DNA of 64,000 nt from Actinomyces israelii DSM 43320 (lineage in GTDB: Bacteria > Actinomycetota > Actinomycetes > Actinomycetales > Actinomycetaceae): NCBI RefSeq assembly GCF_000711965.1, contig NZ_JONS01000014.1:1-64000 (forward strand). Direction: 5' to 3'. Below the pieces are notes generated by a model. It worked only from the letters and a program-made list of their open reading frames with translations, made no database searches and was not told the origin of the DNA. The position numbers and the translations under genes are program-made. Shown piece by piece: positions 1 through 64,000 of the stretch. How positions within the stretch are numbered: position 1 is the first letter of the stretch; every line of letters starts with the position of its first letter.

Positions 1-327
1 CGCAGGCGCAGGCTCGGCAGGCGCCTCGGGCGCGGGCTCGGCGGGCTCGGCGGCAGGCTCAGCCGCAGGCGCAGGCTCGGCAGGCTCGGCCTCGGCCGCA
101 GGCGCAGCGGCCTCAGCGAGCTCGGCCTCGACCGCAGGCTCGGCGGCCTCGGCGGGCGCCTCGGCCTCGGGCGCAGGCTCGGCGGGCGCCTCAGCCGCAG
201 GCTCGGCGGCCTCGGCGGCAGGTACGGGATCGGCGGCGGGGTCCGGGGCCTCTTCCGCGGATGCCGGCGCCACGAGGCAGCCGGCGAGAAGAGCGGCAGC
301 CGCACCAGTGATAATGCTTCGTCGCAT
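1..327 (-). CDS. Secreted Ala/Glu/Pro-repeat protein (partial, C-terminus outside window)
   Basis: The reading frame opens at an ATG ending at 327, preceded by GAAGGA about 7 nt upstream, and runs off the window edge after 109 codons. The first 24 residues form a signal peptide: MRRS, then a hydrophobic Ala/Leu core, then a possible signal peptidase I site after PASA. An LLAGC lipobox (Cys17) is also present, so the protein could be a lipoprotein instead. From residue 25 on it is almost only Ala, Glu and Pro in AEPAEPAPEA-like repeats, encoded by repetitive GCxGAG/CCxGCx DNA. The N-terminus resembles that of the next gene (MKRSHIT), so both are probably surface proteins of one family. The C-terminal anchor, if any, lies outside. 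This DNA is prone to slippage and misassembly. Confidence 0.7.
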   Translation of the reverse strand, partial: MRRSIITGAAAALLAGCLVAPASAEEAPDPAADPVPAAEAAEPAAEAPAEPAPEAEAPAEAAEPAVEAELAEAAAPAAEAEPAEPAPAAEPAAEPAEPAPEAPAEPAPA

Positions 328-522
328 GAGGGGTGTCCTTCGTTTTGATGTCAGGAGCAGATCCAGGTGTCTGCCCCTTCATCGCAACAAAGGCCATTGC
401 GGTCCCACAAGAACAAAAACTTGCCATTTTCCATGACCGGAACCGCAACCACGCCCCTAGTACATGCCACTCCCATGCGCGCAACGGCCTAAAGTCCCAA
501 TTTTGGTCTCTCTTTGGAACTG

Positions 523-562
523 CCGTGGCGCCGCAGCCCCATTGGGAGTCGCAGCGCCACGG
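523..562 (-). terminator. Hairpin downstream of the LARTG surface protein gene
   Basis: Perfect 9-bp arms CCGTGGCGC (523-531) and GCGCCACGG (554-562), with extra CGCAG pairing inside, 29 nt past the stop codon of the minus-strand gene. There is no clear U-tract, which is usual for GC-rich actinobacteria. Confidence 0.5.
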
Positions 563-590
563 TGCATGCACCTGCCCGTCAGCTATTGGT

Positions 591-1478
591 TCAGGACTTG
601 TGGCGGAAGCGGCGCAGTGCGATGCCCCCGCCAATCAGGACCAGCACGATCAGCACGCCCAGGCCGACAGCGGGACCGGTCCTGGCCAGGGCGTGAGCGG
701 GCTTGGAGGAGGCCGTGGCGGCGACCGGGACCTGAGAGGCCGCCGCGGCGGCGCACTGGGTCATCACCATCTCCGAGCCCTCGAAGTTCCAGTCGATGTA
801 CTGGACCTTGGCCTCGCCCGACTTCAGGAGGAAGTCATAGCCCCACGCCTCGGTGCCGACGTTCGCACCCATCGTGTAGGTGGCGGTGACGACCTCGTCG
901 GCCGTGCCACCGACCTCCACGGTGCCGACCTGCGCACCGTCATCCCAGACGGCAATGGTGTAGGTGCCCGCGGTGTTGACCTGGACCTCGAAGGTCAGGA
1001 CGCAGCCCTCTCGATGGATGGAGACGATCGAGGCCTCGTTGCTGTACTGCTTGTTCTTGGAGGTCATCCCCGGGTCGCCGGCGACGACAGCGCCCGCCGT
1101 CGCCGGTGCGGGATCCTCGGCGGCGGGATCGGCGGACTCAGCAGGATCAGCGGGGCCGACAGGAGGCGCCTCGCCGGCCTCCGCCGGGGTCACGGCCGCC
1201 GGATCCCCGCCAGCACCGGCGTCGCCCTTGCCGGGCTCCGCCGGATCCTCGGCGGCGCCGGGCGCCCTCTCTTCCCCACCGGAGCTCGGCCTCGGAGCCT
1301 CGGGGGAGTCGGCGGCGCTCTTTGGGCCAGGAGTGGGTGTCGGGCTCGCAGTGGCGGTCGGAGACGGCTCGGACGAGCCGTCGCTTGTTATCGTATCGGC
1401 CGCCGCAACCGGCGCGAGGAGCAGACCAGCGCTCAGCACAGCACCGAGCAGACCGGTAGTGATGTGGGATCGCTTCAC
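591..1478 (-). CDS. LAxTG-type cell-wall-anchored surface protein
   Basis: A protein of 295 residues starting at a GTG with GAAGGA about 6 nt upstream. It has a signal peptide (about residues 1-31, cleavage near APVAAA), a long low-complexity Pro/Ala/Glu/Gly/Ser stalk to about residue 150, then a compact domain of about 100 residues with two cysteines (EGC, MTQC) that could form a disulfide. The C-terminus is a classical sorting signal: LARTG at about residue 264, a hydrophobic stretch, and the basic tail RRFRHKS. LAxTG is the pattern recognised by class E sortases (family knowledge); no sortase gene lies in this window. The function of the compact domain is unknown. The neighbour at 1-327 shares the N-terminal style. 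Confidence 0.75.
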   Translation of the reverse strand: MKRSHITTGLLGAVLSAGLLLAPVAAADTITSDGSSEPSPTATASPTPTPGPKSAADSPEAPRPSSGGEERAPGAAEDPAEPGKGDAGAGGDPAAVTPAEAGEAPPVGPADPAESADPAAEDPAPATAGAVVAGDPGMTSKNKQYSNEASIVSIHREGCVLTFEVQVNTAGTYTIAVWDDGAQVGTVEVGGTADEVVTATYTMGANVGTEAWGYDFLLKSGEAKVQYIDWNFEGSEMVMTQCAAAAASQVPVAATASSKPAHALARTGPAVGLGVLIVLVLIGGGIALRRFRHKS

Positions 1479-1509
1479 GGGACGTCCTTCGGGCGGAGAG
1501 GTACGGGTC

Positions 1510-1521
1510 ACAGTCGACTGT
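1510..1521. promoter_or_regulatory. Perfect 12-bp palindrome in divergent promoter region
   Basis: ACAGTCGACTGT is fully self-complementary. It lies 32 bp upstream of the LARTG protein start and in the gap shared with the divergent ABC operon. It could be an operator; no regulator can be assigned. Confidence 0.35.
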
Positions 1522-1770
1522 ACACCTGTTCCTTCGTGGACGACCAGCCATAAAGTGACCGAGACCTCACCGGCCCCCGCCGGCTCGTCGCCGCCGCACG
1601 GGACGACGATTTCATCATCTCCCGCCCCTCGTCCGGCACCCGGACGCCAGAACAGTTGTCTCCGGCGCCCGGTAATTCATCAGTGCTTGCCGCTCGTCGA
1701 CGCGAGCGCGACGGTGAGTCATGGCGGCCGCGGCGGGCGGCCCGCGCGGGACAGGTATGAGGAGCGCAGC

Positions 1771-2553
1771 ATGGGAGAGGAACACGGGAGAGTAAACGCC
1801 CCCGAGGACGCCGACACCGGCTGGATGGTGGAGCTCGACCGGGTGAGCGTCCTGCTCGGAGGCGAGCCGCGCGTGGACGGACTCACCTGGCGCGTCCCGC
1901 AGGGGCGCGTCTACGGGCTGCTGGGGCCGAACGGCGCCGGCAAGTCCACCGTGATCAACCTGATCACCGGTCTGCTCGCCGCGTCGAGGGGAAACATCAG
2001 GGTGGGAGGCCTCGATCCGGTCCGCGACGCGGTCGAAGTCCGCGGGCTGATCGGGCTGGTGCCGCAGAGCGACAGCGTCTACCCGGACCTGTCCGCACGG
2101 GAGAACCTCCGCTTCCACGGGGCGCTGTTCATGGACTCGGTGAGCGAGATCCCCGACCGGATCGAGAAGACCCTGGAGCTTGTCGAGCTCGCCAAGCGGG
2201 CCGACGACCCGGTTCGGACCTTCTCCGGCGGAATGCGCCGTCGCCTGTGCATCGGGCGGGCGCTCATGCACAGGCCGAGGATCCTGCTGCTGGACGAGCC
2301 CACGCTCGGGGTCGACGTCCAGGGCACCTACCGGATCTGGGACTACATCAAGGCCCTGCGGGGCCAGGGCATCACCGTCATTGTCACCACCAACGTCATG
2401 GGCGAGGCGGACTATCTGTGCGACGACCTGGTCATCCTCGATCACGGCCAGCTGGTCGCACAGGGCAGCCCGGCCGAGCTCAAGAGCCGGGCGGGGGCGG
2501 ACTCGCTCGGGGACGTGTTCCTGTCCCACACCGGCCGCGGCCTGCGGGACTGA
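1771..2553 (+). CDS. ABC transporter ATP-binding protein (ABC-2 exporter)
   Basis: A single nucleotide-binding domain of 260 residues that would power the two membrane proteins encoded just downstream. Walker A GPNGAGKST is at about 52-60, the signature FSGGM at about 151 and Walker B LLLDEP at about 170. The arrangement is that of DrrA/NodI-type exporter ATPases, but the substrate cannot be told. The start is ATG 1771 with GAGGAG about 8 nt upstream; an upstream extension of the frame is GC-rich non-coding sequence. One oddity is that the usual switch (H-loop) histidine, normally TTHxxxEAE, reads TTNVMGEAD, so His is replaced by Asn. The gene is first in a tight four-gene operon ending in a TetR regulator. 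Confidence 0.88.
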   Translation: MGEEHGRVNAPEDADTGWMVELDRVSVLLGGEPRVDGLTWRVPQGRVYGLLGPNGAGKSTVINLITGLLAASRGNIRVGGLDPVRDAVEVRGLIGLVPQSDSVYPDLSARENLRFHGALFMDSVSEIPDRIEKTLELVELAKRADDPVRTFSGGMRRRLCIGRALMHRPRILLLDEPTLGVDVQGTYRIWDYIKALRGQGITVIVTTNVMGEADYLCDDLVILDHGQLVAQGSPAELKSRAGADSLGDVFLSHTGRGLRD

Positions 2554-2567
2554 GAAGGGCACCGACC

Positions 2568-3647
2568 ATGCGCTGCCTCATTCTGGTGGGGGCCGAGCTG
2601 CGGCAGGTGCGCTCCGCCCTCCCCTACACGCTGCTGACGATCCTGAGCCCGGTCATGTTCATGGCGCTCTTCATGCTCATGGTGCGCGGGGACATCACCC
2701 TGCCCCTGACCGTCCACCCGGGCCCCGACCGGAGCGAGTTCGCGCAGGTTCTGGCCACCAACCGCGCCCCGGGCAACCCGCCCTACCTCCAGGTCGAGCC
2801 CGGCACCGCGGACCCGCCCCGGGGCGAGAGCACCGACCTCGTGGTCATCGCCGCCGAGCCCTCCGCCCGGGACGGGCGGACGTCCGGCACGATCGTCCAC
2901 TATGTCAACGACGTGAACACCAACATGACGAAGAACTTCCGCAACCGGCTCACCGGCGCGGTGTACACCTGGTCCTCCGCGCACCTGGAGGGCGGCGACG
3001 TCGGCGTGGAGGAGCATCCGACCTATCCCCGGGACATCCCCTGGTCGACCACATTCGGCCTGTCGGCACTCGGCTTCGGGGCGCTGTTCTCCGGCCTGCT
3101 GTTCGGCCTGCTGTCCATGACCCGGGAGTGGGAGCGCGGAACGATCCTCTGGCTGCGCCTGGCCCCGACCCGCCCCGGCCTCGTGATCGCGGCCAAGCTG
3201 AGCGCCTGTCTGGTCCAGTGCTCGGTCGCGGGCGTCGTCCTGGTGGGGGTCCTCCGGCTGCTCACCGGCCTGTCCCCGGCCCGCCCCCTGCCCCTGGCGG
3301 GAGGGCTCGCCCTCGGATACCTGGCCTCCTCCGCCTTCGGCCTCATGGTCGGCTTCGCCAGCCGCAACACCCTCACCTCCTTCCTGACCTCCCTGGTCAC
3401 CGCCCTGGTGTGCTGGGTCGGCGGAGGCGGGCTGGGGCCGATGTTCGTCTTCGGCCCGGCCGCCGTCGCGCTCTCACGGTTCAACCCCGCCACGCACATC
3501 ATTGATCTCGCGCGCTGGTCCTACCTGGGAGGGCGCCTGCGCCCGCAGGCGGCCCTCACCGCCCTGGCGGTCACCGCCGTCGTCGGAGTGCTCGGCGCCA
3601 CCGGGCTGTACCTGGCGCGCCTGCGCCGTCCGGAAGCCTCCTCATGA
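2568..3647 (+). CDS. ABC-2 type transporter permease, first subunit
   Basis: A membrane protein of 359 residues. One hydrophobic segment lies near residues 17-40, followed by a large extracytoplasmic domain (about 45-160) and then five hydrophobic segments, including the AGGLALGYL and LVTALVCWVG regions. This is the ABC-2 permease topology. The start is ATG 2568, 14 bp after the ATPase stop. It ends in an ATGA overlap with the next permease, so the two are translationally coupled and probably form a heterodimeric channel with the upstream ATPase. The protein extruded is unknown; drug or lipid export is the family norm. Confidence 0.83.
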   Translation: MRCLILVGAELRQVRSALPYTLLTILSPVMFMALFMLMVRGDITLPLTVHPGPDRSEFAQVLATNRAPGNPPYLQVEPGTADPPRGESTDLVVIAAEPSARDGRTSGTIVHYVNDVNTNMTKNFRNRLTGAVYTWSSAHLEGGDVGVEEHPTYPRDIPWSTTFGLSALGFGALFSGLLFGLLSMTREWERGTILWLRLAPTRPGLVIAAKLSACLVQCSVAGVVLVGVLRLLTGLSPARPLPLAGGLALGYLASSAFGLMVGFASRNTLTSFLTSLVTALVCWVGGGGLGPMFVFGPAAVALSRFNPATHIIDLARWSYLGGRLRPQAALTALAVTAVVGVLGATGLYLARLRRPEASS

Positions 3648-4777
3648 GCGCCCTGCCCCGCTTCACCGCCGAGCTGCGCAAGCTCGTGCTCCTGCTGCGC
3701 GCCGACCCCCGTGCAGTCGCCGCGGGCGTCATCGCCCCGACGGCGATCCTGCTGGTCTTCTGGATCACCTTCGGCAATATGTCCTCACTCGAGATCGCCG
3801 TGGTCAACCACGACGCCGGCCGGCTGGGCGCGCGCCTGGAGCACCACATCCTGGCGCAGACCTCGCCCGCAGGCGGCCGGCCGTACTTCACCAGCCGGAC
3901 CGGCGACGAGCAGGAGGCCCTCGAGCTGTATGAGCGCGGCCAGATCGCCGGCGTCGTCGTGATCGGCGAGGACTTCACCCGGCGCGTCGAGGACCGCGGC
4001 TCCCCCGCCGTGGAGTTCCACGTCAACAACTACTCCGCGGACATGGCCAAGAACCTGCGCCTCTACCTCCAGGAGGGCATTGTCTCCTTCTACGACGCCG
4101 AGTACCCCGGCTACGACCTCCAGGTGGACGAGGAGTACACCGTGGACTCGCAGGTGGACTGGTTCGAGCTCATCGCCGCCGGCATCTTCATGCTCGCCTT
4201 CCTCATCGGGTCGATGTTCAGCCTCCTGTACCTCCTGTTCGCGGAGAAGACCCTGGGGACGGCGGCCGAGTACGCCCTCAGCCCCGCCGGTCCCTGGCCG
4301 TTCTGGTGCGCCCGCCTGCTCTTCTCACTGCTCCTGGGAGCCCTGACGGCCGCCTTCAACGGGGTTCTCATCCGGGTGGTCTGCGGCCTGAACGTCGCCG
4401 CGTTCCTGCTTCCGGCCCTCGTGCCGCTGGTGCTCATCACAGGGATCTGGATGGCCGTGGCGACCATCCTCGCCCTCAGCGTCAGACAGTTCGCGGGCGC
4501 CGCCGTCGGCGCCATGGTCGCCGCCGTGCTCTGCTGGTTCCTCGGCGGCGGGACCTCACCCGCCCGCTACCTCGCAGGCCCCGAACGGGTCCTGGCCGAG
4601 GCCATCCCCAACACCTGGGCGCTCGGCCTCATCCGGTCCAGAGCCTTCGGCTACCCCGTTGACGACGCCGGCGCCTCCTACGGCCTGCTCGCAGTCGTAT
4701 GCGCCATACTGCTGGCCACTGCCACACTCATGTACCACCGGCGGTTCGCCCGCCGACGACCAGGAGGCCGCGGATGA
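3644..4777 (+). CDS. ABC-2 type transporter permease, second subunit
   Basis: A membrane protein of 377 residues with the same plan as its upstream partner: an N-terminal hydrophobic segment (about 24-45, IAPTAILLVFWITFG), an extracytoplasmic domain, then five hydrophobic segments in the C-terminal half (starting ELIAAGIFMLAFLIGSMF). Both permeases share a motif of the NNYSADMAKNLR / NDVNTNMTKNFR type in the outer domain, showing they are paralogues. The ATG overlaps the previous stop (ATGA), and the stop overlaps the ATG of the TetR gene in the same way. Confidence 0.83.
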   Translation: MSALPRFTAELRKLVLLLRADPRAVAAGVIAPTAILLVFWITFGNMSSLEIAVVNHDAGRLGARLEHHILAQTSPAGGRPYFTSRTGDEQEALELYERGQIAGVVVIGEDFTRRVEDRGSPAVEFHVNNYSADMAKNLRLYLQEGIVSFYDAEYPGYDLQVDEEYTVDSQVDWFELIAAGIFMLAFLIGSMFSLLYLLFAEKTLGTAAEYALSPAGPWPFWCARLLFSLLLGALTAAFNGVLIRVVCGLNVAAFLLPALVPLVLITGIWMAVATILALSVRQFAGAAVGAMVAAVLCWFLGGGTSPARYLAGPERVLAEAIPNTWALGLIRSRAFGYPVDDAGASYGLLAVVCAILLATATLMYHRRFARRRPGGRG

Positions 4778-5430
4778 CGACCGGCGCCGAGGGGCCCCGC
4801 CCGCGCGGCCGGCGCCCGGGGAGCCCCGAGACCCGCGAGCACATCCTCGCCGTCGCATGGGAGGTGTTCCTGCGCGACGGCTTCTCCGCCGTCTCCCTGC
4901 GCGCGGTGGCGCGCGCCGCCGAATGCGACCCCGCTCTCATCCACTACTACTTCAGCTCCAAGGAACAGCTCTTCTTCGAGGCCATGCACGTGCCGATCAA
5001 CGCCGACCGGGTCATCGACTACGTCACCTCGCCGGGCCTGCCCGGAATAGGGCGAAGGCTGTTCGCCTTCCTGACCGCCGTCTACGAGTCCCCCTACGGC
5101 GACCGCCTCGTCTCCACCCTCACCGGCGACGCACGGACCCGCACCCTGCTGACCCGTGTTATCGGCGAGCGCATCAGGCAGGTCGCCGAGGAGCTCCTGC
5201 CCGCGGGGCGCGCCCGACGCGGGCGGGCGATGGCTCAGGCCGAGACGATCATCGCCGGGTACATCACCGCCCGCTGTCTCCTGCGGAGCGAGCACACCGC
5301 CGCCCTGTCGCGCGACGAGGCCGTCGTCGTCTACGGCGATCTCCTCCAGGACGCCATCGACCAGGCGGCTCCCCCGCGCGCGGCGGCCGCACGACCCGCC
5401 GGGCAGACGCCGTCGTCTCCCGCGCTCTGA
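4774..5430 (+). CDS. TetR family transcriptional regulator
   Basis: A protein of 218 residues. An N-terminal helix-turn-helix of TetR type is visible: TREHILAVAWEVFLRDGF, then VSLRAVARAAECDPALIHYYF, then SSKEQLFFEAM. The rest would be the ligand-binding and dimerisation domain. The start ATG 4774 overlaps the permease stop (ATGA) and has AGGAGG upstream at 4762-4767. As the last gene of the exporter operon it most likely represses that operon and senses the exported compound. The candidate operator palindrome lies at 1510-1521. Confidence 0.85.
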   Translation: MTTGAEGPRPRGRRPGSPETREHILAVAWEVFLRDGFSAVSLRAVARAAECDPALIHYYFSSKEQLFFEAMHVPINADRVIDYVTSPGLPGIGRRLFAFLTAVYESPYGDRLVSTLTGDARTRTLLTRVIGERIRQVAEELLPAGRARRGRAMAQAETIIAGYITARCLLRSEHTAALSRDEAVVVYGDLLQDAIDQAAPPRAAAARPAGQTPSSPAL

Positions 5431-5605
5431 TGGGCAATAGGGTACGTCAGCCACGACATCCCCACCCGCACACCGCCGCGCCGGCCTCATGGACGTCTCC
5501 CGCGCCGCCCGGGACTCCACGGTCGAGCTGCGCAACGCGAACCTCGACCCGCTGCGGGAGCGCGGCTACCTGCGCGGCGCTCCGGCCCCGGACGGGCGGG
5601 GCGCC

Positions 5606-6570
5606 TCAGACGTCCTGCGGCTTCCAGCTGGGCGGGAGCACCGGGGTCACCTCGCGCAGAAGGCTCACCGTGGCCTCCACGCCCTCGACGGCGTCGAAGA
5701 GGACGTCCTCGTGCTCGATGGCCAGCACGTCGTCGTAGCCGCCGGCCCGCAGGTCGGCCAGGAGCTGCCCCCAGAACTGACGGCCTCCGGGCCGCCCCAG
5801 GCCGAGGGTAACGTAGTTCCAGGCGCGGGTGGCCGCGCGCTCGGGCGGCTGGGTGTCCAGGAGCCCGTTGACGGCGCTGATCGCCTCGTTGACGCGGGCG
5901 TCCTTGACGTGGACGTTGTAGACGGCGCCGGCGAGGGCCGCGGCCATGGCCCGCGGGTCGGCGCCCATCCACATGGGGTGGGAGGGGTCGAGGTTGGGCC
6001 GACGACGTCGCCGACGGCCTCGCGCAGGCGCAGGAGGGTGGCGGTGTTGTAGACGAGCTGGTCGCCGTGCATCTCGACGGCGAAGCGCACGCCCCGCTCC
6101 TCGCCGTAGCGCGCCAGCAGCCGCCAGTACGGGATGGCGACCTCGTTCCACTGGTAGTCGAGGACCTCCTGGGTCTCCGGGGGCCAGGACGTCGTCACCC
6201 AGTTGGGGGTGCGGTCCCCGGGCGCGCCCGCGGGCAGGCCAGACATGAGGACGACCGTGCCGACACCCATGAGCTCGGCGAGGTCGACGGTGCGGTGCAC
6301 CAGCTCGTCGATCCTGCCGCCGATGACCGGGTGCAGCTGGTTGCCGTTGATGTTGAGGGCGCTCACGCGCAGCCCGCGCTCGCGGATCGCGCCGAGGCAG
6401 CGGTCGCGCTCGCCCGCGTCGCCGAGCACAGCGGCCAGGTCGAGGTGGGGCGCGCTCGACCAGCCGCCGGTGGGCAGCTCGACGGCGGTGAGGCCGAGCC
6501 CGGCGGCGGTGTCGAGCATCCGCTCGAAGGGCAGGTGCGCGAAGGAGTCCGTGACGATGCCGATCTCCAT
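5606..6570 (-). pseudogene. Sugar phosphate isomerase/epimerase-like TIM barrel gene, single frameshift
   Basis: The N-terminal part (MEIGIVTDSFAHLPF... to about residue 190) and the C-terminal part (NLDPSHPMWMGADPRAM... to WKPQDV) are both well conserved AP-endonuclease-family-2 (xylose isomerase-like) sequence but lie in different frames. The break is at about 5997-6000: the minus strand reads GTCGGCCCAACCTC where one more base (GGC GCC AAC CTC) would restore the usual G-A-N-L-D-P-S-H motif. Everything else is intact, so this is either a recent inactivating deletion, a sequencing error or, less likely, programmed frameshifting. The gene sits 11 bp after the dehydrogenase gene, so both form an operon for a sugar or inositol pathway. 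Full length would be about 320 residues. Confidence 0.8.
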
Positions 6571-6581
6571 GGCCCAGCGGT

Positions 6582-7622
6582 TCAGCGCCCCTTGGCCAGG
6601 ACCTCGTCGAGCGCGGGCACGCTCACGCGGCGACCGCCGTCGTTCATGGAGCGCACGAGGGCCTCGGCGACGACGGTCGTGCGCAGGGCGTCCTCGGCCG
6701 TGGCGGCGTCCTCGGGCAGGCGCCCGTGGAGGGCCGCGTCCACCCAGGCCGAGAGCTCGGCCCGGTAGGCGGCGGCGAAGCGCGGGCGCCAGTCGGCGGG
6801 GTAGGCGCTGGTGCGGGCCAGGCCGGAGGAGACGACGAGCTCGTCGGCCTCGACGAGGGCGGGGACGCCGGGCAGCTCGACGCTGGCGCGCTCGCAGACG
6901 AGCTCGCAGCGCACGTCGTAGCCGTACCGGGCGTGGACCTGGAGCTCGACGGTGTGCAGGATGCCGGCGGAGTCGCGCAGCAGGAGCAGCTGGGGGTCGT
7001 GGCGCTCGGAGATGAGGCTCGAGGCGCGGCCGCAGGCCCACTGGACCTCGACGATGTCGTGCCCGGAGAGCCAGGGCAGGATGTCGATCTCGTGGACGGC
7101 GGAGTTGGTCACCGTCGCGCTGGAGTCCTGGCCGGGGTAGGCCTCGACGTTGCGGTGCACGGAGTGGGTCATCAGGAGGGCGCCGTCGGCCCCGGAGGCC
7201 AGGCGCGCCCGCATGGCCCGGTAGCCGGGGTCGAAGCGCCGCATGAAGCCGACGGTGAGCAGCGGCCGCTCCAGCGCCCGGTGGGCGCGCACGACGTCGG
7301 CGGCCTCGAAGGCCGTGGGGGCCAGGGGCTTCTCGCACAGGACGGGCAGTCCCGCCTCAAGGCAGGCCCGGGCCAGCGGCGCGTGGAGCGGGTCGGGGAC
7401 GGCGATAATGACCGCGTCGACCCGGCCGGAGGCGATCATCTCCTCCCCGCCGGGGTAGACGATTGCGCCTCCGACGTCCTGGGCGAGCGCGTTCGCGCGT
7501 GCAGCATCCGCGTCGGCGATCGCCGTGAGCGCGGCGCCGCGCACTCCCCGGGCGAGGTTGCGGGCGTGGTCGGCGCCCATGACACCGGTACCGATGATTC
7601 CGACTCTCAGGCCTGTCTCCAT
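6582..7622 (-). CDS. Gfo/Idh/MocA family oxidoreductase (inositol dehydrogenase-like)
   Basis: A protein of 346 residues with an N-terminal Rossmann fold: [16 protein letters not shown] binds NAD(P), and CEKPLA (about residue 97) is the family's EKP motif. The C-terminal substrate domain carries [11 protein letters not shown] with the conserved His. Such enzymes oxidise myo-inositol or related sugars. With the isomerase-like gene just downstream it probably forms a small sugar-catabolic operon. The start is the second of two adjacent ATGs (7622), which has better spacing from GGAGG; ATG 7625 is possible and would add one residue. Confidence 0.85.
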
Positions 7623-7911
7623 CATTCCTCCTCGAACGATGCGGGGCGTTCTCCCGCCAACACGGAGCGTAATCAATTACGTCCGCAGTGAGGAGCCCTC
7701 GCACACCGCGGCCCGCCGCGGGGGGGGCGGGACGGAGCGGCGGCGCGTCGGGTTCGCCGCCGGGCCGTCGGAACGGGGGCGGGTGTGCGGCGGGATCGCG
7801 TCCAAGCGAGCCGGCCGCCCGCGCTCATACGAGTTCGCCGTCCTCCGCGGGCTCCAGAAGGCGGTGCAGCGCGTAGCGGTCGAAGAGAGCCATGGGGCGC
7901 CCGGTGCTCTG

Positions 7912-7943
7912 AACCGATCTCGACGCGGAACTCGACCGATCCC
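7912..7943 (-). repeat. 22-nt-phased GAGAYCGG intergenic repeat, copy 1
   Basis: On the minus strand two half-sites, GGGATCGGTC (7934-7943) and GAGATCGGTT (7912-7921), start exactly 22 nt apart, with TTCCGCGTC just before the second. It lies about 70-100 nt past the rho stop. Same family as the copies at 25389-25476, 40476-40507 and 44913-44944. Confidence 0.65.
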
Positions 7944-7998
7944 GCCGGAGGGGGCCGCACGACCAGTCGGATCGAGTGGCCGCACGGCCCCCTCCGGC
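7944..7998 (-). terminator. Hairpin downstream of rho
   Basis: Perfect 14-bp arms GCCGGAGGGGGCCG (7944-7957) and its complement (7985-7998) around a 27-nt loop, starting 15 nt past the rho stop. No U-tract. Likely 3' end or stabilising structure of the rho mRNA. Confidence 0.6.
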
Positions 7999-8012
7999 GC
8001 CTTCCGCCGCAC

Positions 8013-10070
8013 CTACTCCTCGGAGTCGGCCAGCGAGGTTCCCGACGGCGTCGTCTTGGAGATGACCATGAGGAACTCGGCGTTGGACTGGGTGTCCTTG
8101 AGCTTGCCGAGGACCAGCTCGAGGGCCTGCTGCTGCTCCAGGCCCGTGAACAGGCGGCGCAGGCGCCACATGATCTTGAGCTGGGCGGGGTCGATGAGCA
8201 GCTCCTCGCGGCGGGTGGAGGAGGCGGCCACGTCCACGGCCGGGAAGATGCGCTTCTCCGCCAGCTGGCGGGACAGGCGCAGCTCCATGTTGCCGGTGCC
8301 CTTGAACTCCTCGAAAATCACCTCGTCCATCTTCGAACCGGTCTCCACCAGTGCCGTGGCCAGGATCGTCAGGCTCCCGCCGTTCTCGATATTGCGGGCC
8401 GCCCCGAAGAAGCGCTTGGGCGGGTAGAGGGCGGAGGCGTCCACACCGCCGGACAGGATACGGCCGCTGGCCGGAGCGGCCAGGTTGTAGGCCCGGCCGA
8501 GCCTGGTGATGGAGTCCAGCAGCACGACGACGTCCTGGCCGAGCTCCACCAGGCGCTTGGCGCGCTCAATGGCGAGCTCGGCGACGGTGGTGTGGTCGGA
8601 GGCGGGGCGGTCGAAGGTGGAGGCGATGACCTCGCCCTTGACCGTGCGCTGCATGTCGGTGACCTCCTCGGGGCGCTCATCGACGAGCACGACCATGAGG
8701 TGGGCCTCGGGGTTGTTGACGCTGATCGCGTTGGCGATCTGCTGGAGGACGATCGTCTTGCCCGCCTTGGGCGGGGAGACGATGAGCCCGCGCTGCCCCT
8801 TGCCGATGGGGGCGACCAGGTCGATGACGCGCGGCGTCATGGCCTTGGGCGTGGTCTCCAGCCGCAGCTGCTCCTGGGGGTAGAGAGGAGTGAGCTTGGT
8901 GAACTCGGGGCGGCGCTTGGCCCGCTCGGGGTCCATCCCGTTAACGGTCTCGACGCTCACCAGCGGGTTGTACTTGACACGGCCCGCGCGGTTCTGCCGG
9001 CGGTTGCTGCGGCTCTGGCCGCCGGGGTGGGCGGTCTCCCCGCCCTCGCGGACCCAGCCCGTGATGGCGTCGCCCGGACGCAGACCGTTGTCCTTGATCT
9101 GGTGGGCGGAGACGTAGACGTCCTTGGGGCCGGACAGGTAGCCGGAGGTGCGCAGGTAGGCGTGCTGGTGGTCCGAGACGTCGAGGATGCCGGCGACGGG
9201 CAGGAGCACCTCGTCCTCGCGCGGCTGCTGGCCGCGCCCCTGGCCGCCCTCGCCCTGAGAGCCGTCGCGGTCACGATCGCGGTCACGGCGCTTGCGACCG
9301 CGACGACGGCGCCCGCCGCGGCCCTCCTCGTCCCAGTCGGTCTCATTGCCCCGCCCGCCGCCGTCGCGGCGCTTGCGCTCACTGGGCTCGATGGCGGGAG
9401 TGCCGGTGGCGTCGGCGAGGTCGCGCATGAGCGCCGCCTTCGCATCGAGATGGCCCTCCGGGGAGTCGGAGTGCTCGCGATCGGCCCGCTCCGGGGCGCC
9501 CGCAGCGGCCTGGGCCCGACGGCGCCCGCGTCGCGAAGCCTCCGAGGCGCCCTGCTCGTTGCCGCGCTGAGCATCGCGCCCGCGCACCGGCCCACGGCCA
9601 CGGTTCTCGCCCGCGGCGCCGTCGTCGTCCTCCTCCAGGCGGATCGGCAGCTCGAGGGCGGGGGGCCCGGTCCTCGGGGTGCTCGTCGCCGCAGTCGCAC
9701 GACGACGCGGACGGGACTGCGCCTGGCCGGGCTCGGCCCGCTCGGCGCCGGACGGCTGGGTACCGGCCGGCTGTGTCTCGGATGAGTCGGCCGTCTCGGC
9801 GGACTCGGCCTTGTCGTCCCGCTTGGCGGCGGGCTCGGTCACGGGCGCATTCGTCGCCGCCGTCGCCCTGTCTCCGGAGGCGGTGCCGCTCCGAGGAGCG
9901 CGGGCGGGGGTCGCGGCGGAGCCGCCGGAGGCTCCGCCGCGAATAGCGGCGACAAGCTCGCTCTTACGCATACGGGAGATGCCCTTGAGGCCCATCGAGG
10001 ACGCGAGCTGCTGGAGCTCGGCCAGGCGCATTGTCGAAAGCGAGGGCTGGGCGCTGGAGGTCTCGGTCAC
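8013..10070 (-). CDS. rho: Transcription termination factor Rho
   Basis: A protein of 685 residues, the hexameric RNA-dependent ATPase that ends transcription. The start GTG 10070 gives [11 protein letters not shown] and has AGGAT upstream; ten further upstream codons are unlikely to be used. Domains: a Rho_N helix bundle (about 10-45, [17 protein letters not shown]), then a long low-complexity insertion rich in Ala, Arg, Gly, Glu and Asp (to about residue 285), a feature of high-GC actinobacteria. Next come the RNA-binding domain ([13 protein letters not shown]) and the ATPase with Walker A SPPKAGKT and Walker [11 protein letters not shown]. The insertion probably binds RNA. It stands at the end of the argS-lysA-hom-thrB-rho order typical of actinobacteria; prfA is not next to it here. 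Confidence 0.97.
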
Positions 10071-10437
10071 GAGTATCCTAACGGTGTGATTGCGCTCCAC
10101 GAAGGGAAACGTTCAACTGGGGGACTCCCCCCGGAACCATTCACGGGGTGGGCCATGCACTGCCGGGCTGTGGTGGGGCTGGGCCCCACGTCCGGGTCTC
10201 ATGAAATCTGCGGTGCGGTGCAATCCGCAGGGCAGATGCGAAAAGTGTAGCAGCCCGCGACCGTGAACGCATACGCACAGCGCCTGCCGTCCGTATAGCG
10301 CACGCCACGTTCCTGTGCGCCTGTTCACCCGCGCCCCTCCCCGTGCGGGTCATACGGCGCGGGAGGCCTCCCCTGCCGAGGCCTTGCCGCCTCCGGACCG
10401 CCGCAACGGCGCCCCTTGGCCGGGGCTTCCCGAGACT
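10071..10437. other. Long rho leader region, no gene
   Basis: 367 bp without a credible ORF. Minus-strand extended -10 TGCTACACT (revcomp of 10244-10252) could start a rho mRNA with a leader of about 165 nt, but its -35 is weak. A hairpin CTGCGG...CCGCAG lies at 10209-10230. Long leaders with autoregulation are known for rho in other bacteria; this is inference here. Confidence 0.35.
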
Positions 10438-11127
10438 TCAGGAGATGGCCCGGTAGAGCTCCGCGCCGCGCACGAGGACGCGGGTCCTCAGGTCGCCGTC
10501 CCAGTCCACCTCCATGCCGTGCCCGCGCAATACGGGGACGACGACGCGCCGCATGAGGTCGAGGGTCTGCTCCTCGTAGTAGGCGTCCTTCTCGGTCCCG
10601 CTCATGGCGTCGAACTCCTCGCGCGTCTTGTAGTGGCGCCAGAACATCCCGTAGGACAGGTAGGTCTCCCCCGTCTCGACGAGACGCTCGGCGTCCTGCA
10701 TGTGGAAGAAGACGAAGCCGGCCCACTGCGGGCCGTCGGCCACCTCCTGGATCTCGTCGAAGCCGCAGTTGTTGCAGCAGGAGAAGGCCTGCTCGGCGAC
10801 GATCTCGCGCTCGCGCAGAGCGGCGAAGGCGCTGTCGAGGTTGGTCACGACCTCCCCGAAGGACTCCTGCTGCCTGCGGCGGGCGGCGAGCAGGTACCGG
10901 ACGGCGGTGCGAACGCCGTCCTCACTGACCGGCGCCTCCTCCGAGAACTGGTCAGTGATATCAAAAACCAGGGTCGCCTCATCGGCGTTGCCCAGAACAA
11001 CCTGGTTCCAGATCGCCGCGCGGACTTCTTCCTCGATTGAAGGAGGAATAATGTCGGCGGACAGGCGCAGCCCCTGAGGCTGACTATTGAAATCACGGAA
11101 ATCTCTCGTCGAGCTCATGCCCTCCAT
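10438..11127 (-). CDS. Conserved hypothetical protein (DUF6891-like)
   Basis: A soluble protein of 229 residues without signal peptide or membrane segment. Notable are a cluster of three cysteines, FSCCNNCGF (about residue 115), that could bind a metal, and a C-terminal VLRGHGMEVDWDGDL motif. From memory it resembles the uncharacterised DUF6891 family, whose function is unknown to me. The start ATG 11127 has AGGGAGGGG upstream; ATG 11118 is an alternative but sits too close to GGAGGG. The gene lies between rho and thrB, where actinobacteria usually have none. Confidence 0.7.
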   Translation of the reverse strand: MEGMSSTRDFRDFNSQPQGLRLSADIIPPSIEEEVRAAIWNQVVLGNADEATLVFDITDQFSEEAPVSEDGVRTAVRYLLAARRRQQESFGEVVTNLDSAFAALREREIVAEQAFSCCNNCGFDEIQEVADGPQWAGFVFFHMQDAERLVETGETYLSYGMFWRHYKTREEFDAMSGTEKDAYYEEQTLDLMRRVVVPVLRGHGMEVDWDGDLRTRVLVRGAELYRAIS

Positions 11128-11164
11128 CGTAGAGCCCCTCCCTGGCTCCGCCCATGGGGACCGC

Positions 11165-11560
11165 TCACCAAGCGCTCACCATCGTCCTGAGACACGTCCA
11201 GAAGCTTCTCGGGCGATCCTGCGGGCGCCCGTCAGGGCCCGTCAATGCGGATTGGATGAAATGCTGGGGGAAGCGCCCGCTGAAGAGCTCTCCGGGGATG
11301 AGGAGAGCCGAGATCCTGCCATAGGCCTCGCGGAACCAAGTCGCCTGCTCGGGCGCGCCCTCAGGGGCCCAGTAGTAGACCGCGGAGCTGAGAACGCCTC
11401 CGGGATGGTTGTTGGCACCGGGGTCGAAGACCACCGCGTACATCGTCTGGAGCATGCTTTCAACGGCGCCGGACGGGCCAGCGGGGTCGGGCGGCTTGTA
11501 CAGCAGATTGTTCCGGCGAGGACGACGCCTTGAGGGCCTGACCGATATGGGTGGCGACAA
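11165..11560 (-). CDS. Small hypothetical protein
   Basis: An ORF of 131 codons with normal high third-position GC. The stretch from MLQTMYAVVFDPGANNH onwards (ATG at 11454, about 96 residues) looks like a real globular protein with aromatic and aliphatic residues well mixed. The first 30 residues are Arg/Pro-rich and may not be translated. No family recognised. It could be a fragment of a longer lost gene. It is oriented like its neighbour at 10438-11127, which begins 38 bp downstream. Confidence 0.45.
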   Translation of the reverse strand: MSPPISVRPSRRRPRRNNLLYKPPDPAGPSGAVESMLQTMYAVVFDPGANNHPGGVLSSAVYYWAPEGAPEQATWFREAYGRISALLIPGELFSGRFPQHFIQSALTGPDGRPQDRPRSFWTCLRTMVSAW

Positions 11561-11800
11561 GCGCGGCCATATTAGCCGTACGGCCGCGTGCTACGGCCGC
11601 CCAGTACCTCCAGTACCCATGAGGACGCTCCTCTCCGGTGCGGGCACCGCGTACCCGTCTGCATCATGATCACGTCGCGTTCTCAAGCACGGCAGGAGGC
11701 ATCTCTACCAGGTGCCGTCCTCTTCTCTCAACGTGCACGGGCCCCATTGACCTGCTGCTGCTTCACGCGTACGGGCGACCTGGCCGTCGCGGGGGCCGGT

Positions 11801-12703
11801 TCAGCGGGTCAGGACCGCGCCGCGGGTGTCGATGCCGGGCCGCAGAACCATCCAGCCGTGCCGCTCCAGGGTGAAGCGGGTCTGCTGCGCGACATTCGCC
11901 AGCACCAGCACCGTGGGTCCGGCGCCGGAGATGACCGCGGGATAGCCCTGGGCGCGCAGGGAGTCCATCACCGCCGTCGACGCGGGCAGCACGCCCCGGC
12001 GGTAGTCCTGGTGAAGGCGGTCCTCGGTGCCGGCCATGAGCAGGTCGGGGCGGCCCGCCAGCGCGAGCATGAGCACGGCGGCCCGCGAGGTGTTGAACAG
12101 GGCGTCGGCCCGCGGCACACGGTCGGGCAGGACCTCGCGCGCCTCCTCGGTGCTCAGGCGCGTCGCGGGCGGCGGCACGAGAAGGCTCACCGACAGGGAG
12201 CCGTCCACCGGCATGGGGGCGGCCCGGGGCGTGCCGTCGGCCTCCACCCAGGCCACGGTCGCCCCGCCGAAGACGGCCGGCGCGACGTTGTCCGGATGCC
12301 CCTCGAAGTCGGTGGCGATGCGGAACACCTTGCCGTCGGACAGGGCCCGGGGCTCGGAGAGCAGGCCGCGGGCGAGCATGAGACCGGCCACGGCCGCGGA
12401 GGCGGACGAGCCCATGCCCCCGCCGTGCGGAATGCGGTTGACGCAGCGCATCTCGAATCCGGCCTGCGGCGCGCCGACGGCGTCGAGACCGGCGCGCAGG
12501 GCGCGCACGACGAGGTTGTCGTCGTCGGTGGGGACGATCCCCTCCCCCACGCCCTCGACGCGCACGTGGGTGGCGCCCGCGACCGGGCGGACCTCGACCT
12601 CGTCGTAGTAGCGGAAGGCCATGCCGAAGGAGTCGAAGCCGGGCCCCATGTTGGCGGTGGTGGCGGGCACCCGGACGGCAGCCCGCTCATTGGCCAGGCG
12701 CAT
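11801..12703 (-). CDS. thrB: Homoserine kinase
   Basis: A protein of 300 residues of the GHMP kinase family that phosphorylates L-homoserine on the way to threonine. Visible motifs are the N-terminal VPATTANMGPGFDSFG, the ATP-binding PHGGGMGSSASA loop (about residue 85) and the C-terminal VISGAGPTVLV. The start is ATG 12703, 8 nt after GAGGGG and just past the hom stop; a GTG at 12709 overlapping that stop (GTGA) is possible. Hom and ThrB are thus one transcription unit. The threonine synthase gene thrC, often between or next to them, is absent. Confidence 0.95.
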   Translation of the reverse strand: MRLANERAAVRVPATTANMGPGFDSFGMAFRYYDEVEVRPVAGATHVRVEGVGEGIVPTDDDNLVVRALRAGLDAVGAPQAGFEMRCVNRIPHGGGMGSSASAAVAGLMLARGLLSEPRALSDGKVFRIATDFEGHPDNVAPAVFGGATVAWVEADGTPRAAPMPVDGSLSVSLLVPPPATRLSTEEAREVLPDRVPRADALFNTSRAAVLMLALAGRPDLLMAGTEDRLHQDYRRGVLPASTAVMDSLRAQGYPAVISGAGPTVLVLANVAQQTRFTLERHGWMVLRPGIDTRGAVLTR

Positions 12704-12705
12704 GG

Positions 12706-14040
12706 TCACTGCCCCTCGACGCGCCGGACGGAGACGACCTCGAGCACGCGGTCCTCCTCGCGCAGCGAGCTGACGGCCGCATCAAGGTGGAAGACGCCGG
12801 CGGGGTGGGTGACGATGGTGACAATGGCGTCGCGCCCGCCGACATAGGTGCTCTGGCGCACCGAGTCGATGGACACGTCGTTGTCGGCGAAGACGCCGGC
12901 GACGATCGCCAGGGAGCCGGGCTTGTCGTCCACGCGCAGCTGGACCTGGTAGCGGGTGATCGCGGAGCCGGGGCCGAGGATCGGCAGGTCGGCGTAGCTC
13001 GACTCGCGGGGGGCCTGGCCGCCGTTGACACGGTGGGACGCCGCCGCGACGACGTCGGACAGGACGGCGGAGGCCGTCGGGGCGCCACCCGCGCCCTGCC
13101 CGTAGAACATGAGGCGGCCGGCGGCCTCGGCGTCGATGAGGACGGCGTTGAAGGCCCCGTGCACGGAGGCCAGCGGGTTGTCGGCCGGCACGAGCGAGGG
13201 GTGGACTCGCACGGACACGCCGCGGGCGTGCGCGTCGTCGCGGTACTGGGCGATGGCCAGGAGCTTGATCTCGCAGCCGGAGGCGTGGGCCTCGCGTATG
13301 TCGTCGGCGGTGACGGAGCGGATGCCCTCGACCTGGACGTCGGACAGGCCGACGCGGGTGTGGAAGGACAGGGAGGCGAGAATGGCGGCCTTGGCGGCGG
13401 CGTCCAGGCCGTCGACGTCGGCGGTGGGGTCGGCCTCGGCGTAGCCGAGGGCCTGGGCGGTGGCCAGGGCCTCCTCGAAGGAGAGGCCCTTGGTGCTCAT
13501 CTCGTCCAGGATGTAGTTGGTGGTGCCGTTGACGATGCCGAGCACGCTGGTGACCCGGTCGCCGGCCATGGACTCGCGCAGGGCGTAGACGACGGGGATG
13601 GCGCCGGCGACGGCGGCCTCGTAGTAGAAGTCGGTGCCGGCGGCCGCCGCGGCGTCGTAGAGCTCGGGCCCGTGGGCGGCGATGAGGGCCTTGTTGCCGG
13701 TGATGACGCTGGCGCCGGACTTCAGGGCCGCCAGGATGAGGGTGCGGGCAGGCTCGATGCCGCCGATGAGCTCGATGACGATGTCGTTGCCGGTGGCGAC
13801 GGCGGTGGCGTCGTCCGTCAGAAGGGCGCGGGGGACGGCCGGGTCCCGGGGGGCGTCGAGGTCGCGCACGGCGATGCCGGTGATCTCCATGCGGGCGCCA
13901 CTGCGCGCGGCGAAGTCGTCGGCCTGCTCCAGCAGGAGCCGGACTACCTGGGTGCCGACGGTGCCGGAGCCGAGGACGCCGACCCGCAGCGCGGGTGCGG
14001 CGCCGGGGAGGGGGGAGGCCGGCTGGGGCTGCTCAGTCAC
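12706..14040 (-). CDS. hom: Homoserine dehydrogenase
   Basis: A protein of 444 residues that reduces aspartate semialdehyde to homoserine with NAD(P)H. Domains: Rossmann fold (VGVLGSGTVGTQVVRLL, about 25-40), catalytic domain with GTTNYIL and AEADPTADVDGLDAAAK, and a C-terminal ACT domain (about 365-440, RVDDKPGSLAIVAGVF) for allosteric feedback, as usual in Gram-positive Hom. The start chosen is GTG 14040 (VTEQPQPAS) with AAGGTGG upstream; a longer ATG form to 14124 would add 28 atypical residues. Upstream is the divergent iron-uptake operon instead of lysA. Confidence 0.95.
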   Translation of the reverse strand: MTEQPQPASPLPGAAPALRVGVLGSGTVGTQVVRLLLEQADDFAARSGARMEITGIAVRDLDAPRDPAVPRALLTDDATAVATGNDIVIELIGGIEPARTLILAALKSGASVITGNKALIAAHGPELYDAAAAAGTDFYYEAAVAGAIPVVYALRESMAGDRVTSVLGIVNGTTNYILDEMSTKGLSFEEALATAQALGYAEADPTADVDGLDAAAKAAILASLSFHTRVGLSDVQVEGIRSVTADDIREAHASGCEIKLLAIAQYRDDAHARGVSVRVHPSLVPADNPLASVHGAFNAVLIDAEAAGRLMFYGQGAGGAPTASAVLSDVVAAASHRVNGGQAPRESSYADLPILGPGSAITRYQVQLRVDDKPGSLAIVAGVFADNDVSIDSVRQSTYVGGRDAIVTIVTHPAGVFHLDAAVSSLREEDRVLEVVSVRRVEGQ

Positions 14041-14155
14041 GGGGACCACCTTGCTTGAGAGGGACTCGCCGGAGGGCGACTGCGTCGCGCCCCAGCATAA
14101 GTGGCAACGCCCGCGCGTCCGCACTCATCCGGCACGACCCTCAGCGAGACCGGCC

Positions 14156-14185
14156 TTGACCTTACCTGAGAAGCGGTCTTATCTT
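14156..14185 (+). promoter_or_regulatory. Predicted promoter of the ECF transporter operon
   Basis: -35 TTGACC (14156-14161), 18-bp spacer, -10 TATCTT (14180-14185). It is one of the better sigma-70-type matches in the window. The DtxR-like box begins inside the -10, as expected for repression. Confidence 0.55.
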
Positions 14186-14202
14186 GTGTAAGCCTCGCCT
14201 AA
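14184..14202. promoter_or_regulatory. Candidate DtxR/IdeR iron box
   Basis: On the minus strand TTAGGCGAGGCTTACACAA agrees with the DtxR consensus (TTAGGTTAGGCTAACCTAA) at 14 of 19 positions. It overlaps the -10 of the ECF operon promoter, so iron-loaded regulator would block transcription. Confidence 0.6.
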
Positions 14203-14294
14203 ATCCCACTCTCACATCCGTCATCCACGTGCTGAGCAGACGTCATGACAGATGTCTCTCACCCGCCCATCTCTCACCCGCCCAGGAGCACACC

Positions 14295-14927
14295 ATGAAC
14301 GCGTCCGGGACCCCTCCCGCTCCGAGCCCCGACCCGGTCGGCGACCCCGACGAGCCCGTCATCCGGTCCTCGGCCCGCGGTGGTCTGCGCGACTCGGTCC
14401 TGGGCACCCGCAACCTCATGACCGTCGCCGCTCTCGGCGTGGTGGGGTCGATCCTCGTCGTCCCGCTGACCTACCTGTCCGTCGTCGTGGCGGTCAGCCC
14501 GCGCGGCATCCTCATTATGTGCGCCCTCATGGGCGCATGGATCATCCCCTACCTCCTGCCCGGCGTCATTGTGAACAAGCCGGGAGCCTTCGTCATCGGC
14601 AGCCTGGTCATGGGCGTCATCTCCGCCTTCCTCACCCCGCAGGGCCCGACCGCGATCCTCGGCAACATCATCGGCGCGTGCTATGTGGGCGCACCAGTGG
14701 CCCTGCTCCTCTACCGCAAATGGGCCTGGTGGGTCTACGCCATCTCCGGCGTCATCTTCGGCGGACTCAACGCCGCCGCCTACGGCTGGGGCTTCCAGAT
14801 CGCTCTCACCGGTCGCCAGACGGCCCTGGGCATTGTCCTCGCGATCGTCTCCTGCTGGGCGGGCGCGGGCGTCTGCCTGCTGCTCAAGCGGGCCCTGGCG
14901 CGCACCGGCGTCGGCGTCGCCCGATGA
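14295..14927 (+). CDS. ECF transporter S component (YkoE-like)
   Basis: An integral membrane protein of 210 residues with about five to six hydrophobic segments (starting LMTVAALGVVGSILVVPLTY), the substrate-capture subunit of an energy-coupling-factor importer. The N-terminal 35 residues are hydrophilic. It resembles YkoE/MptE-type S components, which I cannot tie to one substrate. Context argues for an iron chelate or other metallophore: a DtxR-like box in the promoter and YbtPQ/IrtAB-like exporter-fold genes behind it. The start is ATG 14295 with AGGAG upstream; the stop overlaps the next start (ATGA). Confidence 0.75.
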   Translation: MNASGTPPAPSPDPVGDPDEPVIRSSARGGLRDSVLGTRNLMTVAALGVVGSILVVPLTYLSVVVAVSPRGILIMCALMGAWIIPYLLPGVIVNKPGAFVIGSLVMGVISAFLTPQGPTAILGNIIGACYVGAPVALLLYRKWAWWVYAISGVIFGGLNAAAYGWGFQIALTGRQTALGIVLAIVSCWAGAGVCLLLKRALARTGVGVAR

Positions 14928-16720
14928 CGGCCCCCACCGCCGGGGCGGCCCGAGACGCCGGAGACGAGGACGCGTCCCCGCTCGCCCGCCTGGACCGGGC
15001 GAGCGTGCGCTACGCGGGCACCGAGGCCTGGATCCCGGGAGGCGTGACGCTCTCGCTCCCCGCCGGGACCACGACTCTCCTGCTCGGCCCCTCCGGCTGC
15101 GGCAAGTCCACCGTCACGCTCACCCTCAACGGGCTCGTGCCGCACTCGGTGCCCTCCGACTACCGCGGCAGCGTCCTCGTGGCGGGCCAGGAGGCGGCCG
15201 ACGCCGACATCTCCCACCTGGCCCGCAATGTCGCCATGGTCATGCAGGACCCCGACTCCCAGATCGTCACCACCCGGGTCCTGGACGAGGTCTGCTACAC
15301 CCTGGAGAACCTGCTGGTCCCCGCCGGACAGATCGAGCCGCGGGCCCTGGCGGCGCTCAAGACGGTCGGCATGGCCCGCTACGCGGACGCGAGCCCCTGG
15401 GACCTTTCCGGGGGGCAGCGTCAGCGGGTGGTCCTGGCCGCGGCCCTCGCCGTCGAGCCGGCGCTGCTCGTGCTCGACGAGCCGACCGCCAACCTCGACC
15501 CGTCCGGCTCGGCCGACTTCTACGCGCTCCTGCCCGCCCTGAAGGAGCGGGGCACGGCGGTCCTCGTCGTCGAGCACGACCTGGACGAGCTCATCGGCGC
15601 CGTCGACCGGGTCATCGCCCTGGACGCCGACGGCCAGACCATTGCGACCGGCCCGCCGGCGGAGGCCTTCGGCGTCCACGGCGAGGCTCTCGCCGCGGCC
15701 GGCATCCGCCTGCCCACGGCCGTGCGCCTGCACCATCTCCTGGCCGGCCGCGGGCTCACCGCCGCGAGCGCCGACCGCGAGAGCGCCTTCCCGCTCACGC
15801 TCGACGACGCCGCCCAGGAGCTCGCTGCGGCCCCGTCCGCCCTCTGCGCGGGCCCGGCCCGCCCCACGCCCGCCGAGGACCCCGCGCCGCGGGGCGGTGC
15901 CGACGGCACCGCCCGCGACGAGGAGCCCGTCCTGGTGGCCCGCGACCTCTCGGTGCCCCGCGGGCGGGGACGGCGCCGCCACGAGGTGCTCCACGGCGTG
16001 CACCTGGCCCTGAGGCGCGGCGAGGTCCTCGCCGTCGTCGGGATCAACGGCTCGGGCAAGTCCACGCTCCTGCGGGCGCTCGCGGGCCTGGAGGCGTGGA
16101 CCACCGGAGAGGTGACCGTCGCCGGGAGGCCGCGTCGGCCCGGTCGCCCCGGGAGGGCGGTGACCCTCGTCATGCAGAACCCGGAGCACCAGTTCCTCGA
16201 GCCGACCGTGCGCGACGAGCTGGCCCACGGCATGCGCCTGGAAGGCGCCGAGGAGGCTCGGGTGGATCGGGCGGTCGATGAGATGCTCGCCCGCTTCGAC
16301 CTGGTCGACCGCGCGGACGCGAACCCCTTCCTGCTCTCCGGGGGCCAGCAGCGGCGCCTGTCCGTGGCCTCGGTGCTCGGCGAGCACCGCGAGGTCGTCT
16401 GCCTGGACGAGCCGACCTTCGGCCAGGACCGCCGGGGCGCCGAGGCGCTCATGGGCCGCCTCCGCGACGTCGCCGCCCAGGGGGCGGGCCTGGTCATCAC
16501 CACCCACGACATGGAGCTCGCCGCCGACCACGCCGACCGCGTCCTCATCCTGGCCGGGGGAACGGTCCTGAGCGAGGGCCCGGCCCGCGAGGTCCTCGCC
16601 GACGCCCCGCTGCTGGCCCGCGCCGGCCTGCGCCCGCCGCCGCTGGCCCGCCTGACCCGCGCCGCCGCGGACCTGGGGGCGGCGACGCCCACCCGCGTCT
16701 CCTGGAAGGAGCTGGCATGA
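14924..16720 (+). CDS. ECF transporter ATPase, two fused nucleotide-binding domains (YkoD-like)
   Basis: A protein of 598 residues with two complete ABC domains fused in one chain, replacing separate EcfA1 and EcfA2. First: Walker A GPSGCGKST (about 57), signature LSGGQRQR, Walker B LLVLDEPTAN. Second: Walker A GINGSGKST (about 375), signature LSGGQQRR, Walker B VVCLDEPTFG. A Pro/Ala-rich linker joins them at about 300-330. The gene overlaps both neighbours by ATGA (S component before, T component after), so the three subunits are made together. Confidence 0.9.
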   Translation: MTAPTAGAARDAGDEDASPLARLDRASVRYAGTEAWIPGGVTLSLPAGTTTLLLGPSGCGKSTVTLTLNGLVPHSVPSDYRGSVLVAGQEAADADISHLARNVAMVMQDPDSQIVTTRVLDEVCYTLENLLVPAGQIEPRALAALKTVGMARYADASPWDLSGGQRQRVVLAAALAVEPALLVLDEPTANLDPSGSADFYALLPALKERGTAVLVVEHDLDELIGAVDRVIALDADGQTIATGPPAEAFGVHGEALAAAGIRLPTAVRLHHLLAGRGLTAASADRESAFPLTLDDAAQELAAAPSALCAGPARPTPAEDPAPRGGADGTARDEEPVLVARDLSVPRGRGRRRHEVLHGVHLALRRGEVLAVVGINGSGKSTLLRALAGLEAWTTGEVTVAGRPRRPGRPGRAVTLVMQNPEHQFLEPTVRDELAHGMRLEGAEEARVDRAVDEMLARFDLVDRADANPFLLSGGQQRRLSVASVLGEHREVVCLDEPTFGQDRRGAEALMGRLRDVAAQGAGLVITTHDMELAADHADRVLILAGGTVLSEGPAREVLADAPLLARAGLRPPPLARLTRAAADLGAATPTRVSWKELA

Positions 16721-17622
16721 GCGATCCGGCCCCTGTCCCCTCGGCCGCGGTCGGGAGCGCCCCGGCCGCCGAGGATGCTGCGCACGCCGCCCCGGCCTTG
16801 GAGGGCACGACGTCGGCCGGCCTCCGCTCGCCCGAGGGGGCCGGTCCGGGGCTCGGCGGCCTGCTCGCCTTGGACCCGCTGTCCCCCTTCGCCGCCATCG
16901 TGCCGATCATCGTCGTGGTCGCGATCCAGACCACTCCGGTCCCGGCGCTGTGGGCGCTCGGGACCGCCACCGTCCTCCTGATCCTGACCGACCTGCGGCG
17001 CGGCCCTCTCCTGGCTGCGGCGGTCCTCGCGCTCGCCGCGGTCATCGCCGTGCTCCTGGCCGTCTCCGCCCCCATTGAGCGCGTCGGCGCCTCCCCGGTC
17101 GTCATCGACGCCTTCGGCGCGAGCCTCCAGCTCAACCAGGTCGTCGCCGGAGCGCGCCTGGGCGGCAAGCTCGGCACGGCCCTGTCGCTGTTCCTCCTCA
17201 CCGGCCTCCTCGCCAGCCCCCAGGACCTGCTGCGGGCGATGGTGATCCACCTGCATGTGCCCTACCGCATCGGCTACGCGGGCATGGCGGCCCTCGGCTT
17301 CCGGGAGCGCTTCGCCGCCGAGTACCGGGTCATCCAGGAGGCGCACGCCCTGCGCGGCACTCGGGCGCGGCTGCCGCTCCTGAGGCCCCTGGCGCGGCGG
17401 TGGTCGGCGGTGCCCGCCCTCATGGCCGGGGCCGTGCGTCACGCCGAGCGGGTGTCCATGTCGATGGACGCGCGCGGGTTCGGCGCCCACCGCACCCGGA
17501 GCGAGCGCTCGGCCCCCCGCTGGCGGTGGCGCGACACCGTCCTCGTCCTGGTCTGCTGGGCCCTGGCGGCCGCCATCGCCGTGCGCTTCAGCGGCGACGG
17601 GCTCGTCATCCACGACATCTGA
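16717..17622 (+). CDS. ECF transporter T component (YkoC/EcfT-like)
   Basis: A membrane protein of 301 residues that links the S component to the ATPase. A hydrophilic Ala/Pro-rich N-terminus (about 50 residues) is followed by hydrophobic segments (FAAIVPIIVVVAIQ, LLAAAVLALAAVIAVLLAV). The coupling helices carry EcfT-type Ala-Arg-Gly signatures: QEAHALRGTRARL and SMDARGFGAHRTR. The start ATG 16717 overlaps the ATPase stop. It is the third gene of the ECF operon; the exporter-like pair starts 88 bp later behind its own DtxR-like box. Confidence 0.88.
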   Translation: MSDPAPVPSAAVGSAPAAEDAAHAAPALEGTTSAGLRSPEGAGPGLGGLLALDPLSPFAAIVPIIVVVAIQTTPVPALWALGTATVLLILTDLRRGPLLAAAVLALAAVIAVLLAVSAPIERVGASPVVIDAFGASLQLNQVVAGARLGGKLGTALSLFLLTGLLASPQDLLRAMVIHLHVPYRIGYAGMAALGFRERFAAEYRVIQEAHALRGTRARLPLLRPLARRWSAVPALMAGAVRHAERVSMSMDARGFGAHRTRSERSAPRWRWRDTVLVLVCWALAAAIAVRFSGDGLVIHDI

Positions 17623-17649
17623 TGCTCCATCACCTCCACGGAATCGCTG

Positions 17650-17668
17650 TAAGGTGAGACTCGCTTGA
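17650..17668. promoter_or_regulatory. Second candidate DtxR/IdeR iron box
   Basis: TAAGGTGAGACTCGCTTGA matches the DtxR consensus at 12 of 19 positions and lies 43-61 bp upstream of the first exporter-fold gene. Weaker than the box at 14184, but its position in front of a related gene supports it. Confidence 0.45.
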
Positions 17669-17710
17669 CCCCCATAGACCATGGCGCTCCTCCTTCTTAC
17701 GGAGTTCGCA

Positions 17711-19534
17711 ATGACCGCAGAAGCACAGACCGATACTGTTGAACCGTCGCCCACCGCCACTACGACCAACGCCGGGCACACCACCGGGCAGGCGCCCCCG
17801 GCGTCCGAGATCGCCCTCAAACAGCTCCTCGGCCCGGTTCGGCCCTCGATCGTCCTCGCCTTCTGCTGCGGGATGGCCGGGGCGGCCCTCGGCCTCCTTC
17901 CGGCGATCGGCGTCACCGCCCTGGCTCAGCAGGCTCTCGCCGCCACGCTGACCGCCCGGACGGCATGGGCCTGGGTCGCCGCCATCTCCGTCGGGCTCAT
18001 GGGCGGGCACATGATCTACCTGTGGGGGACCGGCTACGCCCACCGGGTCGAGCTGCGCTTCCGCACCGACCTGCGCCGCCGGATCGCCGTGGTGCTGGCG
18101 CGCCTGCCGCTGGGATGGCACACGGAGGAGTCCTCCGGGCGCGTGCGCTCGACCATCACCGAGGACACCGCCAAGGTCCACGCCCTCATCGCCCACTTCG
18201 GCTCCGACCTGGGAATGGCGATCGGAGCGCCCCTGTTCGGCCTGGTGTACCTGCTGACCCGCTCCTGGGTCTTCACCCTGGTCCTCCTGGTGTGGCTGGC
18301 GGCCGCCGTCGCCGTCGCCGGGGCGCTGGCCGCCCGCACCATGAAGCAGCTGACCGAGGAGTTCAACGAGTCGGAGAAGCAGCTGGCGTCCGCCGCCGTG
18401 GAGATGGCGGACGGCATCGCCGCCGTCAAGGCCTTCGGACTGAGCGGGACGCTGTTCGGCCGGTTCTCCGACGCGCTGGGCCGCTACACGAGGGCCTCGT
18501 ATAAGTGGATGCGCGGGCCGGGCCGCCCCATGGCGGTGCTCAGCGCCCTCATGGGCCCCGCCTTCATGCTCCTGCCCATTATCGCGACCGGCTGGGTCAT
18601 GGTCGGGCGCGGCCTGATGGAGCCCGTCGGGGTGCTGCCCTTCCTCCTGGTCGGGGTCGGCCTGCCCTCGGGCATGATGAACCTGGCCTCCATGGGCAAC
18701 AGCCTCATCGAGGCGCGGGACGCCGCGCAGCGCATCGGGGAGCTGCTCGCCGAGCCCGCGCTGCCCGAGCCCCAGGCCCCCGTCCCGGTGGGCCACGACG
18801 AGCGCGGCGGCGTGGACGTCGCCCTGGACCGCGTCTCCTTCCGCTACCGCCAGGACGGCCCGCTCGTCCTGGACGACGTCTCACTGGAGCTGCGGCCCGG
18901 GACGGTCACCGCCGTTGTCGGCCCCTCGGGCTCGGGCAAGTCCACCCTGGTGCGGCTCGTCGCCCGCTTCTGGGACGTGACCGGCGGGAGCGTGCGCGTG
19001 GGCGGGACCGATGTGCGCGACGCCTCCAGCCAGGACCTGCTCTCCCAGATGGTGATCGTCCTGCAGGAGGGCGGGATCCTCGCGGACACGGCCCGCGAGA
19101 ACATCCGCCTGGCCCGACCGGACGCCACCGGTGAGGAGGTGGAGGCCGCCGCCCGGGCCGCCCGCATCCACCAGCGGATCACGGCCCTGCCCCGCGGCTA
19201 CGACACCGTCCTGGGCTCCGAGGGGGCGCACCTGTCGGGCGGCGAGCGCCAGCGCATCGCCCTGGCCCGCGCCTTCCTCGCGGGCGCCCCCGTCCTCCTG
19301 CTCGACGAGGCCACCGCCCAGGCGGACCCGCACTCCGAGCGCGAGATCCAGGAGGCGCTCGCCGCCCTCGCCCGCGGCCGCACCGTCCTGGTCATCGCCC
19401 ACCGCCTGGCCACGGTCGTCGACGCCGACTCCATTGTCGTGCTCGACAGCGGGCGCGTCGTCCAGAGGGGCACGCACACCGAATTGCTCGCCGCCGGCGG
19501 GCTCTACCGCACCCTGTGGGAGGCGCAGCAGTGA
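17711..19534 (+). CDS. ABC transporter ATP-binding/permease half, YbtP/IrtA-like
   Basis: A protein of 607 residues in exporter fold: six membrane segments (about 35-310), then an ATPase with Walker A GPSGSGKST (about 411), signature LSGGERQR and Walker B VLLLDEAT. With the next gene it forms a heterodimer. Pairs of this type (IrtAB, YbtPQ) work as importers for iron-siderophores despite the exporter fold (family knowledge). The iron box upstream and the ECF operon fit this role; drug export is the alternative. The start is ATG 17711 with ACGGAG upstream, preferred over ATG 17681. It overlaps the partner by GTGA. Confidence 0.85.
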   Translation: MTAEAQTDTVEPSPTATTTNAGHTTGQAPPASEIALKQLLGPVRPSIVLAFCCGMAGAALGLLPAIGVTALAQQALAATLTARTAWAWVAAISVGLMGGHMIYLWGTGYAHRVELRFRTDLRRRIAVVLARLPLGWHTEESSGRVRSTITEDTAKVHALIAHFGSDLGMAIGAPLFGLVYLLTRSWVFTLVLLVWLAAAVAVAGALAARTMKQLTEEFNESEKQLASAAVEMADGIAAVKAFGLSGTLFGRFSDALGRYTRASYKWMRGPGRPMAVLSALMGPAFMLLPIIATGWVMVGRGLMEPVGVLPFLLVGVGLPSGMMNLASMGNSLIEARDAAQRIGELLAEPALPEPQAPVPVGHDERGGVDVALDRVSFRYRQDGPLVLDDVSLELRPGTVTAVVGPSGSGKSTLVRLVARFWDVTGGSVRVGGTDVRDASSQDLLSQMVIVLQEGGILADTARENIRLARPDATGEEVEAAARAARIHQRITALPRGYDTVLGSEGAHLSGGERQRIALARAFLAGAPVLLLDEATAQADPHSEREIQEALAALARGRTVLVIAHRLATVVDADSIVVLDSGRVVQRGTHTELLAAGGLYRTLWEAQQ

Positions 19535-21282
19535 TCACCCGACTCGACCGCTACCTGGGCGGGCACTCGCACCTGAAGGGGCTCATTGTCGCCCACGCCG
19601 TCGCCGGCGTCCTGCAGGGCGCCGCCCTGGGCCTGCTCGTCCCCTTCCTGCGGACCTTCCTGTCCGGCGGCCCCGGCGCGGGCGCCTGGCTGGCGGCGAT
19701 CATGGCGACCGCCTGCGCCTCCGCCGTCATCAGCGCCGCCGCGACGGTGCGCTCCTACAGGATCGGCTCCGACGACGTGTGCGGCGGCCTCATCCGCGCC
19801 GTCGGGCAGAAGGTCCAGCACCTGCCGCTGGGCTGGTTCGACTCGGCCGCCACCGGCCGGGTCGCCGCGGCCACGTCCACCGACATCCACGCCCTGTCCC
19901 ACCTGCCCTCGCTGGTGCTGCCGCAGATCGCCTCCATGAGCGGCTCGGCGGCGGCGATCGCCGTGGTGTCCCTGTGGCAGGAGCCGCGCATGGGCCTGGC
20001 CATGATCATCACCCTGCCCGGGTGCGTGTGGGCGCTGCGGCGGCTCAAGCGCGCGGTCGTCGCGGAGTACCGCCAGCACGAGGCCTCCACCCGGCGCCTG
20101 GCCTCACGGGTCCTGGAGCTCGCCCGCCTCCAGCCGGTCCTGCGGGCGACCGGCGCCTGCCGCGACGGCTGGGAGCCCCTGGAGCGGGACCTGACGGAGG
20201 ACCACGAGGTGGCGGGCCGGGCCATGAGCGCCGCCGCTCCCGCGGCCATCGGCTTCCACACCTTTGTGGAGGCGGGCATGGTCCTGGCCGTCGCGGTCGG
20301 GGCGTCGCTGCTGCTCGGCGCACAAGTGGACCCGGCGGTCTTCGTGGCCCTGTCGCTCATGGCGGTGCGCTTCGCCGACCCGGTGGGCATGCTCGCCTTC
20401 TACGTGTCCCCCGTGCACGAGGCGGGCGCCGCCCTGGAGTCCATCGGCTCCATCCTGGACACGCCCGTCATGGACGAGCCCGAGGCCGAGGCGGCGGCGG
20501 TGCCGGGCGCCCCCTACGACGTCGTCCTGGACCACGTGTCCTTCGGGTACGTCCCGGGGCGGGAGGTCATCCACGACGTGTGCCTCACCCTCCCGGCGGG
20601 CAGCGTGACGGCGCTCGTGGGGCCGTCCGGGTCGGGCAAGTCGACGATCGCGCGGCTCGTGGCCCGGTTCTGGGACGCGAGCTCGGGAAGCGTGAGCGTG
20701 GGCGGGGTCGATGTGCGCGCCGCGCGCGTGGAGGCGCTCATGGAGCGGGTCTCCATGGTCTTCCAGGACGTCTACCTCTTCGACACCACGATCGAGGAGA
20801 ACGTGCGCATCGGCCGTCCGGGGGCGAGCGCGGAGCAGGTCCGCGAGGCGGCCCGGCGGGCGGGCCTGGCCGAGGTGGTCGAGCGCCTGCCGCGCGGCTG
20901 GGACACGCCGGTGGGCGAGGGCGGCTCCGCCCTGTCCGGCGGCGAGCGCCAGCGCGTGGCCATTGCCCGTGCCTTCCTCAAGGACGCGCCCGTGCTGCTC
21001 CTGGACGAGGTGACCAGCGCGCTCGACGGGGCGAACGAGGCCGTGGTGACCCGGGCCATGGAGGAGCTGAGCCGGGGGCGCACGGTGCTCGTCATCGCGC
21101 ACCGGCTGAGCACGATCCGCCGGGCCGACCGGATCGTCGTGCTGGTCGACGGTGCCGTGGAGGCGGTGGGCGCGCACAATGAGCTCTACGCGGCGGGCGG
21201 CACCTACCGGCGCTTCTGGGACGACCAGGAGGCCATCGACAGGTGGAGACTCGTGGGTGCGGAGATGAGCGCGGAGAGCTGA
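19531..21282 (+). CDS. ABC transporter ATP-binding/permease half, YbtQ/IrtB-like
   Basis: A protein of 583 residues, the partner of the upstream half-transporter, with the same plan: six membrane segments, then Walker A GPSGSGKST (about 369), signature LSGGERQR, Walker B VLLLDEVTSALDG. The start is GTG 19531, overlapping the previous stop (GTGA), with GGGAGG 8 nt upstream. In the first subunit the signature-associated D-loop reads ATAQADPHSE, here TSALDGANE, so the two ATPase sites are not identical, which is usual in heterodimers. It ends the iron module; a weak hairpin follows at 21284-21306. Confidence 0.85.
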   Translation: MITRLDRYLGGHSHLKGLIVAHAVAGVLQGAALGLLVPFLRTFLSGGPGAGAWLAAIMATACASAVISAAATVRSYRIGSDDVCGGLIRAVGQKVQHLPLGWFDSAATGRVAAATSTDIHALSHLPSLVLPQIASMSGSAAAIAVVSLWQEPRMGLAMIITLPGCVWALRRLKRAVVAEYRQHEASTRRLASRVLELARLQPVLRATGACRDGWEPLERDLTEDHEVAGRAMSAAAPAAIGFHTFVEAGMVLAVAVGASLLLGAQVDPAVFVALSLMAVRFADPVGMLAFYVSPVHEAGAALESIGSILDTPVMDEPEAEAAAVPGAPYDVVLDHVSFGYVPGREVIHDVCLTLPAGSVTALVGPSGSGKSTIARLVARFWDASSGSVSVGGVDVRAARVEALMERVSMVFQDVYLFDTTIEENVRIGRPGASAEQVREAARRAGLAEVVERLPRGWDTPVGEGGSALSGGERQRVAIARAFLKDAPVLLLDEVTSALDGANEAVVTRAMEELSRGRTVLVIAHRLSTIRRADRIVVLVDGAVEAVGAHNELYAAGGTYRRFWDDQEAIDRWRLVGAEMSAES

Positions 21283-21283
21283 G

Positions 21284-21306
21284 GGAGGCGAATCTTCGGT
21301 CGCCCT
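21284..21306. terminator. Weak hairpin between convergent genes
   Basis: GAGGCGA and TCGCCCTC pair with one bulge between the exporter-like gene and the convergent TPR pseudogene. No U-tract. Confidence 0.35.
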
Positions 21307-21314
21307 CGCGACGG

Positions 21315-22438
21315 TTATGGCTGATTATCAATGACAGTCGTTGTGAGGGCGCCCATCAAGTCCTCAATCGTCCGGGGCGCGCCTAAAAGGTCCGCAACCT
21401 CGCAGAATATTGTCAAAGATTCCTCCGGGCATTGCTCCCCCACCTCAGAGCCACCATGCCGCTCCGCCGCAAGCCCCACACTGTTTAGCGAAGGCCCCAG
21501 GTCGCGCAGCGACTCCGGCGTACCCAACGAATTCGCCAGCTTGCGGTCAGTTCTCAACGACTCCACCGCCGCCTCCGCAGTCGCATCCATAAGCACCGAA
21601 AACCTCTCCGGCCTGCATCACAGCGTCGGCAGCGCCAGCGCGGAAGCCTCGAGGAAGTCCCCGTAAACCAACCATCACAGAAGCAGGATTCGCCTCGATG
21701 TCGATCCCGCCATCGAGCAGACCGGCGATCTCCGCCCGCGTCAGCCCGAAAACAATACTGCGGATAGGGGAACCACTAATCCTGGACTCGTCAAGAACTC
21801 CTCGCGCACCGACCGGGTCCGCCGGGAGCAGGGAACGGGGTCGCCCCACTTCCCGCAGCGCCGCGCCGGCCTCGGGAGTGCGCAGCTGTTCGGGAATCGT
21901 CAATCGCCAGGCGGAACGATACCTCTCGCCTTCCATGAGCTCCGACTTCCACCCCATGTTCTCGACCGCTTGATGCGGCGAGCCAGAGGGTGGGCTCACA
22001 GCACGCACAACATGAGCGAAGGAGCGCGCGGGCCACAGATCGGCAGCCTCGCGAGCAGCCTGCCCGAGCAGAGGAATCGGACCGCAGAGAACCAGGCGCC
22101 CCTCTCGAGTCGGCGAGACGAATGCGCACCTCATTGAGCGCATGAAGTACGTCTACGCGCTGCTCCTCTGCCCAGAGGGCGAACCAAAGGACTCCCGGTC
22201 TTGGCAGCTCGCGTCGTAACCAGTCGGCAGAGTCCTCATCCGCCTCACATGGTGTCCACCGCTCACGATTTCTGCGACCCCACAGGGCGGCCCTCTCCCT
22301 AAGATCATCCGCCTGGTCGCGGGACCGCACAGCGAGGAACACGGCTGTGGGCTCAGCCCCGGCCCATTCCAGGTGGTGCCGCGGGCCCGACCACGCCTGA
22401 TCTACGCTGACGGCCTCGTCGGGTTCCCGGAACGGCAT
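21315..22438 (-). pseudogene. Decayed TPR-repeat protein gene, two frameshifts
   Basis: Three minus-strand frames must be joined: 22438 to about 22140 (MPFREPDEAVSVD...), about 22140 to about 21600 (RCAFVSPTREGRLVLCGP...) and about 21596 to 21315. The last part is a tetratricopeptide repeat of the ESLRTDRKLANSLGTPESL type, which in intact relatives is repeated many times; here only one and a half copies remain. The first two parts show no family I recognise (PTAVFLAVRSRDQADDL, RAEIAGLLDGGIDIEANP). The ATG at 22438 lies one base past the stop of the upstream ATPase pseudogene, so the two were one operon. GC is lower and ATA/AAT-type codons are more common than next door, hinting at transfer. 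Confidence 0.7.
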
Positions 22439-22439
22439 G

Positions 22440-23778
22440 TCACGCCTCGTCCAAGAGCTTGTCCGGAAGAGGGCGGACGGTACCAGCCAACCCTCCCGTT
22501 GCGGCAGCACATGACATGCCCGAGAGCCTGGAGCGCCCACGCCTCGGCGGTCCGCTCGCGCGGCACCCGCAGCTGTCCGGTCTGACGCACTGCTCGCAGG
22601 ATCTCCCACTGCTCCTGCTCCTCCGTGAGCCCCGCAGCGGCGTACGAGCGCTGCTGACGCTCCTCCTGATCGATGTCGGCCGTGCCCACCGGAAGCGCGC
22701 CGTCCTTGACCAGGAGCTGACCAGGAGCGCGCAGACCAGACGGAATAGCTCTTCTGAACAGACCGCCCGAGGCGCGAATCACCCGGTCGATCCGACTCCC
22801 GAGGAGCCTCTCGAGGTCACCGCCTGGGGCGCGTCTGGCGGGCACCTGGCGCAGGAGGTCGATCCCCGCACGGCAGTCCCCGCCATCGCGCTCCTACCTT
22901 GACACTGAGAACGGGCCAGATCTGCCCCTCCCAGCCCGCAGGCTCGGCATAGACCGGAACCGTGTAGATCACGTGCATGTCGGGCAGGGCCGGCTCCGAG
23001 GCGTACCTCGAGAAGAGCGACTCAACAGAATCTCGGACCTCATCGAAGGTGGCGGTCCGTCCGCGACAGTGGTCTATGGAGTCCGCAATGAAGACCGGCG
23101 TCTTCCCGGAGGGCATGGCGGCGTCCATCGCCTGGAAGAAGGCGCGCATCTCCTTCTTGAAGACCTTCCGGTCGGGCTCCAGGGCCCTGCGACCTGAGCG
23201 CGGAGGCCCTCGTCGTCGTGCAGCGTGGCCTTGAGATCGAGGGCGACCGGGCCCGCCGACACGGCCGTGCCGGCCTCCCCCTTGATATCAAGGCGATCGG
23301 GGAAGGACCTCATCCGCGCGACGATCTTCTGCTTCGGGACGTCGGCCTCCTCGCAGCCGCCGACGAAGCCGGCCGCGAGCGCAATGAGGAGGGAGCCGCC
23401 GCCCGGAGGAAGTTCTGTGTTGAGGTAGTCCTCGATACCCAGATATACGGGGACGTAGGCGCCACGGTCGAGCTCGCGCCGCAGCCGGAGCAGCTCGGGT
23501 CGTCTTGCCCGCCCCGCCACAGCCCGAGAGCAGCCGCACCGAGCCTCCGAAGGTGACCCCGATTCTACGCCGAGCCCTGAAAACGCTGAGAAAGCGCCTC
23601 AGCGGCGGTCGGCAGCCCGGGCGGACCCGCCGACCCCGGCGGGCCGCCGTCGGCGCGTCACCGCCGCCCAGGCCCGGCGGAAGACCCTGCCCAGATCCGC
23701 CGAGTAGGGCAGGACCAGGTCGCCGCTGCGGTGAACCGGCGGCGGAGGGACCTCGAGAGATGACACTGCTGCGCTCAT
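22440..23778 (-). pseudogene. Decayed STAND/AAA-type ATPase gene, about five frameshifts
   Basis: Conserved blocks appear in order but alternate between frames. They are MSAAVSSLEVPPPPVHRSG (from 23778); the P-loop GCGGAGKTT (near 23500); ELDRGAYVPVYLGIEDYLN to DIKGEAG (23480-23200); the Walker-B-like PVFIADSIDHCRG (about 23090) and HVIYTVPVYAEPAGWEG; LLVKDGALPVGTADIDQEE with a winged-helix-like tail LRAVRQTGQL; and the end PDKLLDEA before the TGA at 22440. At least five frame changes are needed. It was a P-loop NTPase of about 440 residues, translationally linked to the TPR gene. ATPase-TPR pairs of this kind often act in signalling or phage defence; that role is inference. Confidence 0.7.
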
Positions 23779-23903
23779 GCCACACAGCGTAAGGAGCCTC
23801 ACAGCTCCGGGGCAGAGTCTCGGGGAGGAGTCCGCCCGGCGGCATCTCGTCCTCCAGGATGAGAAAGACCCCCGGCGCTGCGGGTATAGGCGCCCCGCGA
23901 TGC

Positions 23904-23926
23904 GGCCGGGCCAGGGGAGCCCGGCC
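23904..23926 (-). terminator. Hairpin downstream of lysA
   Basis: Perfect 8-bp arms GGCCGGGC and GCCCGGCC around a 7-nt loop, 9 nt past the lysA stop. No U-tract. Confidence 0.5.
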
Positions 23927-23934
23927 CTTGCGCC

Positions 23935-25353
23935 TCAGCCCTGGAGGGCCAGGAGGTCCTCGATGGTCTGAGGGCGCACCGCCCAGCGGGCGTCGCCGTC
24001 CTCGACGGCCACGACGCCGGGCTTGGTGAGCATGTTGTAGTTCGAGGCCATGGAGTAGCCGTAGGCGCCGGTGGCGGGCACCGCCAGCAGGTCGCCGCGG
24101 GAGACGTCGTCGGGCAGGTCCACGTCCCACACGACGACGTCGCCGGACTCGCAGTGCTTGCCGACCACGCGACAGCGCACCACCGGCGCCTGCGAGACGC
24201 GGTTGGCCACGGAGGCGGTGTACCTGGCCCCGTAGAGGGCCGGGCGGATGTTGTCAGCCATGCCGCCGTCGATGGAGACGTAGCGGCGGCGAGCGCCGTC
24301 GGCGAGGAGGGCGTCCTTGACCACACCCACCCGGTAGAGGGTGAGGGTGGTGGGGCCCGCCACGGAGCGCCCCGGCTCCACGGAGACCCGCGGAACCTCG
24401 ACGCCCAGGCGGTCGCAGGCCGAGCGCACGGTGCGGGCGATAGCGCGCGCCGCCTCAACGGGGGCGGTGGGGACCGGGTCGGCGCCCGAGTAGGCGATGC
24501 CCACCCCGCCGCCCAGGTCGATCTCGGGCAGCGGCGCACCCGTCCGGGCCCCGACCGTCGCGGCGAGCCCGCAGATGATGCCGGCGGCCTCCTCGAAGGC
24601 GACGGTCCCCTGGATCTGGCTGCCGATATGGCTGTGCAGGCCGCGCAGCTCCAGGTGCGGGCAGGCCGTGATGGCGTCCACGACCTCGTCGAGCTGGCCG
24701 TCGAAGGCGCCCACGCCGAACTTCTGGTCCTCGTGCCCGGTGGAGACGTACTCGTTGCCGCCGGCGTGCACGCCGGTCTTGACCCGGATCATGACGCGGG
24801 CGGTCGTGCCCAGGCGGGCGGCGACCGACTCGATCTGGGCGACCTCGTCCAGGGAGTCGATGAAGATCCGCTCAATGCCCCGGCCGTCCCCCGCGCGCAG
24901 GGCGGTCTCGATCTCGGCGTCGAGCTTGTTGTTGCCGTGCAGGCCCACCATCGACGGCGGGGCGCCGGCGCGCAGCGCCATGGTGAGCTCGCCCAGGGAG
25001 GCCGTGTCCACCCCCATGCCGGCCCCGGTGACGGTGCGCACGACGTCGGAGCACAGAAAGGCCTTGCCCGCGTAGTAGGCGTCGCCGCCGCTCATGCCGT
25101 AGCCGTCCCAGAACTCCTCGGCCATGGCGGTGGCCCACACCCGGGCGCGCCCGCGCAGGTCGGCGCGGTCCATGACGAAGACGGGGGTGGCGAAGTCCGC
25201 GGCGATGTCGGTCAGGGCCATCCCGCCGACCTCGAGGACCCCGTCGTCGCGGCGCCGCGCGGACCACGGCCACAGGTCGGGGCGCTCGGGGGGCTCGGGG
25301 CAGACCAGGGTGCCCGGAGCCGCCTCACCGGCGGGAACGGTCGCAGCGGTCAT
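23935..25353 (-). CDS. lysA: Diaminopimelate decarboxylase
   Basis: A PLP enzyme of 472 residues (alanine-racemase-fold barrel) that makes lysine from meso-diaminopimelate. The PLP lysine is in AYYAGKAFLC (about residue 96). HSHIGSQI, the glycine-rich DLGGGVGIAYSG and EPGRSVAG bind the cofactor phosphate. The C-terminal part carries CESGD and the GAYGYSMASNYN substrate motif. The start is ATG 25353 with AAGGAGG upstream. It follows argS on the same strand, as in most actinobacteria, but hom does not follow: decayed genes and the iron module intervene. Confidence 0.96.
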   Translation of the reverse strand: MTAATVPAGEAAPGTLVCPEPPERPDLWPWSARRRDDGVLEVGGMALTDIAADFATPVFVMDRADLRGRARVWATAMAEEFWDGYGMSGGDAYYAGKAFLCSDVVRTVTGAGMGVDTASLGELTMALRAGAPPSMVGLHGNNKLDAEIETALRAGDGRGIERIFIDSLDEVAQIESVAARLGTTARVMIRVKTGVHAGGNEYVSTGHEDQKFGVGAFDGQLDEVVDAITACPHLELRGLHSHIGSQIQGTVAFEEAAGIICGLAATVGARTGAPLPEIDLGGGVGIAYSGADPVPTAPVEAARAIARTVRSACDRLGVEVPRVSVEPGRSVAGPTTLTLYRVGVVKDALLADGARRRYVSIDGGMADNIRPALYGARYTASVANRVSQAPVVRCRVVGKHCESGDVVVWDVDLPDDVSRGDLLAVPATGAYGYSMASNYNMLTKPGVVAVEDGDARWAVRPQTIEDLLALQG

Positions 25354-25388
25354 GATCCTCCTTCTGGTTCCGGCACGGGCGCCGCGTC

Positions 25389-25476
25389 AACCGATCTCGA
25401 CGCGGAAGTGAACCGGTCTCACGAGATCGGTCCGGATCCGGCTCGAGACCGGTCGTAACCCGCACCGAGATCGGTT
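25389..25476. repeat. 22-nt-phased GAGAYCGG intergenic repeat, copies 2a/2b
   Basis: The densest copy. Minus-oriented half-sites lie at 25411-25420 and 25389-25398, and plus-oriented half-sites at 25423-25432, 25445-25454 and 25467-25476. Every step within one orientation is exactly 22 nt. The two blocks meet head to head (ACCGGTCTC...GAGATCGGT at 25412-25431). It lies between the argS stop and the lysA start. Confidence 0.7.
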
Positions 25477-25512
25477 GCACGACCGGGCGGGCGCGTTCGC
25501 GGGCCTCTCCTC

Positions 25513-27189
25513 TCACATGCGCTCCGGGGCGCTGACGCCCAGGAGGTCCAGGCCGTTGGCGATGACCTGGCCGACGGCGTCGTTGAGCCACAGGCGAGCC
25601 ACGTGACCGGAGTCAACGGCGTCGTCGCCCCGCGGGGTGACGCGGGTGGCCCCGTACCAGGTGTGGTAGGCGGCCGCGAGCTGCTCCAGGTAGCGGGCCA
25701 CGCGGTGCTGCTCGCGCAGGGCTGCGGCCTGTGCCACGGTGGCCGGGAACTGGGCCAGGGCCCCCAGCAGGACGGCGTCGGCCGGGTCGTCCAGCGCCGT
25801 CGGGGAGAAGCCCGCCTGGCGGGACACGCCGTGCTCGGCGGCGTTGCGGGCCACGCTGCGAATGCGGGCGTGCGCGTACTGGACGTAGTAGACGGGGTTG
25901 TCCGCGGAGGAGGAGGCCAGCAGGTCCAGGTCGATGTCGATCGTGGAGTCCATGGAGGAGCGCGCCAGGGCGTAGCGGGCCGCGTCCACGCCGACGGCGT
26001 CGACCAGGTCCTCCAGGGTGACGATGGTGCCGGCGCGCTTGGACATGCGCACCGGGGCTCCGTCCTTCACCAGGTTGACGAACTGGCCGATAATGATCTG
26101 CATGTTGACGCCCGGGGTGTCCCCGAAGGCGGCGCACATGGCCATCATGCGGCCGACGTAGCCGTGGTGGTCCGCGCCGAACAGGAAGATCTCGCAGTCG
26201 GCGCCGCGGGAGCGCTTGTCCAGGTAGTAGGCGACGTCGGCGGCGAAGTAGGCGGCGTTGCCGTCGGACTTGATCAGGACGCGGTCCTTGTCGTCCCCGA
26301 AGTCGGTGGTACGCAGCCAGGTGGCGCCATCGGCCTCGAAGATGACCCCGCGCCCGCGCAGGATGTCGATGGCCCGCCCCACAGCACCGGAGCTGTGCAG
26401 GGACTCCTCGTGGAAGAAGACGTCGAAGTCGGAGCGGAAGGCGTGCAGCTCGTCCTTGATGGCGGCGAACATGAGCTCCACGCCGCGGGCCCGGAAGACC
26501 TCGGTGGCGGCGGCGTCCTCGAGGGTCGCCGGGGCGGGGCGCCCCGCGGCGAGCTCGTCGTCGGTCACCCTCTGGGCGATCTCGACGATGTAGGCGCCCC
26601 CGTAGCCGTTCTCGGGGGTGTCCTCGCCGCGGGCCGCGGCGAGCAGGGACTCGGCGAAGTGGTCGATCTGGGTGCCGTGGTCGTTGAAGTAGTACTCGCG
26701 GGTGACGGTGGCCCCGCAGGCGACCAGGATACGGGCCAGGGAGTCGCCGACGGCGGCCCAGCGGGCTCCGCCCAGGTGCACCGGCCCGGTGGGGTTGGCC
26801 GAGACGTACTCGAGGTTGACGTGCTGGCCGGTCAGGGTCTCATTGCGGCCGTACCTCTCCCCGGCCTCGACGATGGTGCGGGCCAGCTCTCCGGCGGACG
26901 CGGCGCTCACGCGGAAGTTGAGGAATCCCGGCCCGGCGATCTCCACGGAGTCGACGCCGTCGAGCTCGGCGAGGCGGGGCACGAGGAGCTCGGCGAGCGC
27001 GCGCGGGTTCGTGCCGGCCTTCTTGGCCAGCTGCATGGCGACATTGGTGGACCAGTCGCCGTGGTTGCGGTTGCGGGGTCGCTCGACCCGGGGAAGCGGC
27101 ACGTCCTCGACCGGCAGGGCGAGAGAGCCGTCGGTCGCGGCAGTGGACAGAACGGTGCGGATCGCTTCAGCGAGCTCTTCGGGGGTCAC
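25513..27189 (-). CDS. argS: Arginyl-tRNA synthetase
   Basis: A class I aminoacyl-tRNA synthetase of 558 residues that charges tRNA-Arg. Motifs: an N-terminal Add-1 domain ([20 protein letters not shown]), the HIGH-like signature [19 protein letters not shown] (about 125), the KMSK-like [12 protein letters not shown] and the C-terminal anticodon-binding DALR domain (about 430-558). The start is GTG 27189 ([10 protein letters not shown]), with a second GTG at 27195 equally possible. The longer frame to 27429 includes non-coding upstream sequence. A tRNA-Arg gene lies 244 bp upstream on the other strand. Confidence 0.97.
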
Positions 27190-27392
27190 GGGCACAGAGT
27201 AGCGGAGCGGCGAGGGTCGGCAATTCCTGCGTGACGTCGGAGCTCGCAGCTCAGCAAGTGCAGTGAGCAAGAGCATACGCGAGTCAACGAGGCCGGATGC
27301 GCACGCCTCACCCGCGCCGTCACCACCGCGCCGGGTCACGCTCACGCTCGCCGGCGGTGTCGAAACTCGCTTCCCTCGATCTTCGACCCGGT

Positions 27393-27436
27393 TTCGACCT
27401 GCGGGCCCGGTGCTGGTAGAGTCCCGCACCGGGCCC
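27393..27436 (+). promoter_or_regulatory. tRNA-Arg promoter with an overlapping inverted repeat
   Basis: A -35-like TTCGAC (27393-27398), 17-bp spacer and extended -10 TGGTAGAGT (-10 hexamer 27416-27421) precede the tRNA. A perfect 11-bp inverted repeat GGGCCCGGTGC (27403-27413) / GCACCGGGCCC (27426-27436) flanks the -10, its right arm covering the first four bases of the tRNA. Confidence 0.45.
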
Positions 27437-27505
27437 CGATAGCTCAGTGGATAGAGCGTCTGCCTCCGGAGCAGAAGGCCGCAGGTTCGAGTCCTGTTCG
27501 GGGCA
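27433..27505 (+). tRNA. tRNA-Arg(CCG)
   Basis: 73 nt that fold as a cloverleaf: acceptor stem GCCCCGA / TCGGGGC, D-arm GCTCAGTGGATAGAGC, anticodon stem TCTGC / GCAGA with loop CTCCGGA (anticodon CCG, reading CGG), T-arm GCAGG TTCGAGT CCTGT and discriminator A. CC but not a full CCA follows in the genome, so CCA is added by enzyme. A T-rich run (27525-27531) lies downstream. Confidence 0.95.
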
Positions 27506-27744
27506 CCGGCCCGTCAGTGGCGGCATTTTTTCATCGGGATGCCGTCGCTGACATCTCCGGGGCGCAGGCCTCGGCACCGTCGGTCACCTTGTCCGCGACC
27601 TCTCCGGCGCACCGCTGCTCGGCCGCGCGGAGGCCTACGGGCTCCCGGCGGACGAGCAGGCGGCCATCGTGCCGCGCAGGCGGACCCGCTGCCGCCGCGA
27701 GAGCCTTATGACGGGCCTCGCAGCCGCTCAGCGGCCGCCCTACC

Positions 27745-28380
27745 ATGACGCCCACGGATCTGGGGTATGTCCTGTACAAGATGAAGGACCTGGGTGCGGC
27801 GGTCGATGACTTCCGCAACAGGGGCTTCGCCGTCGAGTACGGCCGGCGGAGGAACCCGATCAACGCACTCGCCTACTTCGGCGAGGGCCCCTATCTTGAG
27901 CTTCTCGCCGGGACCGGCACGCCCAAGGCACTCAAGAAGCTGACCGCGCTCGTCGGGGGGCGCCACTGGCGGGCTCTCAGCCGGCTTGCCGGCTGGGACG
28001 AGTGCGCCGAGGGCCTGTGCGGGCTGTGCCTGGAGGGCGACGACGCCCAGTTCCGCTATGCCGTCCGCTCCCTGGACGACGACGGCCTGGAGCTCGGCCC
28101 GCACCGCACGGACACCGCCGGCCGTACGCTGCGCTACCGGGTCTTCTTCCCCGCCGACCCGGACCTTCCCTTTTTCATGACGCACTTCTCCATCGACCCG
28201 CGCCCGACGGACTTCACCCACCCGGGCGGGGCGCGCCGCATCACCTCGGTGCGCCTGCCGGTGCCGCAGGACAAGCACCGGCTCGTCCGAGGCCTGTGCG
28301 AGGACAAGGCCCTTGTCCTGGCGCCGCCCGGCACGGAGATGCGCGCGGTCTTCGACGACGGCACTGTCCTGGGGGGCTGA
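27745..28380 (+). CDS. VOC superfamily (glyoxalase-like) protein
   Basis: A soluble protein of 211 residues. It begins with the vicinal-oxygen-chelate pattern DLGYVLYKMKDLGAAVDDFR, then EYGRRRNPINALAYFGEGPYLELL, with His/Glu/Tyr positions typical of the glyoxalase-like fold (PF13468 type). The second half (HFSIDPRPTDFTHPGGARRI) would be the second module. The substrate cannot be told. The start ATG has no good Shine-Dalgarno sequence. The 237 bp between it and the tRNA hold no credible gene. Confidence 0.7.
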   Translation: MTPTDLGYVLYKMKDLGAAVDDFRNRGFAVEYGRRRNPINALAYFGEGPYLELLAGTGTPKALKKLTALVGGRHWRALSRLAGWDECAEGLCGLCLEGDDAQFRYAVRSLDDDGLELGPHRTDTAGRTLRYRVFFPADPDLPFFMTHFSIDPRPTDFTHPGGARRITSVRLPVPQDKHRLVRGLCEDKALVLAPPGTEMRAVFDDGTVLGG

Positions 28381-28406
28381 GCCCGGACCGGTCTTCACCG
28401 GCGGTA

Positions 28407-28432
28407 GGCAGCCCGTCCAGGCGGGTCCTGCC
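28407..28432. terminator. Hairpin between convergent VOC and carboxylesterase genes
   Basis: GGCAGCCCG pairs with CGGGTCCTGCC (TC bulge) around a 6-nt loop, within the 66-bp gap between two convergent stops; could serve both strands. Confidence 0.4.
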
Positions 28433-28446
28433 CGGCGGGCGAGCGT

Positions 28447-30171
28447 TCAGCCCTCCCTCGGCGCCGCCTCGGCGAGCCGCTCCCCGGCCTCCAGGAGGCG
28501 CTGCTCGACGGCGAAGACCTCGCCGTCGACGGCCCCGTCCGGCCGGGCGCCACGCGGGTCCCCGTAGGTCCGCCCCAGGCCGCGCCCGTCCCAGGGCCGC
28601 CAGCCCGGGTCACCGGCGAGGATGAAGCGCACCCAGTCGCCGTGCACGGCGTCGGCCAGCGCCTGGGGAGGCGCCGAGCGCAGGGTGTGGCCGCAGTAGG
28701 GGTGGGCCAGGCAGTCGAAGGCGAAGGGCACCTCGAAGCAGTGCGTCGACCACCCCGTCTCGGGCGACTCCCACGCGAAGCGGCTCAGCCAGGTGCCCGC
28801 CGCCCGAGCGTCCGGTCCTGCGCAGTCCAGCCGGGCCCGCGCCCAGCCCAGGAGCGGGGTGTGGAACATGGTATCGGAGATCAGGTTGCCGAGCCGCAGG
28901 TGCTCGCCGCCCGCCAGCTCGGGATGGGATGCCACGTAATCCGCGGCCAGTCCCGCGTCCAGGCCTGCCCGCGTCATGATCTCCGCCGCGCTGCGCTCGC
29001 CGAGCTCCTGGGCGAGCCCGAAGGCCGACCAGATGAACTCGTGCGTCGTGCTCATGGCGAGCAGCGGGATATCGCCACCCGAGCCCCGGGCCAGCGCCTC
29101 GCGCACGGGCAGGGGCACCAGGTCGCCGTCGACCGCGGGGCCATAGATGATCCCTGTGTCCGGACCCGGGATAAGCGCGGCCCGGATGCGCCCGACCAGC
29201 GGGTCGGGAGCAGCCGGCTCTGCGCAGTGCCCTTCGACCCGCCTCTCGATCTGCCTCTCAAAGCCTGCGGTGGTGGAGAAGACCCGGTCGTAGTCCAGCG
29301 CGCGCCAGCCCTCCAGGTTCGGCTCGACGCCGGCGAAGCGCGCCATCTCGCGGGCGGTGGACCGGGCGCGGTCGGCGGGGACGTCGGTGACGGCGCCCGA
29401 CTCGCTGATCGCCCCGTGAAACAGGCCGCGGGCGCGGGGGCAGGCCATGAGGGTCAGGACGTTGCCTCCTCCGGCGCTCTGCCCGCCGATGGTCACCCGG
29501 CCCGCGTCCCCGCCGAAGGCGGCGATATTGTCCCGCACCCACTCCAGGGCCGTGATCTGGTCGAGCACGCCCCGATTGAAGGGGGTGTCCGAGCCCTCCA
29601 CCCAGCCGTAGCCGTCGAAGCCCAGGCGGTAGGACAGGGCCACCGTCACCACGCCGTCGCGATTGAAGGCGGCGCCGTCGTACCAGGGGCTCGCCTGGCA
29701 GCCCGAGGACCACCCGCCGCCGTGGATCCACACGTAGACCGGCAGCCCGGCGCCCGCGTCCCCAGGCGCCGGGGTGAAGATGTTGAGGTTGAGCATGTCC
29801 TCCCCCACCACGGTGGGCTCGGGGATGGCGGGGTCGTCGAAGATGGAGCCGCGCTGCGGCGTCGGGCCGGGCAGGACGGCCTCGCGCTCCTCGCGCCACC
29901 GGGCGCGGGGCACGGGCGCCATGAACCGGCGCCCGGCGACCGGGGGCTCGGCGTAGGGGATGTTGTAGAAGGCCGCCGAGCGCTCGAAGCGGGCATGGGG
30001 CGACCGGGCCCCGGGAGCCGAGACGATCCGCCGCCACACCCCGCGCACCGGCCCGCAGGGCGCATCAACCCGGGGGCCCTCCTCACCGGCGGGAAGGGCG
30101 ATCGGCGTCGCCGACACGTGGGGGGCGCCGCCGGCGCCGCTGATGGGGGGTGAGGGGGCTTCATCCTGCAT
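28447..30171 (-). CDS. Carboxylesterase (type B)
   Basis: An alpha/beta-hydrolase of 574 residues that cleaves carboxylic esters. Motifs: YVWIHGGGWSSG (oxyanion hole, about 160), the nucleophile elbow GGQSAGGGN with catalytic Ser (about 240), a second EDMLNLNIFTP block and the C-terminal catalytic His region (CGHTLRSAPPQ). No clear signal peptide, so it is cytoplasmic or membrane-loose. The start is ATG 30171 (MQDEAPSPP) with weak Shine-Dalgarno; the longer frame to 30249 overlaps the likely upstream gap. The convergent neighbour is the VOC gene; upstream is the glycerophosphodiesterase gene, same strand, 40 bp away. Confidence 0.88.
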   Translation of the reverse strand: MQDEAPSPPISGAGGAPHVSATPIALPAGEEGPRVDAPCGPVRGVWRRIVSAPGARSPHARFERSAAFYNIPYAEPPVAGRRFMAPVPRARWREEREAVLPGPTPQRGSIFDDPAIPEPTVVGEDMLNLNIFTPAPGDAGAGLPVYVWIHGGGWSSGCQASPWYDGAAFNRDGVVTVALSYRLGFDGYGWVEGSDTPFNRGVLDQITALEWVRDNIAAFGGDAGRVTIGGQSAGGGNVLTLMACPRARGLFHGAISESGAVTDVPADRARSTAREMARFAGVEPNLEGWRALDYDRVFSTTAGFERQIERRVEGHCAEPAAPDPLVGRIRAALIPGPDTGIIYGPAVDGDLVPLPVREALARGSGGDIPLLAMSTTHEFIWSAFGLAQELGERSAAEIMTRAGLDAGLAADYVASHPELAGGEHLRLGNLISDTMFHTPLLGWARARLDCAGPDARAAGTWLSRFAWESPETGWSTHCFEVPFAFDCLAHPYCGHTLRSAPPQALADAVHGDWVRFILAGDPGWRPWDGRGLGRTYGDPRGARPDGAVDGEVFAVEQRLLEAGERLAEAAPREG

Positions 30172-30211
30172 GTGCCCACTGTCTCCCGCGGAGGCGCCGA
30201 TGTGAAGGCCC

Positions 30212-30958
30212 TCAGCCCCCCAGGGTCTCCAGGGCCAGGCTCGGGACATCGGTCATGACGGCGTCGACGTTCAGCGCTGCCAGACGGTGCATCTGCGCGG
30301 GGTCGTCGATCGTCCACACGTGCACCTCAAGCCCGGCGGCGTGCGCCTGCGCCACGAAGCGCCGTGTCACCACCGGCAGCCCGCGGTAGGTCGGCGGCAC
30401 CTGCACGGCGTCCACCCTTCCCCGCGTCCACCCCCAGCGCGTGTGCGGCAGGGGCAGGGCCGCCTCGCTGAGCAGCATGAGACCCGCGATGTCGCATCCC
30501 CCCAGGGATGTGGTCGCGCGCGGCTCCTGACGGCGCAGCATCGCCAGACGGCGCGCGGAGAAGGAGGCGAACCGCACCCGCTTCAGGGCGTCGGCCACGC
30601 GGACCACCTGCAGGGCGGGCTGCACCACCGCGGGCTCCTTGAGGTCCACGTTGAGCGCGAGTCGCGGGTGGGCCTCCAGGACCTCGTCCAGGCGCACGAG
30701 GCTGCGCCCGTCGCCCGCATCGAGCTCGGCGGCCTCGTCCCAGGTCATCTCGGACAGCGACCGCTCCATGCCGCTCACCCGTCCCAGACCGGCGTCGTGG
30801 GACAGCACCACGACGTCGTCGGCGGTGGCCCGCAGATCGGTCTCCATCCACTCCAGGCCCAGCGACACGACGTGCTCGACGGCGCTCCACGTGTTCTCCG
30901 GGACCTCGCGGGCTCCGCCGCGGTGGGCGATCACGGCGCACTGCCGCCTGGGTCTCAT
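30212..30958 (-). CDS. Glycerophosphodiester phosphodiesterase family protein
   Basis: A TIM barrel of 248 residues that hydrolyses glycerophosphodiesters to glycerol 3-phosphate and an alcohol. The catalytic motif HRGGAREVPENTWSAVEH (about 12-29) contains the His-Arg and Glu-Asn of the GDPD family. METDLRATADDVVVLSHD supplies the metal-binding Glu-Asp and catalytic His. The C-terminal VHVWTIDDPAQMHRL is also typical. No signal peptide, so it is cytoplasmic. The start ATG 30958 has AAGGAGGA upstream. The M23 peptidase gene ends 28 bp before it on the same strand. Confidence 0.92.
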   Translation of the reverse strand: MRPRRQCAVIAHRGGAREVPENTWSAVEHVVSLGLEWMETDLRATADDVVVLSHDAGLGRVSGMERSLSEMTWDEAAELDAGDGRSLVRLDEVLEAHPRLALNVDLKEPAVVQPALQVVRVADALKRVRFASFSARRLAMLRRQEPRATTSLGGCDIAGLMLLSEAALPLPHTRWGWTRGRVDAVQVPPTYRGLPVVTRRFVAQAHAAGLEVHVWTIDDPAQMHRLAALNVDAVMTDVPSLALETLGG

Positions 30959-30986
30959 CGTTCCTCCTTGCGCACCCGGGCGCCGC

Positions 30987-32870
30987 TCAGGAGCAGTCCG
31001 TGGACAGCTCGGCGGCGTGGTGGTCGTCGAGCCACTTCTGGGGCTCGACCGTGGACTCGTCGGCCGTGTCGTTCTTGGTGCGCACCTCGAAGTGCATGTG
31101 GGGTCCGGAGGACCGCCCGGTGTTGCCGACGCCGGCGATGAGCTGGCCGGCGGTCACCGTGTCCCCCACGTGGACGTAGATGCCGTCCTCGTACATGTGC
31201 ATGTAGCTCGTGTACCAGGTCTGACCGTCGATCTGGTGCTCGATGGTGACGGTGCCGACGCCCTCGTCCATGCCCGCCGTCACGACCTTCCCGGCGGCGA
31301 CGGCGTAGATGGGCGTGCCCACGGGGGCGGCGAAGTCCTGGCCGGCGTGCAGCTTCATGTAGCCCAGGGTGGGGTGCAGGCGGTAGCCGTAGGGCGAGGA
31401 GATGGTGTAGGTGCCCGAGACCATGGGATAGAAGATCTCCGGAGCCTTGCTGAGGGCGCTGGCGTCGCCCGAGGCCCCGCCCGTCTGCGAGGCGCAGGTC
31501 GTGGTGGGATTCTCACGGGCCTCCCGGATGCGGGCCTTGGCCGCGGCGTCGGGGTCGTTGGACATCTCGGAGTCGGACTGGGGGTCCACGTCGGCGTCGG
31601 AGCCGAGCACGGCCGCGGCCACCGAGGACGGCGGCGCACTCGCCTCGGGCGCCGGGTCGGCGGTCTGCGTGCTCAGCGCCGCGGAGGCCAGCGGGCTGGC
31701 CGAGACGTGGGCGCTGATCGGAACGACCACGGTCACGAGGCCCAGCACGGTCATGACGCTGATGCGGCCGACCCAGCCGGCGCCGGTCCTGGGGCGGGCG
31801 GGCGGGGCGACGATGTTCTCGTCGTTCGCCTCCCCCGAGAGCGGCTGGCTCTCAACTGTCGGTGCGGCATCACGCGGGCGCCCGAGCGGGGCGCGGTCCT
31901 TCACCTCCCGCGCGGGGGCCGCCGGTACGGGGGCCGCCGGTACGGGGGCCGCGGGCGCGGGGGCCGCGGGCGCAGAAGGGCCGCCCAGGACGGCCCGAGC
32001 GGGCCCGGGAACCGGCCCGGGCCTCGGAACCGGCCCGGGCCCCGGAACCGGCCCGGGCCTCGAAGCGTGCGCACGGCCCGAGGCGCGCCCGACGCCCCGC
32101 CCCGCGTCTCGGGCGGGCTCGGGCTGCGCGCCGGTGCGGGTCCCCGCGCCGGCCCCGGGACGCGAGGGACGCCTGGAGCGGGTGCCGCTCCTGGACTTCG
32201 GGGACGTTCTCCCGGGCGGAGACGCCGGCGAGGAGATGATGTCGTCCCAGGCGATGACGCCGGTGGGCGGTTCGCCGGGACCGGCGGGCTCACGAGGCGC
32301 TGTCTCCCGGGGCGTCGGCGGCGCGGCGCGGAAGGCAGGAGACTGCGGGCCCGAGCGGGCGGGAGAGGGGGGTGATGGGGCCGGGACGGTGCGCCCGCCC
32401 AGTGGCGCCCGGGGAGCGGGCCGGGGGCGGAAGGACGAGGGCGCCCGGGGCCTCAGGGCCGGGGAAGCGGAAGAAGTCGCGGAGGACGCCGAGGACGCTG
32501 AGGATGCTGAGAATGCGGCAGACTCCACGGGCCCTGCCGCGGGGGCCGCGGGCCGTGCAGGTGCCGCGACGGGGCGGTCGGCCGCGCGTCTGGGGCGTCC
32601 CGTGACCGGCGTCGCGGGCGTGGGTGGCGCGGCCGTCGGAGGCCCGGGCCTCCACCCGGAGGGCGCCCGGGCGGAGCTCCTGCGCGACACGGGCCGTGCG
32701 TCCCCTGCGGGACCAGCATGCGCGCCCGTGTACGCGGTGGTGCGCCCGCGAGACTGCTGACGGGCGCCGGTCCGGTTCATCGCATGTGATTCGGCCTCAC
32801 GCTGCGCTTGTGCGGCGCGCTCAGCCTCACGGCGCTGACGCCGTGTCGTCGACTGGTCGCTGATCTCCAC
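30987..32870 (-). CDS. M23 family (LytM) metallopeptidase with proline-rich linker
   Basis: A protein of 627 residues. A basic N-terminus (TTRRQRREAERAAQ) is followed by about 330 residues of Arg/Pro/Ala/Gly low complexity, one membrane segment (VMTVLGLVTVVVPISAHV, about 365-385), an external linker, and a C-terminal LytM domain. The latter shows HAGQDFAAPVGTPIYA and GPHMHFEV, the HxxxD and HxH zinc ligands. It is probably a cell-wall hydrolase anchored in the membrane with a long cytoplasmic tail. The start GTG 32870 has no clear Shine-Dalgarno; ATG at codon 31 (32780) is an alternative. The linker DNA carries short tandem repeats (31910-32061). Confidence 0.85.
   Translation of the reverse strand: MEISDQSTTRRQRREAERAAQAQREAESHAMNRTGARQQSRGRTTAYTGAHAGPAGDARPVSRRSSARAPSGWRPGPPTAAPPTPATPVTGRPRRAADRPVAAPARPAAPAAGPVESAAFSASSASSASSATSSASPALRPRAPSSFRPRPAPRAPLGGRTVPAPSPPSPARSGPQSPAFRAAPPTPRETAPREPAGPGEPPTGVIAWDDIISSPASPPGRTSPKSRSGTRSRRPSRPGAGAGTRTGAQPEPARDAGRGVGRASGRAHASRPGPVPGPGPVPRPGPVPGPARAVLGGPSAPAAPAPAAPVPAAPVPAAPAREVKDRAPLGRPRDAAPTVESQPLSGEANDENIVAPPARPRTGAGWVGRISVMTVLGLVTVVVPISAHVSASPLASAALSTQTADPAPEASAPPSSVAAAVLGSDADVDPQSDSEMSNDPDAAAKARIREARENPTTTCASQTGGASGDASALSKAPEIFYPMVSGTYTISSPYGYRLHPTLGYMKLHAGQDFAAPVGTPIYAVAAGKVVTAGMDEGVGTVTIEHQIDGQTWYTSYMHMYEDGIYVHVGDTVTAGQLIAGVGNTGRSSGPHMHFEVRTKNDTADESTVEPQKWLDDHHAAELSTDCS
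31910..32061. repeat. Short tandem repeats coding the proline-rich linker
   Basis: A 15-bp unit GGGGGCCGCCGGTAC is repeated near 31914-31960, and an 18-bp unit GGAACCGGCCCGGGCCTC is repeated about three times at 32008-32061. They encode APVPA and PGPVP-type stretches and may vary in length between strains. Confidence 0.6.
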
Positions 32871-32982
32871 CTTGGCACTTTAACACCCGGAGCGCGCCTC
32901 TTCCGTGGACCCGGGCACACTCCAGGCGCGCCAGTACACCACACCGCGTCGGGCCGACCGCGCAGACACGCGGGGCTCGCCG

Positions 32983-34080
32983 TCAGCCGCGCTGCATGGC
33001 GTCATGAACCTCCCCGATCAGCTCCTCGAGGATGTCCTCAAGGAAGACGACGCCGATGGTGACGCCCTCGGGGTCCTCCACCCGCCCCAGGTGGGCGCCG
33101 GTCCGCTGCATGGCGGCGAGCACGTCCTCGACCTCGTCGCCGGCGTGCACGGGCACGAGCGCGCGGGCGTGCCAGGACGGTATCGGCTCGCTGCGCTGGG
33201 CCTCGGTGGCGTACAGGATGTCCTTGAGGTGGACGTAGCCGGAGATGACGATCGGGCCGTCGCGCGTCTCGCCCTCACCGGCCCCACCGGCGTCGGCGGC
33301 CTCGCCGCCCGCTCCCCCGCCCACGAGCGGGAAGCGGGAGAAGCCGGTGGCGGCGACGGCCTGCTCGACGTCCTCGGGCGTGCAGTCCCCGGGCAGGGTG
33401 ACCAGGGAGTCCAGGGGCACCATGACACTGCCCGCGGTCTCCTCGGAGAACTCCAGGGCGCCGGTGAGCAGACCCGTGTCGTCCTCCAGGACGCCCTCGG
33501 CGGTGGACCGCTCGACGATCGAGGCGACCTCGGCCGCGTTGAAGGCAGCCGCGACCTCCTCCCTGGGCTCCAGGCCCATCAGGTGCAGCGTCCAGTTGGC
33601 GAAGCCGTTGAGCGCGGTGATCACGGGGCCGAAGACGTGGGAGACCCACACCAGGGGCGGGGCGAGCAGCCGCACCGCCTTCTCGGGCGCGGCGATCGAC
33701 ATGTTCTTGGGGACCATCTCCCCGCAGACCACGTGGACGTAGACGACCAGGACCAGGGCGATGACGACGGCCACCGCGTGCGCCCCGGCGTCGCCGATGC
33801 CGATCCTGGCCAGCAGGGGCGTCAGCGCGTGCGCGATGGCCGGCTCGGCGACGACGCCCAGGCCCGTCGAGCACACGGTGACGCCGAGCTGGGCGGTGGC
33901 GAGCATCCGCGAGATGTGCTGGAGGGCCCACAGAGCGGTGGCGGCCCGGGCGTCGCCGGCGGCAGCGAGCGGCTCGAGCTGGGAGCGGCGGCAGGAGGTG
34001 ACGGCGAACTCGGCGCTGACGAAGAAGGCGTTGCCCGCCAGCAGCGCCACGGTGATGATCAGGGCGACCGGGGTGCTCAT
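32983..34080 (-). CDS. CNNM/CBS-domain membrane protein (hemolysin C/CorC family), second of pair
   Basis: A protein of 365 residues: an N-terminal CNNM domain with about four membrane helices (ALIITVALLAGNAFFVSAEF, then CGEMVPKN), then a CBS pair (about 215-345) with an inserted Gly/Ala-rich loop. It lacks the C-terminal CorC domain of its neighbour. Such proteins transport or sense divalent cations such as Mg2+ (family knowledge). The ATG overlaps the stop of the upstream paralogue (ATGA), so the two probably form a heterodimer. Confidence 0.88.
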   Translation of the reverse strand: MSTPVALIITVALLAGNAFFVSAEFAVTSCRRSQLEPLAAAGDARAATALWALQHISRMLATAQLGVTVCSTGLGVVAEPAIAHALTPLLARIGIGDAGAHAVAVVIALVLVVYVHVVCGEMVPKNMSIAAPEKAVRLLAPPLVWVSHVFGPVITALNGFANWTLHLMGLEPREEVAAAFNAAEVASIVERSTAEGVLEDDTGLLTGALEFSEETAGSVMVPLDSLVTLPGDCTPEDVEQAVAATGFSRFPLVGGGAGGEAADAGGAGEGETRDGPIVISGYVHLKDILYATEAQRSEPIPSWHARALVPVHAGDEVEDVLAAMQRTGAHLGRVEDPEGVTIGVVFLEDILEELIGEVHDAMQRG

Positions 34081-35453
34081 CGGCCCTCCTCCCCGTCGCG
34101 CCCGGCGGGGCCCCGGGGCGCGGGGGTGTCCCCGGCGGCGTCGTCCCGAGCGGACCCGGCGACGGGGCGCACCCGCAGGCGGGTGACGCGCCTCCCCTCC
34201 ATGGCCTCCACGGTGAGCGCGGCCCGCGGCGTGGCGATCGTGTCGCCGATCTGCGGGAGGCGCCCGAGCTCGGTCATGACCAGGCCGGCGAGGGTCTCGT
34301 AGGGGCCGTCGTCGGGCACGTGCAGGCCGGTGCGCGCGGCGAGCTCGTCGGGGCGCGTCCAGCCGGGCACGAGCCAGTCCCCGGAGGCGTCGGCGCGCGC
34401 CCCGGCCCGGCGCCGGTCGTGCTCGTCGGCGACGTCGCCGACGATCTCCTCGATGGCGTCCTCGAGGGTGACCACGCCCGCGGTGCCGCCGTACTCGTCG
34501 ACGACGACGGCCATCTGGGAGCCCTGGTTGCGCAGCTCGACCAGCAGGGCGGCCAGCGGCATGGTCTCGGGCACCCGCGGGGCGGGCGTCATGAGGGAGG
34601 AGGAGGTCACCGGCACGCTCTCCCGCCGCTCGTAGGGCACGGCGATGACGCGGCGCAGGTGGACGATGCCCAGGACGTCGTCGGGGCTCTCGCCGATGAC
34701 CGGGAAGCGGGAGTGGCCGGTGGTGCGGGCCAGGGCCACGACGGCGTCGGCCGTGTCGGCCTGGTCCAGGACGTGGAGGCGGCCCCGGTCGGTCATGACG
34801 TCGACGGCGGTCAGCGCCCCGAGCCCGATCGAGCGGGTCAGCAGCGTGGCGGTGGAGGGGTCCAGGGCGCCCTCCTCGGCGCTGTGGCGCACGAGGGCCG
34901 CGAGCTCTCCGGCGCTGCGGGTGCCGCTGATCTCCTCGACCGGCTCGATGCCCATGCGGTGCAGGACCAGGTTGGCGGTGTCGTTGAGGACGACGATGAC
35001 CGGCTTGAGCACGACCGTGAAGACCATGAGGAAGGGGGCGACGAGCCCGGCGGTGCGCATGGGGTCGGCCAGGGTCGCGTTCTTGGGGATGAGCTCGCCC
35101 ACAACCATGGAGAAGGCGTTGACGACCACCAGGGCGATGGCCACGGCCGCGCCGGTGGCCACGGACTGGGCCAGCCAGGCGCTCATGAGCCCGCCGAGAA
35201 TCCTGGCCAGGGCGTCCTGCATGGTGTAGCCGAGCAGGATGGTGGTCAGGGTGATGCCGACCTGGGCGCCGGACAGGAGCGTGGACATGCGGCCCAGGGC
35301 CCTGCGGACCGTGGTGGCGCGCCTGTCGCCCGCGGCGGCGCGGGTCTCGACGGTCGAGGGGTCCAGGGCGACCAGGGAGAACTCGCCGGAGACGAACAGG
35401 GCCGTGCCCGCGGTCAGCGGGAGACCCAGAGCGATCATGAGCCAGTCGGTCAC
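34077..35453 (-). CDS. CNNM/CBS/CorC-domain membrane protein, first of pair
   Basis: A protein of 458 residues in full hemolysin-C order: CNNM domain (ALGLPLTAGTALFVSGEFSL; VVGELIPKNATLADP, about residue 120), CBS pair (about 215-340, MAVVVDEYGGTAGVVTLED) and C-terminal CorC/HlyC domain (about 355-440). The start is GTG 35453. It is probably a Mg2+/Co2+ efflux or homeostasis protein. It is cotranscribed with the next gene and divergent from kgd across a 431-bp gap. Confidence 0.88.
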   Translation of the reverse strand: MTDWLMIALGLPLTAGTALFVSGEFSLVALDPSTVETRAAAGDRRATTVRRALGRMSTLLSGAQVGITLTTILLGYTMQDALARILGGLMSAWLAQSVATGAAVAIALVVVNAFSMVVGELIPKNATLADPMRTAGLVAPFLMVFTVVLKPVIVVLNDTANLVLHRMGIEPVEEISGTRSAGELAALVRHSAEEGALDPSTATLLTRSIGLGALTAVDVMTDRGRLHVLDQADTADAVVALARTTGHSRFPVIGESPDDVLGIVHLRRVIAVPYERRESVPVTSSSLMTPAPRVPETMPLAALLVELRNQGSQMAVVVDEYGGTAGVVTLEDAIEEIVGDVADEHDRRRAGARADASGDWLVPGWTRPDELAARTGLHVPDDGPYETLAGLVMTELGRLPQIGDTIATPRAALTVEAMEGRRVTRLRVRPVAGSARDDAAGDTPAPRGPAGRDGEEGR

Positions 35454-35884
35454 GCGGCACCGCCCGGGATCTGCAGAGGCGGCGGAGGCTGCCGAGTCGG
35501 CGGAGCGCCGCGCGCGGCGGGCGCCGGGGTCTGCGAGCGCGCGGGATGAGGATGGCCAGGTTCCGGATGATGGCGGGAAGCGCGTCCGCGTGCCCGCCGG
35601 GATGCCGATCGCATAGTGGCTCGCACGCTATCACCCGCCCCGCGGCGCGTGAGCTGGGCGGTGGGGGAGCTGGACGGTCGCGCCGGTCGGCCCCCCGCCC
35701 CATCCCCGTCACATGCCCGAAACAAATGTGTCTTTAGTCCCGCGTTTCGCCCCGGCACCCCCGGTTCTCCCCGTACGATGACGCACGACGACGCACGAGC
35801 ACCATCCGCCCACCCGCCGACGCCGCCACGCGACAGCGCTCGCGGACGGGTGCTGCCGACCCCGCGACGAGGAGAAGACGCACC
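35454..35884. other. Divergent promoter region of kgd and the CBS membrane pair
   Basis: 431 bp without a credible gene. A CACAT...ATGTG inverted repeat lies at 35710-35730 next to the AT-richest part (AAACAAATGTGTCTTTAG). A -10-like TACGAT is at 35774-35779 on the kgd side, without a good -35. Confidence 0.35.
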
Positions 35885-38800
35885 GTGTCGACACTGGACA
35901 GCACCGCCGCAGGCTTCGGAGCCAACGAGTGGATGGTGGAGGAGATGCGGGATGCCTGGCTGGCCGACCCCTCCTCGGTGACACCGCAGTGGCGGGCCCT
36001 GTTCGAGGGCGCGGCGGCCTCCGGCCCGCACACCGCGGATCCCGCTGCGGGCGGCGCGGCCGCACCGGCCCCGTCGTCGGCGCTGCGGCCCTCCCCCCGC
36101 CGCCCGTCCACGGCCATACAGGACGTGACCCGCTCGGACCTGCCGCCCGCACCGCCCTCGGACGCCGCCCCGCCGACGTCGCCCTACGCCCAGCGCACGG
36201 CTCACCACTACACCGGCTCGTCAGACGACGACGCCTGCCAGGACCACGACTCGCGCATGAGGGGGGCCGCCGCCCGCACGGCCAAGAACATGGAGGCGTC
36301 GCTGTCGATCCCGACCGCCACCTCCGCCCGCGCCATCCCCGCCAAGGTCCTCATCGAGAACCGTGCGATCATCAACGGGCACCTCCTCCACACCCACGGC
36401 GGCAAGATCTCCTTCACCCACCTCATCGGGTGGGCCGTCGTCGAGGCTCTGACCGAGATGCCCTCCATGAACGTCTCGTACACCACCGACGCCGCCGGTA
36501 AGCCCGCCCTCCACGCGCCCGCCCACGTCGCCTTCGGCCTGGCCATCGACGTCCCCGCCCCCGGCGGCGAGCGCCGTCTGCTGGTGCCCTCCATCAAGAA
36601 GGCGGACCTCATGGACGCCGCCGGCTTCGTGGCCGCCTACGAGGAGCTGGTCGCCAGGGCGCGCGCGGGCGGGCTGGAGGTCGAGGACTTCCGCGGCACG
36701 ACGGTCACACTGACCAATCCCGGCATGATCGGCACCCTGCACTCGGTGCCGCGTCTCATGCCCGGGCAGGGCCTGATCGTCGGGGTGGGCGCCATGGCGT
36801 ACCCGGCCGCCTTCGCCGGCGCCAGCGAGAAGACCCTCGCCCGCCACGGTGTCGGCAAGGTGGTCACACTGACCTCCACCTACGATCACCGCGTCATCCA
36901 GGGGGCGGCCTCCGGGGAGTTCCTGCGGCTGGTGGAGCGCAAGCTGCTCGGCCTGGACGGGTTCTGGGAGCGGATCTTCGAGTCCCTGCGCATCCCGCAC
37001 GAGCCTGTCGCCTGGGCCCGCGACGCCACCTACGACCCCGATCTGGAGACGGGCAAGCCCGCGCGCGTGGCCGAGCTCATCCACGCCTTCCGCCAGCGCG
37101 GCCACCTGGCGGCGGACACCGACCCCCTGACCTACCGCCTGCGGCGCCACCCGGACCTGGACCTGTCCTCCTACGGGCTGAGCCTGTGGGACCTGGACCG
37201 CACCTTCCCGACCGGCGGCCTGGGCGGCACCGAGCGCGCCACCCTGCGCGAGATCCTCGCGCGCCTTCGCCGCGCCTACTGCCGCACCGCCGGCATCGAG
37301 TACATGCACATCCAGGACCCGGCCCAGCGCACCTGGTGGCAGGAGCGTCTCGAGGGCGAGTGGATGGCGGTCACCCCGGCCGAGCGCCGTCGGATCCTGA
37401 CCAAGCTGGAGCAGGCGGAGGCCTTCGAGACCTTCCTGCAGACCAAGTACGTGGGCCAGAAGCGCTTCAGCCTGGAGGGAGGGGAGTCCCTCATCGTCCT
37501 GCTGGACCGGCTGCTGGACTCGGCCGCCCACGACGGCCTGGACGAGGTCGTCATCGGCATGACCCACCGCGGCCGGCTCAACGTGCTGACCAATATCGCC
37601 GGGAAGTCCTACGGGCAGGTCTTCGACGAGTTCGACGGCACCAGCGTCATCGAGGGCGCGGGCACCGGGGACGTGAAGTACCACCTGGGCACCGAGGGCG
37701 TCTTCACCGGCACCGACGGGGTGAGCACGCGCGTGTCCCTGGCGGCCAACCCCTCCCACCTGGAGACGGTCGACGGCGTCGTCGAGGGGATCGTGCGCGC
37801 CAAGCAGGACCGCATCGGCCTGGGCGACAAGGGCTACACGGTGCTGCCCGTGCTGGTGCACGGCGACGCCGCCTTCGCAGGGCAGGGCGTGGTCTACGAG
37901 ACCCTCAACATGAGCCAGCTGCCCGCCTACCGCACCGGCGGCACCGTGCACATCGTGGTCAACAACCAGATCGGCTTCACCACCGGGGCGGCGTCGGCCC
38001 GCTCGACCACATACGCCACCGACCTGGCCAAGGGGCTGCAGGTGCCGATCTTCCACATCAACGCCGACGACCCCGAGACGGTCGCCCGGGCCGCCCACCG
38101 CGCCTACGAGTACCGGGCGGCCTTCCACAAGGACGTCATCATCGACCTCATCTGCTACCGCCGCCGCGGCCACAACGAGGGAGACGACCCGTCGATGACC
38201 CAGCCGGTCATGTACCGCCTCATCGACTCCCTGCCGTCGACCCGCACGGTCTACACCGCCGACCTGGTGGGACGCGGGGACATCGCGGCCGAGGATGCCC
38301 AGCGGATCGAGGAGGAGTTCCACGGCGAGCTGGAACGGATCTTCGCCGAGACCCGGGCCGCCCACGCGCGCTCGGGCGGCACCGCTCAGAGCGCCTCCAG
38401 CGACTCCTTCGACGCCACCGACCCCACGAAGGTCGGCCTGCAGACCACCAGCCTGGAGGTGCCCGCCTCCCAGCGCGCCGGCGAGGGCATGATGATCGGC
38501 TGGACCAGCGCGGTCCCGCGCCACGTCGTCGAGCGCATCGGGGACGCCCAGGTCGCCTACCCGGAGGGGTTCACGGTCCACCCCAAGCTGGGGGCCATGC
38601 TCGCCAGGCGGCGGCGCGCCACCCGTGAGGGCGGCATCGACTGGGCCCTGAGCGAGCTCATCGCGCTCGGCTCCCTCCTCATGGAGGGCGTGCCGGTGCG
38701 CATGGCCGGCGAGGACACCAGGCGCGCCACCTTCGCCCAGCGCCACGCCGTCCTGCACGACAACGACTCGGGCGCCGAGTGGACGCCGCTGGACTTCCTC

Positions 38801-39670
38801 ACCCCGGACCAGGCGCCGCTGAGCATCTACGACTCGCTGCTGAGCGAGTACGCGGCGCTCGCCTTCGAGTACGGCTACGCGGTGGAGCGCCCGGAGGGGC
38901 TGACGGTCTGGGAGGCGCAGTTCGGCGACTTCGCCAACGGCGCCCAGTGCGTGATCGACGAGTACATCGCCTCCGCCGGGCAGAAGTGGGGCCAGCGCTC
39001 CGGCCTGGTCATGCTCCTGCCGCACGGCCAGGAGGGCCAGGGACCGGACCACTCCTCGGCCCGCATCGAGCGCTACCTGCAGATGTGCGCCCAGGGGAAC
39101 ATGCGGGTGGTCATGCCCTCGACGCCCGCCAACCACTTCCACCTGCTGCGCGAGCACGCCTACTCCCGTCCGCGCCGCCCGCTGGTCGTGTTCACCCCCA
39201 AGCAGCTGCTGCGGCTCAAGGCCGCGACCTCCCAGGTGGATGACCTCACCGCCGGGGCCTTCCTGCCGGTCGTCGGCGAGACCGACGAGCGGGTCGCCGC
39301 CGGCGCGGGCGTCGACCGGGTGCTGCTGTGCTCGGGCCGGGTGTACTACGCGCTGGTCGACGAGCGGGCCGAGCGGGGCGACGCGTCCACCGCGATCGTC
39401 CGCCTCGAGCAGCTCTACCCGCTGCCTGAGGCCGAGCTGGCCGAGGCGCTGGCCCCCTACGCGGGCGCCGAGCTCGTCTTCGTCCAGGACGAGGCCGCCA
39501 ACCAGGGCATCTGGCCGTGGCTCGCCCTGCACATGCCCGCCTCTCTCACCGGCGGCGGGCGGCTGCGGCTCGCCTCCCCGACCGAGGCGGCCTCCCCGGC
39601 GGTCGGCAGCGCCGGCGCCTACCGGGCGCAGCAGGCGGCGCTCATGGCGGCGGCCTTCGATCGCGGCTGA
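35885..39670 (+). CDS. kgd: Multifunctional 2-oxoglutarate dehydrogenase/decarboxylase E1-E2 fusion
   Basis: A protein of 1261 residues that carries the succinyltransferase (E2) and thiamine-dependent E1 activities of the TCA cycle in one chain, as in mycobacteria and corynebacteria. Order: a short E1-type N-terminal helix (ANEWMVEEMRDAWLADP, about 14-30), an Ala/Pro linker (about 45-110), the E2 catalytic domain ending in DHRVIQGAASGEFLR (catalytic His about 335), then E1 with HRGRLNVLTNI (about 560), HGDAAFAGQG (diphosphate binding) and the transketolase-like C-terminus. There is no lipoyl domain; the lipoyl carrier would come from another E2. The start is GTG 35885 with GAGGAGA about 10 nt upstream. 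Confidence 0.96.
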   Translation: MSTLDSTAAGFGANEWMVEEMRDAWLADPSSVTPQWRALFEGAAASGPHTADPAAGGAAAPAPSSALRPSPRRPSTAIQDVTRSDLPPAPPSDAAPPTSPYAQRTAHHYTGSSDDDACQDHDSRMRGAAARTAKNMEASLSIPTATSARAIPAKVLIENRAIINGHLLHTHGGKISFTHLIGWAVVEALTEMPSMNVSYTTDAAGKPALHAPAHVAFGLAIDVPAPGGERRLLVPSIKKADLMDAAGFVAAYEELVARARAGGLEVEDFRGTTVTLTNPGMIGTLHSVPRLMPGQGLIVGVGAMAYPAAFAGASEKTLARHGVGKVVTLTSTYDHRVIQGAASGEFLRLVERKLLGLDGFWERIFESLRIPHEPVAWARDATYDPDLETGKPARVAELIHAFRQRGHLAADTDPLTYRLRRHPDLDLSSYGLSLWDLDRTFPTGGLGGTERATLREILARLRRAYCRTAGIEYMHIQDPAQRTWWQERLEGEWMAVTPAERRRILTKLEQAEAFETFLQTKYVGQKRFSLEGGESLIVLLDRLLDSAAHDGLDEVVIGMTHRGRLNVLTNIAGKSYGQVFDEFDGTSVIEGAGTGDVKYHLGTEGVFTGTDGVSTRVSLAANPSHLETVDGVVEGIVRAKQDRIGLGDKGYTVLPVLVHGDAAFAGQGVVYETLNMSQLPAYRTGGTVHIVVNNQIGFTTGAASARSTTYATDLAKGLQVPIFHINADDPETVARAAHRAYEYRAAFHKDVIIDLICYRRRGHNEGDDPSMTQPVMYRLIDSLPSTRTVYTADLVGRGDIAAEDAQRIEEEFHGELERIFAETRAAHARSGGTAQSASSDSFDATDPTKVGLQTTSLEVPASQRAGEGMMIGWTSAVPRHVVERIGDAQVAYPEGFTVHPKLGAMLARRRRATREGGIDWALSELIALGSLLMEGVPVRMAGEDTRRATFAQRHAVLHDNDSGAEWTPLDFLTPDQAPLSIYDSLLSEYAALAFEYGYAVERPEGLTVWEAQFGDFANGAQCVIDEYIASAGQKWGQRSGLVMLLPHGQEGQGPDHSSARIERYLQMCAQGNMRVVMPSTPANHFHLLREHAYSRPRRPLVVFTPKQLLRLKAATSQVDDLTAGAFLPVVGETDERVAAGAGVDRVLLCSGRVYYALVDERAERGDASTAIVRLEQLYPLPEAELAEALAPYAGAELVFVQDEAANQGIWPWLALHMPASLTGGGRLRLASPTEAASPAVGSAGAYRAQQAALMAAAFDRG

Positions 39671-39868
39671 CCGTCCCGACGGCCCTGAGCCTCCTCGACC
39701 GGCTCCGACGGCCCTGCCTGTGAGCCTGCCCGCCCGGGGGACGCGCCGTCGTTGACGCGTCCGGGCCCGGGGCGCGGTAGCGTCTCCTTCAGGAGGAACT
39801 GCACGACGGCGGATCGCGGCAGCCGGCGCTGGGTCCGGCCCGATGGCCGTCGAGAGGAAAGGAGCCAT

Positions 39869-40459
39869 GTGGACGAGACCCGGATCCACTTCATCGGCGA
39901 CGAGCTCGTAGCCGGCTACGGCGACCCTCGGGCCCTGGGGTGGGCCGGGCGCGTCATGGCGCGCACCCCCCGAGACCTGGAGGCCTTCTGGGCGACGCTG
40001 GCCGTGCCCCGGGAGACGACGGTCCAGCTCGCCGACCGCTGGCCGCCCGAGGTGGCCCTGCGCTCCACCCACACCGGGGTGAACCGCATGGTCATCGGGC
40101 TGGGGGTGGCCGACGTCGGCTCCGGCATCTCGCCCGCGCGCAGCCGCCTGGCGCTGGCCAACATCCTGGACAAGGCCGCCGGCGAGCAGCGGTCCTGCTT
40201 CGTGGTCGGGCCCCCGCCGCTGCCCAGCGTCAGCCCCGACGCGACGGCGGCCCTGTCGCGCGCCGCGACCGAGGTGTGCCACCGGCGCAGGGTCCCCTAC
40301 GTGGAGACCTTCGAGCCGCTGCGCAACCACGACCAGTGGATCACCGACGTCGCCGCGGCCGGCGGCGACCACCCCGGCCAGGCCGGCTACGGCCTGCTCG
40401 CCTGGCTGGTGCTGCACCGTGGCTGGTACGAGTGGCTGGGCGTGTCCCAGCCCTCCTGA
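39869..40459 (+). CDS. SGNH/GDSL-like hydrolase, nucleophile position altered
   Basis: A protein of 196 residues without signal peptide. It shows the layout of SGNH hydrolases: block I FIGDELVAGYGDP near the N-terminus, block V GGDHPGQAGYG near the C-terminus with the Asp and His of the catalytic triad. The usual Ser of GDSL is Glu (GDEL), so either a different residue acts or the protein is not a classical esterase. The start is GTG 39869 with AAAGGAG 5 nt upstream. It stands alone between kgd and a convergent gene; the gap behind it holds repeat copy 3. Confidence 0.65.
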   Translation: MDETRIHFIGDELVAGYGDPRALGWAGRVMARTPRDLEAFWATLAVPRETTVQLADRWPPEVALRSTHTGVNRMVIGLGVADVGSGISPARSRLALANILDKAAGEQRSCFVVGPPPLPSVSPDATAALSRAATEVCHRRRVPYVETFEPLRNHDQWITDVAAAGGDHPGQAGYGLLAWLVLHRGWYEWLGVSQPS

Positions 40460-40475
40460 GCGCCTCCCCTGCGCC

Positions 40476-40507
40476 GAGATCGGTTCATCTCCGGCTCGAG
40501 ATCGGTT
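40476..40507 (+). repeat. 22-nt-phased GAGAYCGG intergenic repeat, copy 3
   Basis: GAGATCGGTT at 40476-40485 and again at 40498-40507, 22 nt apart, with TCTCCGGCTC between. It lies in the gap between two convergent stops. Confidence 0.7.
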
Positions 40508-40555
40508 CGCCCCCTGTCCGCCGCGCTGAGCCGGTCCCGGCCCTCGCGCCTCGGC

Positions 40556-40840
40556 TCAGGCCACGGAGTAGACGCGGATGTCCGGGTCGGCCTTGAACAA
40601 CGGGGTCAGGCCTGGGACGACCTTGGCGGTGAACAGCTCGCTGGTCAGGTAGGCGCCGGCCTGCTCGACGGTCTCGAAGCCGTGGAGGACCTGGACGTCC
40701 TCGTCGCGGACGAGCAGCTCCTTGCTCTCCGCGCCGGGGACCGTGTCGAGGAACTCCTGCTTGTAGTCGGAGTAGATCCTGGCGCCGGCGGCGCGGTCGG
40801 CCGGGTCAATGGTCATGGTGACCTGGAGGTAGGCGGTCAT
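40556..40840 (-). CDS. Antibiotic biosynthesis monooxygenase-like small protein
   Basis: A protein of 94 residues with a dimeric alpha-beta-barrel pattern: MTAYLQVTMTIDPADRAAG, a central acidic helix and the strand ESKELLVRDEDVQVLHGFE, ending with a helix and a short strand. Such proteins act as small oxygenases or stress-related enzymes; the substrate is unknown. The start is ATG 40840 with GAAGGAG upstream. It is not obviously in an operon. Confidence 0.65.
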   Translation of the reverse strand: MTAYLQVTMTIDPADRAAGARIYSDYKQEFLDTVPGAESKELLVRDEDVQVLHGFETVEQAGAYLTSELFTAKVVPGLTPLFKADPDIRVYSVA

Positions 40841-41005
40841 GGTGGCTCCTTCGATGTCGGGTGGCGCCCGGTGCCGGTCGGCCGCCGGCGCGTCACTGCC
40901 CACACCGTAGGAATCGGCGCGGCGGCGCCGGTAGAGGCTCTTGGCTGATGCCGGCATCACGCGACGTTATGCCCCGGCGCCGGGGCGGCCGCCCTGCGCG
41001 CCCGG

Positions 41006-41974
41006 TTATGGGCCGCCCTCGGAGGCGAGGCCCCCGGCCAGGGACTCGAGCTCGTCCGCAATCGGCGACGCGCCGTCCCAGGCGGCCTCGTAGGCGATGG
41101 TGATGGCCGCGCCGTCGACATCGACCACAGGGCGCGCACGCGATTCGACGGAGGTCACCTTCGAGCGGGGCAGGAGCGCGCTGCCCAGCCCCATCCCCGC
41201 CCAGCCCTCGAGCACCCGGTAGCTGGCGGCCTCTCCCGAGTAGGCCCGCAGGGGCAGGCCGCGGTCGGCAAGCAGGCCGCGCTCTCCCGAGTAGGCCCGC
41301 AGGGGCAGGCCGCGGTCGGCAAGCAGGCCGCGGGTGAAGGTCGTCAGCCCGCAGGTGTCGGGGACGAGAAGAAGGGTGCGGTGCGCAAGCTCGTCAACGC
41401 GGGCGGCCGCAGTCGCCGCAGAAGGGGCTCCTGCGTCGCCCGCCTCCGGCTCGACGAGCACGACGGGCTCGCTGCCTATGACGCGGTGTCGGCAGCGGGT
41501 GAGCGGGAGAACGGCGGGGACGACAATGAGGTCGAGCTCGCCGTCGTCAAGCGCGGCACACAGCTCGGACAGGTCGGCCTCGCGCAGGACGAGGGAGTCC
41601 TTCCCGCGGCCGGGGAGGGCGGCGACGGCGCGCTGGGCGCGGGCTACGACGCCCGCGCTGATGAGCGGGGAGACGCCGACGCGCACGGGGAGCGGTTCGG
41701 GAGCGTGCCAGTGGCGGGCCTCGGCGGTAACGGTGTCGAGCGCGGCCAGCGCGGCATCGACCCTGGGCAGGATCGCCGCGCCGAAGGCGGTGGGAGTGGT
41801 CCCGCGCGTGCTGCGCTCGAAGAGCCGATCGCCGAGAGCCTCCTCCAGACGGCGGATGGCGTTGGACAGCGCCGGCTGCGTAAGGCTGTGCTCCCGGGCG
41901 GCCGCGCTGAAGGAGCCGGTTCGAGCGACCGCCTGAGCGTAGCGCAGGCCCTCGGGACTGAGTCGGTCGTTCAC
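41006..41974 (-). CDS. LysR family transcriptional regulator with internal 17-residue duplication
   Basis: A protein of 322 residues: an N-terminal winged HTH (LSPEGLRYAQAVARTGSFS, then AAAREHSLTQPALSNAIRRLEE), then a periplasmic-binding-protein-like sensor domain. In the second half RGLLADRGLPLRAYSGE occurs twice in tandem, from a perfect 51-bp DNA duplication. Without it the protein would have the usual LysR length (305). The duplication keeps the frame but adds a loop in the effector domain, so ligand response may change. The start is GTG 41974. The YczE-like gene ends 9 bp before it on the same strand. Confidence 0.85.
   Translation of the reverse strand: MNDRLSPEGLRYAQAVARTGSFSAAAREHSLTQPALSNAIRRLEEALGDRLFERSTRGTTPTAFGAAILPRVDAALAALDTVTAEARHWHAPEPLPVRVGVSPLISAGVVARAQRAVAALPGRGKDSLVLREADLSELCAALDDGELDLIVVPAVLPLTRCRHRVIGSEPVVLVEPEAGDAGAPSAATAAARVDELAHRTLLLVPDTCGLTTFTRGLLADRGLPLRAYSGERGLLADRGLPLRAYSGEAASYRVLEGWAGMGLGSALLPRSKVTSVESRARPVVDVDGAAITIAYEAAWDGASPIADELESLAGGLASEGGP
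41231..41332. repeat. 51-bp perfect tandem duplication inside the LysR gene
   Basis: Positions 41231-41281 and 41282-41332 are identical. 51 bp is 17 codons, so the frame is kept. Perfect identity points to a very recent event. Confidence 0.9.
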
Positions 41975-41983
41975 ACCGGCAGT

Positions 41984-42679
41984 CTACGGAGGGACCCGCC
42001 CCGGCGGCTGGCCGACCAGGCGGCTGGAGATCCTCGTGTTGCACAGGCCGATGATCGGGCCGAGGAAGAAGCCCATGACGATCGTCCCGACGGCCACGAT
42101 CCCCAGGGAGAGGTCGAAGCCGGTCAGGACGAGCGCGAGGGCGATGGCGAGGACGTCCTGGGTCACGCGGAAGGCGCGGTAGCTCACCCGCGGGAGCTCC
42201 CGGTTGATCGCGGGGGCGATGCCGTCGTAGGGCCCCTGCCCCAGGTCGCAGGTGATGTACATCGATACGCCCAGGCTGAACAGGCCCATCCCGATGAGCA
42301 GGCACACGAGCATTCCGGCAACGGTGTACGTGAACGTGAGGTACTCGGCGTAGACGGCCTGGAAGAAATCGACCAGCACCCCCACCATGGTGAAGTTGAG
42401 GACGGTTCCCAGGCCGAAGATCGTCCTGTCGAAGGGGATGACCACAACGAGCAGGAGGATATTGACGATCGGGACGACCGCGGCGAAGGAGAGGCCGGAC
42501 AGGTGGGCCACGCCCTGCAGGAAGGCGGTGTAGGGGTCGACGCCGGCGTGCCCGATGAGGAGGATCGCGATCCCGAGCGAGGTGATGATCTCCCCGACGA
42601 CGCACACGAGGACGCGGCGCAGGAGGGAGCCGCCCCGCAGGGTCCACTGCTTCTTGTCCGTCAAGCGTCCCGAAGGCAT
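41984..42679 (-). CDS. YczE/YitT-like integral membrane protein
   Basis: A membrane protein of 231 residues with about five to six hydrophobic segments (RVLVCVVGEIITSLGIAILL, VPIVNILLLVVVIPF, VAGMLVCLLIGMGLFSLG). It contains the family pattern DLGQGPYDGI. The function of YczE-type proteins is not settled; some affect export or transport. The start is taken at ATG 42679 (MPSGRLTDK); a GTG at 42763 gives 28 more residues but has no Shine-Dalgarno either. It lies between deoC and the LysR gene, same strand. Confidence 0.72.
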   Translation of the reverse strand: MPSGRLTDKKQWTLRGGSLLRRVLVCVVGEIITSLGIAILLIGHAGVDPYTAFLQGVAHLSGLSFAAVVPIVNILLLVVVIPFDRTIFGLGTVLNFTMVGVLVDFFQAVYAEYLTFTYTVAGMLVCLLIGMGLFSLGVSMYITCDLGQGPYDGIAPAINRELPRVSYRAFRVTQDVLAIALALVLTGFDLSLGIVAVGTIVMGFFLGPIIGLCNTRISSRLVGQPPGRVPP

Positions 42680-42790
42680 CTCGCACCGTCCTGGCTGTCG
42701 CCCCTGCGGCAGCGGGGCGGCGACCCCGCCGCCGGCTCCGTCGTCGTCGAGGGGGCCTGTCACGTGCCGAGGGTACCGCCCGGGACGCCG

Positions 42791-43507
42791 TCACTCCTGG
42801 CCGAGGACGACGGGAACCGACCGGTAGCCCACGCCCATGCGGTCGATCCCCATGTCGATCAGGCGCAGGAAGTGCTCGCGGTCGCGGATGGCGCCGGAGC
42901 CCTTGACCCTGGCCCGCCCGGCGGCCGCGTCCTGCATGAGGCGGACCATGTCGTCGAAGGCGCCGGTGCGCTCGCCGTGGGTCGGCGTGCCGGTGTAGAA
43001 GCCGGTCGAGGTCTTGATGAAGTCGGTGCCGGCGGCGATGGCGGCCTCGGCCGCTGCGCGGATCTCGTCGTCGGTCAGCGCGTCCGTCTCCAAGATGGTC
43101 TTGACGATGACGCCCTTGGCGTGGCACAGCTCGACGACGGCCCTGAGGTCCTCGGTGACGCGCTCGATCTCGCCGCCGCGCAGCCGGCCGTAGTTCATCA
43201 CGATGTCGAGGTCCTCGATCGGGTGCTCCAGGGCGATCTCGGCCTGGGCCGCCTTGGAGCGCGTGCTCGAGGTGCCGAAGGGGAAGTCGATGACGACGCA
43301 GATCCCCGTACCAGTGCCCGCCACGAGGGGAAGAGCGGTCTCGATGTGGGCGGGATTGATGCACACCGTCTTGCAGCGGAGCTCGACGGCGGCGCGGACC
43401 TCGCGCTCGACGTCCGCGGTGGTGAACTCAGGCTTGAGGATCGAGTAGTCGATGTAGGCGGCGAGCTCGTCCCGGGTCATCTCGGCGGCGGGCTTGGTGG
43501 GGTGCAT
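42791..43507 (-). CDS. deoC: Deoxyribose-phosphate aldolase
   Basis: A class I aldolase of 238 residues that splits 2-deoxyribose 5-phosphate into acetaldehyde and glyceraldehyde 3-phosphate. The Schiff-base lysine is in the conserved GTDFIKTSTGF (about residue 160); VIDFPFG and KVKGSGAIRD-type motifs (ARVKGSGAIRD) complete the barrel. The start is ATG 43507. The TGTATATACA palindrome 81 bp upstream (43588-43597) and the GntR gene next door suggest control by that regulator. Confidence 0.93.
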   Translation of the reverse strand: MHPTKPAAEMTRDELAAYIDYSILKPEFTTADVEREVRAAVELRCKTVCINPAHIETALPLVAGTGTGICVVIDFPFGTSSTRSKAAQAEIALEHPIEDLDIVMNYGRLRGGEIERVTEDLRAVVELCHAKGVIVKTILETDALTDDEIRAAAEAAIAAGTDFIKTSTGFYTGTPTHGERTGAFDDMVRLMQDAAAGRARVKGSGAIRDREHFLRLIDMGIDRMGVGYRSVPVVLGQE

Positions 43508-43587
43508 GGGTGTCTTCTTTCTTGCGTGGTCTCACGGGTGCGGGAGGCGGAGGGGACTTCCCCGGGCGCCTCAGCGAGAACCATACC

Positions 43588-43597
43588 TGTATATACA
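43588..43597. promoter_or_regulatory. Candidate GntR operator in front of deoC
   Basis: TGTATATACA is a perfect 10-bp palindrome, AT-rich in GC-rich surroundings, in the deoC leader. The same core occurs upstream of the GntR gene (44492-44501). Confidence 0.55.
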
Positions 43598-43719
43598 TCC
43601 TGTTGGACAGGGTGCGGGAGCGCGATCCGCACCACGTCCGCGCGCCCGTCCTGGCCCCGGACGCAGAGGCGGGGGCGCCCGCGGTGAGCGCCCCCGCCGG
43701 ATCCGTCGATGCGAGAGCG

Positions 43720-44445
43720 TCAGCCCACCGAGCCGAGGGTGTCGATCGCCCAGCGCGCGCCGATGTAGGCGGTCTCGGTCGTCTCGACAGGGGTGCCCTC
43801 CGGATCGGTGACCGTCCGAGTCTCGACCAGCAGCGCGGTCGGCTCGTCAACCAGCAGGAGCCTGCACTCCTCCGCCGTCGCCAGGCGCGAGGTCACCACG
43901 CCGCTGGTCCTGGCCAGCACGGCGCCGGCGCCCCTGAGGGCGGCGTGCAGGGAGCCGCCGGCCAGATCGGCCTGGAGGACGGCGCGGTACCTCTCGGGAA
44001 GGTGCACCCGCTCCCGGGCCACGGGCGCGCCGTCGGCGCAGCGGACGCGATCGATGAAGACCAGGGTGGACTTGGGATCCATCCCGAGCGCCCGCGCCTC
44101 AACGGGCCGGACGACGAGGCCGGCCTCGAGGACGGCCGACGAGGCGGCCATGCCGCGGACCCGGAGCTCCTCGGTGAAGGAGCGCAGAAGCGCGTCGGGG
44201 CGGTGGAGCTGCGGGGCGGCCACGAAGCTGCCGACGCCGCGCCGGCGCTCGATCCGGCCGCTCTCGCGCAGCCTCTCCAGCGCGTGCCGGGCGGTCATAC
44301 GGCTGACGGCGAACCTGTCGGCGAGCTGGGATTCCGAGGGCAGCAGGGCGCCCACCGGCAGTCTCCCGCACTCCTCCTCCAGCCACTCGCCGATCTCCCG
44401 GTAGCGGGGCCTGTCCTGCTCATCGGCAGTCGCCTTGACTGGCAT
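43720..44445 (-). CDS. GntR family regulator (HutC/UTRA type)
   Basis: A protein of 241 residues: an N-terminal winged HTH (YREIGEWLEEECGRLPVGALL, then LPSESQLADRFAVSRMTARHAL, then RRRGVGSFVA) and a C-terminal UTRA ligand-binding domain (about 90-240). HutC-type regulators often sense sugar phosphates or amino-acid derivatives. The start is ATG 44445 with AGGAGGAG upstream. The twin TATATAC sites at 43588 and 44492 suggest it controls itself and the deoC gene; its effector may be a nucleoside or sugar phosphate (inference). Confidence 0.87.
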   Translation of the reverse strand: MPVKATADEQDRPRYREIGEWLEEECGRLPVGALLPSESQLADRFAVSRMTARHALERLRESGRIERRRGVGSFVAAPQLHRPDALLRSFTEELRVRGMAASSAVLEAGLVVRPVEARALGMDPKSTLVFIDRVRCADGAPVARERVHLPERYRAVLQADLAGGSLHAALRGAGAVLARTSGVVTSRLATAEECRLLLVDEPTALLVETRTVTDPEGTPVETTETAYIGARWAIDTLGSVG

Positions 44446-44491
44446 GCGCTCCTCCTGACAGACACCCCGGGGCCAGAAACCGGCCCACAGC

Positions 44492-44501
44492 AGTATATAC
44501 A
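44492..44501. promoter_or_regulatory. Candidate GntR autoregulatory operator
   Basis: AGTATATACA shares the GTATATAC core with the palindrome at 43588-43597 and lies about 47 bp upstream of the GntR start. Confidence 0.5.
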
Positions 44502-44617
44502 AGAGCAGGTCCTCTCGCCGTCGCGCGGGATGCCGGCGGCGTGCGCACGGCCGCGCCGCCCCGCCGGCGGCCCGACAGCGCCTCAGAGCCCGCGCACCCG
44601 CGCCGGAACGATGACGA

Positions 44618-44651
44618 GCGCGGCCGGCCACCGCAGGGTGACCGGCCGCGC
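44618..44651 (-). terminator. Strong hairpin downstream of bL37
   Basis: A stem of 15 bp with one G-U wobble (arms 44618-44632 and 44637-44651) and a GCAG/CTGC tetraloop, 42 nt past the bL37 stop. One of the strongest hairpins in the window. Confidence 0.6.
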
Positions 44652-44692
44652 CATCGGCTGCCCGGGTGCGGCGCCGGACGCGCAGACCCGGC

Positions 44693-44767
44693 TCAGGCGT
44701 TGGGGCGCTTGCCGTGGTTGGCGCTGTTCTTGGCGCGTGCACGACGCTTGCGACCGCGCTTGCCCAT
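44693..44767 (-). CDS. Ribosomal protein bL37
   Basis: A basic protein of only 24 residues: MGKRGRKRRARAKNSANHG, then KRPNA. It matches the actinobacterial large-subunit protein bL37 known from mycobacterial ribosome structures (start M-A/G-KRGRKKR, end ANHGKRPN). The start is ATG 44767 with GAGGAGG upstream. Its size makes it easy to miss. It lies downstream of sigR-rsrA on the same strand and has its own hairpin (44618-44651). Confidence 0.85.
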   Translation of the reverse strand: MGKRGRKRRARAKNSANHGKRPNA

Positions 44768-44912
44768 AATGGCCTCCTCGTGTCTGGACCGCCCCACGAG
44801 GGGGCACGGAACGCCACTCATTTTTGCACACGAGCGGGATCGCGGACCACACGCCCACCAGTTGCACCGGTCACGCGCGCCGCGCGCCCCTCCCGGCCGC
44901 GCCCCCTTCACC

Positions 44913-44944
44913 GAGACCGGCAGTATTCCGGCTCGAGATCGGTA
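44913..44944 (+). repeat. 22-nt-phased GAGAYCGG intergenic repeat, copy 4
   Basis: GAGACCGGCA (44913-44922) and GAGATCGGTA (44935-44944), 22 nt apart, with TATTCCGGCTC just before the second. It lies just past the rsrA stop, upstream of bL37. Confidence 0.65.
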
Positions 44945-44980
44945 GATCTCCGCGACAGGGGCCCGGCGGCTCCGGGATCG

Positions 44981-45316
44981 TCATCCGAGGCGGTAGCGGA
45001 CGACCTGGCTGCGGACCGTCGTCGTGCCATCGGCCGTGGTCGCCGTAGTCGCCGACGTCGTCGCCCGCATGACCGACAGCCGCCCCAGCACCCGGGCGCG
45101 CAGTTCGGGCGGAGCCTGCTCGGCGCAGCGCGACCGCAGGATCTCGCGCAGGTGGGTCTCGGCGTCGGCGATGCGGGAGCAGTGCTCGCAGGTCGCCACG
45201 TGCTCGGCCAGGCGCGCGGTCAGGTCGCCGTCGCACTCGTGGTCGAGGAAGCGCTCCAGGTGCGCGCGAGCCTCCGAGCACGAGCAGCGCTCGTCCTTCT
45301 CATTCGATCCGCCCAT
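44981..45316 (-). CDS. rsrA: Mycothiol-system anti-sigma factor RsrA
   Basis: A protein of 111 residues, the redox-sensitive zinc anti-sigma factor that holds SigR. The ZAS motif is visible: an upstream CSCSEARAHLERFLDHEC and HVATCEHC (HxxxCxxC, about residue 40). Oxidation of the cysteines would release SigR. The start overlaps the sigR stop by one base (TGATG), so both are co-translated. Confidence 0.92.
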   Translation of the reverse strand: MGGSNEKDERCSCSEARAHLERFLDHECDGDLTARLAEHVATCEHCSRIADAETHLREILRSRCAEQAPPELRARVLGRLSVMRATTSATTATTADGTTTVRSQVVRYRLG

Positions 45317-46017
45317 CAGCGGCCCTCCCGAGTCGTGGTGTAGCCCAGCTGACGGGCATGATCGGCCAGGAGCTCGCGCAGCTGGCGACGTCCGCGGTGC
45401 AGACGCGACATGACGGTGCCGATGGGCGTGTCCATGATCTCGGCGATCTCCTTGTAGGAGAAGCCCTCGACATCGGCAAGGTAGACGGCCAGTCGGCGGT
45501 CCTCGCTCAGCTCGGACAAGGCCGCCTTGATCTCCTCGTCGGGCAGCTCGTCCAGAGCGATGTTCTCGGCGCTGGGCAGCCCGGTGGAGTCGTGGGACGC
45601 GGCGCGGTGCAGCTGCCAGTCCTCGACGGCGTCGGCGTCGGACTGCAGCGGCTCGCGCTGCCTCTTGCGATAGGAGTTGATGAAGGTGTTCGTCAGGATC
45701 CGGTACAGCCAGGCCTTGAGATTCGTGCCGGGGCGGTACTGGCGGAAGGAGGCGAAGGCTCTGGCGTAGGCGTCCTGGACCAGGTCCTCGGCGTCGGCCG
45801 GGTTGCGCGTCATCCGCATCGCCGCGCCGTAGAGCTGGTCCAGGTAGGGCAGGGCGTCGGCCTCGAAGCGCGCGGCGCGCTCCTCCTCGGACTCGTCCTC
45901 GGGGGCCCGGTCGAGGTCGCCGGAGCCGTCGGGGTCGATGTCAGTGAGAAGGTCGGTGGCCGCGTCGCCGTCTTCGCGCGGGGCGCCGTCGGGGCGCGAG
46001 TCGTCGGTGTCCGTCAT
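45316..46017 (-). CDS. sigR: RNA polymerase sigma factor SigR/SigH (ECF family)
   Basis: A protein of 233 residues, the oxidative (disulfide) stress sigma factor. Region 2 is at about 60-130 ([21 protein letters not shown] to [19 protein letters not shown]), region 4 at about 165-225 ([36 protein letters not shown]). The N-terminal 50 residues are acidic. The start is ATG 46017 ([10 protein letters not shown]); the frame is open further upstream but not supported. A SigR-type promoter is present at 46261-46287, indicating autoregulation. Confidence 0.93.
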
Positions 46018-46513
46018 CGTCCACGAGCCTAACGCCCCTGGGCACCCGCGCCCGCAATCGGCGCCGCTCAGAGCGCTCGGCCGGCCCCGGCGGACGTCCC
46101 CGCCCTGCGCGCCGGCACGCGGATGACGCTCCGAAGGTGTCGATCGGTCTCCTCGGCGCCGCGGCCCGCCCACCGGCGCGCGGGTGCGAGACGGGCCCGC
46201 GCGGTACGACGCCGTCGGGCCGGGCGGTCTGATCGGCAGTTTCGCAGTCACGTCCTGACCAACAGGCGGGCACCCCGGTTTCATTCCCCGCCCGGTCGGC
46301 GCGGCGTCCGCCCCGGCCGCCCCCCGGCAGGCGTGCGGCCCGGGGCCGCCCCAGGCGCCCCCGGGCCGTCCGCCCCGGACGCGCCGGCAGGTCATTGCGC
46401 CTTCCCTCCATAGGCCGGTGCACCGCTCCGCGCTTTCTGGTAGCCTCTCCTTCACCGGGCTTGTTCCTTCTTCTCATATCCTCTTCTCTTCTTCGCGGAA
46501 CCAGGCAGATCTC
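46018..46513. other. Divergent gap between sigR and the Ser/Thr kinase gene
   Basis: 496 bp without a credible gene. It contains the SigR-type promoter (46261-46287) and, on the kinase side, an extended -10-like TGGTAGCCT (46438-46446) 68 bp before the kinase ATG. Confidence 0.4.
46261..46287 (-). promoter_or_regulatory. SigR-type promoter upstream of sigR
   Basis: On the minus strand GGAAT (46283-46287) and GTT (46261-46263) are 19 nt apart; the SigR/SigH consensus is GGAAT-N18-GTT. The transcript would have a leader of about 240 nt. Confidence 0.5.
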
Positions 46514-48100
46514 ATGACAGAATCTCCATCTTCTCAGTACCTCGGCAGCACCTATATACTGGATGAGCAGATCGGTTCAGGGGCTCAGGGAGAAGTCTGG
46601 AAAGGCCACTCGAAAGATTCTCCGCGGCCGCTCGCATTCAAGGTGCTGCACAAGTCCATAACCGCCGAGAGCAGTGTCATAGACGCGTTCCTCAAGGAGC
46701 GAAGCGCTCTTAAGAGGGCCGCGGGCCCGAACGTCATCGAGGTGCACGACATCGTCGTCGAGCGGAATACGCTCGGACTCGTCATGGACTACGTAGACGG
46801 CGGCAGCCTTCGGGACACCATCAAATCGCGCGGCGCCCTGCCCCCCCAAGAGGTCGCCTGGCTGGGGGCCCAGATATCGGCAGGAATCGCAGCCGTGCAC
46901 AATGCCGGAGTGGTCCACCGGGACATCAAGCCCGAGAATATTCTCATGGACTCCTCCACATCCCCCGAGACACCGAAGATCGTGGACTTCGGTGTCGCAT
47001 CCATCTGCGACTCGGCGGTGCTGACGCGCACCGCCGTAGGCGCGGGGACGCCGCTGTACATGGCGCCGGAGGTGAACGGCGGAGCCCGCCCGTCCTTCGC
47101 CATGGACGTCTACTCCCTGGGAATCATACTGTACGAGCTGTCGTGCGGAGTCACCCCTTTCAGCGGAACCTACAACTACGTCATCGCTGCCCAGATCCTC
47201 ATGGCGCCCGTGCGCCCCGAGGGGATCCCCGACTCGCTGTGGGACCTCATCAGCAAGATGCTGGACAAGAACCCGACGGCACGTCCCAGCATAAACGAGG
47301 CGCAGCACGCCCTGAAGTACCTGTCAATCGCACTGTCGGGAATTCCCGCAGCCCCCACCCTGTCATCCTCGCCCTGCGCGCCGGATTCCTCTCCCCCGCC
47401 CGCGCCGCCGCAGAAGAATGCCGCGCCCGCGCCTCAGATCCCTCAGACCCCGGAGGTCGCCGAGACCATTACCACGTTAAGCCCTCCGGCGCCGCCGCCC
47501 CAGCCCGGCACCCAGCCCGCATACCCCAGGTATCCGGAGCGCCGCGCTCCCGCGCCGCCACCGCCACCACGTCCGCACAAGCGCTCATCATCGCTGCCGA
47601 TCGCCGTGGCCACGGTGAGCATCCTGGCGATCGCCGGCTCCGTCGGGGCCTCCGCCTACATCTACACCCACCCGTCTCACAACGGCGTCGGGGCGACGGG
47701 CGCCGCATCGCAGGAGGGCGTCGGGGCGCCCGCGGACGGCGACGGCGTCGCAAACGACAGGAGCACCGTCGCAACGTCATTCGTCGAGTCGCTCAAGCAG
47801 TCCGACGAGACCAGCATATGGCGCCAGACGACTCCTCAGGCGCGTCAGCAGCTGGAGGACCCGTCACCGGCCGCCGGCTACCAGACGGCTCGCGACTACA
47901 TCGTCCACAACGCGTCGGCGGGCTACAGCATCAATACCTGCATGAACAATGCCGACGCGACGGCAGCCGGAATCCAGGTGGCCGAGAACCAGGTTGCCTG
48001 CCGGATCGACTTCTCGTGTCAGGCGAGCTGCCCCACCCCCTTCGTGGTCCTGGAGGCGGAGGGAAACAAGGTGGACTCCATCAGCTTCATCGACCGCTAG
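46514..48100 (+). CDS. Membrane Ser/Thr protein kinase
   Basis: A protein of 528 residues. The kinase domain (about 12-275) has the ATP loop GSGAQGEVWKG, the Lys in AFKVL, VVHRDIKPEN (catalytic Asp), VDFGVAS and YMAPEV, so it should be active. A Pro/Ala-rich linker (about 280-355) and one membrane segment (PIAVATVSILAIAGSVGASA, about 362-383) follow. The outer domain of about 140 residues has four cysteines (NTC, VAC, FSC, ASC) and no PASTA repeats. The start is ATG 46514; ATG 46418 would add an unlikely leader. AT-richer codons than next door. The lipoprotein gene follows in the same direction. Confidence 0.88.
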   Translation: MTESPSSQYLGSTYILDEQIGSGAQGEVWKGHSKDSPRPLAFKVLHKSITAESSVIDAFLKERSALKRAAGPNVIEVHDIVVERNTLGLVMDYVDGGSLRDTIKSRGALPPQEVAWLGAQISAGIAAVHNAGVVHRDIKPENILMDSSTSPETPKIVDFGVASICDSAVLTRTAVGAGTPLYMAPEVNGGARPSFAMDVYSLGIILYELSCGVTPFSGTYNYVIAAQILMAPVRPEGIPDSLWDLISKMLDKNPTARPSINEAQHALKYLSIALSGIPAAPTLSSSPCAPDSSPPPAPPQKNAAPAPQIPQTPEVAETITTLSPPAPPPQPGTQPAYPRYPERRAPAPPPPPRPHKRSSSLPIAVATVSILAIAGSVGASAYIYTHPSHNGVGATGAASQEGVGAPADGDGVANDRSTVATSFVESLKQSDETSIWRQTTPQARQQLEDPSPAAGYQTARDYIVHNASAGYSINTCMNNADATAAGIQVAENQVACRIDFSCQASCPTPFVVLEAEGNKVDSISFIDR

Positions 48101-48211
48101 GAGGCGCCTGAGCAGCAGCCGACCCCCGGCCACCGCCTCACTCATCCATCACTTTTGCCGCATTCTCACGTCCTTATCACCGTCCGCACTCTCGTGTGAG
48201 GATCGAGCCCC

Positions 48212-48898
48212 ATGCACCCACGCCCTCGCCACGTCCTCTCAACCGCCTGCATTGCGACTGCACTCGCCCTGACCGGTGCCTGCTCGTGGGGTGGGAGCGC
48301 CGACAGCGCCCCGACCGAGGAGCCGGCGGACTCCTCCTCGGGAACCGCGGCCGGTGCGGCCTCCGGCGGAGCGAGCCCCTCCGGCGCCGAAACGCTGGAC
48401 CCGCTGGCGCAGGACGCCCCGGGCGCTCCGGATCTGAGGGGCGCGCGCCTGCCCCTTCCCAAGGGGTGCATCGCCGACGACGGCACGACGGCGTCGTTCG
48501 CGAACAGCTATGCGTCGGCTCAGGACTCCACTGGCACGACGGCGTTCGCCTTCCTCCGGCATCCCACCATCGTCATGAGCACGAGCGCGGGCCCCCTCAC
48601 CCTGGTCCCGCTCGAGTGCCACCGCGGGGGCACCGACCTCTTCCACACGGACATCGCGGCCTACACGGAGACCCTGTCCCTGGCGGGCAGCATCAGTCTC
48701 CGCGATATCGACTCGGGAGCCGAGGCGGGCATGATCGCATCAATCACGACATCAGAGGGCGCCGCCCACCTCGAGTGGGTCAATCAGGAGGTCAGCGGGG
48801 ACCGCCAGTGCCACCTGTGCTTCACGGGGATCGGCTCCGCCGATCTGTCGTGGAAGGGAAACGGGTTCACGGCGAGCGGGCTCAGAACGACCCGTTGA
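48212..48898 (+). CDS. Putative lipoprotein
   Basis: A protein of 228 residues. It has an N-terminal signal with lipobox LTGAC (lipid-bearing Cys about 24), a Ser/Ala/Gly linker to about residue 70, then a domain of about 150 residues with four further cysteines (KGC, LEC, RQCHLC), probably disulfide-bonded outside the membrane. The fold is not recognised. Starts 111 bp after the kinase gene, with GAGGA upstream. Its cysteine-rich outer domain and that of the kinase may be functionally linked (inference). Confidence 0.75.
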   Translation: MHPRPRHVLSTACIATALALTGACSWGGSADSAPTEEPADSSSGTAAGAASGGASPSGAETLDPLAQDAPGAPDLRGARLPLPKGCIADDGTTASFANSYASAQDSTGTTAFAFLRHPTIVMSTSAGPLTLVPLECHRGGTDLFHTDIAAYTETLSLAGSISLRDIDSGAEAGMIASITTSEGAAHLEWVNQEVSGDRQCHLCFTGIGSADLSWKGNGFTASGLRTTR

Positions 48899-49060
48899 CC
48901 ACCGGCATCCGACCCACCGCCCTGCACGAGGCGCCGTCTCCCCGCGCCCGCCCGCAGGCCCGGCGCCCTCCCGACGGGTACTCGGCGGGAGCCCGGAGTC
49001 GGCCGGCGGACATGCGGCGAGAACCTGGCCGCGAGCGCTCCCGTGGGCCAGGATGGTGTC

Positions 49061-49555
49061 ATGAACATTCTGCGCGCCTTCGCCCGCCCGATGCTCGCCG
49101 CGTCCTTCGTCCTGGACGGGATCGATGCCCTCACCCGGCCCGCGCGCCACGTGGAGCGCTTCGAGAAGGTCTCACCGCTGCTGGAGAAGGCGGGCCTGCC
49201 GCCGGTGCTCACCTCGGACGCCCGCATGCTCACCAGGGCCTGCGGTGCGGTGAGTGTCGCCGCCGGACTGGGCCTGGCGACGAGCCGAGCCCCGCGCACC
49301 TGCGCGACCGTGCTGGCGGCCCTCAACCTTCCCCTGACCCTGATCAACAACCCGGTGTGGGCGGTCAAGGGCGCGCAGGCGCGCAAGGAGGCCCTGTCGG
49401 GCCTGGCCCGCGGCGGCGCGGTCGGGGCCGGGCTCCTGCTGGCCGCCGTCGACCGGGAGGGTCGTCCGTCCCTGACCTGGCGGTTCGAGAACCATAAACG
49501 GCAGCGCAAGGCGATCGCCGCGGCCTGGGTGGCCGGGCGCGCCAGCCGCGCCTGA
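49061..49555 (+). CDS. DoxX family membrane protein
   Basis: A protein of 164 residues. It begins with the DoxX pattern [20 protein letters not shown] and shows three to four hydrophobic stretches ([47 protein letters not shown]). DoxX proteins are small membrane proteins linked to redox balance in some bacteria. The start is ATG 49061 with AGGAT upstream. A strong hairpin follows. Confidence 0.82.
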
Positions 49556-49562
49556 CGGGCGG

Positions 49563-49586
49563 CGCACGGGGCGCGCGCCCCGTGCG
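49563..49586 (+). terminator. Hairpin downstream of the DoxX-like gene
   Basis: A perfect 10-bp stem CGCACGGGGC / GCCCCGTGCG with GCGC loop, 8 nt past the stop. No U-tract. Confidence 0.6.
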
Positions 49587-49647
49587 GGCTCGATCGTCTA
49601 GGGTGAGCGCGTACAGCGCCACCGGGCCATCAGCGAAGGACATGTGC

Positions 49648-51867
<2,220 letters not shown>

Positions 51868-51894
51868 GGCGGGCGCTCCTGGCACGATAGGCGC

Positions 51895-53361
51895 ATGAGC
51901 ACGTCCCCCGCCGGGCCCTGGCCCGCCCCGGCCGCCCGCGGCCCCCTGGAGGCGACCGTCGCCCTGCCGGGCTCCAAGTCGCTGACCGCCCGCGCCCTCC
52001 TGCTGGCCGCGGTGGCCGAGGGCCCGACGACGCTGACCGGGGTGCTGCGCTCTCGCGACACCGAGCTCATGGAGGCGGCCCTGACCGCGCTCGGCGCCCG
52101 CTTCGAACGGCTCGACGGGGAGGCGACCCGCCTGCGCGTCCGCCCCGCCCCGCTGCCCCTGCACGTGGAGGCCGGCCCCGACGGCGTCGGCCGCATCGAC
52201 TGCGGCCTGGCCGGGACCGTCATGCGCTTCGTCCCGCCGCTGGCGGCGCTCGCGGACGCGCCCGTCGTCTTCGACGGCGATGAGGCCGCCCGCAACCGCC
52301 CGCTCGGTCCGCTGCTGGACGCCCTGGCGGGGCTGGGCGCCGAGGTGGCCTGTCTGGGCGAGCCGGGCCGTCTGCCCGTGCGCGTGGGCCCCGGCGGCGG
52401 CGCCCTGGCAGGGCCGGCCGACCCCGCGCGCCCCGAGCGGCCGCACCGGGTGGGCGTGGACGCCTCCGGCTCCTCCCAGCTCCTGTCGGCCCTGCTGCTC
52501 GCCGCCCCCCTGCTGCCCGGCGGGCTCGCCGTCACCGCCGTCGGGCGCGTCCCCTCCCTGCCGCACGTGGCCATGACGGTGGCCGCCCTGCGCGAGCGCG
52601 GCATCGTCGTTGACGAACCCGAGGAGCCGGACGCCACTGCCGCGGGCTCCGGGGGCGGGCGCACGTGGACCGTCCACCCGGGGCGCCCCCGCGGCGGGGA
52701 GTCGAGCATCGAGCCGGACCTGTCCAACGCCGGGGTCTTCCTGGCGGCGGCGCTGGTCGCGGGCGGCGAGGTGGGTGTCCCGCACTGGCCCGCCCCCACG
52801 ACCCAGGGCGGCGACTCCTGGCGCGAGCTGCTGGTGCGCCTGGGCGGCGAGGTCGAGCTGCGCGCCAGGGCCGACGGCTCGCGCACCCTCGTGGCGCACG
52901 GGTCGGGCGCGGGCGGCCTGCGGGGCATCGACGCGGACCTGTCCGCCGTCGGCGAGCTCGCGCCCGCCGTGGCGGCCCTGGCGCTGCTGGCCTCCGCCAA
53001 CGGGCGCGCCTCCCGCCTGACCGGCATCGCCCACCTGCGCGGCCACGAGACCGACCGCCTGGCGGCCCTGGTCGCCGAGATCACCCGGGTCGGCGGCGTC
53101 GCCCGGCAGGCCGACGACGGCCTGGCCATCGACGCCCTGCCCGCGGGCTGGCGGCTGCGCCCGGCGCTCATGCGCTCCTACGGCGACCACCGCATGGCCG
53201 CCTTCGCCGCCCTGGTCGGGCTGGGCGTGCCCGGCACCGAGCTCGACGACGTCGCGTGCACCTCCAAGACCCTCCCGGGCTTCCCGGCCCTGTGGGCGGG
53301 CATGCTGAGCCGGGGGCCGCAGGAGCAGCGGAAGCCGGGCCGGGAAGGCGGAGCCCGGTGA
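51895..53361 (+). CDS. aroA: 3-phosphoshikimate 1-carboxyvinyltransferase (EPSP synthase)
   Basis: A protein of 488 residues that joins shikimate 3-phosphate and phosphoenolpyruvate in the chorismate pathway. Motifs: LPGSKSLTARALLLAAVA (phosphate binding, about 24-41), DCGLAGTVMRFVPPLAAL, SGSSQLLSALLL-type (ASGSSQLLSALLL), and the C-terminal YGDHRMAAFAALVGL with catalytic residues. An insertion with Gly/Ala/Pro (EEPDATAAGSGGG) lengthens the middle. The start is ATG 51895, 27 bp after icd. The stop overlaps the rsgA GTG (GTGA). Confidence 0.96.
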   Translation: MSTSPAGPWPAPAARGPLEATVALPGSKSLTARALLLAAVAEGPTTLTGVLRSRDTELMEAALTALGARFERLDGEATRLRVRPAPLPLHVEAGPDGVGRIDCGLAGTVMRFVPPLAALADAPVVFDGDEAARNRPLGPLLDALAGLGAEVACLGEPGRLPVRVGPGGGALAGPADPARPERPHRVGVDASGSSQLLSALLLAAPLLPGGLAVTAVGRVPSLPHVAMTVAALRERGIVVDEPEEPDATAAGSGGGRTWTVHPGRPRGGESSIEPDLSNAGVFLAAALVAGGEVGVPHWPAPTTQGGDSWRELLVRLGGEVELRARADGSRTLVAHGSGAGGLRGIDADLSAVGELAPAVAALALLASANGRASRLTGIAHLRGHETDRLAALVAEITRVGGVARQADDGLAIDALPAGWRLRPALMRSYGDHRMAAFAALVGLGVPGTELDDVACTSKTLPGFPALWAGMLSRGPQEQRKPGREGGAR

Positions 53362-54446
53362 CGCGCCGGCGCGACATCGGCACCGACGACCCGCGGGTGC
53401 GGGTGCGGCCCGGCCGCGGCTCGCGCCCGCGCACCAAGCGGCGCCCCGCCCACGACGACGCCGTCGTCGGCACGGTGATCCGCATCGATCGCGGCCACTA
53501 CCGCATCCGCCTGGCCGACCCCGCCCTGACCGGGGACGGGACCGGCGACATCACGGCCATGAAGGCGCGCGAGCTGGGGCGGGGCAGGGTCGTTGTCGGG
53601 GACCGGGTCGCCGTCGTCGGGGACGTCTCCGGCCGCAGGGGCACGCTGGCCCGCATGGTGCGCATCCAGGAGCGCCGCACGCTGCTGCGCCGCTCCGCCG
53701 AGGACGGGGACGCCGCGGGCAGCGAGCGGCCCGTGGTGGCCAACGCCGACCTGCTCGTCATCGTCACCGCGGTGGCCGACCCGGCGCCGCGCCCGCGCAT
53801 GATCGACCGCTACCTCGTGGCCGCCTACGACGCCGGCATGGAGCCGCTGCTGGTGCTGACCAAGTCCGACCTGGCCGACGCCGGCCCCCTCCTGGACCTC
53901 TACGGGCCGCTCGGGGTGCGCTCGGTGGCGACCCGCCTGGGCCCCTCCGACCGCGAGGACGCCCCGGAGGCGGGCGGCGGAGTCCGGGCCGTGCGCGAGG
54001 CGATCACCGGGCGGGTCTCGGTGCTCGTCGGCCACTCGGGGGTGGGCAAGTCGACGCTCATCAATGCGCTGGTGCCCGGCGCGCACAGGGCCACCGGCCG
54101 CGTCAACGAGGTGACCGGACGCGGGCGGCACACCTCCGCATCCCTTCAGGCCCTGGAGCTGCCCGGCGGCGGCTGGGTGATCGACACCCCGGGCGTGCGC
54201 TCCTTCGGCGTCGCCCACGTGGGCAGCGCCGACGTCCTGCGCGGCTTCCCCGACCTGGCGGAGGTCGCCCGGGACTGCCCGCGCGGGTGCACGCACGAGG
54301 CCGGCGCCCTGGACTGCGCCCTGGACGAGTGGGCCGGCGCGGGACCGGCCCAGGCGCGCCGGGCGCGGGTGGAGTCCTTCCGGCGCCTGCTCGCCCCGTC
54401 CCTGGAGGCGGAGGACCCGACCCTGCCGGCCGGCCCGGGGCGCTGA
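53358..54446 (+). CDS. rsgA: Ribosome small subunit-dependent GTPase RsgA
   Basis: A protein of 362 residues that helps mature the 30S subunit. Order: a basic N-terminal tail (residues 1-35), OB-fold (VGTVIRIDRGHYRIRL), then the circularly permuted GTPase with LTKSDLAD (G4), GHSGVGKSTLIN (G1, about 228), TPGVRSF (G3), and a zinc-binding CPRGCTHEAGALDC end. The start is GTG 53358, overlapping the aroA stop; aroA-rsgA is a usual actinobacterial pair. Confidence 0.95.
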   Translation: MTRRRDIGTDDPRVRVRPGRGSRPRTKRRPAHDDAVVGTVIRIDRGHYRIRLADPALTGDGTGDITAMKARELGRGRVVVGDRVAVVGDVSGRRGTLARMVRIQERRTLLRRSAEDGDAAGSERPVVANADLLVIVTAVADPAPRPRMIDRYLVAAYDAGMEPLLVLTKSDLADAGPLLDLYGPLGVRSVATRLGPSDREDAPEAGGGVRAVREAITGRVSVLVGHSGVGKSTLINALVPGAHRATGRVNEVTGRGRHTSASLQALELPGGGWVIDTPGVRSFGVAHVGSADVLRGFPDLAEVARDCPRGCTHEAGALDCALDEWAGAGPAQARRARVESFRRLLAPSLEAEDPTLPAGPGR

Positions 54447-54472
54447 GCCGGCGGCCCCGCGCCCCGGGCCGG
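54430..54472. terminator. Bidirectional hairpin between rsgA and the aminotransferase gene
   Basis: A perfect 13-bp stem (arms 54430-54442 and 54460-54472) with a 17-nt loop containing the rsgA stop. It lies between convergent genes and can act on both strands. Confidence 0.55.
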
Positions 54473-54494
54473 AGGAGGACCGGCCGGGAGGCGG

Positions 54495-55862
54495 TCAGGA
54501 GGTGATCGCCTCGGCGAGCTCCTCGAAGCAGTCGACGTAGGCGTCGATGGCCTCGTCGGTGTGGGTGACCGACAGGGTCCACTCCTCCTCGCGGCCGGGC
54601 GTCATGAAGATGCCGCGGTTCATGTTGAACAGCCAGGCCAGGTCGGACAGGGCCTCGTTCTGGTGCTCCTTGAAGGTCTCGTAGTCGATGACCTTCTTCG
54701 GGGAGAAGGTGACGCAGCCCTTGCCGCCGACGCCGACGGCGTAGCCGGGCAGGTCGTAGGCCTCGATGACGCGGTTGCAGCCCGCCAGGATGCGGTCGTT
54801 GAGGTGGTCGAGGTGCTCGTAGGCCTCCGGGGTGAGGACCTGCTCGAGGTTGGCGCGCACGGCCGCCATGACGAGCGGGTTGCCGTTGTAGGTGCCCACC
54901 TGGTAGACGGAGTGGTCCTCGACGACGCTCATGACCTCCTCGGTGCCGCCGATGGCGCCCGAGGGCAGGCCGCCGCCCAGGGCCTTGGCCATGGTGACCA
55001 GGTCCGGCGTGACGCCGAAGCGCTTGGTGGCGCCGCCCGGCCCGATGCACAGGCCGGTCTTGACCTCGTCGAAGATGAGGACGACGCCGTGGCGCTCGGT
55101 GATCTCGCGGACCGCCTCGAGGTAGCCGGGCTCGGGCAGGACGACGCCGAGGTTCATCATGGCGGGCTCCATAATGACGCAGGCGGGCTTGCGACCCTCC
55201 GCCTCGAGCTGGATGATGCGCTGCTCCATGGACCGGGCGTCGTTGAAGTGCACCGGGACGGTCATGCGGACGACGGCGTCCGGGATGCCGGCGCCGTAGG
55301 ACAGGGAGGCGGGCGCGTCGTGGTCGCCGATCTGGTCGTAGGGCACGCCGATGGAGACCATGACGGTGTCGTGGTGGCCGTGGTAGGAGCCGAAGATCTT
55401 CATCACCGTGTCGCGGCCCGTGTAGGCGCGGGCGATGCGGATCGCGTCCATGGTGGACTCCGACCCGGAGTTCGTGTAGCGCCACTTGGGCAGGCCCCAG
55501 CGCTCGGCGAGGTTGTCGCCGACGACGACGGCGTCCTCCGTGGGCGCCGCGAAGTGGGTGCCCAGGGCGTAGCGCTCGCCCACCGCCCGGCCGATGACCG
55601 GGTGCGCGTGCCCCTGGAGCATCGAGCCGAAGCCGTTGTGGAAGTCCCACATCTCGTTGCCGTCCACGTCCCAGACCCTGGGTCCCTGGCCGCGCTCGAG
55701 GTAGATGGGCCACGGGTCGCGCAGCTGGTAGGAGGAGGCCACGCCTCCGGCCAGGTGCTCGCTGGCGCGCTCGTACATGCGCTGCGATCCGCGGGTGCGC
55801 TCGTTGAGGCGCCTGCCCTCGGACTCGGTCAGCTCGGCGACGCGCTCCATGTTGATGCTCAT
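54495..55862 (-). CDS. Class III aminotransferase (glutamate-1-semialdehyde aminomutase-like)
   Basis: A PLP-dependent enzyme of 455 residues. Motifs: YTNSGSESTMDAIRIARAYT (about 130), SYHGHHD, IFDEVKTG (PLP ring Asp) and TMAKALGGGLPSG (PLP Lys about 290). The sequence is of HemL type, but there are no haem genes nearby; the setting among permease, aldehyde dehydrogenase and gabT/gabD suggests an omega-aminotransferase for an amine or amino acid. The start is ATG 55862 with GAAGGAG upstream. The gap to the permease gene is 211 bp, with a possible own promoter. Confidence 0.85.
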   Translation of the reverse strand: MSINMERVAELTESEGRRLNERTRGSQRMYERASEHLAGGVASSYQLRDPWPIYLERGQGPRVWDVDGNEMWDFHNGFGSMLQGHAHPVIGRAVGERYALGTHFAAPTEDAVVVGDNLAERWGLPKWRYTNSGSESTMDAIRIARAYTGRDTVMKIFGSYHGHHDTVMVSIGVPYDQIGDHDAPASLSYGAGIPDAVVRMTVPVHFNDARSMEQRIIQLEAEGRKPACVIMEPAMMNLGVVLPEPGYLEAVREITERHGVVLIFDEVKTGLCIGPGGATKRFGVTPDLVTMAKALGGGLPSGAIGGTEEVMSVVEDHSVYQVGTYNGNPLVMAAVRANLEQVLTPEAYEHLDHLNDRILAGCNRVIEAYDLPGYAVGVGGKGCVTFSPKKVIDYETFKEHQNEALSDLAWLFNMNRGIFMTPGREEEWTLSVTHTDEAIDAYVDCFEELAEAITS

Positions 55863-56073
55863 TGCTCTTTCTCCTTCGTGTGGGCCGGCCTGGCGTCCAC
55901 GCTGTCTTGTGCTGGTTGCATCGGCCCTGCTCGCCGGCCTGGCGCGGTCAGGGGGTTATTGGGGAAGTAGATGGCGAAGTATTCGTGAAGTACTGGCGAG
56001 GTACCGTGGATACGCGTGAGTCGCGCGAGGACGTGCGGTGCGCCGGCGCGCGGCCGGCGCCGACCGCGGTCAG

Positions 56074-57639
56074 TCAGTCGGGCACGGCCTCCTCCTCGGT
56101 GATGGCCGCACCGCCTGCATCGTCGGCCACGGCGTCGGAGACGGCGAGGACCTCGCCGCGGAAGAAGGCGGGGTCGAGCAGGCGCTGGATGATCATGAGG
56201 ACGAGGCCGAGGGCGATGAGCCCGACGGTCAGGACGAACACTAGCCCGAATCCCAGGATCTGGGAGCCGGAGCCGTAGGCGGGGTCCATGGAGTCCCTGA
56301 GGGTCATGACCAGGATGGCGGCGAGGATCGTGCCGCCCAGGCCCGGGGCGAGGAAGCGGAAGAAGAAGTCCCGCGGGGATCGGAACCAGTGGCCCCGGAA
56401 GTACCAGACGGCCGCGAAGGCGGTCAGCCCGTAGTAGAAGGCGATCATCGCGCCGAGCGTCTGGACCGTGTCCCACAGGACGGTTGTGGAGACTATCCTC
56501 AGCATCGTGTAGAACGTGGCCGCGGACAGCGCCGAGACGATCGTGGCGTTGCCCGGCGTGTAGAAGCGCGGCGAGATGCTGCCCAGGTAGGCGGGCATCG
56601 CCCGGTAGTGCCCCATGGCCAGCAGGGTGCGGGAGGGCGAGACGAAGGTGGACTGCAGCGAGGCCGCGGAGGAGGTCAGGACCGTCAGCGACATCAGGAT
56701 CGCGAAGGGGCCCAGGACCGGCTCGGACAGGGCGAAGAAGACGTTCTCCTGGATGTCGGGGTTGCCCAGCCCGATGCCCTCCTCTCCCAGTCCCGCGAAG
56801 GTCATCGAGCCGAGGGTGACGACGATGTAGACCGACACGATGGCCAGGACCGTCAGCACCGCGGCCTTGCCGGGCGTCCTGCCGGAGTCCTCGACCTCCT
56901 CGTTGACGGTCAGGGACACGTCCCACCCCCAGTAGATGAACAGGGACAGGGAGACGCCGGCGATGAAGGTCGAGGAGTCCGGCACGGCCAGGGGGTTGAA
57001 CCAGTCCAGCTGGATGGGGGTGGGGTTCCAGGCGGTCCCGGTCAGCCAGCGGATCAGGGCCACCAGGCCGAAGCCGACGAAGACGACGAGCTGGAAGCTG
57101 ACCAGGGCGTACTGGAGCCTCTGCGTGGTCTGCATGTCCCGGTAGGACACGAGGGTCGCCAGGGCGATGAAGACCAGGCATGTGGCGATGTTGACGGGCA
57201 GGACGTCGGTCAGCCCGGCGATGTCGGGGCGCCCCAGGAGCTGGGCGAGCATGAGGTAGAAGAAGTCGACCGCGATGGCGGCGATGTTGGACAGGACGAC
57301 GACGGTCGCCACGATCACCCCCCACCCGGCCATCCAGCCCACCCAGGGCCCGAAGGCCCGGGTCGCCCAGGTGAAGGAGGTCCCGGAGTCCGGCATGTAG
57401 AGGTTGAGCTCGCGGTAGCCCAGGGCGACGAGCAGCATGGGGATGAAGCCGACGGAGAAGATGGCGGGCACCTGGGCCCCGACCTCGGAGGCCGTGGGCC
57501 CCAGCGCCCCGGTGAGGGTGTAGGCGGGGGCCACGCAGGACACGCCGATGACGATGGCGCCGAGCAGCCCGACGGAGCCGGCGGCCAGCCCCTTGCGGGA
57601 CATGTCAGCGCTCCCCCGAGCCGCGGAGTCGCCACTCAT
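56074..57639 (-). CDS. APC superfamily amino acid/amine permease
   Basis: A membrane protein of 521 residues with about 12 hydrophobic segments. The first part contains GLLGAIVIGVSCVAPAYTLT, the glycine-rich substrate/ion motif of APC permeases, and the middle part WGWDVSLTVNEEVEDSGRTPG. The substrate is not certain; GABA, putrescine or a related amine fits the cluster. The start ATG overlaps the usp stop (ATGA) with GAGGAGA upstream. Confidence 0.87.
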   Translation of the reverse strand: MSGDSAARGSADMSRKGLAAGSVGLLGAIVIGVSCVAPAYTLTGALGPTASEVGAQVPAIFSVGFIPMLLVALGYRELNLYMPDSGTSFTWATRAFGPWVGWMAGWGVIVATVVVLSNIAAIAVDFFYLMLAQLLGRPDIAGLTDVLPVNIATCLVFIALATLVSYRDMQTTQRLQYALVSFQLVVFVGFGLVALIRWLTGTAWNPTPIQLDWFNPLAVPDSSTFIAGVSLSLFIYWGWDVSLTVNEEVEDSGRTPGKAAVLTVLAIVSVYIVVTLGSMTFAGLGEEGIGLGNPDIQENVFFALSEPVLGPFAILMSLTVLTSSAASLQSTFVSPSRTLLAMGHYRAMPAYLGSISPRFYTPGNATIVSALSAATFYTMLRIVSTTVLWDTVQTLGAMIAFYYGLTAFAAVWYFRGHWFRSPRDFFFRFLAPGLGGTILAAILVMTLRDSMDPAYGSGSQILGFGLVFVLTVGLIALGLVLMIIQRLLDPAFFRGEVLAVSDAVADDAGGAAITEEEAVPD

Positions 57640-58490
57640 GTCTCCTCGCCGCCCTCCGGGGCGCTGGGCACGGCGACCAGGGGCACGGGTAGGTTGCGCA
57701 TGATCTTGTTGGCGGTGGGGCCCAGGAAGAGGAGTCCTCTGCGGGCCAGGCGCGCTGATCCGAGCAGGGCCAGCTCGTGCTTCCAGTCCATCGACACGAT
57801 CGCCGAGCCCATGTCCCCGGCGCGGACGATGACGACGCGCTCGTCCTCCAGCCCGTCCACCGTGAGCCGGGCCTCATCGAGCCAGCTCTCGGCGCGCTCG
57901 ATAATGCGGGCGTCGTCGGGGGAGTCGCGCGTGGCGACGGTGACCAGGCGCAGGGGGGCGCCGCAGGCCTGCGCGTAGGTCCTGGCGGCGCCCAGGACGG
58001 GCTGCCAGCCGCCGGACTCCCCGAGCATGACGGTAATGCGCTCGACGCCGGCCTCGCGGTCGAAGCGGGTGCCCCGGGGAGCCAGGGCCACGGGCACCGG
58101 GGAGGCGTTCAGGAGGGTCTGGCCGATGCTGCCCAGGGAGACCCGCCCGGTCAGGCCGTGGCGTCCGCCGCCGGCCACGAGCAGTGAGGAGCCGAGCTCG
58201 ACGGTGGTCTCGATCAGGCCCTCGGGGAAGGAGTCGTTGTAGCGAAGGTGCTTGGTGACGGGCAGCTCTGTCGGGCGGACGTAGGTGACCTCGTCCATCC
58301 ACTGGACGACCTGCTGGAGGACGACGTCCTGGTAGGCGATGTCCGAGCCCTCCGTGATGGCCCCGTGGGTGCCGCCGCGGATGATGGAGACCATGTCCAT
58401 CGGCCAGGAGAGGGCGTCTGAGAGCCTGGCCGCGAGCGCGTAGGCGTCCTGGCCCCCCAGCGAGTGGGTGAAGGCGGTGAGGATGCGCAT
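57636..58490 (-). CDS. Universal stress protein, two UspA domains
   Basis: A protein of 284 residues made of two UspA-type domains (about 1-140 and 150-275). Nucleotide-binding loops of the GxxGxS/T type are visible in GRHGLTGRVSLGSIGQTLL; the second is less typical (GSARLARRGLLFLGPTANKIM). It sits between the aldehyde dehydrogenase and permease genes and overlaps the permease start, so it may regulate the transporter, as USP domains do elsewhere (inference). Confidence 0.85.
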   Translation of the reverse strand: MRILTAFTHSLGGQDAYALAARLSDALSWPMDMVSIIRGGTHGAITEGSDIAYQDVVLQQVVQWMDEVTYVRPTELPVTKHLRYNDSFPEGLIETTVELGSSLLVAGGGRHGLTGRVSLGSIGQTLLNASPVPVALAPRGTRFDREAGVERITVMLGESGGWQPVLGAARTYAQACGAPLRLVTVATRDSPDDARIIERAESWLDEARLTVDGLEDERVVIVRAGDMGSAIVSMDWKHELALLGSARLARRGLLFLGPTANKIMRNLPVPLVAVPSAPEGGEET

Positions 58491-58507
58491 GTGTGTGCCC
58501 CCCGTCC

Positions 58508-59935
58508 TCACAGCGCGCTCATGACGTGCTTGACGCGGGTGTAGTCCTCGACCCCGTAGACCGACAGGTCCTTGCCGTACCCGGAGTGCTTGAAGCCGCC
58601 GTGGGGCATCTCGGCGACGAGGGGGATGTGGGTGTTGACCCACACGCAGCCGAAGTCGAGGTCGCGGGAGAAGCGCAGGACCCGGCGGTGGTCGGCGGTC
58701 CAGATGGAGGATGACAGGGCGTAGTCCACGCCGTTGGCCATGGCGAGGGCCTCGGCGTCGTCGTCGAAGACCTGGACGGTCAGGACGGGCCCGAAGATCT
58801 CCTCCTGGACGAGGCGGTCCTCCTGGCGCAGGCCGGAGATGACGGTGGGGGCGTAGTAGTAGCCGGTCCGCCCGACCCGGTGGCCCCCGGTCAGCAGCGT
58901 GGAGTGGGCGGGCCGCTCCTGGACGAGGCGGGAGACCCGCTCGAGCTGGCGCTCGTTGTTGAGGGGGCCGAAGAAGGCCTCCTCCTCGGGGATGGGCCCG
59001 GTGCGCAGGGCCTCGGCGCGGCGCACGAGGGTGGCGGTGAAGTCCTCGGCGACGGCGCGCGAGACCAGGACTCGGGTGGCGGCGGTGCAGTCCTGGCCGG
59101 CGTTGAACAGGCCGGCCGTGGCAGTGCCCTCGGCGGCGGCCTCGAGGTCGGCGTCGTCGAAGACGATGACGGGGGCCTTGCCGCCCAGCTCGAGGTGGAC
59201 CCGGGTCAGGTGGCCGGCGGCGTGAGCGGCCAGGTCCGAGCCGGCGCGCACGGAGCCGGTCAGGGCGACGAGCCCGGGGACGCGGTGGGAGGCCATGAGG
59301 CGGCCGGTCGTCGCGTCGCCCAGGACGAGGTTGAACACGCCCTTGGGCAGGATCCTCCCGGCGATGCGGGCGAAGACGAGGGCGGACTCGGGGGTGGTCT
59401 CGGAGGGCTTGAGGACGATGGTGTTGCCGGCGGCCAGCGCGGGGCCGACCTTCCACACGAGCATCATGAAGGGGTAGTTCCAGGGGACGACCTGGCCGAC
59501 GACGCCGATGGGCTCGCGGCGCAGCTGGGAGGACAGGCCCTCGGCGTACTCCCCGGAGGCCAGGCCGGAGGCCATGCGGGCGGCTCCGGCGAAGAAGCGC
59601 AGCTGGGAGGCGCCGGTGAGGACCTCCTCGCTGCGGATGAGGGAGGCGAGCTGGCCGGTGTTGCGCTGCTGGGCGGCGACGATCTCGGCGGCGGCCTCCT
59701 CGACGGCGTCGGCCAGGCGCAGGATGAGCTCCTGGCGCTGCGCCGGGGTGGTCAGCCGCCAGGCGGCGAAGGCCCGCTGAGCGGCGGCGTAGGCGGCGTC
59801 GACGTCCTCCTGGACGGAGACGGGGCACAGGGCGACGGTCTCGCCGGTGCGGGGGTCCTTGACCTCGAGGGCGGAGGAGGCGCGGGAGGCGACGGGCGCC
59901 CCGTCGATGTAGTTGGGTAGGGGGGACAGGCTCAT
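58508..59935 (-). CDS. Aldehyde dehydrogenase (aminobutyraldehyde/betaine-aldehyde type)
   Basis: A protein of 475 residues that oxidises an aldehyde with NAD(P). Motifs: VVPWNYPFMMLVWKVGPALA (about 145), the NAD-binding TGSVRAGSDLA, HLELGGKAP with catalytic Glu, and NAGQDCTAATR with catalytic Cys (about 280). The nearest relatives are aminobutyraldehyde dehydrogenases, which fits polyamine breakdown to GABA. The start is ATG 59935 with GGAGAG upstream. First gene of the unit with usp and the permease. Confidence 0.88.
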   Translation of the reverse strand: MSLSPLPNYIDGAPVASRASSALEVKDPRTGETVALCPVSVQEDVDAAYAAAQRAFAAWRLTTPAQRQELILRLADAVEEAAAEIVAAQQRNTGQLASLIRSEEVLTGASQLRFFAGAARMASGLASGEYAEGLSSQLRREPIGVVGQVVPWNYPFMMLVWKVGPALAAGNTIVLKPSETTPESALVFARIAGRILPKGVFNLVLGDATTGRLMASHRVPGLVALTGSVRAGSDLAAHAAGHLTRVHLELGGKAPVIVFDDADLEAAAEGTATAGLFNAGQDCTAATRVLVSRAVAEDFTATLVRRAEALRTGPIPEEEAFFGPLNNERQLERVSRLVQERPAHSTLLTGGHRVGRTGYYYAPTVISGLRQEDRLVQEEIFGPVLTVQVFDDDAEALAMANGVDYALSSSIWTADHRRVLRFSRDLDFGCVWVNTHIPLVAEMPHGGFKHSGYGKDLSVYGVEDYTRVKHVMSAL

Positions 59936-60073
59936 GGTGAGTCTCTCCGTTCGTGTGCGTGCGGACTGTGCTGGAGCCGCTACCGAGGACGGGCGGCCCG
60001 TCTCCTGCTCACTGCTGCGGGCGGGTCGCGCCCCGGCGCAGCCCCTCATGCTCCGCAACACCGCGGAAACATA

Positions 60074-60085
60074 GGACTTGAGTCC
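60074..60085. promoter_or_regulatory. Palindrome upstream of the aldehyde dehydrogenase operon
   Basis: GGACTTGAGTCC (arms GGACT/AGTCC), about 140 bp before the ALDH start in the gap shared with the pucR-type gene end. Possible operator; weak evidence. Confidence 0.3.
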
Positions 60086-60178
60086 CAAGAGATGTCCGGA
60101 TAGTAACGTCGTGTCTTATCCGTCCACAGGTGCAAGGTGCACAATCTTCACGCGCCCGATCCCCGCTGCGGGCTTGAA

Positions 60179-60194
60179 CCCGCGCGCTCGCGGG
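60179..60194 (-). terminator. Short hairpin downstream of the PucR-type gene
   Basis: CCCGCG and CGCGGG arms with a 4-nt loop, 13 nt past the stop. Weak, no U-tract. Confidence 0.35.
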
Positions 60195-60206
60195 CCTGCG
60201 CGGGCG

Positions 60207-61895
60207 TCAGTCCGCCCCGACCCGCTCGCGCAGTCTCAGGGCCATCCACAGGTTGGAGCGCACCGTGGCGTCGTCCAGGTCGACGCCGAGGGCCCGGCGC
60301 AGGCGCCGGATGCGCTGCGGCAGGGAGTTGCGGTGGATGCCGAGCCGCGAGGCCACCCGCCCCGTGGCGCCGCCCTCGGCGAGGTAGGCCTCCAGGAGCT
60401 CCAGGAGCTCGGGCCGCTCCGCGACAGCGCGCAGCTGAGCCGTCACGAGGACGCGGGCGTCGGCCGGGGAGATGAGGTCGATGGCGTCCACGCCGCCCAG
60501 GCTCCCCCAGTCGCGCACCTGTCCGGTGCCGCGGGCGCCCCGGGCGGCGTGGGCGGCCTGGGCCCGCGCCTGCGAGAGGGTCTCGATGCGCCCGGGGGCG
60601 CTGACCCCGATCCTCATGGCGCCAAGGGCGGCGGTCAGGGCGGCCCGCGCCCCTGTCGCGGAGGCCGGGCCGCGGCCGCCCGCCGCGGCCGCGCCCGCCC
60701 TTCTCGGCGGGGCGAGCAGCCGGTCCACCGCCGTCGCCGGGCCGGCCAGGAGGACTCCCTCGGAGACGTCAGGGCTGTCAGGGCTGTCAGGGCCGTCAGG
60801 GCTGTCAGGGCCGTCGCCGCCGTCGACCCGCGTCGCCGGAGCCCACACCAGGCAGCCCGCCGGGCCCGACGCTCCCGTCCCGCCCTCGGCAGCGCGGGCC
60901 AGGGCCTGGAGAAGCGCCGGGCCCCGCCCCTCCTCGCCCAGGGCGACGGCAATGCGCCAGGTGCCGGTGCGCCCCAGGGCCTGGCAGCCGGGCACCTGCC
61001 CGAGCACCGCCAGCCCCTCCCGGATCCGGCCCTCCAGGAGGTGGCGCAGGCCGGCGGCGCGCAGGTCCGCGAGCACCGCCGCCCGCCCCCGGGAGGACTC
61101 CTCGGCGAGGTTGAGCAGAGACCACGAGAGCTCGACCGCCAGGTGCACCGGGCCGGCCTCGTCCCGGTCGACGGCGGTGACGAGGTAGGTGCCCGGCTCC
61201 CCGGTCAGCCCTATGGGGCGCACTGTCAGGCGGACCCTCCCCTCCTCCACGCCGGCGGCGCCGCGCAGCCCGCGGGACCGGATCCGGGAGATCGTCTCGA
61301 CGACGAGGCGCTCGTCGAGGAGGCTGCCGACGCCGTAGGGCCCCGACAGCGCCTGGCCGTGCGCGGAGTACAGGGCCGCCTCGCCGTGGACGCAGGCCGC
61401 CAGCGCGCGCAGGACGGCCACGTCGCTGCCGCGGGCGGCCGCCCTGGTCAGCTGGGCCAGGACGAGGCGGTCGTCGGCGCGCTCGCCGGAGGAGCCGGGC
61501 TCGCCGCCGCGCGGCTGGCCGGCGCCGACGCGCCGGCTGATGGCCGTGAAGGACACCTCGTGGGGGACCTCGAGGAGGTTGAGGCCGCCGCGCTCGCAGG
61601 CGCGCCTGAGCTCTAGGGGGATGGCCTGGAAGGCGATGCCGGTGCCCAGGCCGAGGGCTGCGGCACCGCCCTCGACGAGCTCGTCGGCGTAGGACGCCCA
61701 GACCGCGGCCGGCACCCCGGCCATCGCCAGCCCCGTCGTGAGGACCAGCTCGCTGCCCTCCAGGTAGGAGGCCGGGTGCAGGAGCTCGGTGGCGGCCACC
61801 CACTCGACCCGCCGCTCGGGATCCGGCAGGTGGACGGCGCGCAGGCGCAGGCGGGGATCGGCGAGGAGCTGAGCGACGGTGACCATGTCGGGCAT
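60207..61895 (-). CDS. PucR family transcriptional regulator
   Basis: A protein of 562 residues: an N-terminal PucR sensing domain (MVTVAQLLADPRLRL to about 130), a middle GGDEF-like part and a C-terminal HTH_30 (LEAYLAEGGATGRVASRL, GIHRNSLPQRIRRLRRAL, about 495-545). PucR-type regulators control purine, GABA and amino-acid use. Divergent from gabT, so it likely controls both flanks. A DGPDSP-type repeat (about residue 360-375) stems from a 9-bp microsatellite. The start ATG 61895 lacks a good Shine-Dalgarno; the second ATG (61886) is possible. Confidence 0.87.
   Translation of the reverse strand: MPDMVTVAQLLADPRLRLRAVHLPDPERRVEWVAATELLHPASYLEGSELVLTTGLAMAGVPAAVWASYADELVEGGAAALGLGTGIAFQAIPLELRRACERGGLNLLEVPHEVSFTAISRRVGAGQPRGGEPGSSGERADDRLVLAQLTRAAARGSDVAVLRALAACVHGEAALYSAHGQALSGPYGVGSLLDERLVVETISRIRSRGLRGAAGVEEGRVRLTVRPIGLTGEPGTYLVTAVDRDEAGPVHLAVELSWSLLNLAEESSRGRAAVLADLRAAGLRHLLEGRIREGLAVLGQVPGCQALGRTGTWRIAVALGEEGRGPALLQALARAAEGGTGASGPAGCLVWAPATRVDGGDGPDSPDGPDSPDSPDVSEGVLLAGPATAVDRLLAPPRRAGAAAAGGRGPASATGARAALTAALGAMRIGVSAPGRIETLSQARAQAAHAARGARGTGQVRDWGSLGGVDAIDLISPADARVLVTAQLRAVAERPELLELLEAYLAEGGATGRVASRLGIHRNSLPQRIRRLRRALGVDLDDATVRSNLWMALRLRERVGAD
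60768..60812. repeat. Nine-bp microsatellite in the PucR-type gene
   Basis: Five copies of GTCAGGGCT/C in tandem. Copy-number changes would keep the frame and alter a Gly/Pro/Asp/Ser loop. Confidence 0.8.
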
Positions 61896-62025
61896 CCAAG
61901 CACACCCCCGGGGTCGTCCGCCTGCGCGAACGGCCGCTCGGGGCCCCGCGGCGGGGCGGCGGGGGTCTCAGCCGCTCTCGCGGCCGCACCCGAAGTGCAT
62001 GTCGCACACCAGAGGGCGCCCACAT

Positions 62026-62038
62026 GAGCATATTGCTC
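62026..62038. promoter_or_regulatory. Palindrome in the pucR-gabT divergent gap
   Basis: GAGCATATTGCTC (arms GAGCA/TGCTC) lies among GC-rich sequence; a second GTGC...GCAC dyad is at 61995-62007. Both are candidates for the PucR operator. Confidence 0.4.
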
Positions 62039-62182
62039 CGGATGGCGGGGGCTGTGCCGTGCTTGACTTCCTGGTGCGCCGGGCCCGCACGCGATGCCAG
62101 CGCTGTCACCGCCGCCCTCGGCGCACAACGCCCGGCACGAGCCGCACGGCCTGTACACAGCCCCGACGAGGAAGGCACGACG

Positions 62183-63508
62183 ATGACGACACTGCCCCAG
62201 GACGAGCTCATCTCCACCCCCATGCCCGGACCCAGGGCGCGGGCGCTGGCCGAGCGGGCGCGAGACGCCGTGCCCCGCGCCATGAGCGCGGCCATGCCCA
62301 CCTTCGCCGCCGCCACCGACCGCGGCATCCTCGAGGACGTCGACGGCAACCGGCTGATCGACTTCGGCTCCGGCATCGGGGTGACGACGGTCGGCGGCGC
62401 CGCCGCCCCCGTCGCCTCCGCCGTCCGCGACCAGGTCGACCGCCTGACGCACACATCCTTCGCCGTGACCCGTTACGAGAGCTACATCGCGGTCGCCGAG
62501 CGCCTCAACGCCCTGACCCCCGGCGACTTCCCCAAGCGCACGGCCCTGTTCAACTCCGGTGCGGAGGCGGTGGAGAACGCCGTCAAGCTCGCCCGCAGGC
62601 ACACTGGGCGCCAGGCCGTCGTCTGCTTCGACCACGCCTTCCACGGGCGCACCGCCCTGACCATGGGGCTGACCGCCAAGGCCGCCCCCTACAAGGCCGG
62701 CTTCGGGCCCTTCCCCCCCGAGCTCTACCGGGTGCCCGGCTCCTACCCCTTCCGCGACGGGCTCGACGGGCCGGAGGCGGCCGAGCGCACCATCGCCCGG
62801 ATCGAGGCGCAGATCGGCGCCGAGCAGGTGGCCTGCGTCATTATCGAGCCCATCCAGGGCGAGGGCGGCTTCGTCGTCCCCGCGCCCGGCTTCCTGCGCG
62901 CCCTCCAGCAGTGGTGCGCGGCCAGCGGCGCGGTCCTCATCGTCGACGAGATCCAGTCCGGCATGGCTCGCACAGGCCGCTGGTTCGCCTGCGAGCACGA
63001 CGACGTCGTCCCCGACCTGGTCACGATCGCCAAGGGCGTCGCCGGGGGCCTGCCGCTGTCCGCCGTCACCGGCCGCGCCGAGATCATGGACTGCGCCGGG
63101 CCCGGCTCCCTGGGCGGCACCTACGGCGGCAACCCGGTGGCCTGCGCCGCCGCCCTGGCGGTCCTCGACATGATCGAGGACGAGGACCTGGCCTCCCGCG
63201 CCCGCCGCATCGAGCAGATCGGCCTGGAGATCCTGCGCGGCTGGCGGTCCGAGGACCCCCGCGTCGGCGACGTCCGCGGGCGCGGCGCCATGCTCGCCCT
63301 GGAGCTCATCGACCCGGGCACGGGGCGCCCCGACGCCGCCCTGACCGGCGAGGTGGCCGCCCGCGCCCGCGAGCGGGGGGTCATCGTCCTGACCTGCGGC
63401 ACGGACTCCAACGTCATCCGTCTCCTGCCGCCGCTGACCATGCCCGACGACCTCCTGCGCCGGGGCCTGGCCATCATCCACGACGCCCTGGCGTCCGCCC
63501 GCGCCTGA
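62183..63508 (+). CDS. gabT: 4-aminobutyrate aminotransferase
   Basis: A class III PLP aminotransferase of 441 residues that moves the amino group of GABA to 2-oxoglutarate, giving succinate semialdehyde. Motifs: FNSGAEAVENAVKLAR (about 115), FDHAFHGRT, IIEPIQGEGGF, IVDEIQSGMARTG and TIAKGVAGGLPLS with the PLP Lys (about 285). The start is ATG 62183 with AGGAAGG upstream. gabD follows 30 bp later, so they form one unit, divergent from the PucR-type regulator. Confidence 0.94.
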   Translation: MTTLPQDELISTPMPGPRARALAERARDAVPRAMSAAMPTFAAATDRGILEDVDGNRLIDFGSGIGVTTVGGAAAPVASAVRDQVDRLTHTSFAVTRYESYIAVAERLNALTPGDFPKRTALFNSGAEAVENAVKLARRHTGRQAVVCFDHAFHGRTALTMGLTAKAAPYKAGFGPFPPELYRVPGSYPFRDGLDGPEAAERTIARIEAQIGAEQVACVIIEPIQGEGGFVVPAPGFLRALQQWCAASGAVLIVDEIQSGMARTGRWFACEHDDVVPDLVTIAKGVAGGLPLSAVTGRAEIMDCAGPGSLGGTYGGNPVACAAALAVLDMIEDEDLASRARRIEQIGLEILRGWRSEDPRVGDVRGRGAMLALELIDPGTGRPDAALTGEVAARARERGVIVLTCGTDSNVIRLLPPLTMPDDLLRRGLAIIHDALASARA

Positions 63509-63538
63509 GCACCCCCTGAGAACCGAGGAGGAACCGAT

Positions 63539-64000
63539 ATGACCTACCGAACCCTTGAGGCCGCGCCCCGCCTGAGCGGCGTCCTGTCCGACATCGACGC
63601 CCGGGAGGGCCTGCTCATCGGCGGTGCGATGCGGGCCGCCTCCGACCACGGCTCATTCGACGTCGTCGACCCGGCCTGCGGAGAGCCCTTCGCGACCGTC
63701 GCCGACGCCACCTTGGAGGACGCGCGGGCCGCCGTCGACGCCGCCGCCGCGGCCCTGCCCGCATGGGGCGCGACGGCGCCCCGCCTGCGCGGGGAGCTCT
63801 TGCGCTCGCTGTTCTCGCTCATGATCGACGCCGAGGACGACCTGGCGGCCCTCATCAGCGCCGAGAACGGCAAGTCGCTCGCCGACGCCCTGGGCGAGGT
63901 CCGCTACGCCGCCGAGTTCTTCCGCTGGTTCTCCGAGGAGGCGGTGCGCACCGAGGGCGGCTTCGGCCCCTCCCCGGCCGGAGGCACCCGCACGCTGGTC
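63539..64000 (+). CDS. gabD: Succinate-semialdehyde dehydrogenase (partial, N-terminal part)
   Basis: The first 154 codons are inside the window. The sequence is the aldehyde dehydrogenase N-terminal domain: LLIGGAMRAA, FDVVDPACGEPFATVADAT, SAENGKSLADALGEVRYAAE. Placed right after gabT it should oxidise succinate semialdehyde to succinate. The start is ATG 63539 with GAGGA upstream. The catalytic Cys and Glu lie outside the window. Confidence 0.88.
   Translation, partial: MTYRTLEAAPRLSGVLSDIDAREGLLIGGAMRAASDHGSFDVVDPACGEPFATVADATLEDARAAVDAAAAALPAWGATAPRLRGELLRSLFSLMIDAEDDLAALISAENGKSLADALGEVRYAAEFFRWFSEEAVRTEGGFGPSPAGGTRTLV

Follow-up and report, generated by a model that had tools for sequence, protein, structure and literature searches.

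Switches of the STAND type with TPR or WD40 arrays as sensors are already known. In NLR receptors, a single polypeptide holds the effector, the switch and the repeat sensor. In the account given in PMC4986451, a class of fungal NLRs (the HET-E/HET-D class) is marked by repeats of high internal conservation, which are near-identical and variable in number and in which change is concentrated on the concave TPR contact positions; these receptors are single polypeptides with an effector domain. The MoxR-vWA ternary conflict systems (VMAP, iSTAND) outlined in PMC7159879 offer a further point of comparison. We analyzed a cassette of two adjacent genes from Actinomyces, here called gene A (a P-loop ATPase) and gene B (a TPR protein). 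With the STAND NTPases and NLR-like receptors (MalT, Apaf-1/CED-4, plant NLRs, bacterial Avs and bNACHT) it shares a P-loop NTPase with a predicted winged-helix-like tail and, as the presumed sensor, a TPR array, or a WD40 array in some relatives; a TIR-fused gene A relative occurs in Calothrix. Unlike in those receptors, switch and sensor are two polypeptides in Actinomyces, neither with an effector domain detectable by Pfam scan, and the pair would be NLR-like in its working only. It shares with the fungal class the near-identical repeats in variable number and the change on the contact positions, but it is split and bacterial, and selection is only suggested. In contrast to the MoxR-vWA systems, the Actinomyces cassette has neither a MoxR nor a vWA gene. 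Overall, we assign a probability of about 0.6 to the reading that the intact cassette is a split NLR/STAND-like sensor-switch for defence or non-self recognition. It is the intact relatives that are of interest; the stretch from which the analysis started contains a wreck only.

This stretch (the window) comprises 64,000 nucleotides of Actinomyces israelii DSM 43320. On its minus strand, between lysA and a convergent ABC transporter gene, lies a pair of pseudogenes with fragments in alternating frames (Table 1). The first-pass annotation had described conserved blocks of a P-loop NTPase and a TPR protein spread over alternating frames between clean flanking genes. Both ATPase blocks were recovered, and lysA and the two ABC transporter genes each form one uninterrupted frame. 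The frameshift-tolerant reconstruction proposed there also succeeded. Using the intact pair of genome G033 as reference for a frameshift-tolerant script, 286 of 366 aligned residues of the gene A remnant (78%) and 214 of 352 of the gene B remnant (61%) are identical to G033, without an in-frame stop in either alignment. Eight frameshifts were counted at the gap penalty used, a number that varies with the penalty; the multiple frameshifts reported before are real, but their count was given as about seven. The same aligner placed no frameshift in any of three control alignments to intact orthologues, and shuffled DNA (n = 3) scored 34-55 versus 1363 for the real remnant. Both ends of the remnant are truncated: gene A has lost its start codon and first 57 residues, and gene B retains the N-terminal α/β domain, the linker and about one TPR unit, the remaining array being gone. 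These truncations (57 N-terminal residues; gene B after about one TPR unit) are absent from the first-pass annotation. No second gene A copy was found in the window genome with the gene A profiles at E ≤ 0.001.

Table 1. Features of the window that relate to the remnant and its slot.
Feature	Position	Strand	Description	Basis
Gene A remnant	22443..23563	-	residues 58-426 of an intact 426-aa P-loop ATPase; 6 frameshifts	frameshift-tolerant alignment, protein/profile matches, relaxed constraint
Walker A block, gene A remnant	23498..23524	-	GCGGAGKTT	
Walker B block, gene A remnant	23069..23098	-	PVFIADSIDH	
Gene B remnant	21375..22438	-	residues 1-354 of an intact 774-aa TPR protein; 2 frameshifts	
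Open fragment, surviving gene B TPR unit (LGTPESLRDLGPSLNSVG...)	21315..21596	-	closed by a stop immediately ahead of the convergent ABC transporter gene	
lysA (diaminopimelate decarboxylase)	23935..25353	-	intact; upstream border of the slot in 13/13 carriers of the pair or its traces	
ABC transporter gene	19516..21282	+	intact, convergent with the remnant; clean flank	
hom (homoserine dehydrogenase)	12709..14010	-	far border of the lysA-hom slot in the window genome	
thrB	11807-12709		window genome	

The substitution pattern demonstrates real decay of gene A in the window. With nine further intact copies of gene A used for polarization, the window branch carries 18, 25 and 13 substitutions at codon positions 1, 2 and 3 (of 267, 283 and 98 informative sites), corresponding to 0.067, 0.088 and 0.133 per site. 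The respective values for its intact sister G033 are 9, 4 and 26 (of 258, 262 and 111), or 0.035, 0.015 and 0.234, and four control branches range from 0.025 to 0.029, 0.006 to 0.015 and 0.047 to 0.140. Moreover, gene A of the window departs from the consensus at 17 of 157 residues that are otherwise invariant, compared to 0-11 (of 157-168) in ten intact copies, the upper value being reached by those of G029 and G024. Alternatively, the frameshifts could be sequencing or assembly errors in genes that are intact in the organism. The window genome is a draft of 102 contigs, eight frameshifts without any in-frame stop are unusual for old decay, and near-identical repeats break assemblies at this very place, with three other drafts ending in or at the edge of the array. 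But the flanks are clean, the first 57 residues and most of the array are lost, and 25 second-position substitutions on the window branch stand against 4 on that of its sister. Because of the codon-position pattern and the two truncations, we discarded the idea that the frameshifts stem from sequencing error and consider this explanation hardly credible; the window almost certainly contains a ruined two-gene cassette.

The earlier expectation of an intact operon in relatives was borne out. A search with one 98-residue piece of gene A gave matches in 12 of 49 genomes of the genus, and a profile search found 13 of 213 genomes of the family, all of them in the genus of the window (1 of 36 genera). 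The pair or its traces thus occur in 13 of 49 Actinomyces genomes, including A. johnsonii, A. dentalis, A. oris and A. bowdenii: gene A is intact in ten (422-444 aa), and three are wrecks (the window genome, G023 and G043). Beside the ten intact copies, gene B is complete in six genomes (458-776 aa), truncated where the contig stops, inside the array or at its edge, in three, and reduced to a stub of 83 aa in G029, which has kept gene A. In all nine genomes with an intact gene A that retain gene B, the latter starts 1-10 nt after gene A.

The location is constant. In all 13 carriers the pair or remnant lies downstream of lysA, and hom-thrB follow further on in nine; in the other four the examined stretch ends earlier. 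The 36 non-carriers have lysA and hom in the same stretch with variable content between them (lysA of G046 is a weak partial match). This slot is fixed and lies between housekeeping genes; it is not a recognised defence island. We compared four carriers with nine genomes without the pair. In seven of these nine comparisons (G022, G030, G017, G001, G004, G034, G010) the pair is missing as a near-clean unit: the two genomes are homologous up to about one end of the pair and again from about its other end, and the empty genome has no more than ~130 bp in between. G018 and G038 have other content at the empty site, which is not clean. The near-clean presence or absence argues against a third linked gene in the Actinomyces cassette.

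Carriers are scattered over the lysA/hom/thrB tree of the genus. Since the identities of gene A and LysA nevertheless agree (Mantel r 0.81 for the ten intact genomes, with 1 of 2000 permutations as high), we read this as old residence with many losses of the pair; exchange at the same slot may also have occurred. The G+C content of gene A is 0.60-0.68 versus 0.71-0.75 for lysA (six genomes), and gene B is also poorer than lysA. In G045, a perfect direct repeat of 29 bp is common to the ends of lysA and gene B. With gene A as query, tblastn retrieved eight plasmid records from cyanobacteria and Acidisarcina, which match at least 80% of its length with 23-28% identity. Neither a set of 50,697 phage records nor a single pattern scan of viral contigs gave a match. 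A recent arrival from a phage or plasmid was rejected on the lack of phage or viral matches and on the restriction of plasmid matches to cyanobacteria and Acidisarcina at such low identities.

These data bear on two other views of the function. The pair could be a selfish or addiction-type module that is of no service to the cell and persists because strains exchange it at one slot. The patchy presence over the genus tree and the atypical composition would suit such a module, and the direct repeat of G045 could mediate gain and loss, but this repeat is present in only one of six genomes tested. Furthermore, the vertical signal, the lack of a toxin domain in the Pfam scan, the lack of matches in the phage records and scanned viral contigs, and the origin of the matched plasmid records (0/8 from Actinomyces) all speak against it, and we regard this explanation as clearly improbable. 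According to the second view, gene A and gene B form a housekeeping or regulatory TPR-ATPase pair, for MalT/AfsR-like signalling or as an assembly chaperone, tied to lysA and hom-thrB, and their loss is neutral reduction. Both the constant place beside lysA and the vertical signal agree with this view, and a copy in a distant MAG lies between genes read as miaA and dapF, another diaminopimelate gene. However, the 36 of 49 genomes without the pair keep lysA, hom and thrB, gene A is low in G+C compared to lysA, and the cyanobacterial relatives are located on plasmids. Taken together with the properties of gene B described below, a housekeeping role appears unlikely.

The first-pass annotation had called the ATPase STAND-like, a label that finds some support in fold comparison with a weak model. 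Nine aligned intact copies of gene A have GYRGAGKTT as Walker A and PVF(I/V)VDS(I/L)(D/E)H as Walker B, and the Walker A lysine and one Walker B aspartate are invariant in 13 diverse sequences. No Pfam STAND model reached its cut-off for gene A, and the AAA_22, AAA_16 and nSTAND-type matches were all sub-threshold (in two copies scanned, AAA_16 23.7 of a cut-off of 32.6 and nSTAND_NTPase5 15.4-15.8 of 34). Among the NCBIfam models, the P-loop ATPase Sll1717 family (NF047389) gave a weak match far below its cut-off (E 0.00029 and 0.029 for two copies). PADLOC 2.0.0 returned nothing for gene A of G033 and MkoA at E 0.016 for that of G032, neither result being convincing, and a search of solved structures by sequence gave nothing significant (best E 0.52). 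The earlier remark that intact versions may be poorly described is supported within these libraries: gene A has no match above a curated cut-off in Pfam or NCBIfam and none that convinces in PADLOC, and gene B convincingly matches only generic TPR models in Pfam, PADLOC and NCBIfam.

A structural model of gene A was built from five sequences (mean pLDDT 65.6, pTM 0.50). The best Foldseek matches were ORC2, Cdc6, BrxC and Apaf-1 (E 8e-4 to 1e-2), with TM-scores of at most 0.30 among the best 50. With VIA-align, the same model matched the archaeal ATPase SSO1545 (2fna) with a Z of 10.5 and an rmsd of 7.5 over 273 aligned residues; further matches were 2qen, ORC/Cdc6, TnsC, a plant NLR, CED-4, MalT and RdrA, and the Z of about 9 to ORC, NLR and CED-4 is to be read with the program's own warning that best Z values of 7-8 are common without kinship. 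The C-terminus of the model consists of helices followed by a predicted β-hairpin, resembling a winged-helix tail. Because of this hairpin and the consistent ORC/STAND company among the fold matches, we propose with moderate confidence that gene A is a STAND/ORC-type switch.

The model of gene B (mean pLDDT 83) shows an α/β domain (residues ~1-145), a low-confidence stretch and helical repeats. No Walker A motif is evident in the sequence of the α/β domain. The idea that this domain is a degenerate duplicate of gene A was rejected at a profile comparison probability of 0.4%. The best 50 Foldseek matches of gene B are mostly TPR proteins, and the longest alignment among them is to the STAND-TPR protein 6mfv (614 columns with gaps, E 2.1e-5, TM 0.27). 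VIA-align returned KLC-type TPR matches and also the Podospora repeat structure 4y6c, in a list filled by the TPR part and not by the α/β domain. In PADLOC 2.0.0 gene B matched a generic TPR model; gene B of G033 additionally matched Cas2 (E 1.5e-5), without any stretch passing alone. The NCBIfam TPR models AfsR and HaaT match the repeat part below their cut-offs, which would fit a housekeeping role, but the Pfam scan of gene B gave no DNA-binding domain with a stretch passing alone, which counts against it.

The TPR arrays of gene B have a period of 47 residues and are homogenised within genomes. For this analysis, units less than 60% identical to the array consensus were dropped (1 of 10 in G033, 1 of 10 in G032, 0 of 9 in G045, 1 of 7 in G012, 1 of 3 in G003 and 3 of 10 in G024). 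The DNA identity among the remaining core units of one array is 0.925 in G033, 0.895 in G032, 0.740 in G045, 0.859 in G012, 0.922 in G003 and 0.724 in G024, compared to 0.59-0.70 for TPR units between species. This is concerted evolution, and it is strong in four of the six arrays. With high internal conservation taken to mean repeats that share more than 85% identity across 100 aa or more, one of six arrays belongs to this class, namely that of G033 (nine core units, 89% amino acid identity). Identities are lower in G032 (84%), G012 (78%), G045 (69%) and G024 (66%), and the array of G003 reaches 92% but covers only 94 aa.

TPR positions 2, 5, 9, 12, 13, 33 and 34 are named in PMC1261162 as variable ligand-contact positions on the concave face. 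We set the register by the Pfam TPR_2 match (residue 693 = profile position 4), so that the unit position equals the TPR position plus 14, and analyzed five arrays of 9, 9, 9, 6 and 9 units after dropping a degenerate last unit where present; G003 was excluded. The five contact positions in helix A have a mean within-array entropy of 1.00 versus 0.50 overall, in a position set that was applied after the entropy table had been seen. This value was reached by 35 of 20000 random quintets and by 48 of 20000 drawn from helix A alone, and among 32 slid placements it ranks first. Positions 33 and 34 (unit positions 47 and 1) do not follow this pattern, with entropies of 0.66 and 0.13. Pooled within the five arrays, with one genome per species, pN/pS at the five contact positions is 1.27 (or 1.06 when synonymous changes are counted across the whole unit) versus 0.37 in the rest of helix A, 0.43 in helix B and 0.49 in the remainder. 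Since the overall within-array pN/pS is 0.52 and thus below 1, diversifying selection is suggested for these five positions only. Repeat homogenisation together with contact-position change fits variable recognition better than a housekeeping or regulatory function.

Relatives of the pair exist outside the genus. Among actinobacteria these are one MAG and G103; in a sample of the phylum, the gene A profile found 2 of 396 genomes (the window genome and G103). Gene B overlaps or abuts gene A in both the distant MAG and G103. No gene B was identified at a second G103 match on contig 216, which ends soon after. Extra matches of a wider gene A profile in 6 of 394 genomes covered only the short P-loop region and were not counted as relatives. 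With a cyanobacterial gene A as query, tblastn retrieved nine plasmid records. In Acidisarcina, an unannotated frame with a gene B-type domain runs into an annotated TPR gene directly after gene A; tblastn with this domain found only itself in plasmids. A gene B-like domain is also present in seven cyanobacterial plasmid records (Nostoc, Calothrix, Acaryochloris), and gene A lies upstream of the gene B-like gene in the six neighbourhoods that were read and, judging from coordinates, in the seventh. The array of these proteins is of the WD40 type according to a Pfam scan of one of them and to the annotation of two others. Three are annotated as 'ribosome assembly protein 4' (including the scanned protein) and two as 'hypothetical protein'. 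Profile comparison connects the Actinomyces-type gene B domain to that of Acidisarcina and G103 (97.5%, E 5e-12), and the latter to the cyanobacterial domain (80%, E 1.4e-5, 46 columns). The direct comparison of Actinomyces and cyanobacteria gave ~6%, which is not significant, and the connection consists of a two-sequence bridge.

Two of the cyanobacterial loci have informative company. In Calothrix, gene A and the WD40 gene flank the TIR-fused gene A relative (TIR_2, E 1.5e-33). In Nostoc C057, a MoxR gene and a VMAP-C/VMAP-M1 gene (E 1e-33 and 2e-18) precede the gene of a protein with the annotation SAV_2336-related, whose C-terminal part is a gene A relative (KAP_NTPase 34.4, cut-off 20). 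This locus looks like a VMAP conflict operon as outlined in PMC7159879, with the SAV_2336-related protein in the place where the vWA component would be expected; Pfam found no vWA domain in this protein. KAP NTPases (PF07693) are also above the cut-off in the Acaryochloris relative, but no KAP match was obtained for Actinomyces gene A. Likewise, two cyanobacterial gene A relatives weakly match the PADLOC candidates PDC-S20 and mads_8 (E 9e-7 to 6e-3); the Actinomyces proteins gave no such match.

In the split sensor-switch that we favor, gene A would act as an ATP-driven switch, consisting of the P-loop NTPase and the winged-helix-like tail, and gene B as the receptor, with its α/β domain followed by a superhelical TPR array. 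The α/β domain would dock on gene A, and the concave TPR face would recognize a target, most likely a protein of a phage or other invader, or else a non-self component of a cell. Recognition would then release gene A for nucleotide exchange and, presumably, oligomerisation, and the assembled complex would set off cell death or arrest by way of a further partner. The binding of gene A and gene B, oligomerisation, target and effector are all inferred. Such a division of labour between a sensor (gene B) and a switch (gene A) is quite likely, based on the anatomy of the two proteins, the conserved A-B order and the variable residues on the contact face of the TPRs. We see an even chance that the pair serves defence or non-self recognition, which is suggested by the company of the relatives (TIR, VMAP) and by the likeness to the fungal receptors with highly conserved repeats; the first-pass annotation had pointed to defence or signalling.

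Somewhat more tentatively, and with rather less than even odds, the pair may represent an undescribed two-polypeptide NLR-like class for phage defence or kin/non-self recognition, in which a conserved STAND-type switch is combined with a separate receptor whose array evolves in concert and can be exchanged (TPR in Actinomyces and Acidisarcina, WD40 in cyanobacteria), and which is repeatedly lost in a near-clean manner. A partly broad literature search gave no title or abstract opening that names the gene pair. If this reading is true, the switch and the sensor of NLR-like proteins are separable in nature, so that the sensor could be exchanged by recombination and its specificity investigated independently of the ATPase. 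The TPR arrays, which are homogenised but change at contact positions, would then be the bacterial equivalent of non-self receptors in fungi. For tests of function, the genus offers close genomes with and without the pair, such as G003 and G004.

The lysA gene of the window, which encodes diaminopimelate decarboxylase and lies next to the slot holding the remnant of the pair, shares ∼57% identity with its closest counterparts elsewhere in the genus, G016 apart. The Actinomyces genome G016 carries a lysA in the same place that is 90% identical to it. Judging from these sequence comparisons, the lysA of both genomes looks like an in-place replacement common to the two. In another Actinomyces genome, G045 (L018, reverse strand), the final 29 bp of lysA and gene B (alpha/beta domain and TPR array) are identical, including the stop codon, and the TPR array ends without the degenerate last unit. 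Such identical 3' ends may offer a way for clean loss, or else capture, to take place.

In G029, gene B is reduced to a stub of 83 amino acids, while gene A, the P-loop ATPase gene, is intact. Eleven of 168 otherwise invariant residues are broken in this gene A, perhaps reflecting early decay following the loss of its partner, although 11 such residues are also broken in G024, where both genes are intact.

In a distant actinobacterial MAG from outside the genus, the pair is flanked by putative miaA and dapF genes, as judged by reading their sequences. The dapF-like neighbor would again place a diaminopimelate gene beside the pair, which could be either a coincidence or a hint of a link. The slot of G023 contains a putative toxin-antitoxin pair alongside the wrecked genes A and B; the members of the putative toxin-antitoxin pair are small and, from their sequences, look PIN-like and antitoxin-like, respectively. 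In three drafts (L015, L017, L019), the contig ends within the TPR array or at its edge, a pattern to be expected where short-read assembly fails on near-identical repeats.

Coordinates of the features described, including a tRNA gene of the window
Feature	Stretch	Position
lysA	window	23935-25353
Selenocysteine tRNA gene (predicted)	window	33499-33580
Pair in the MAG	L029	1219-3602
Putative toxin-antitoxin pair, G023	L024	6545-7293
Gene B stub, G029	L022	8044-8295
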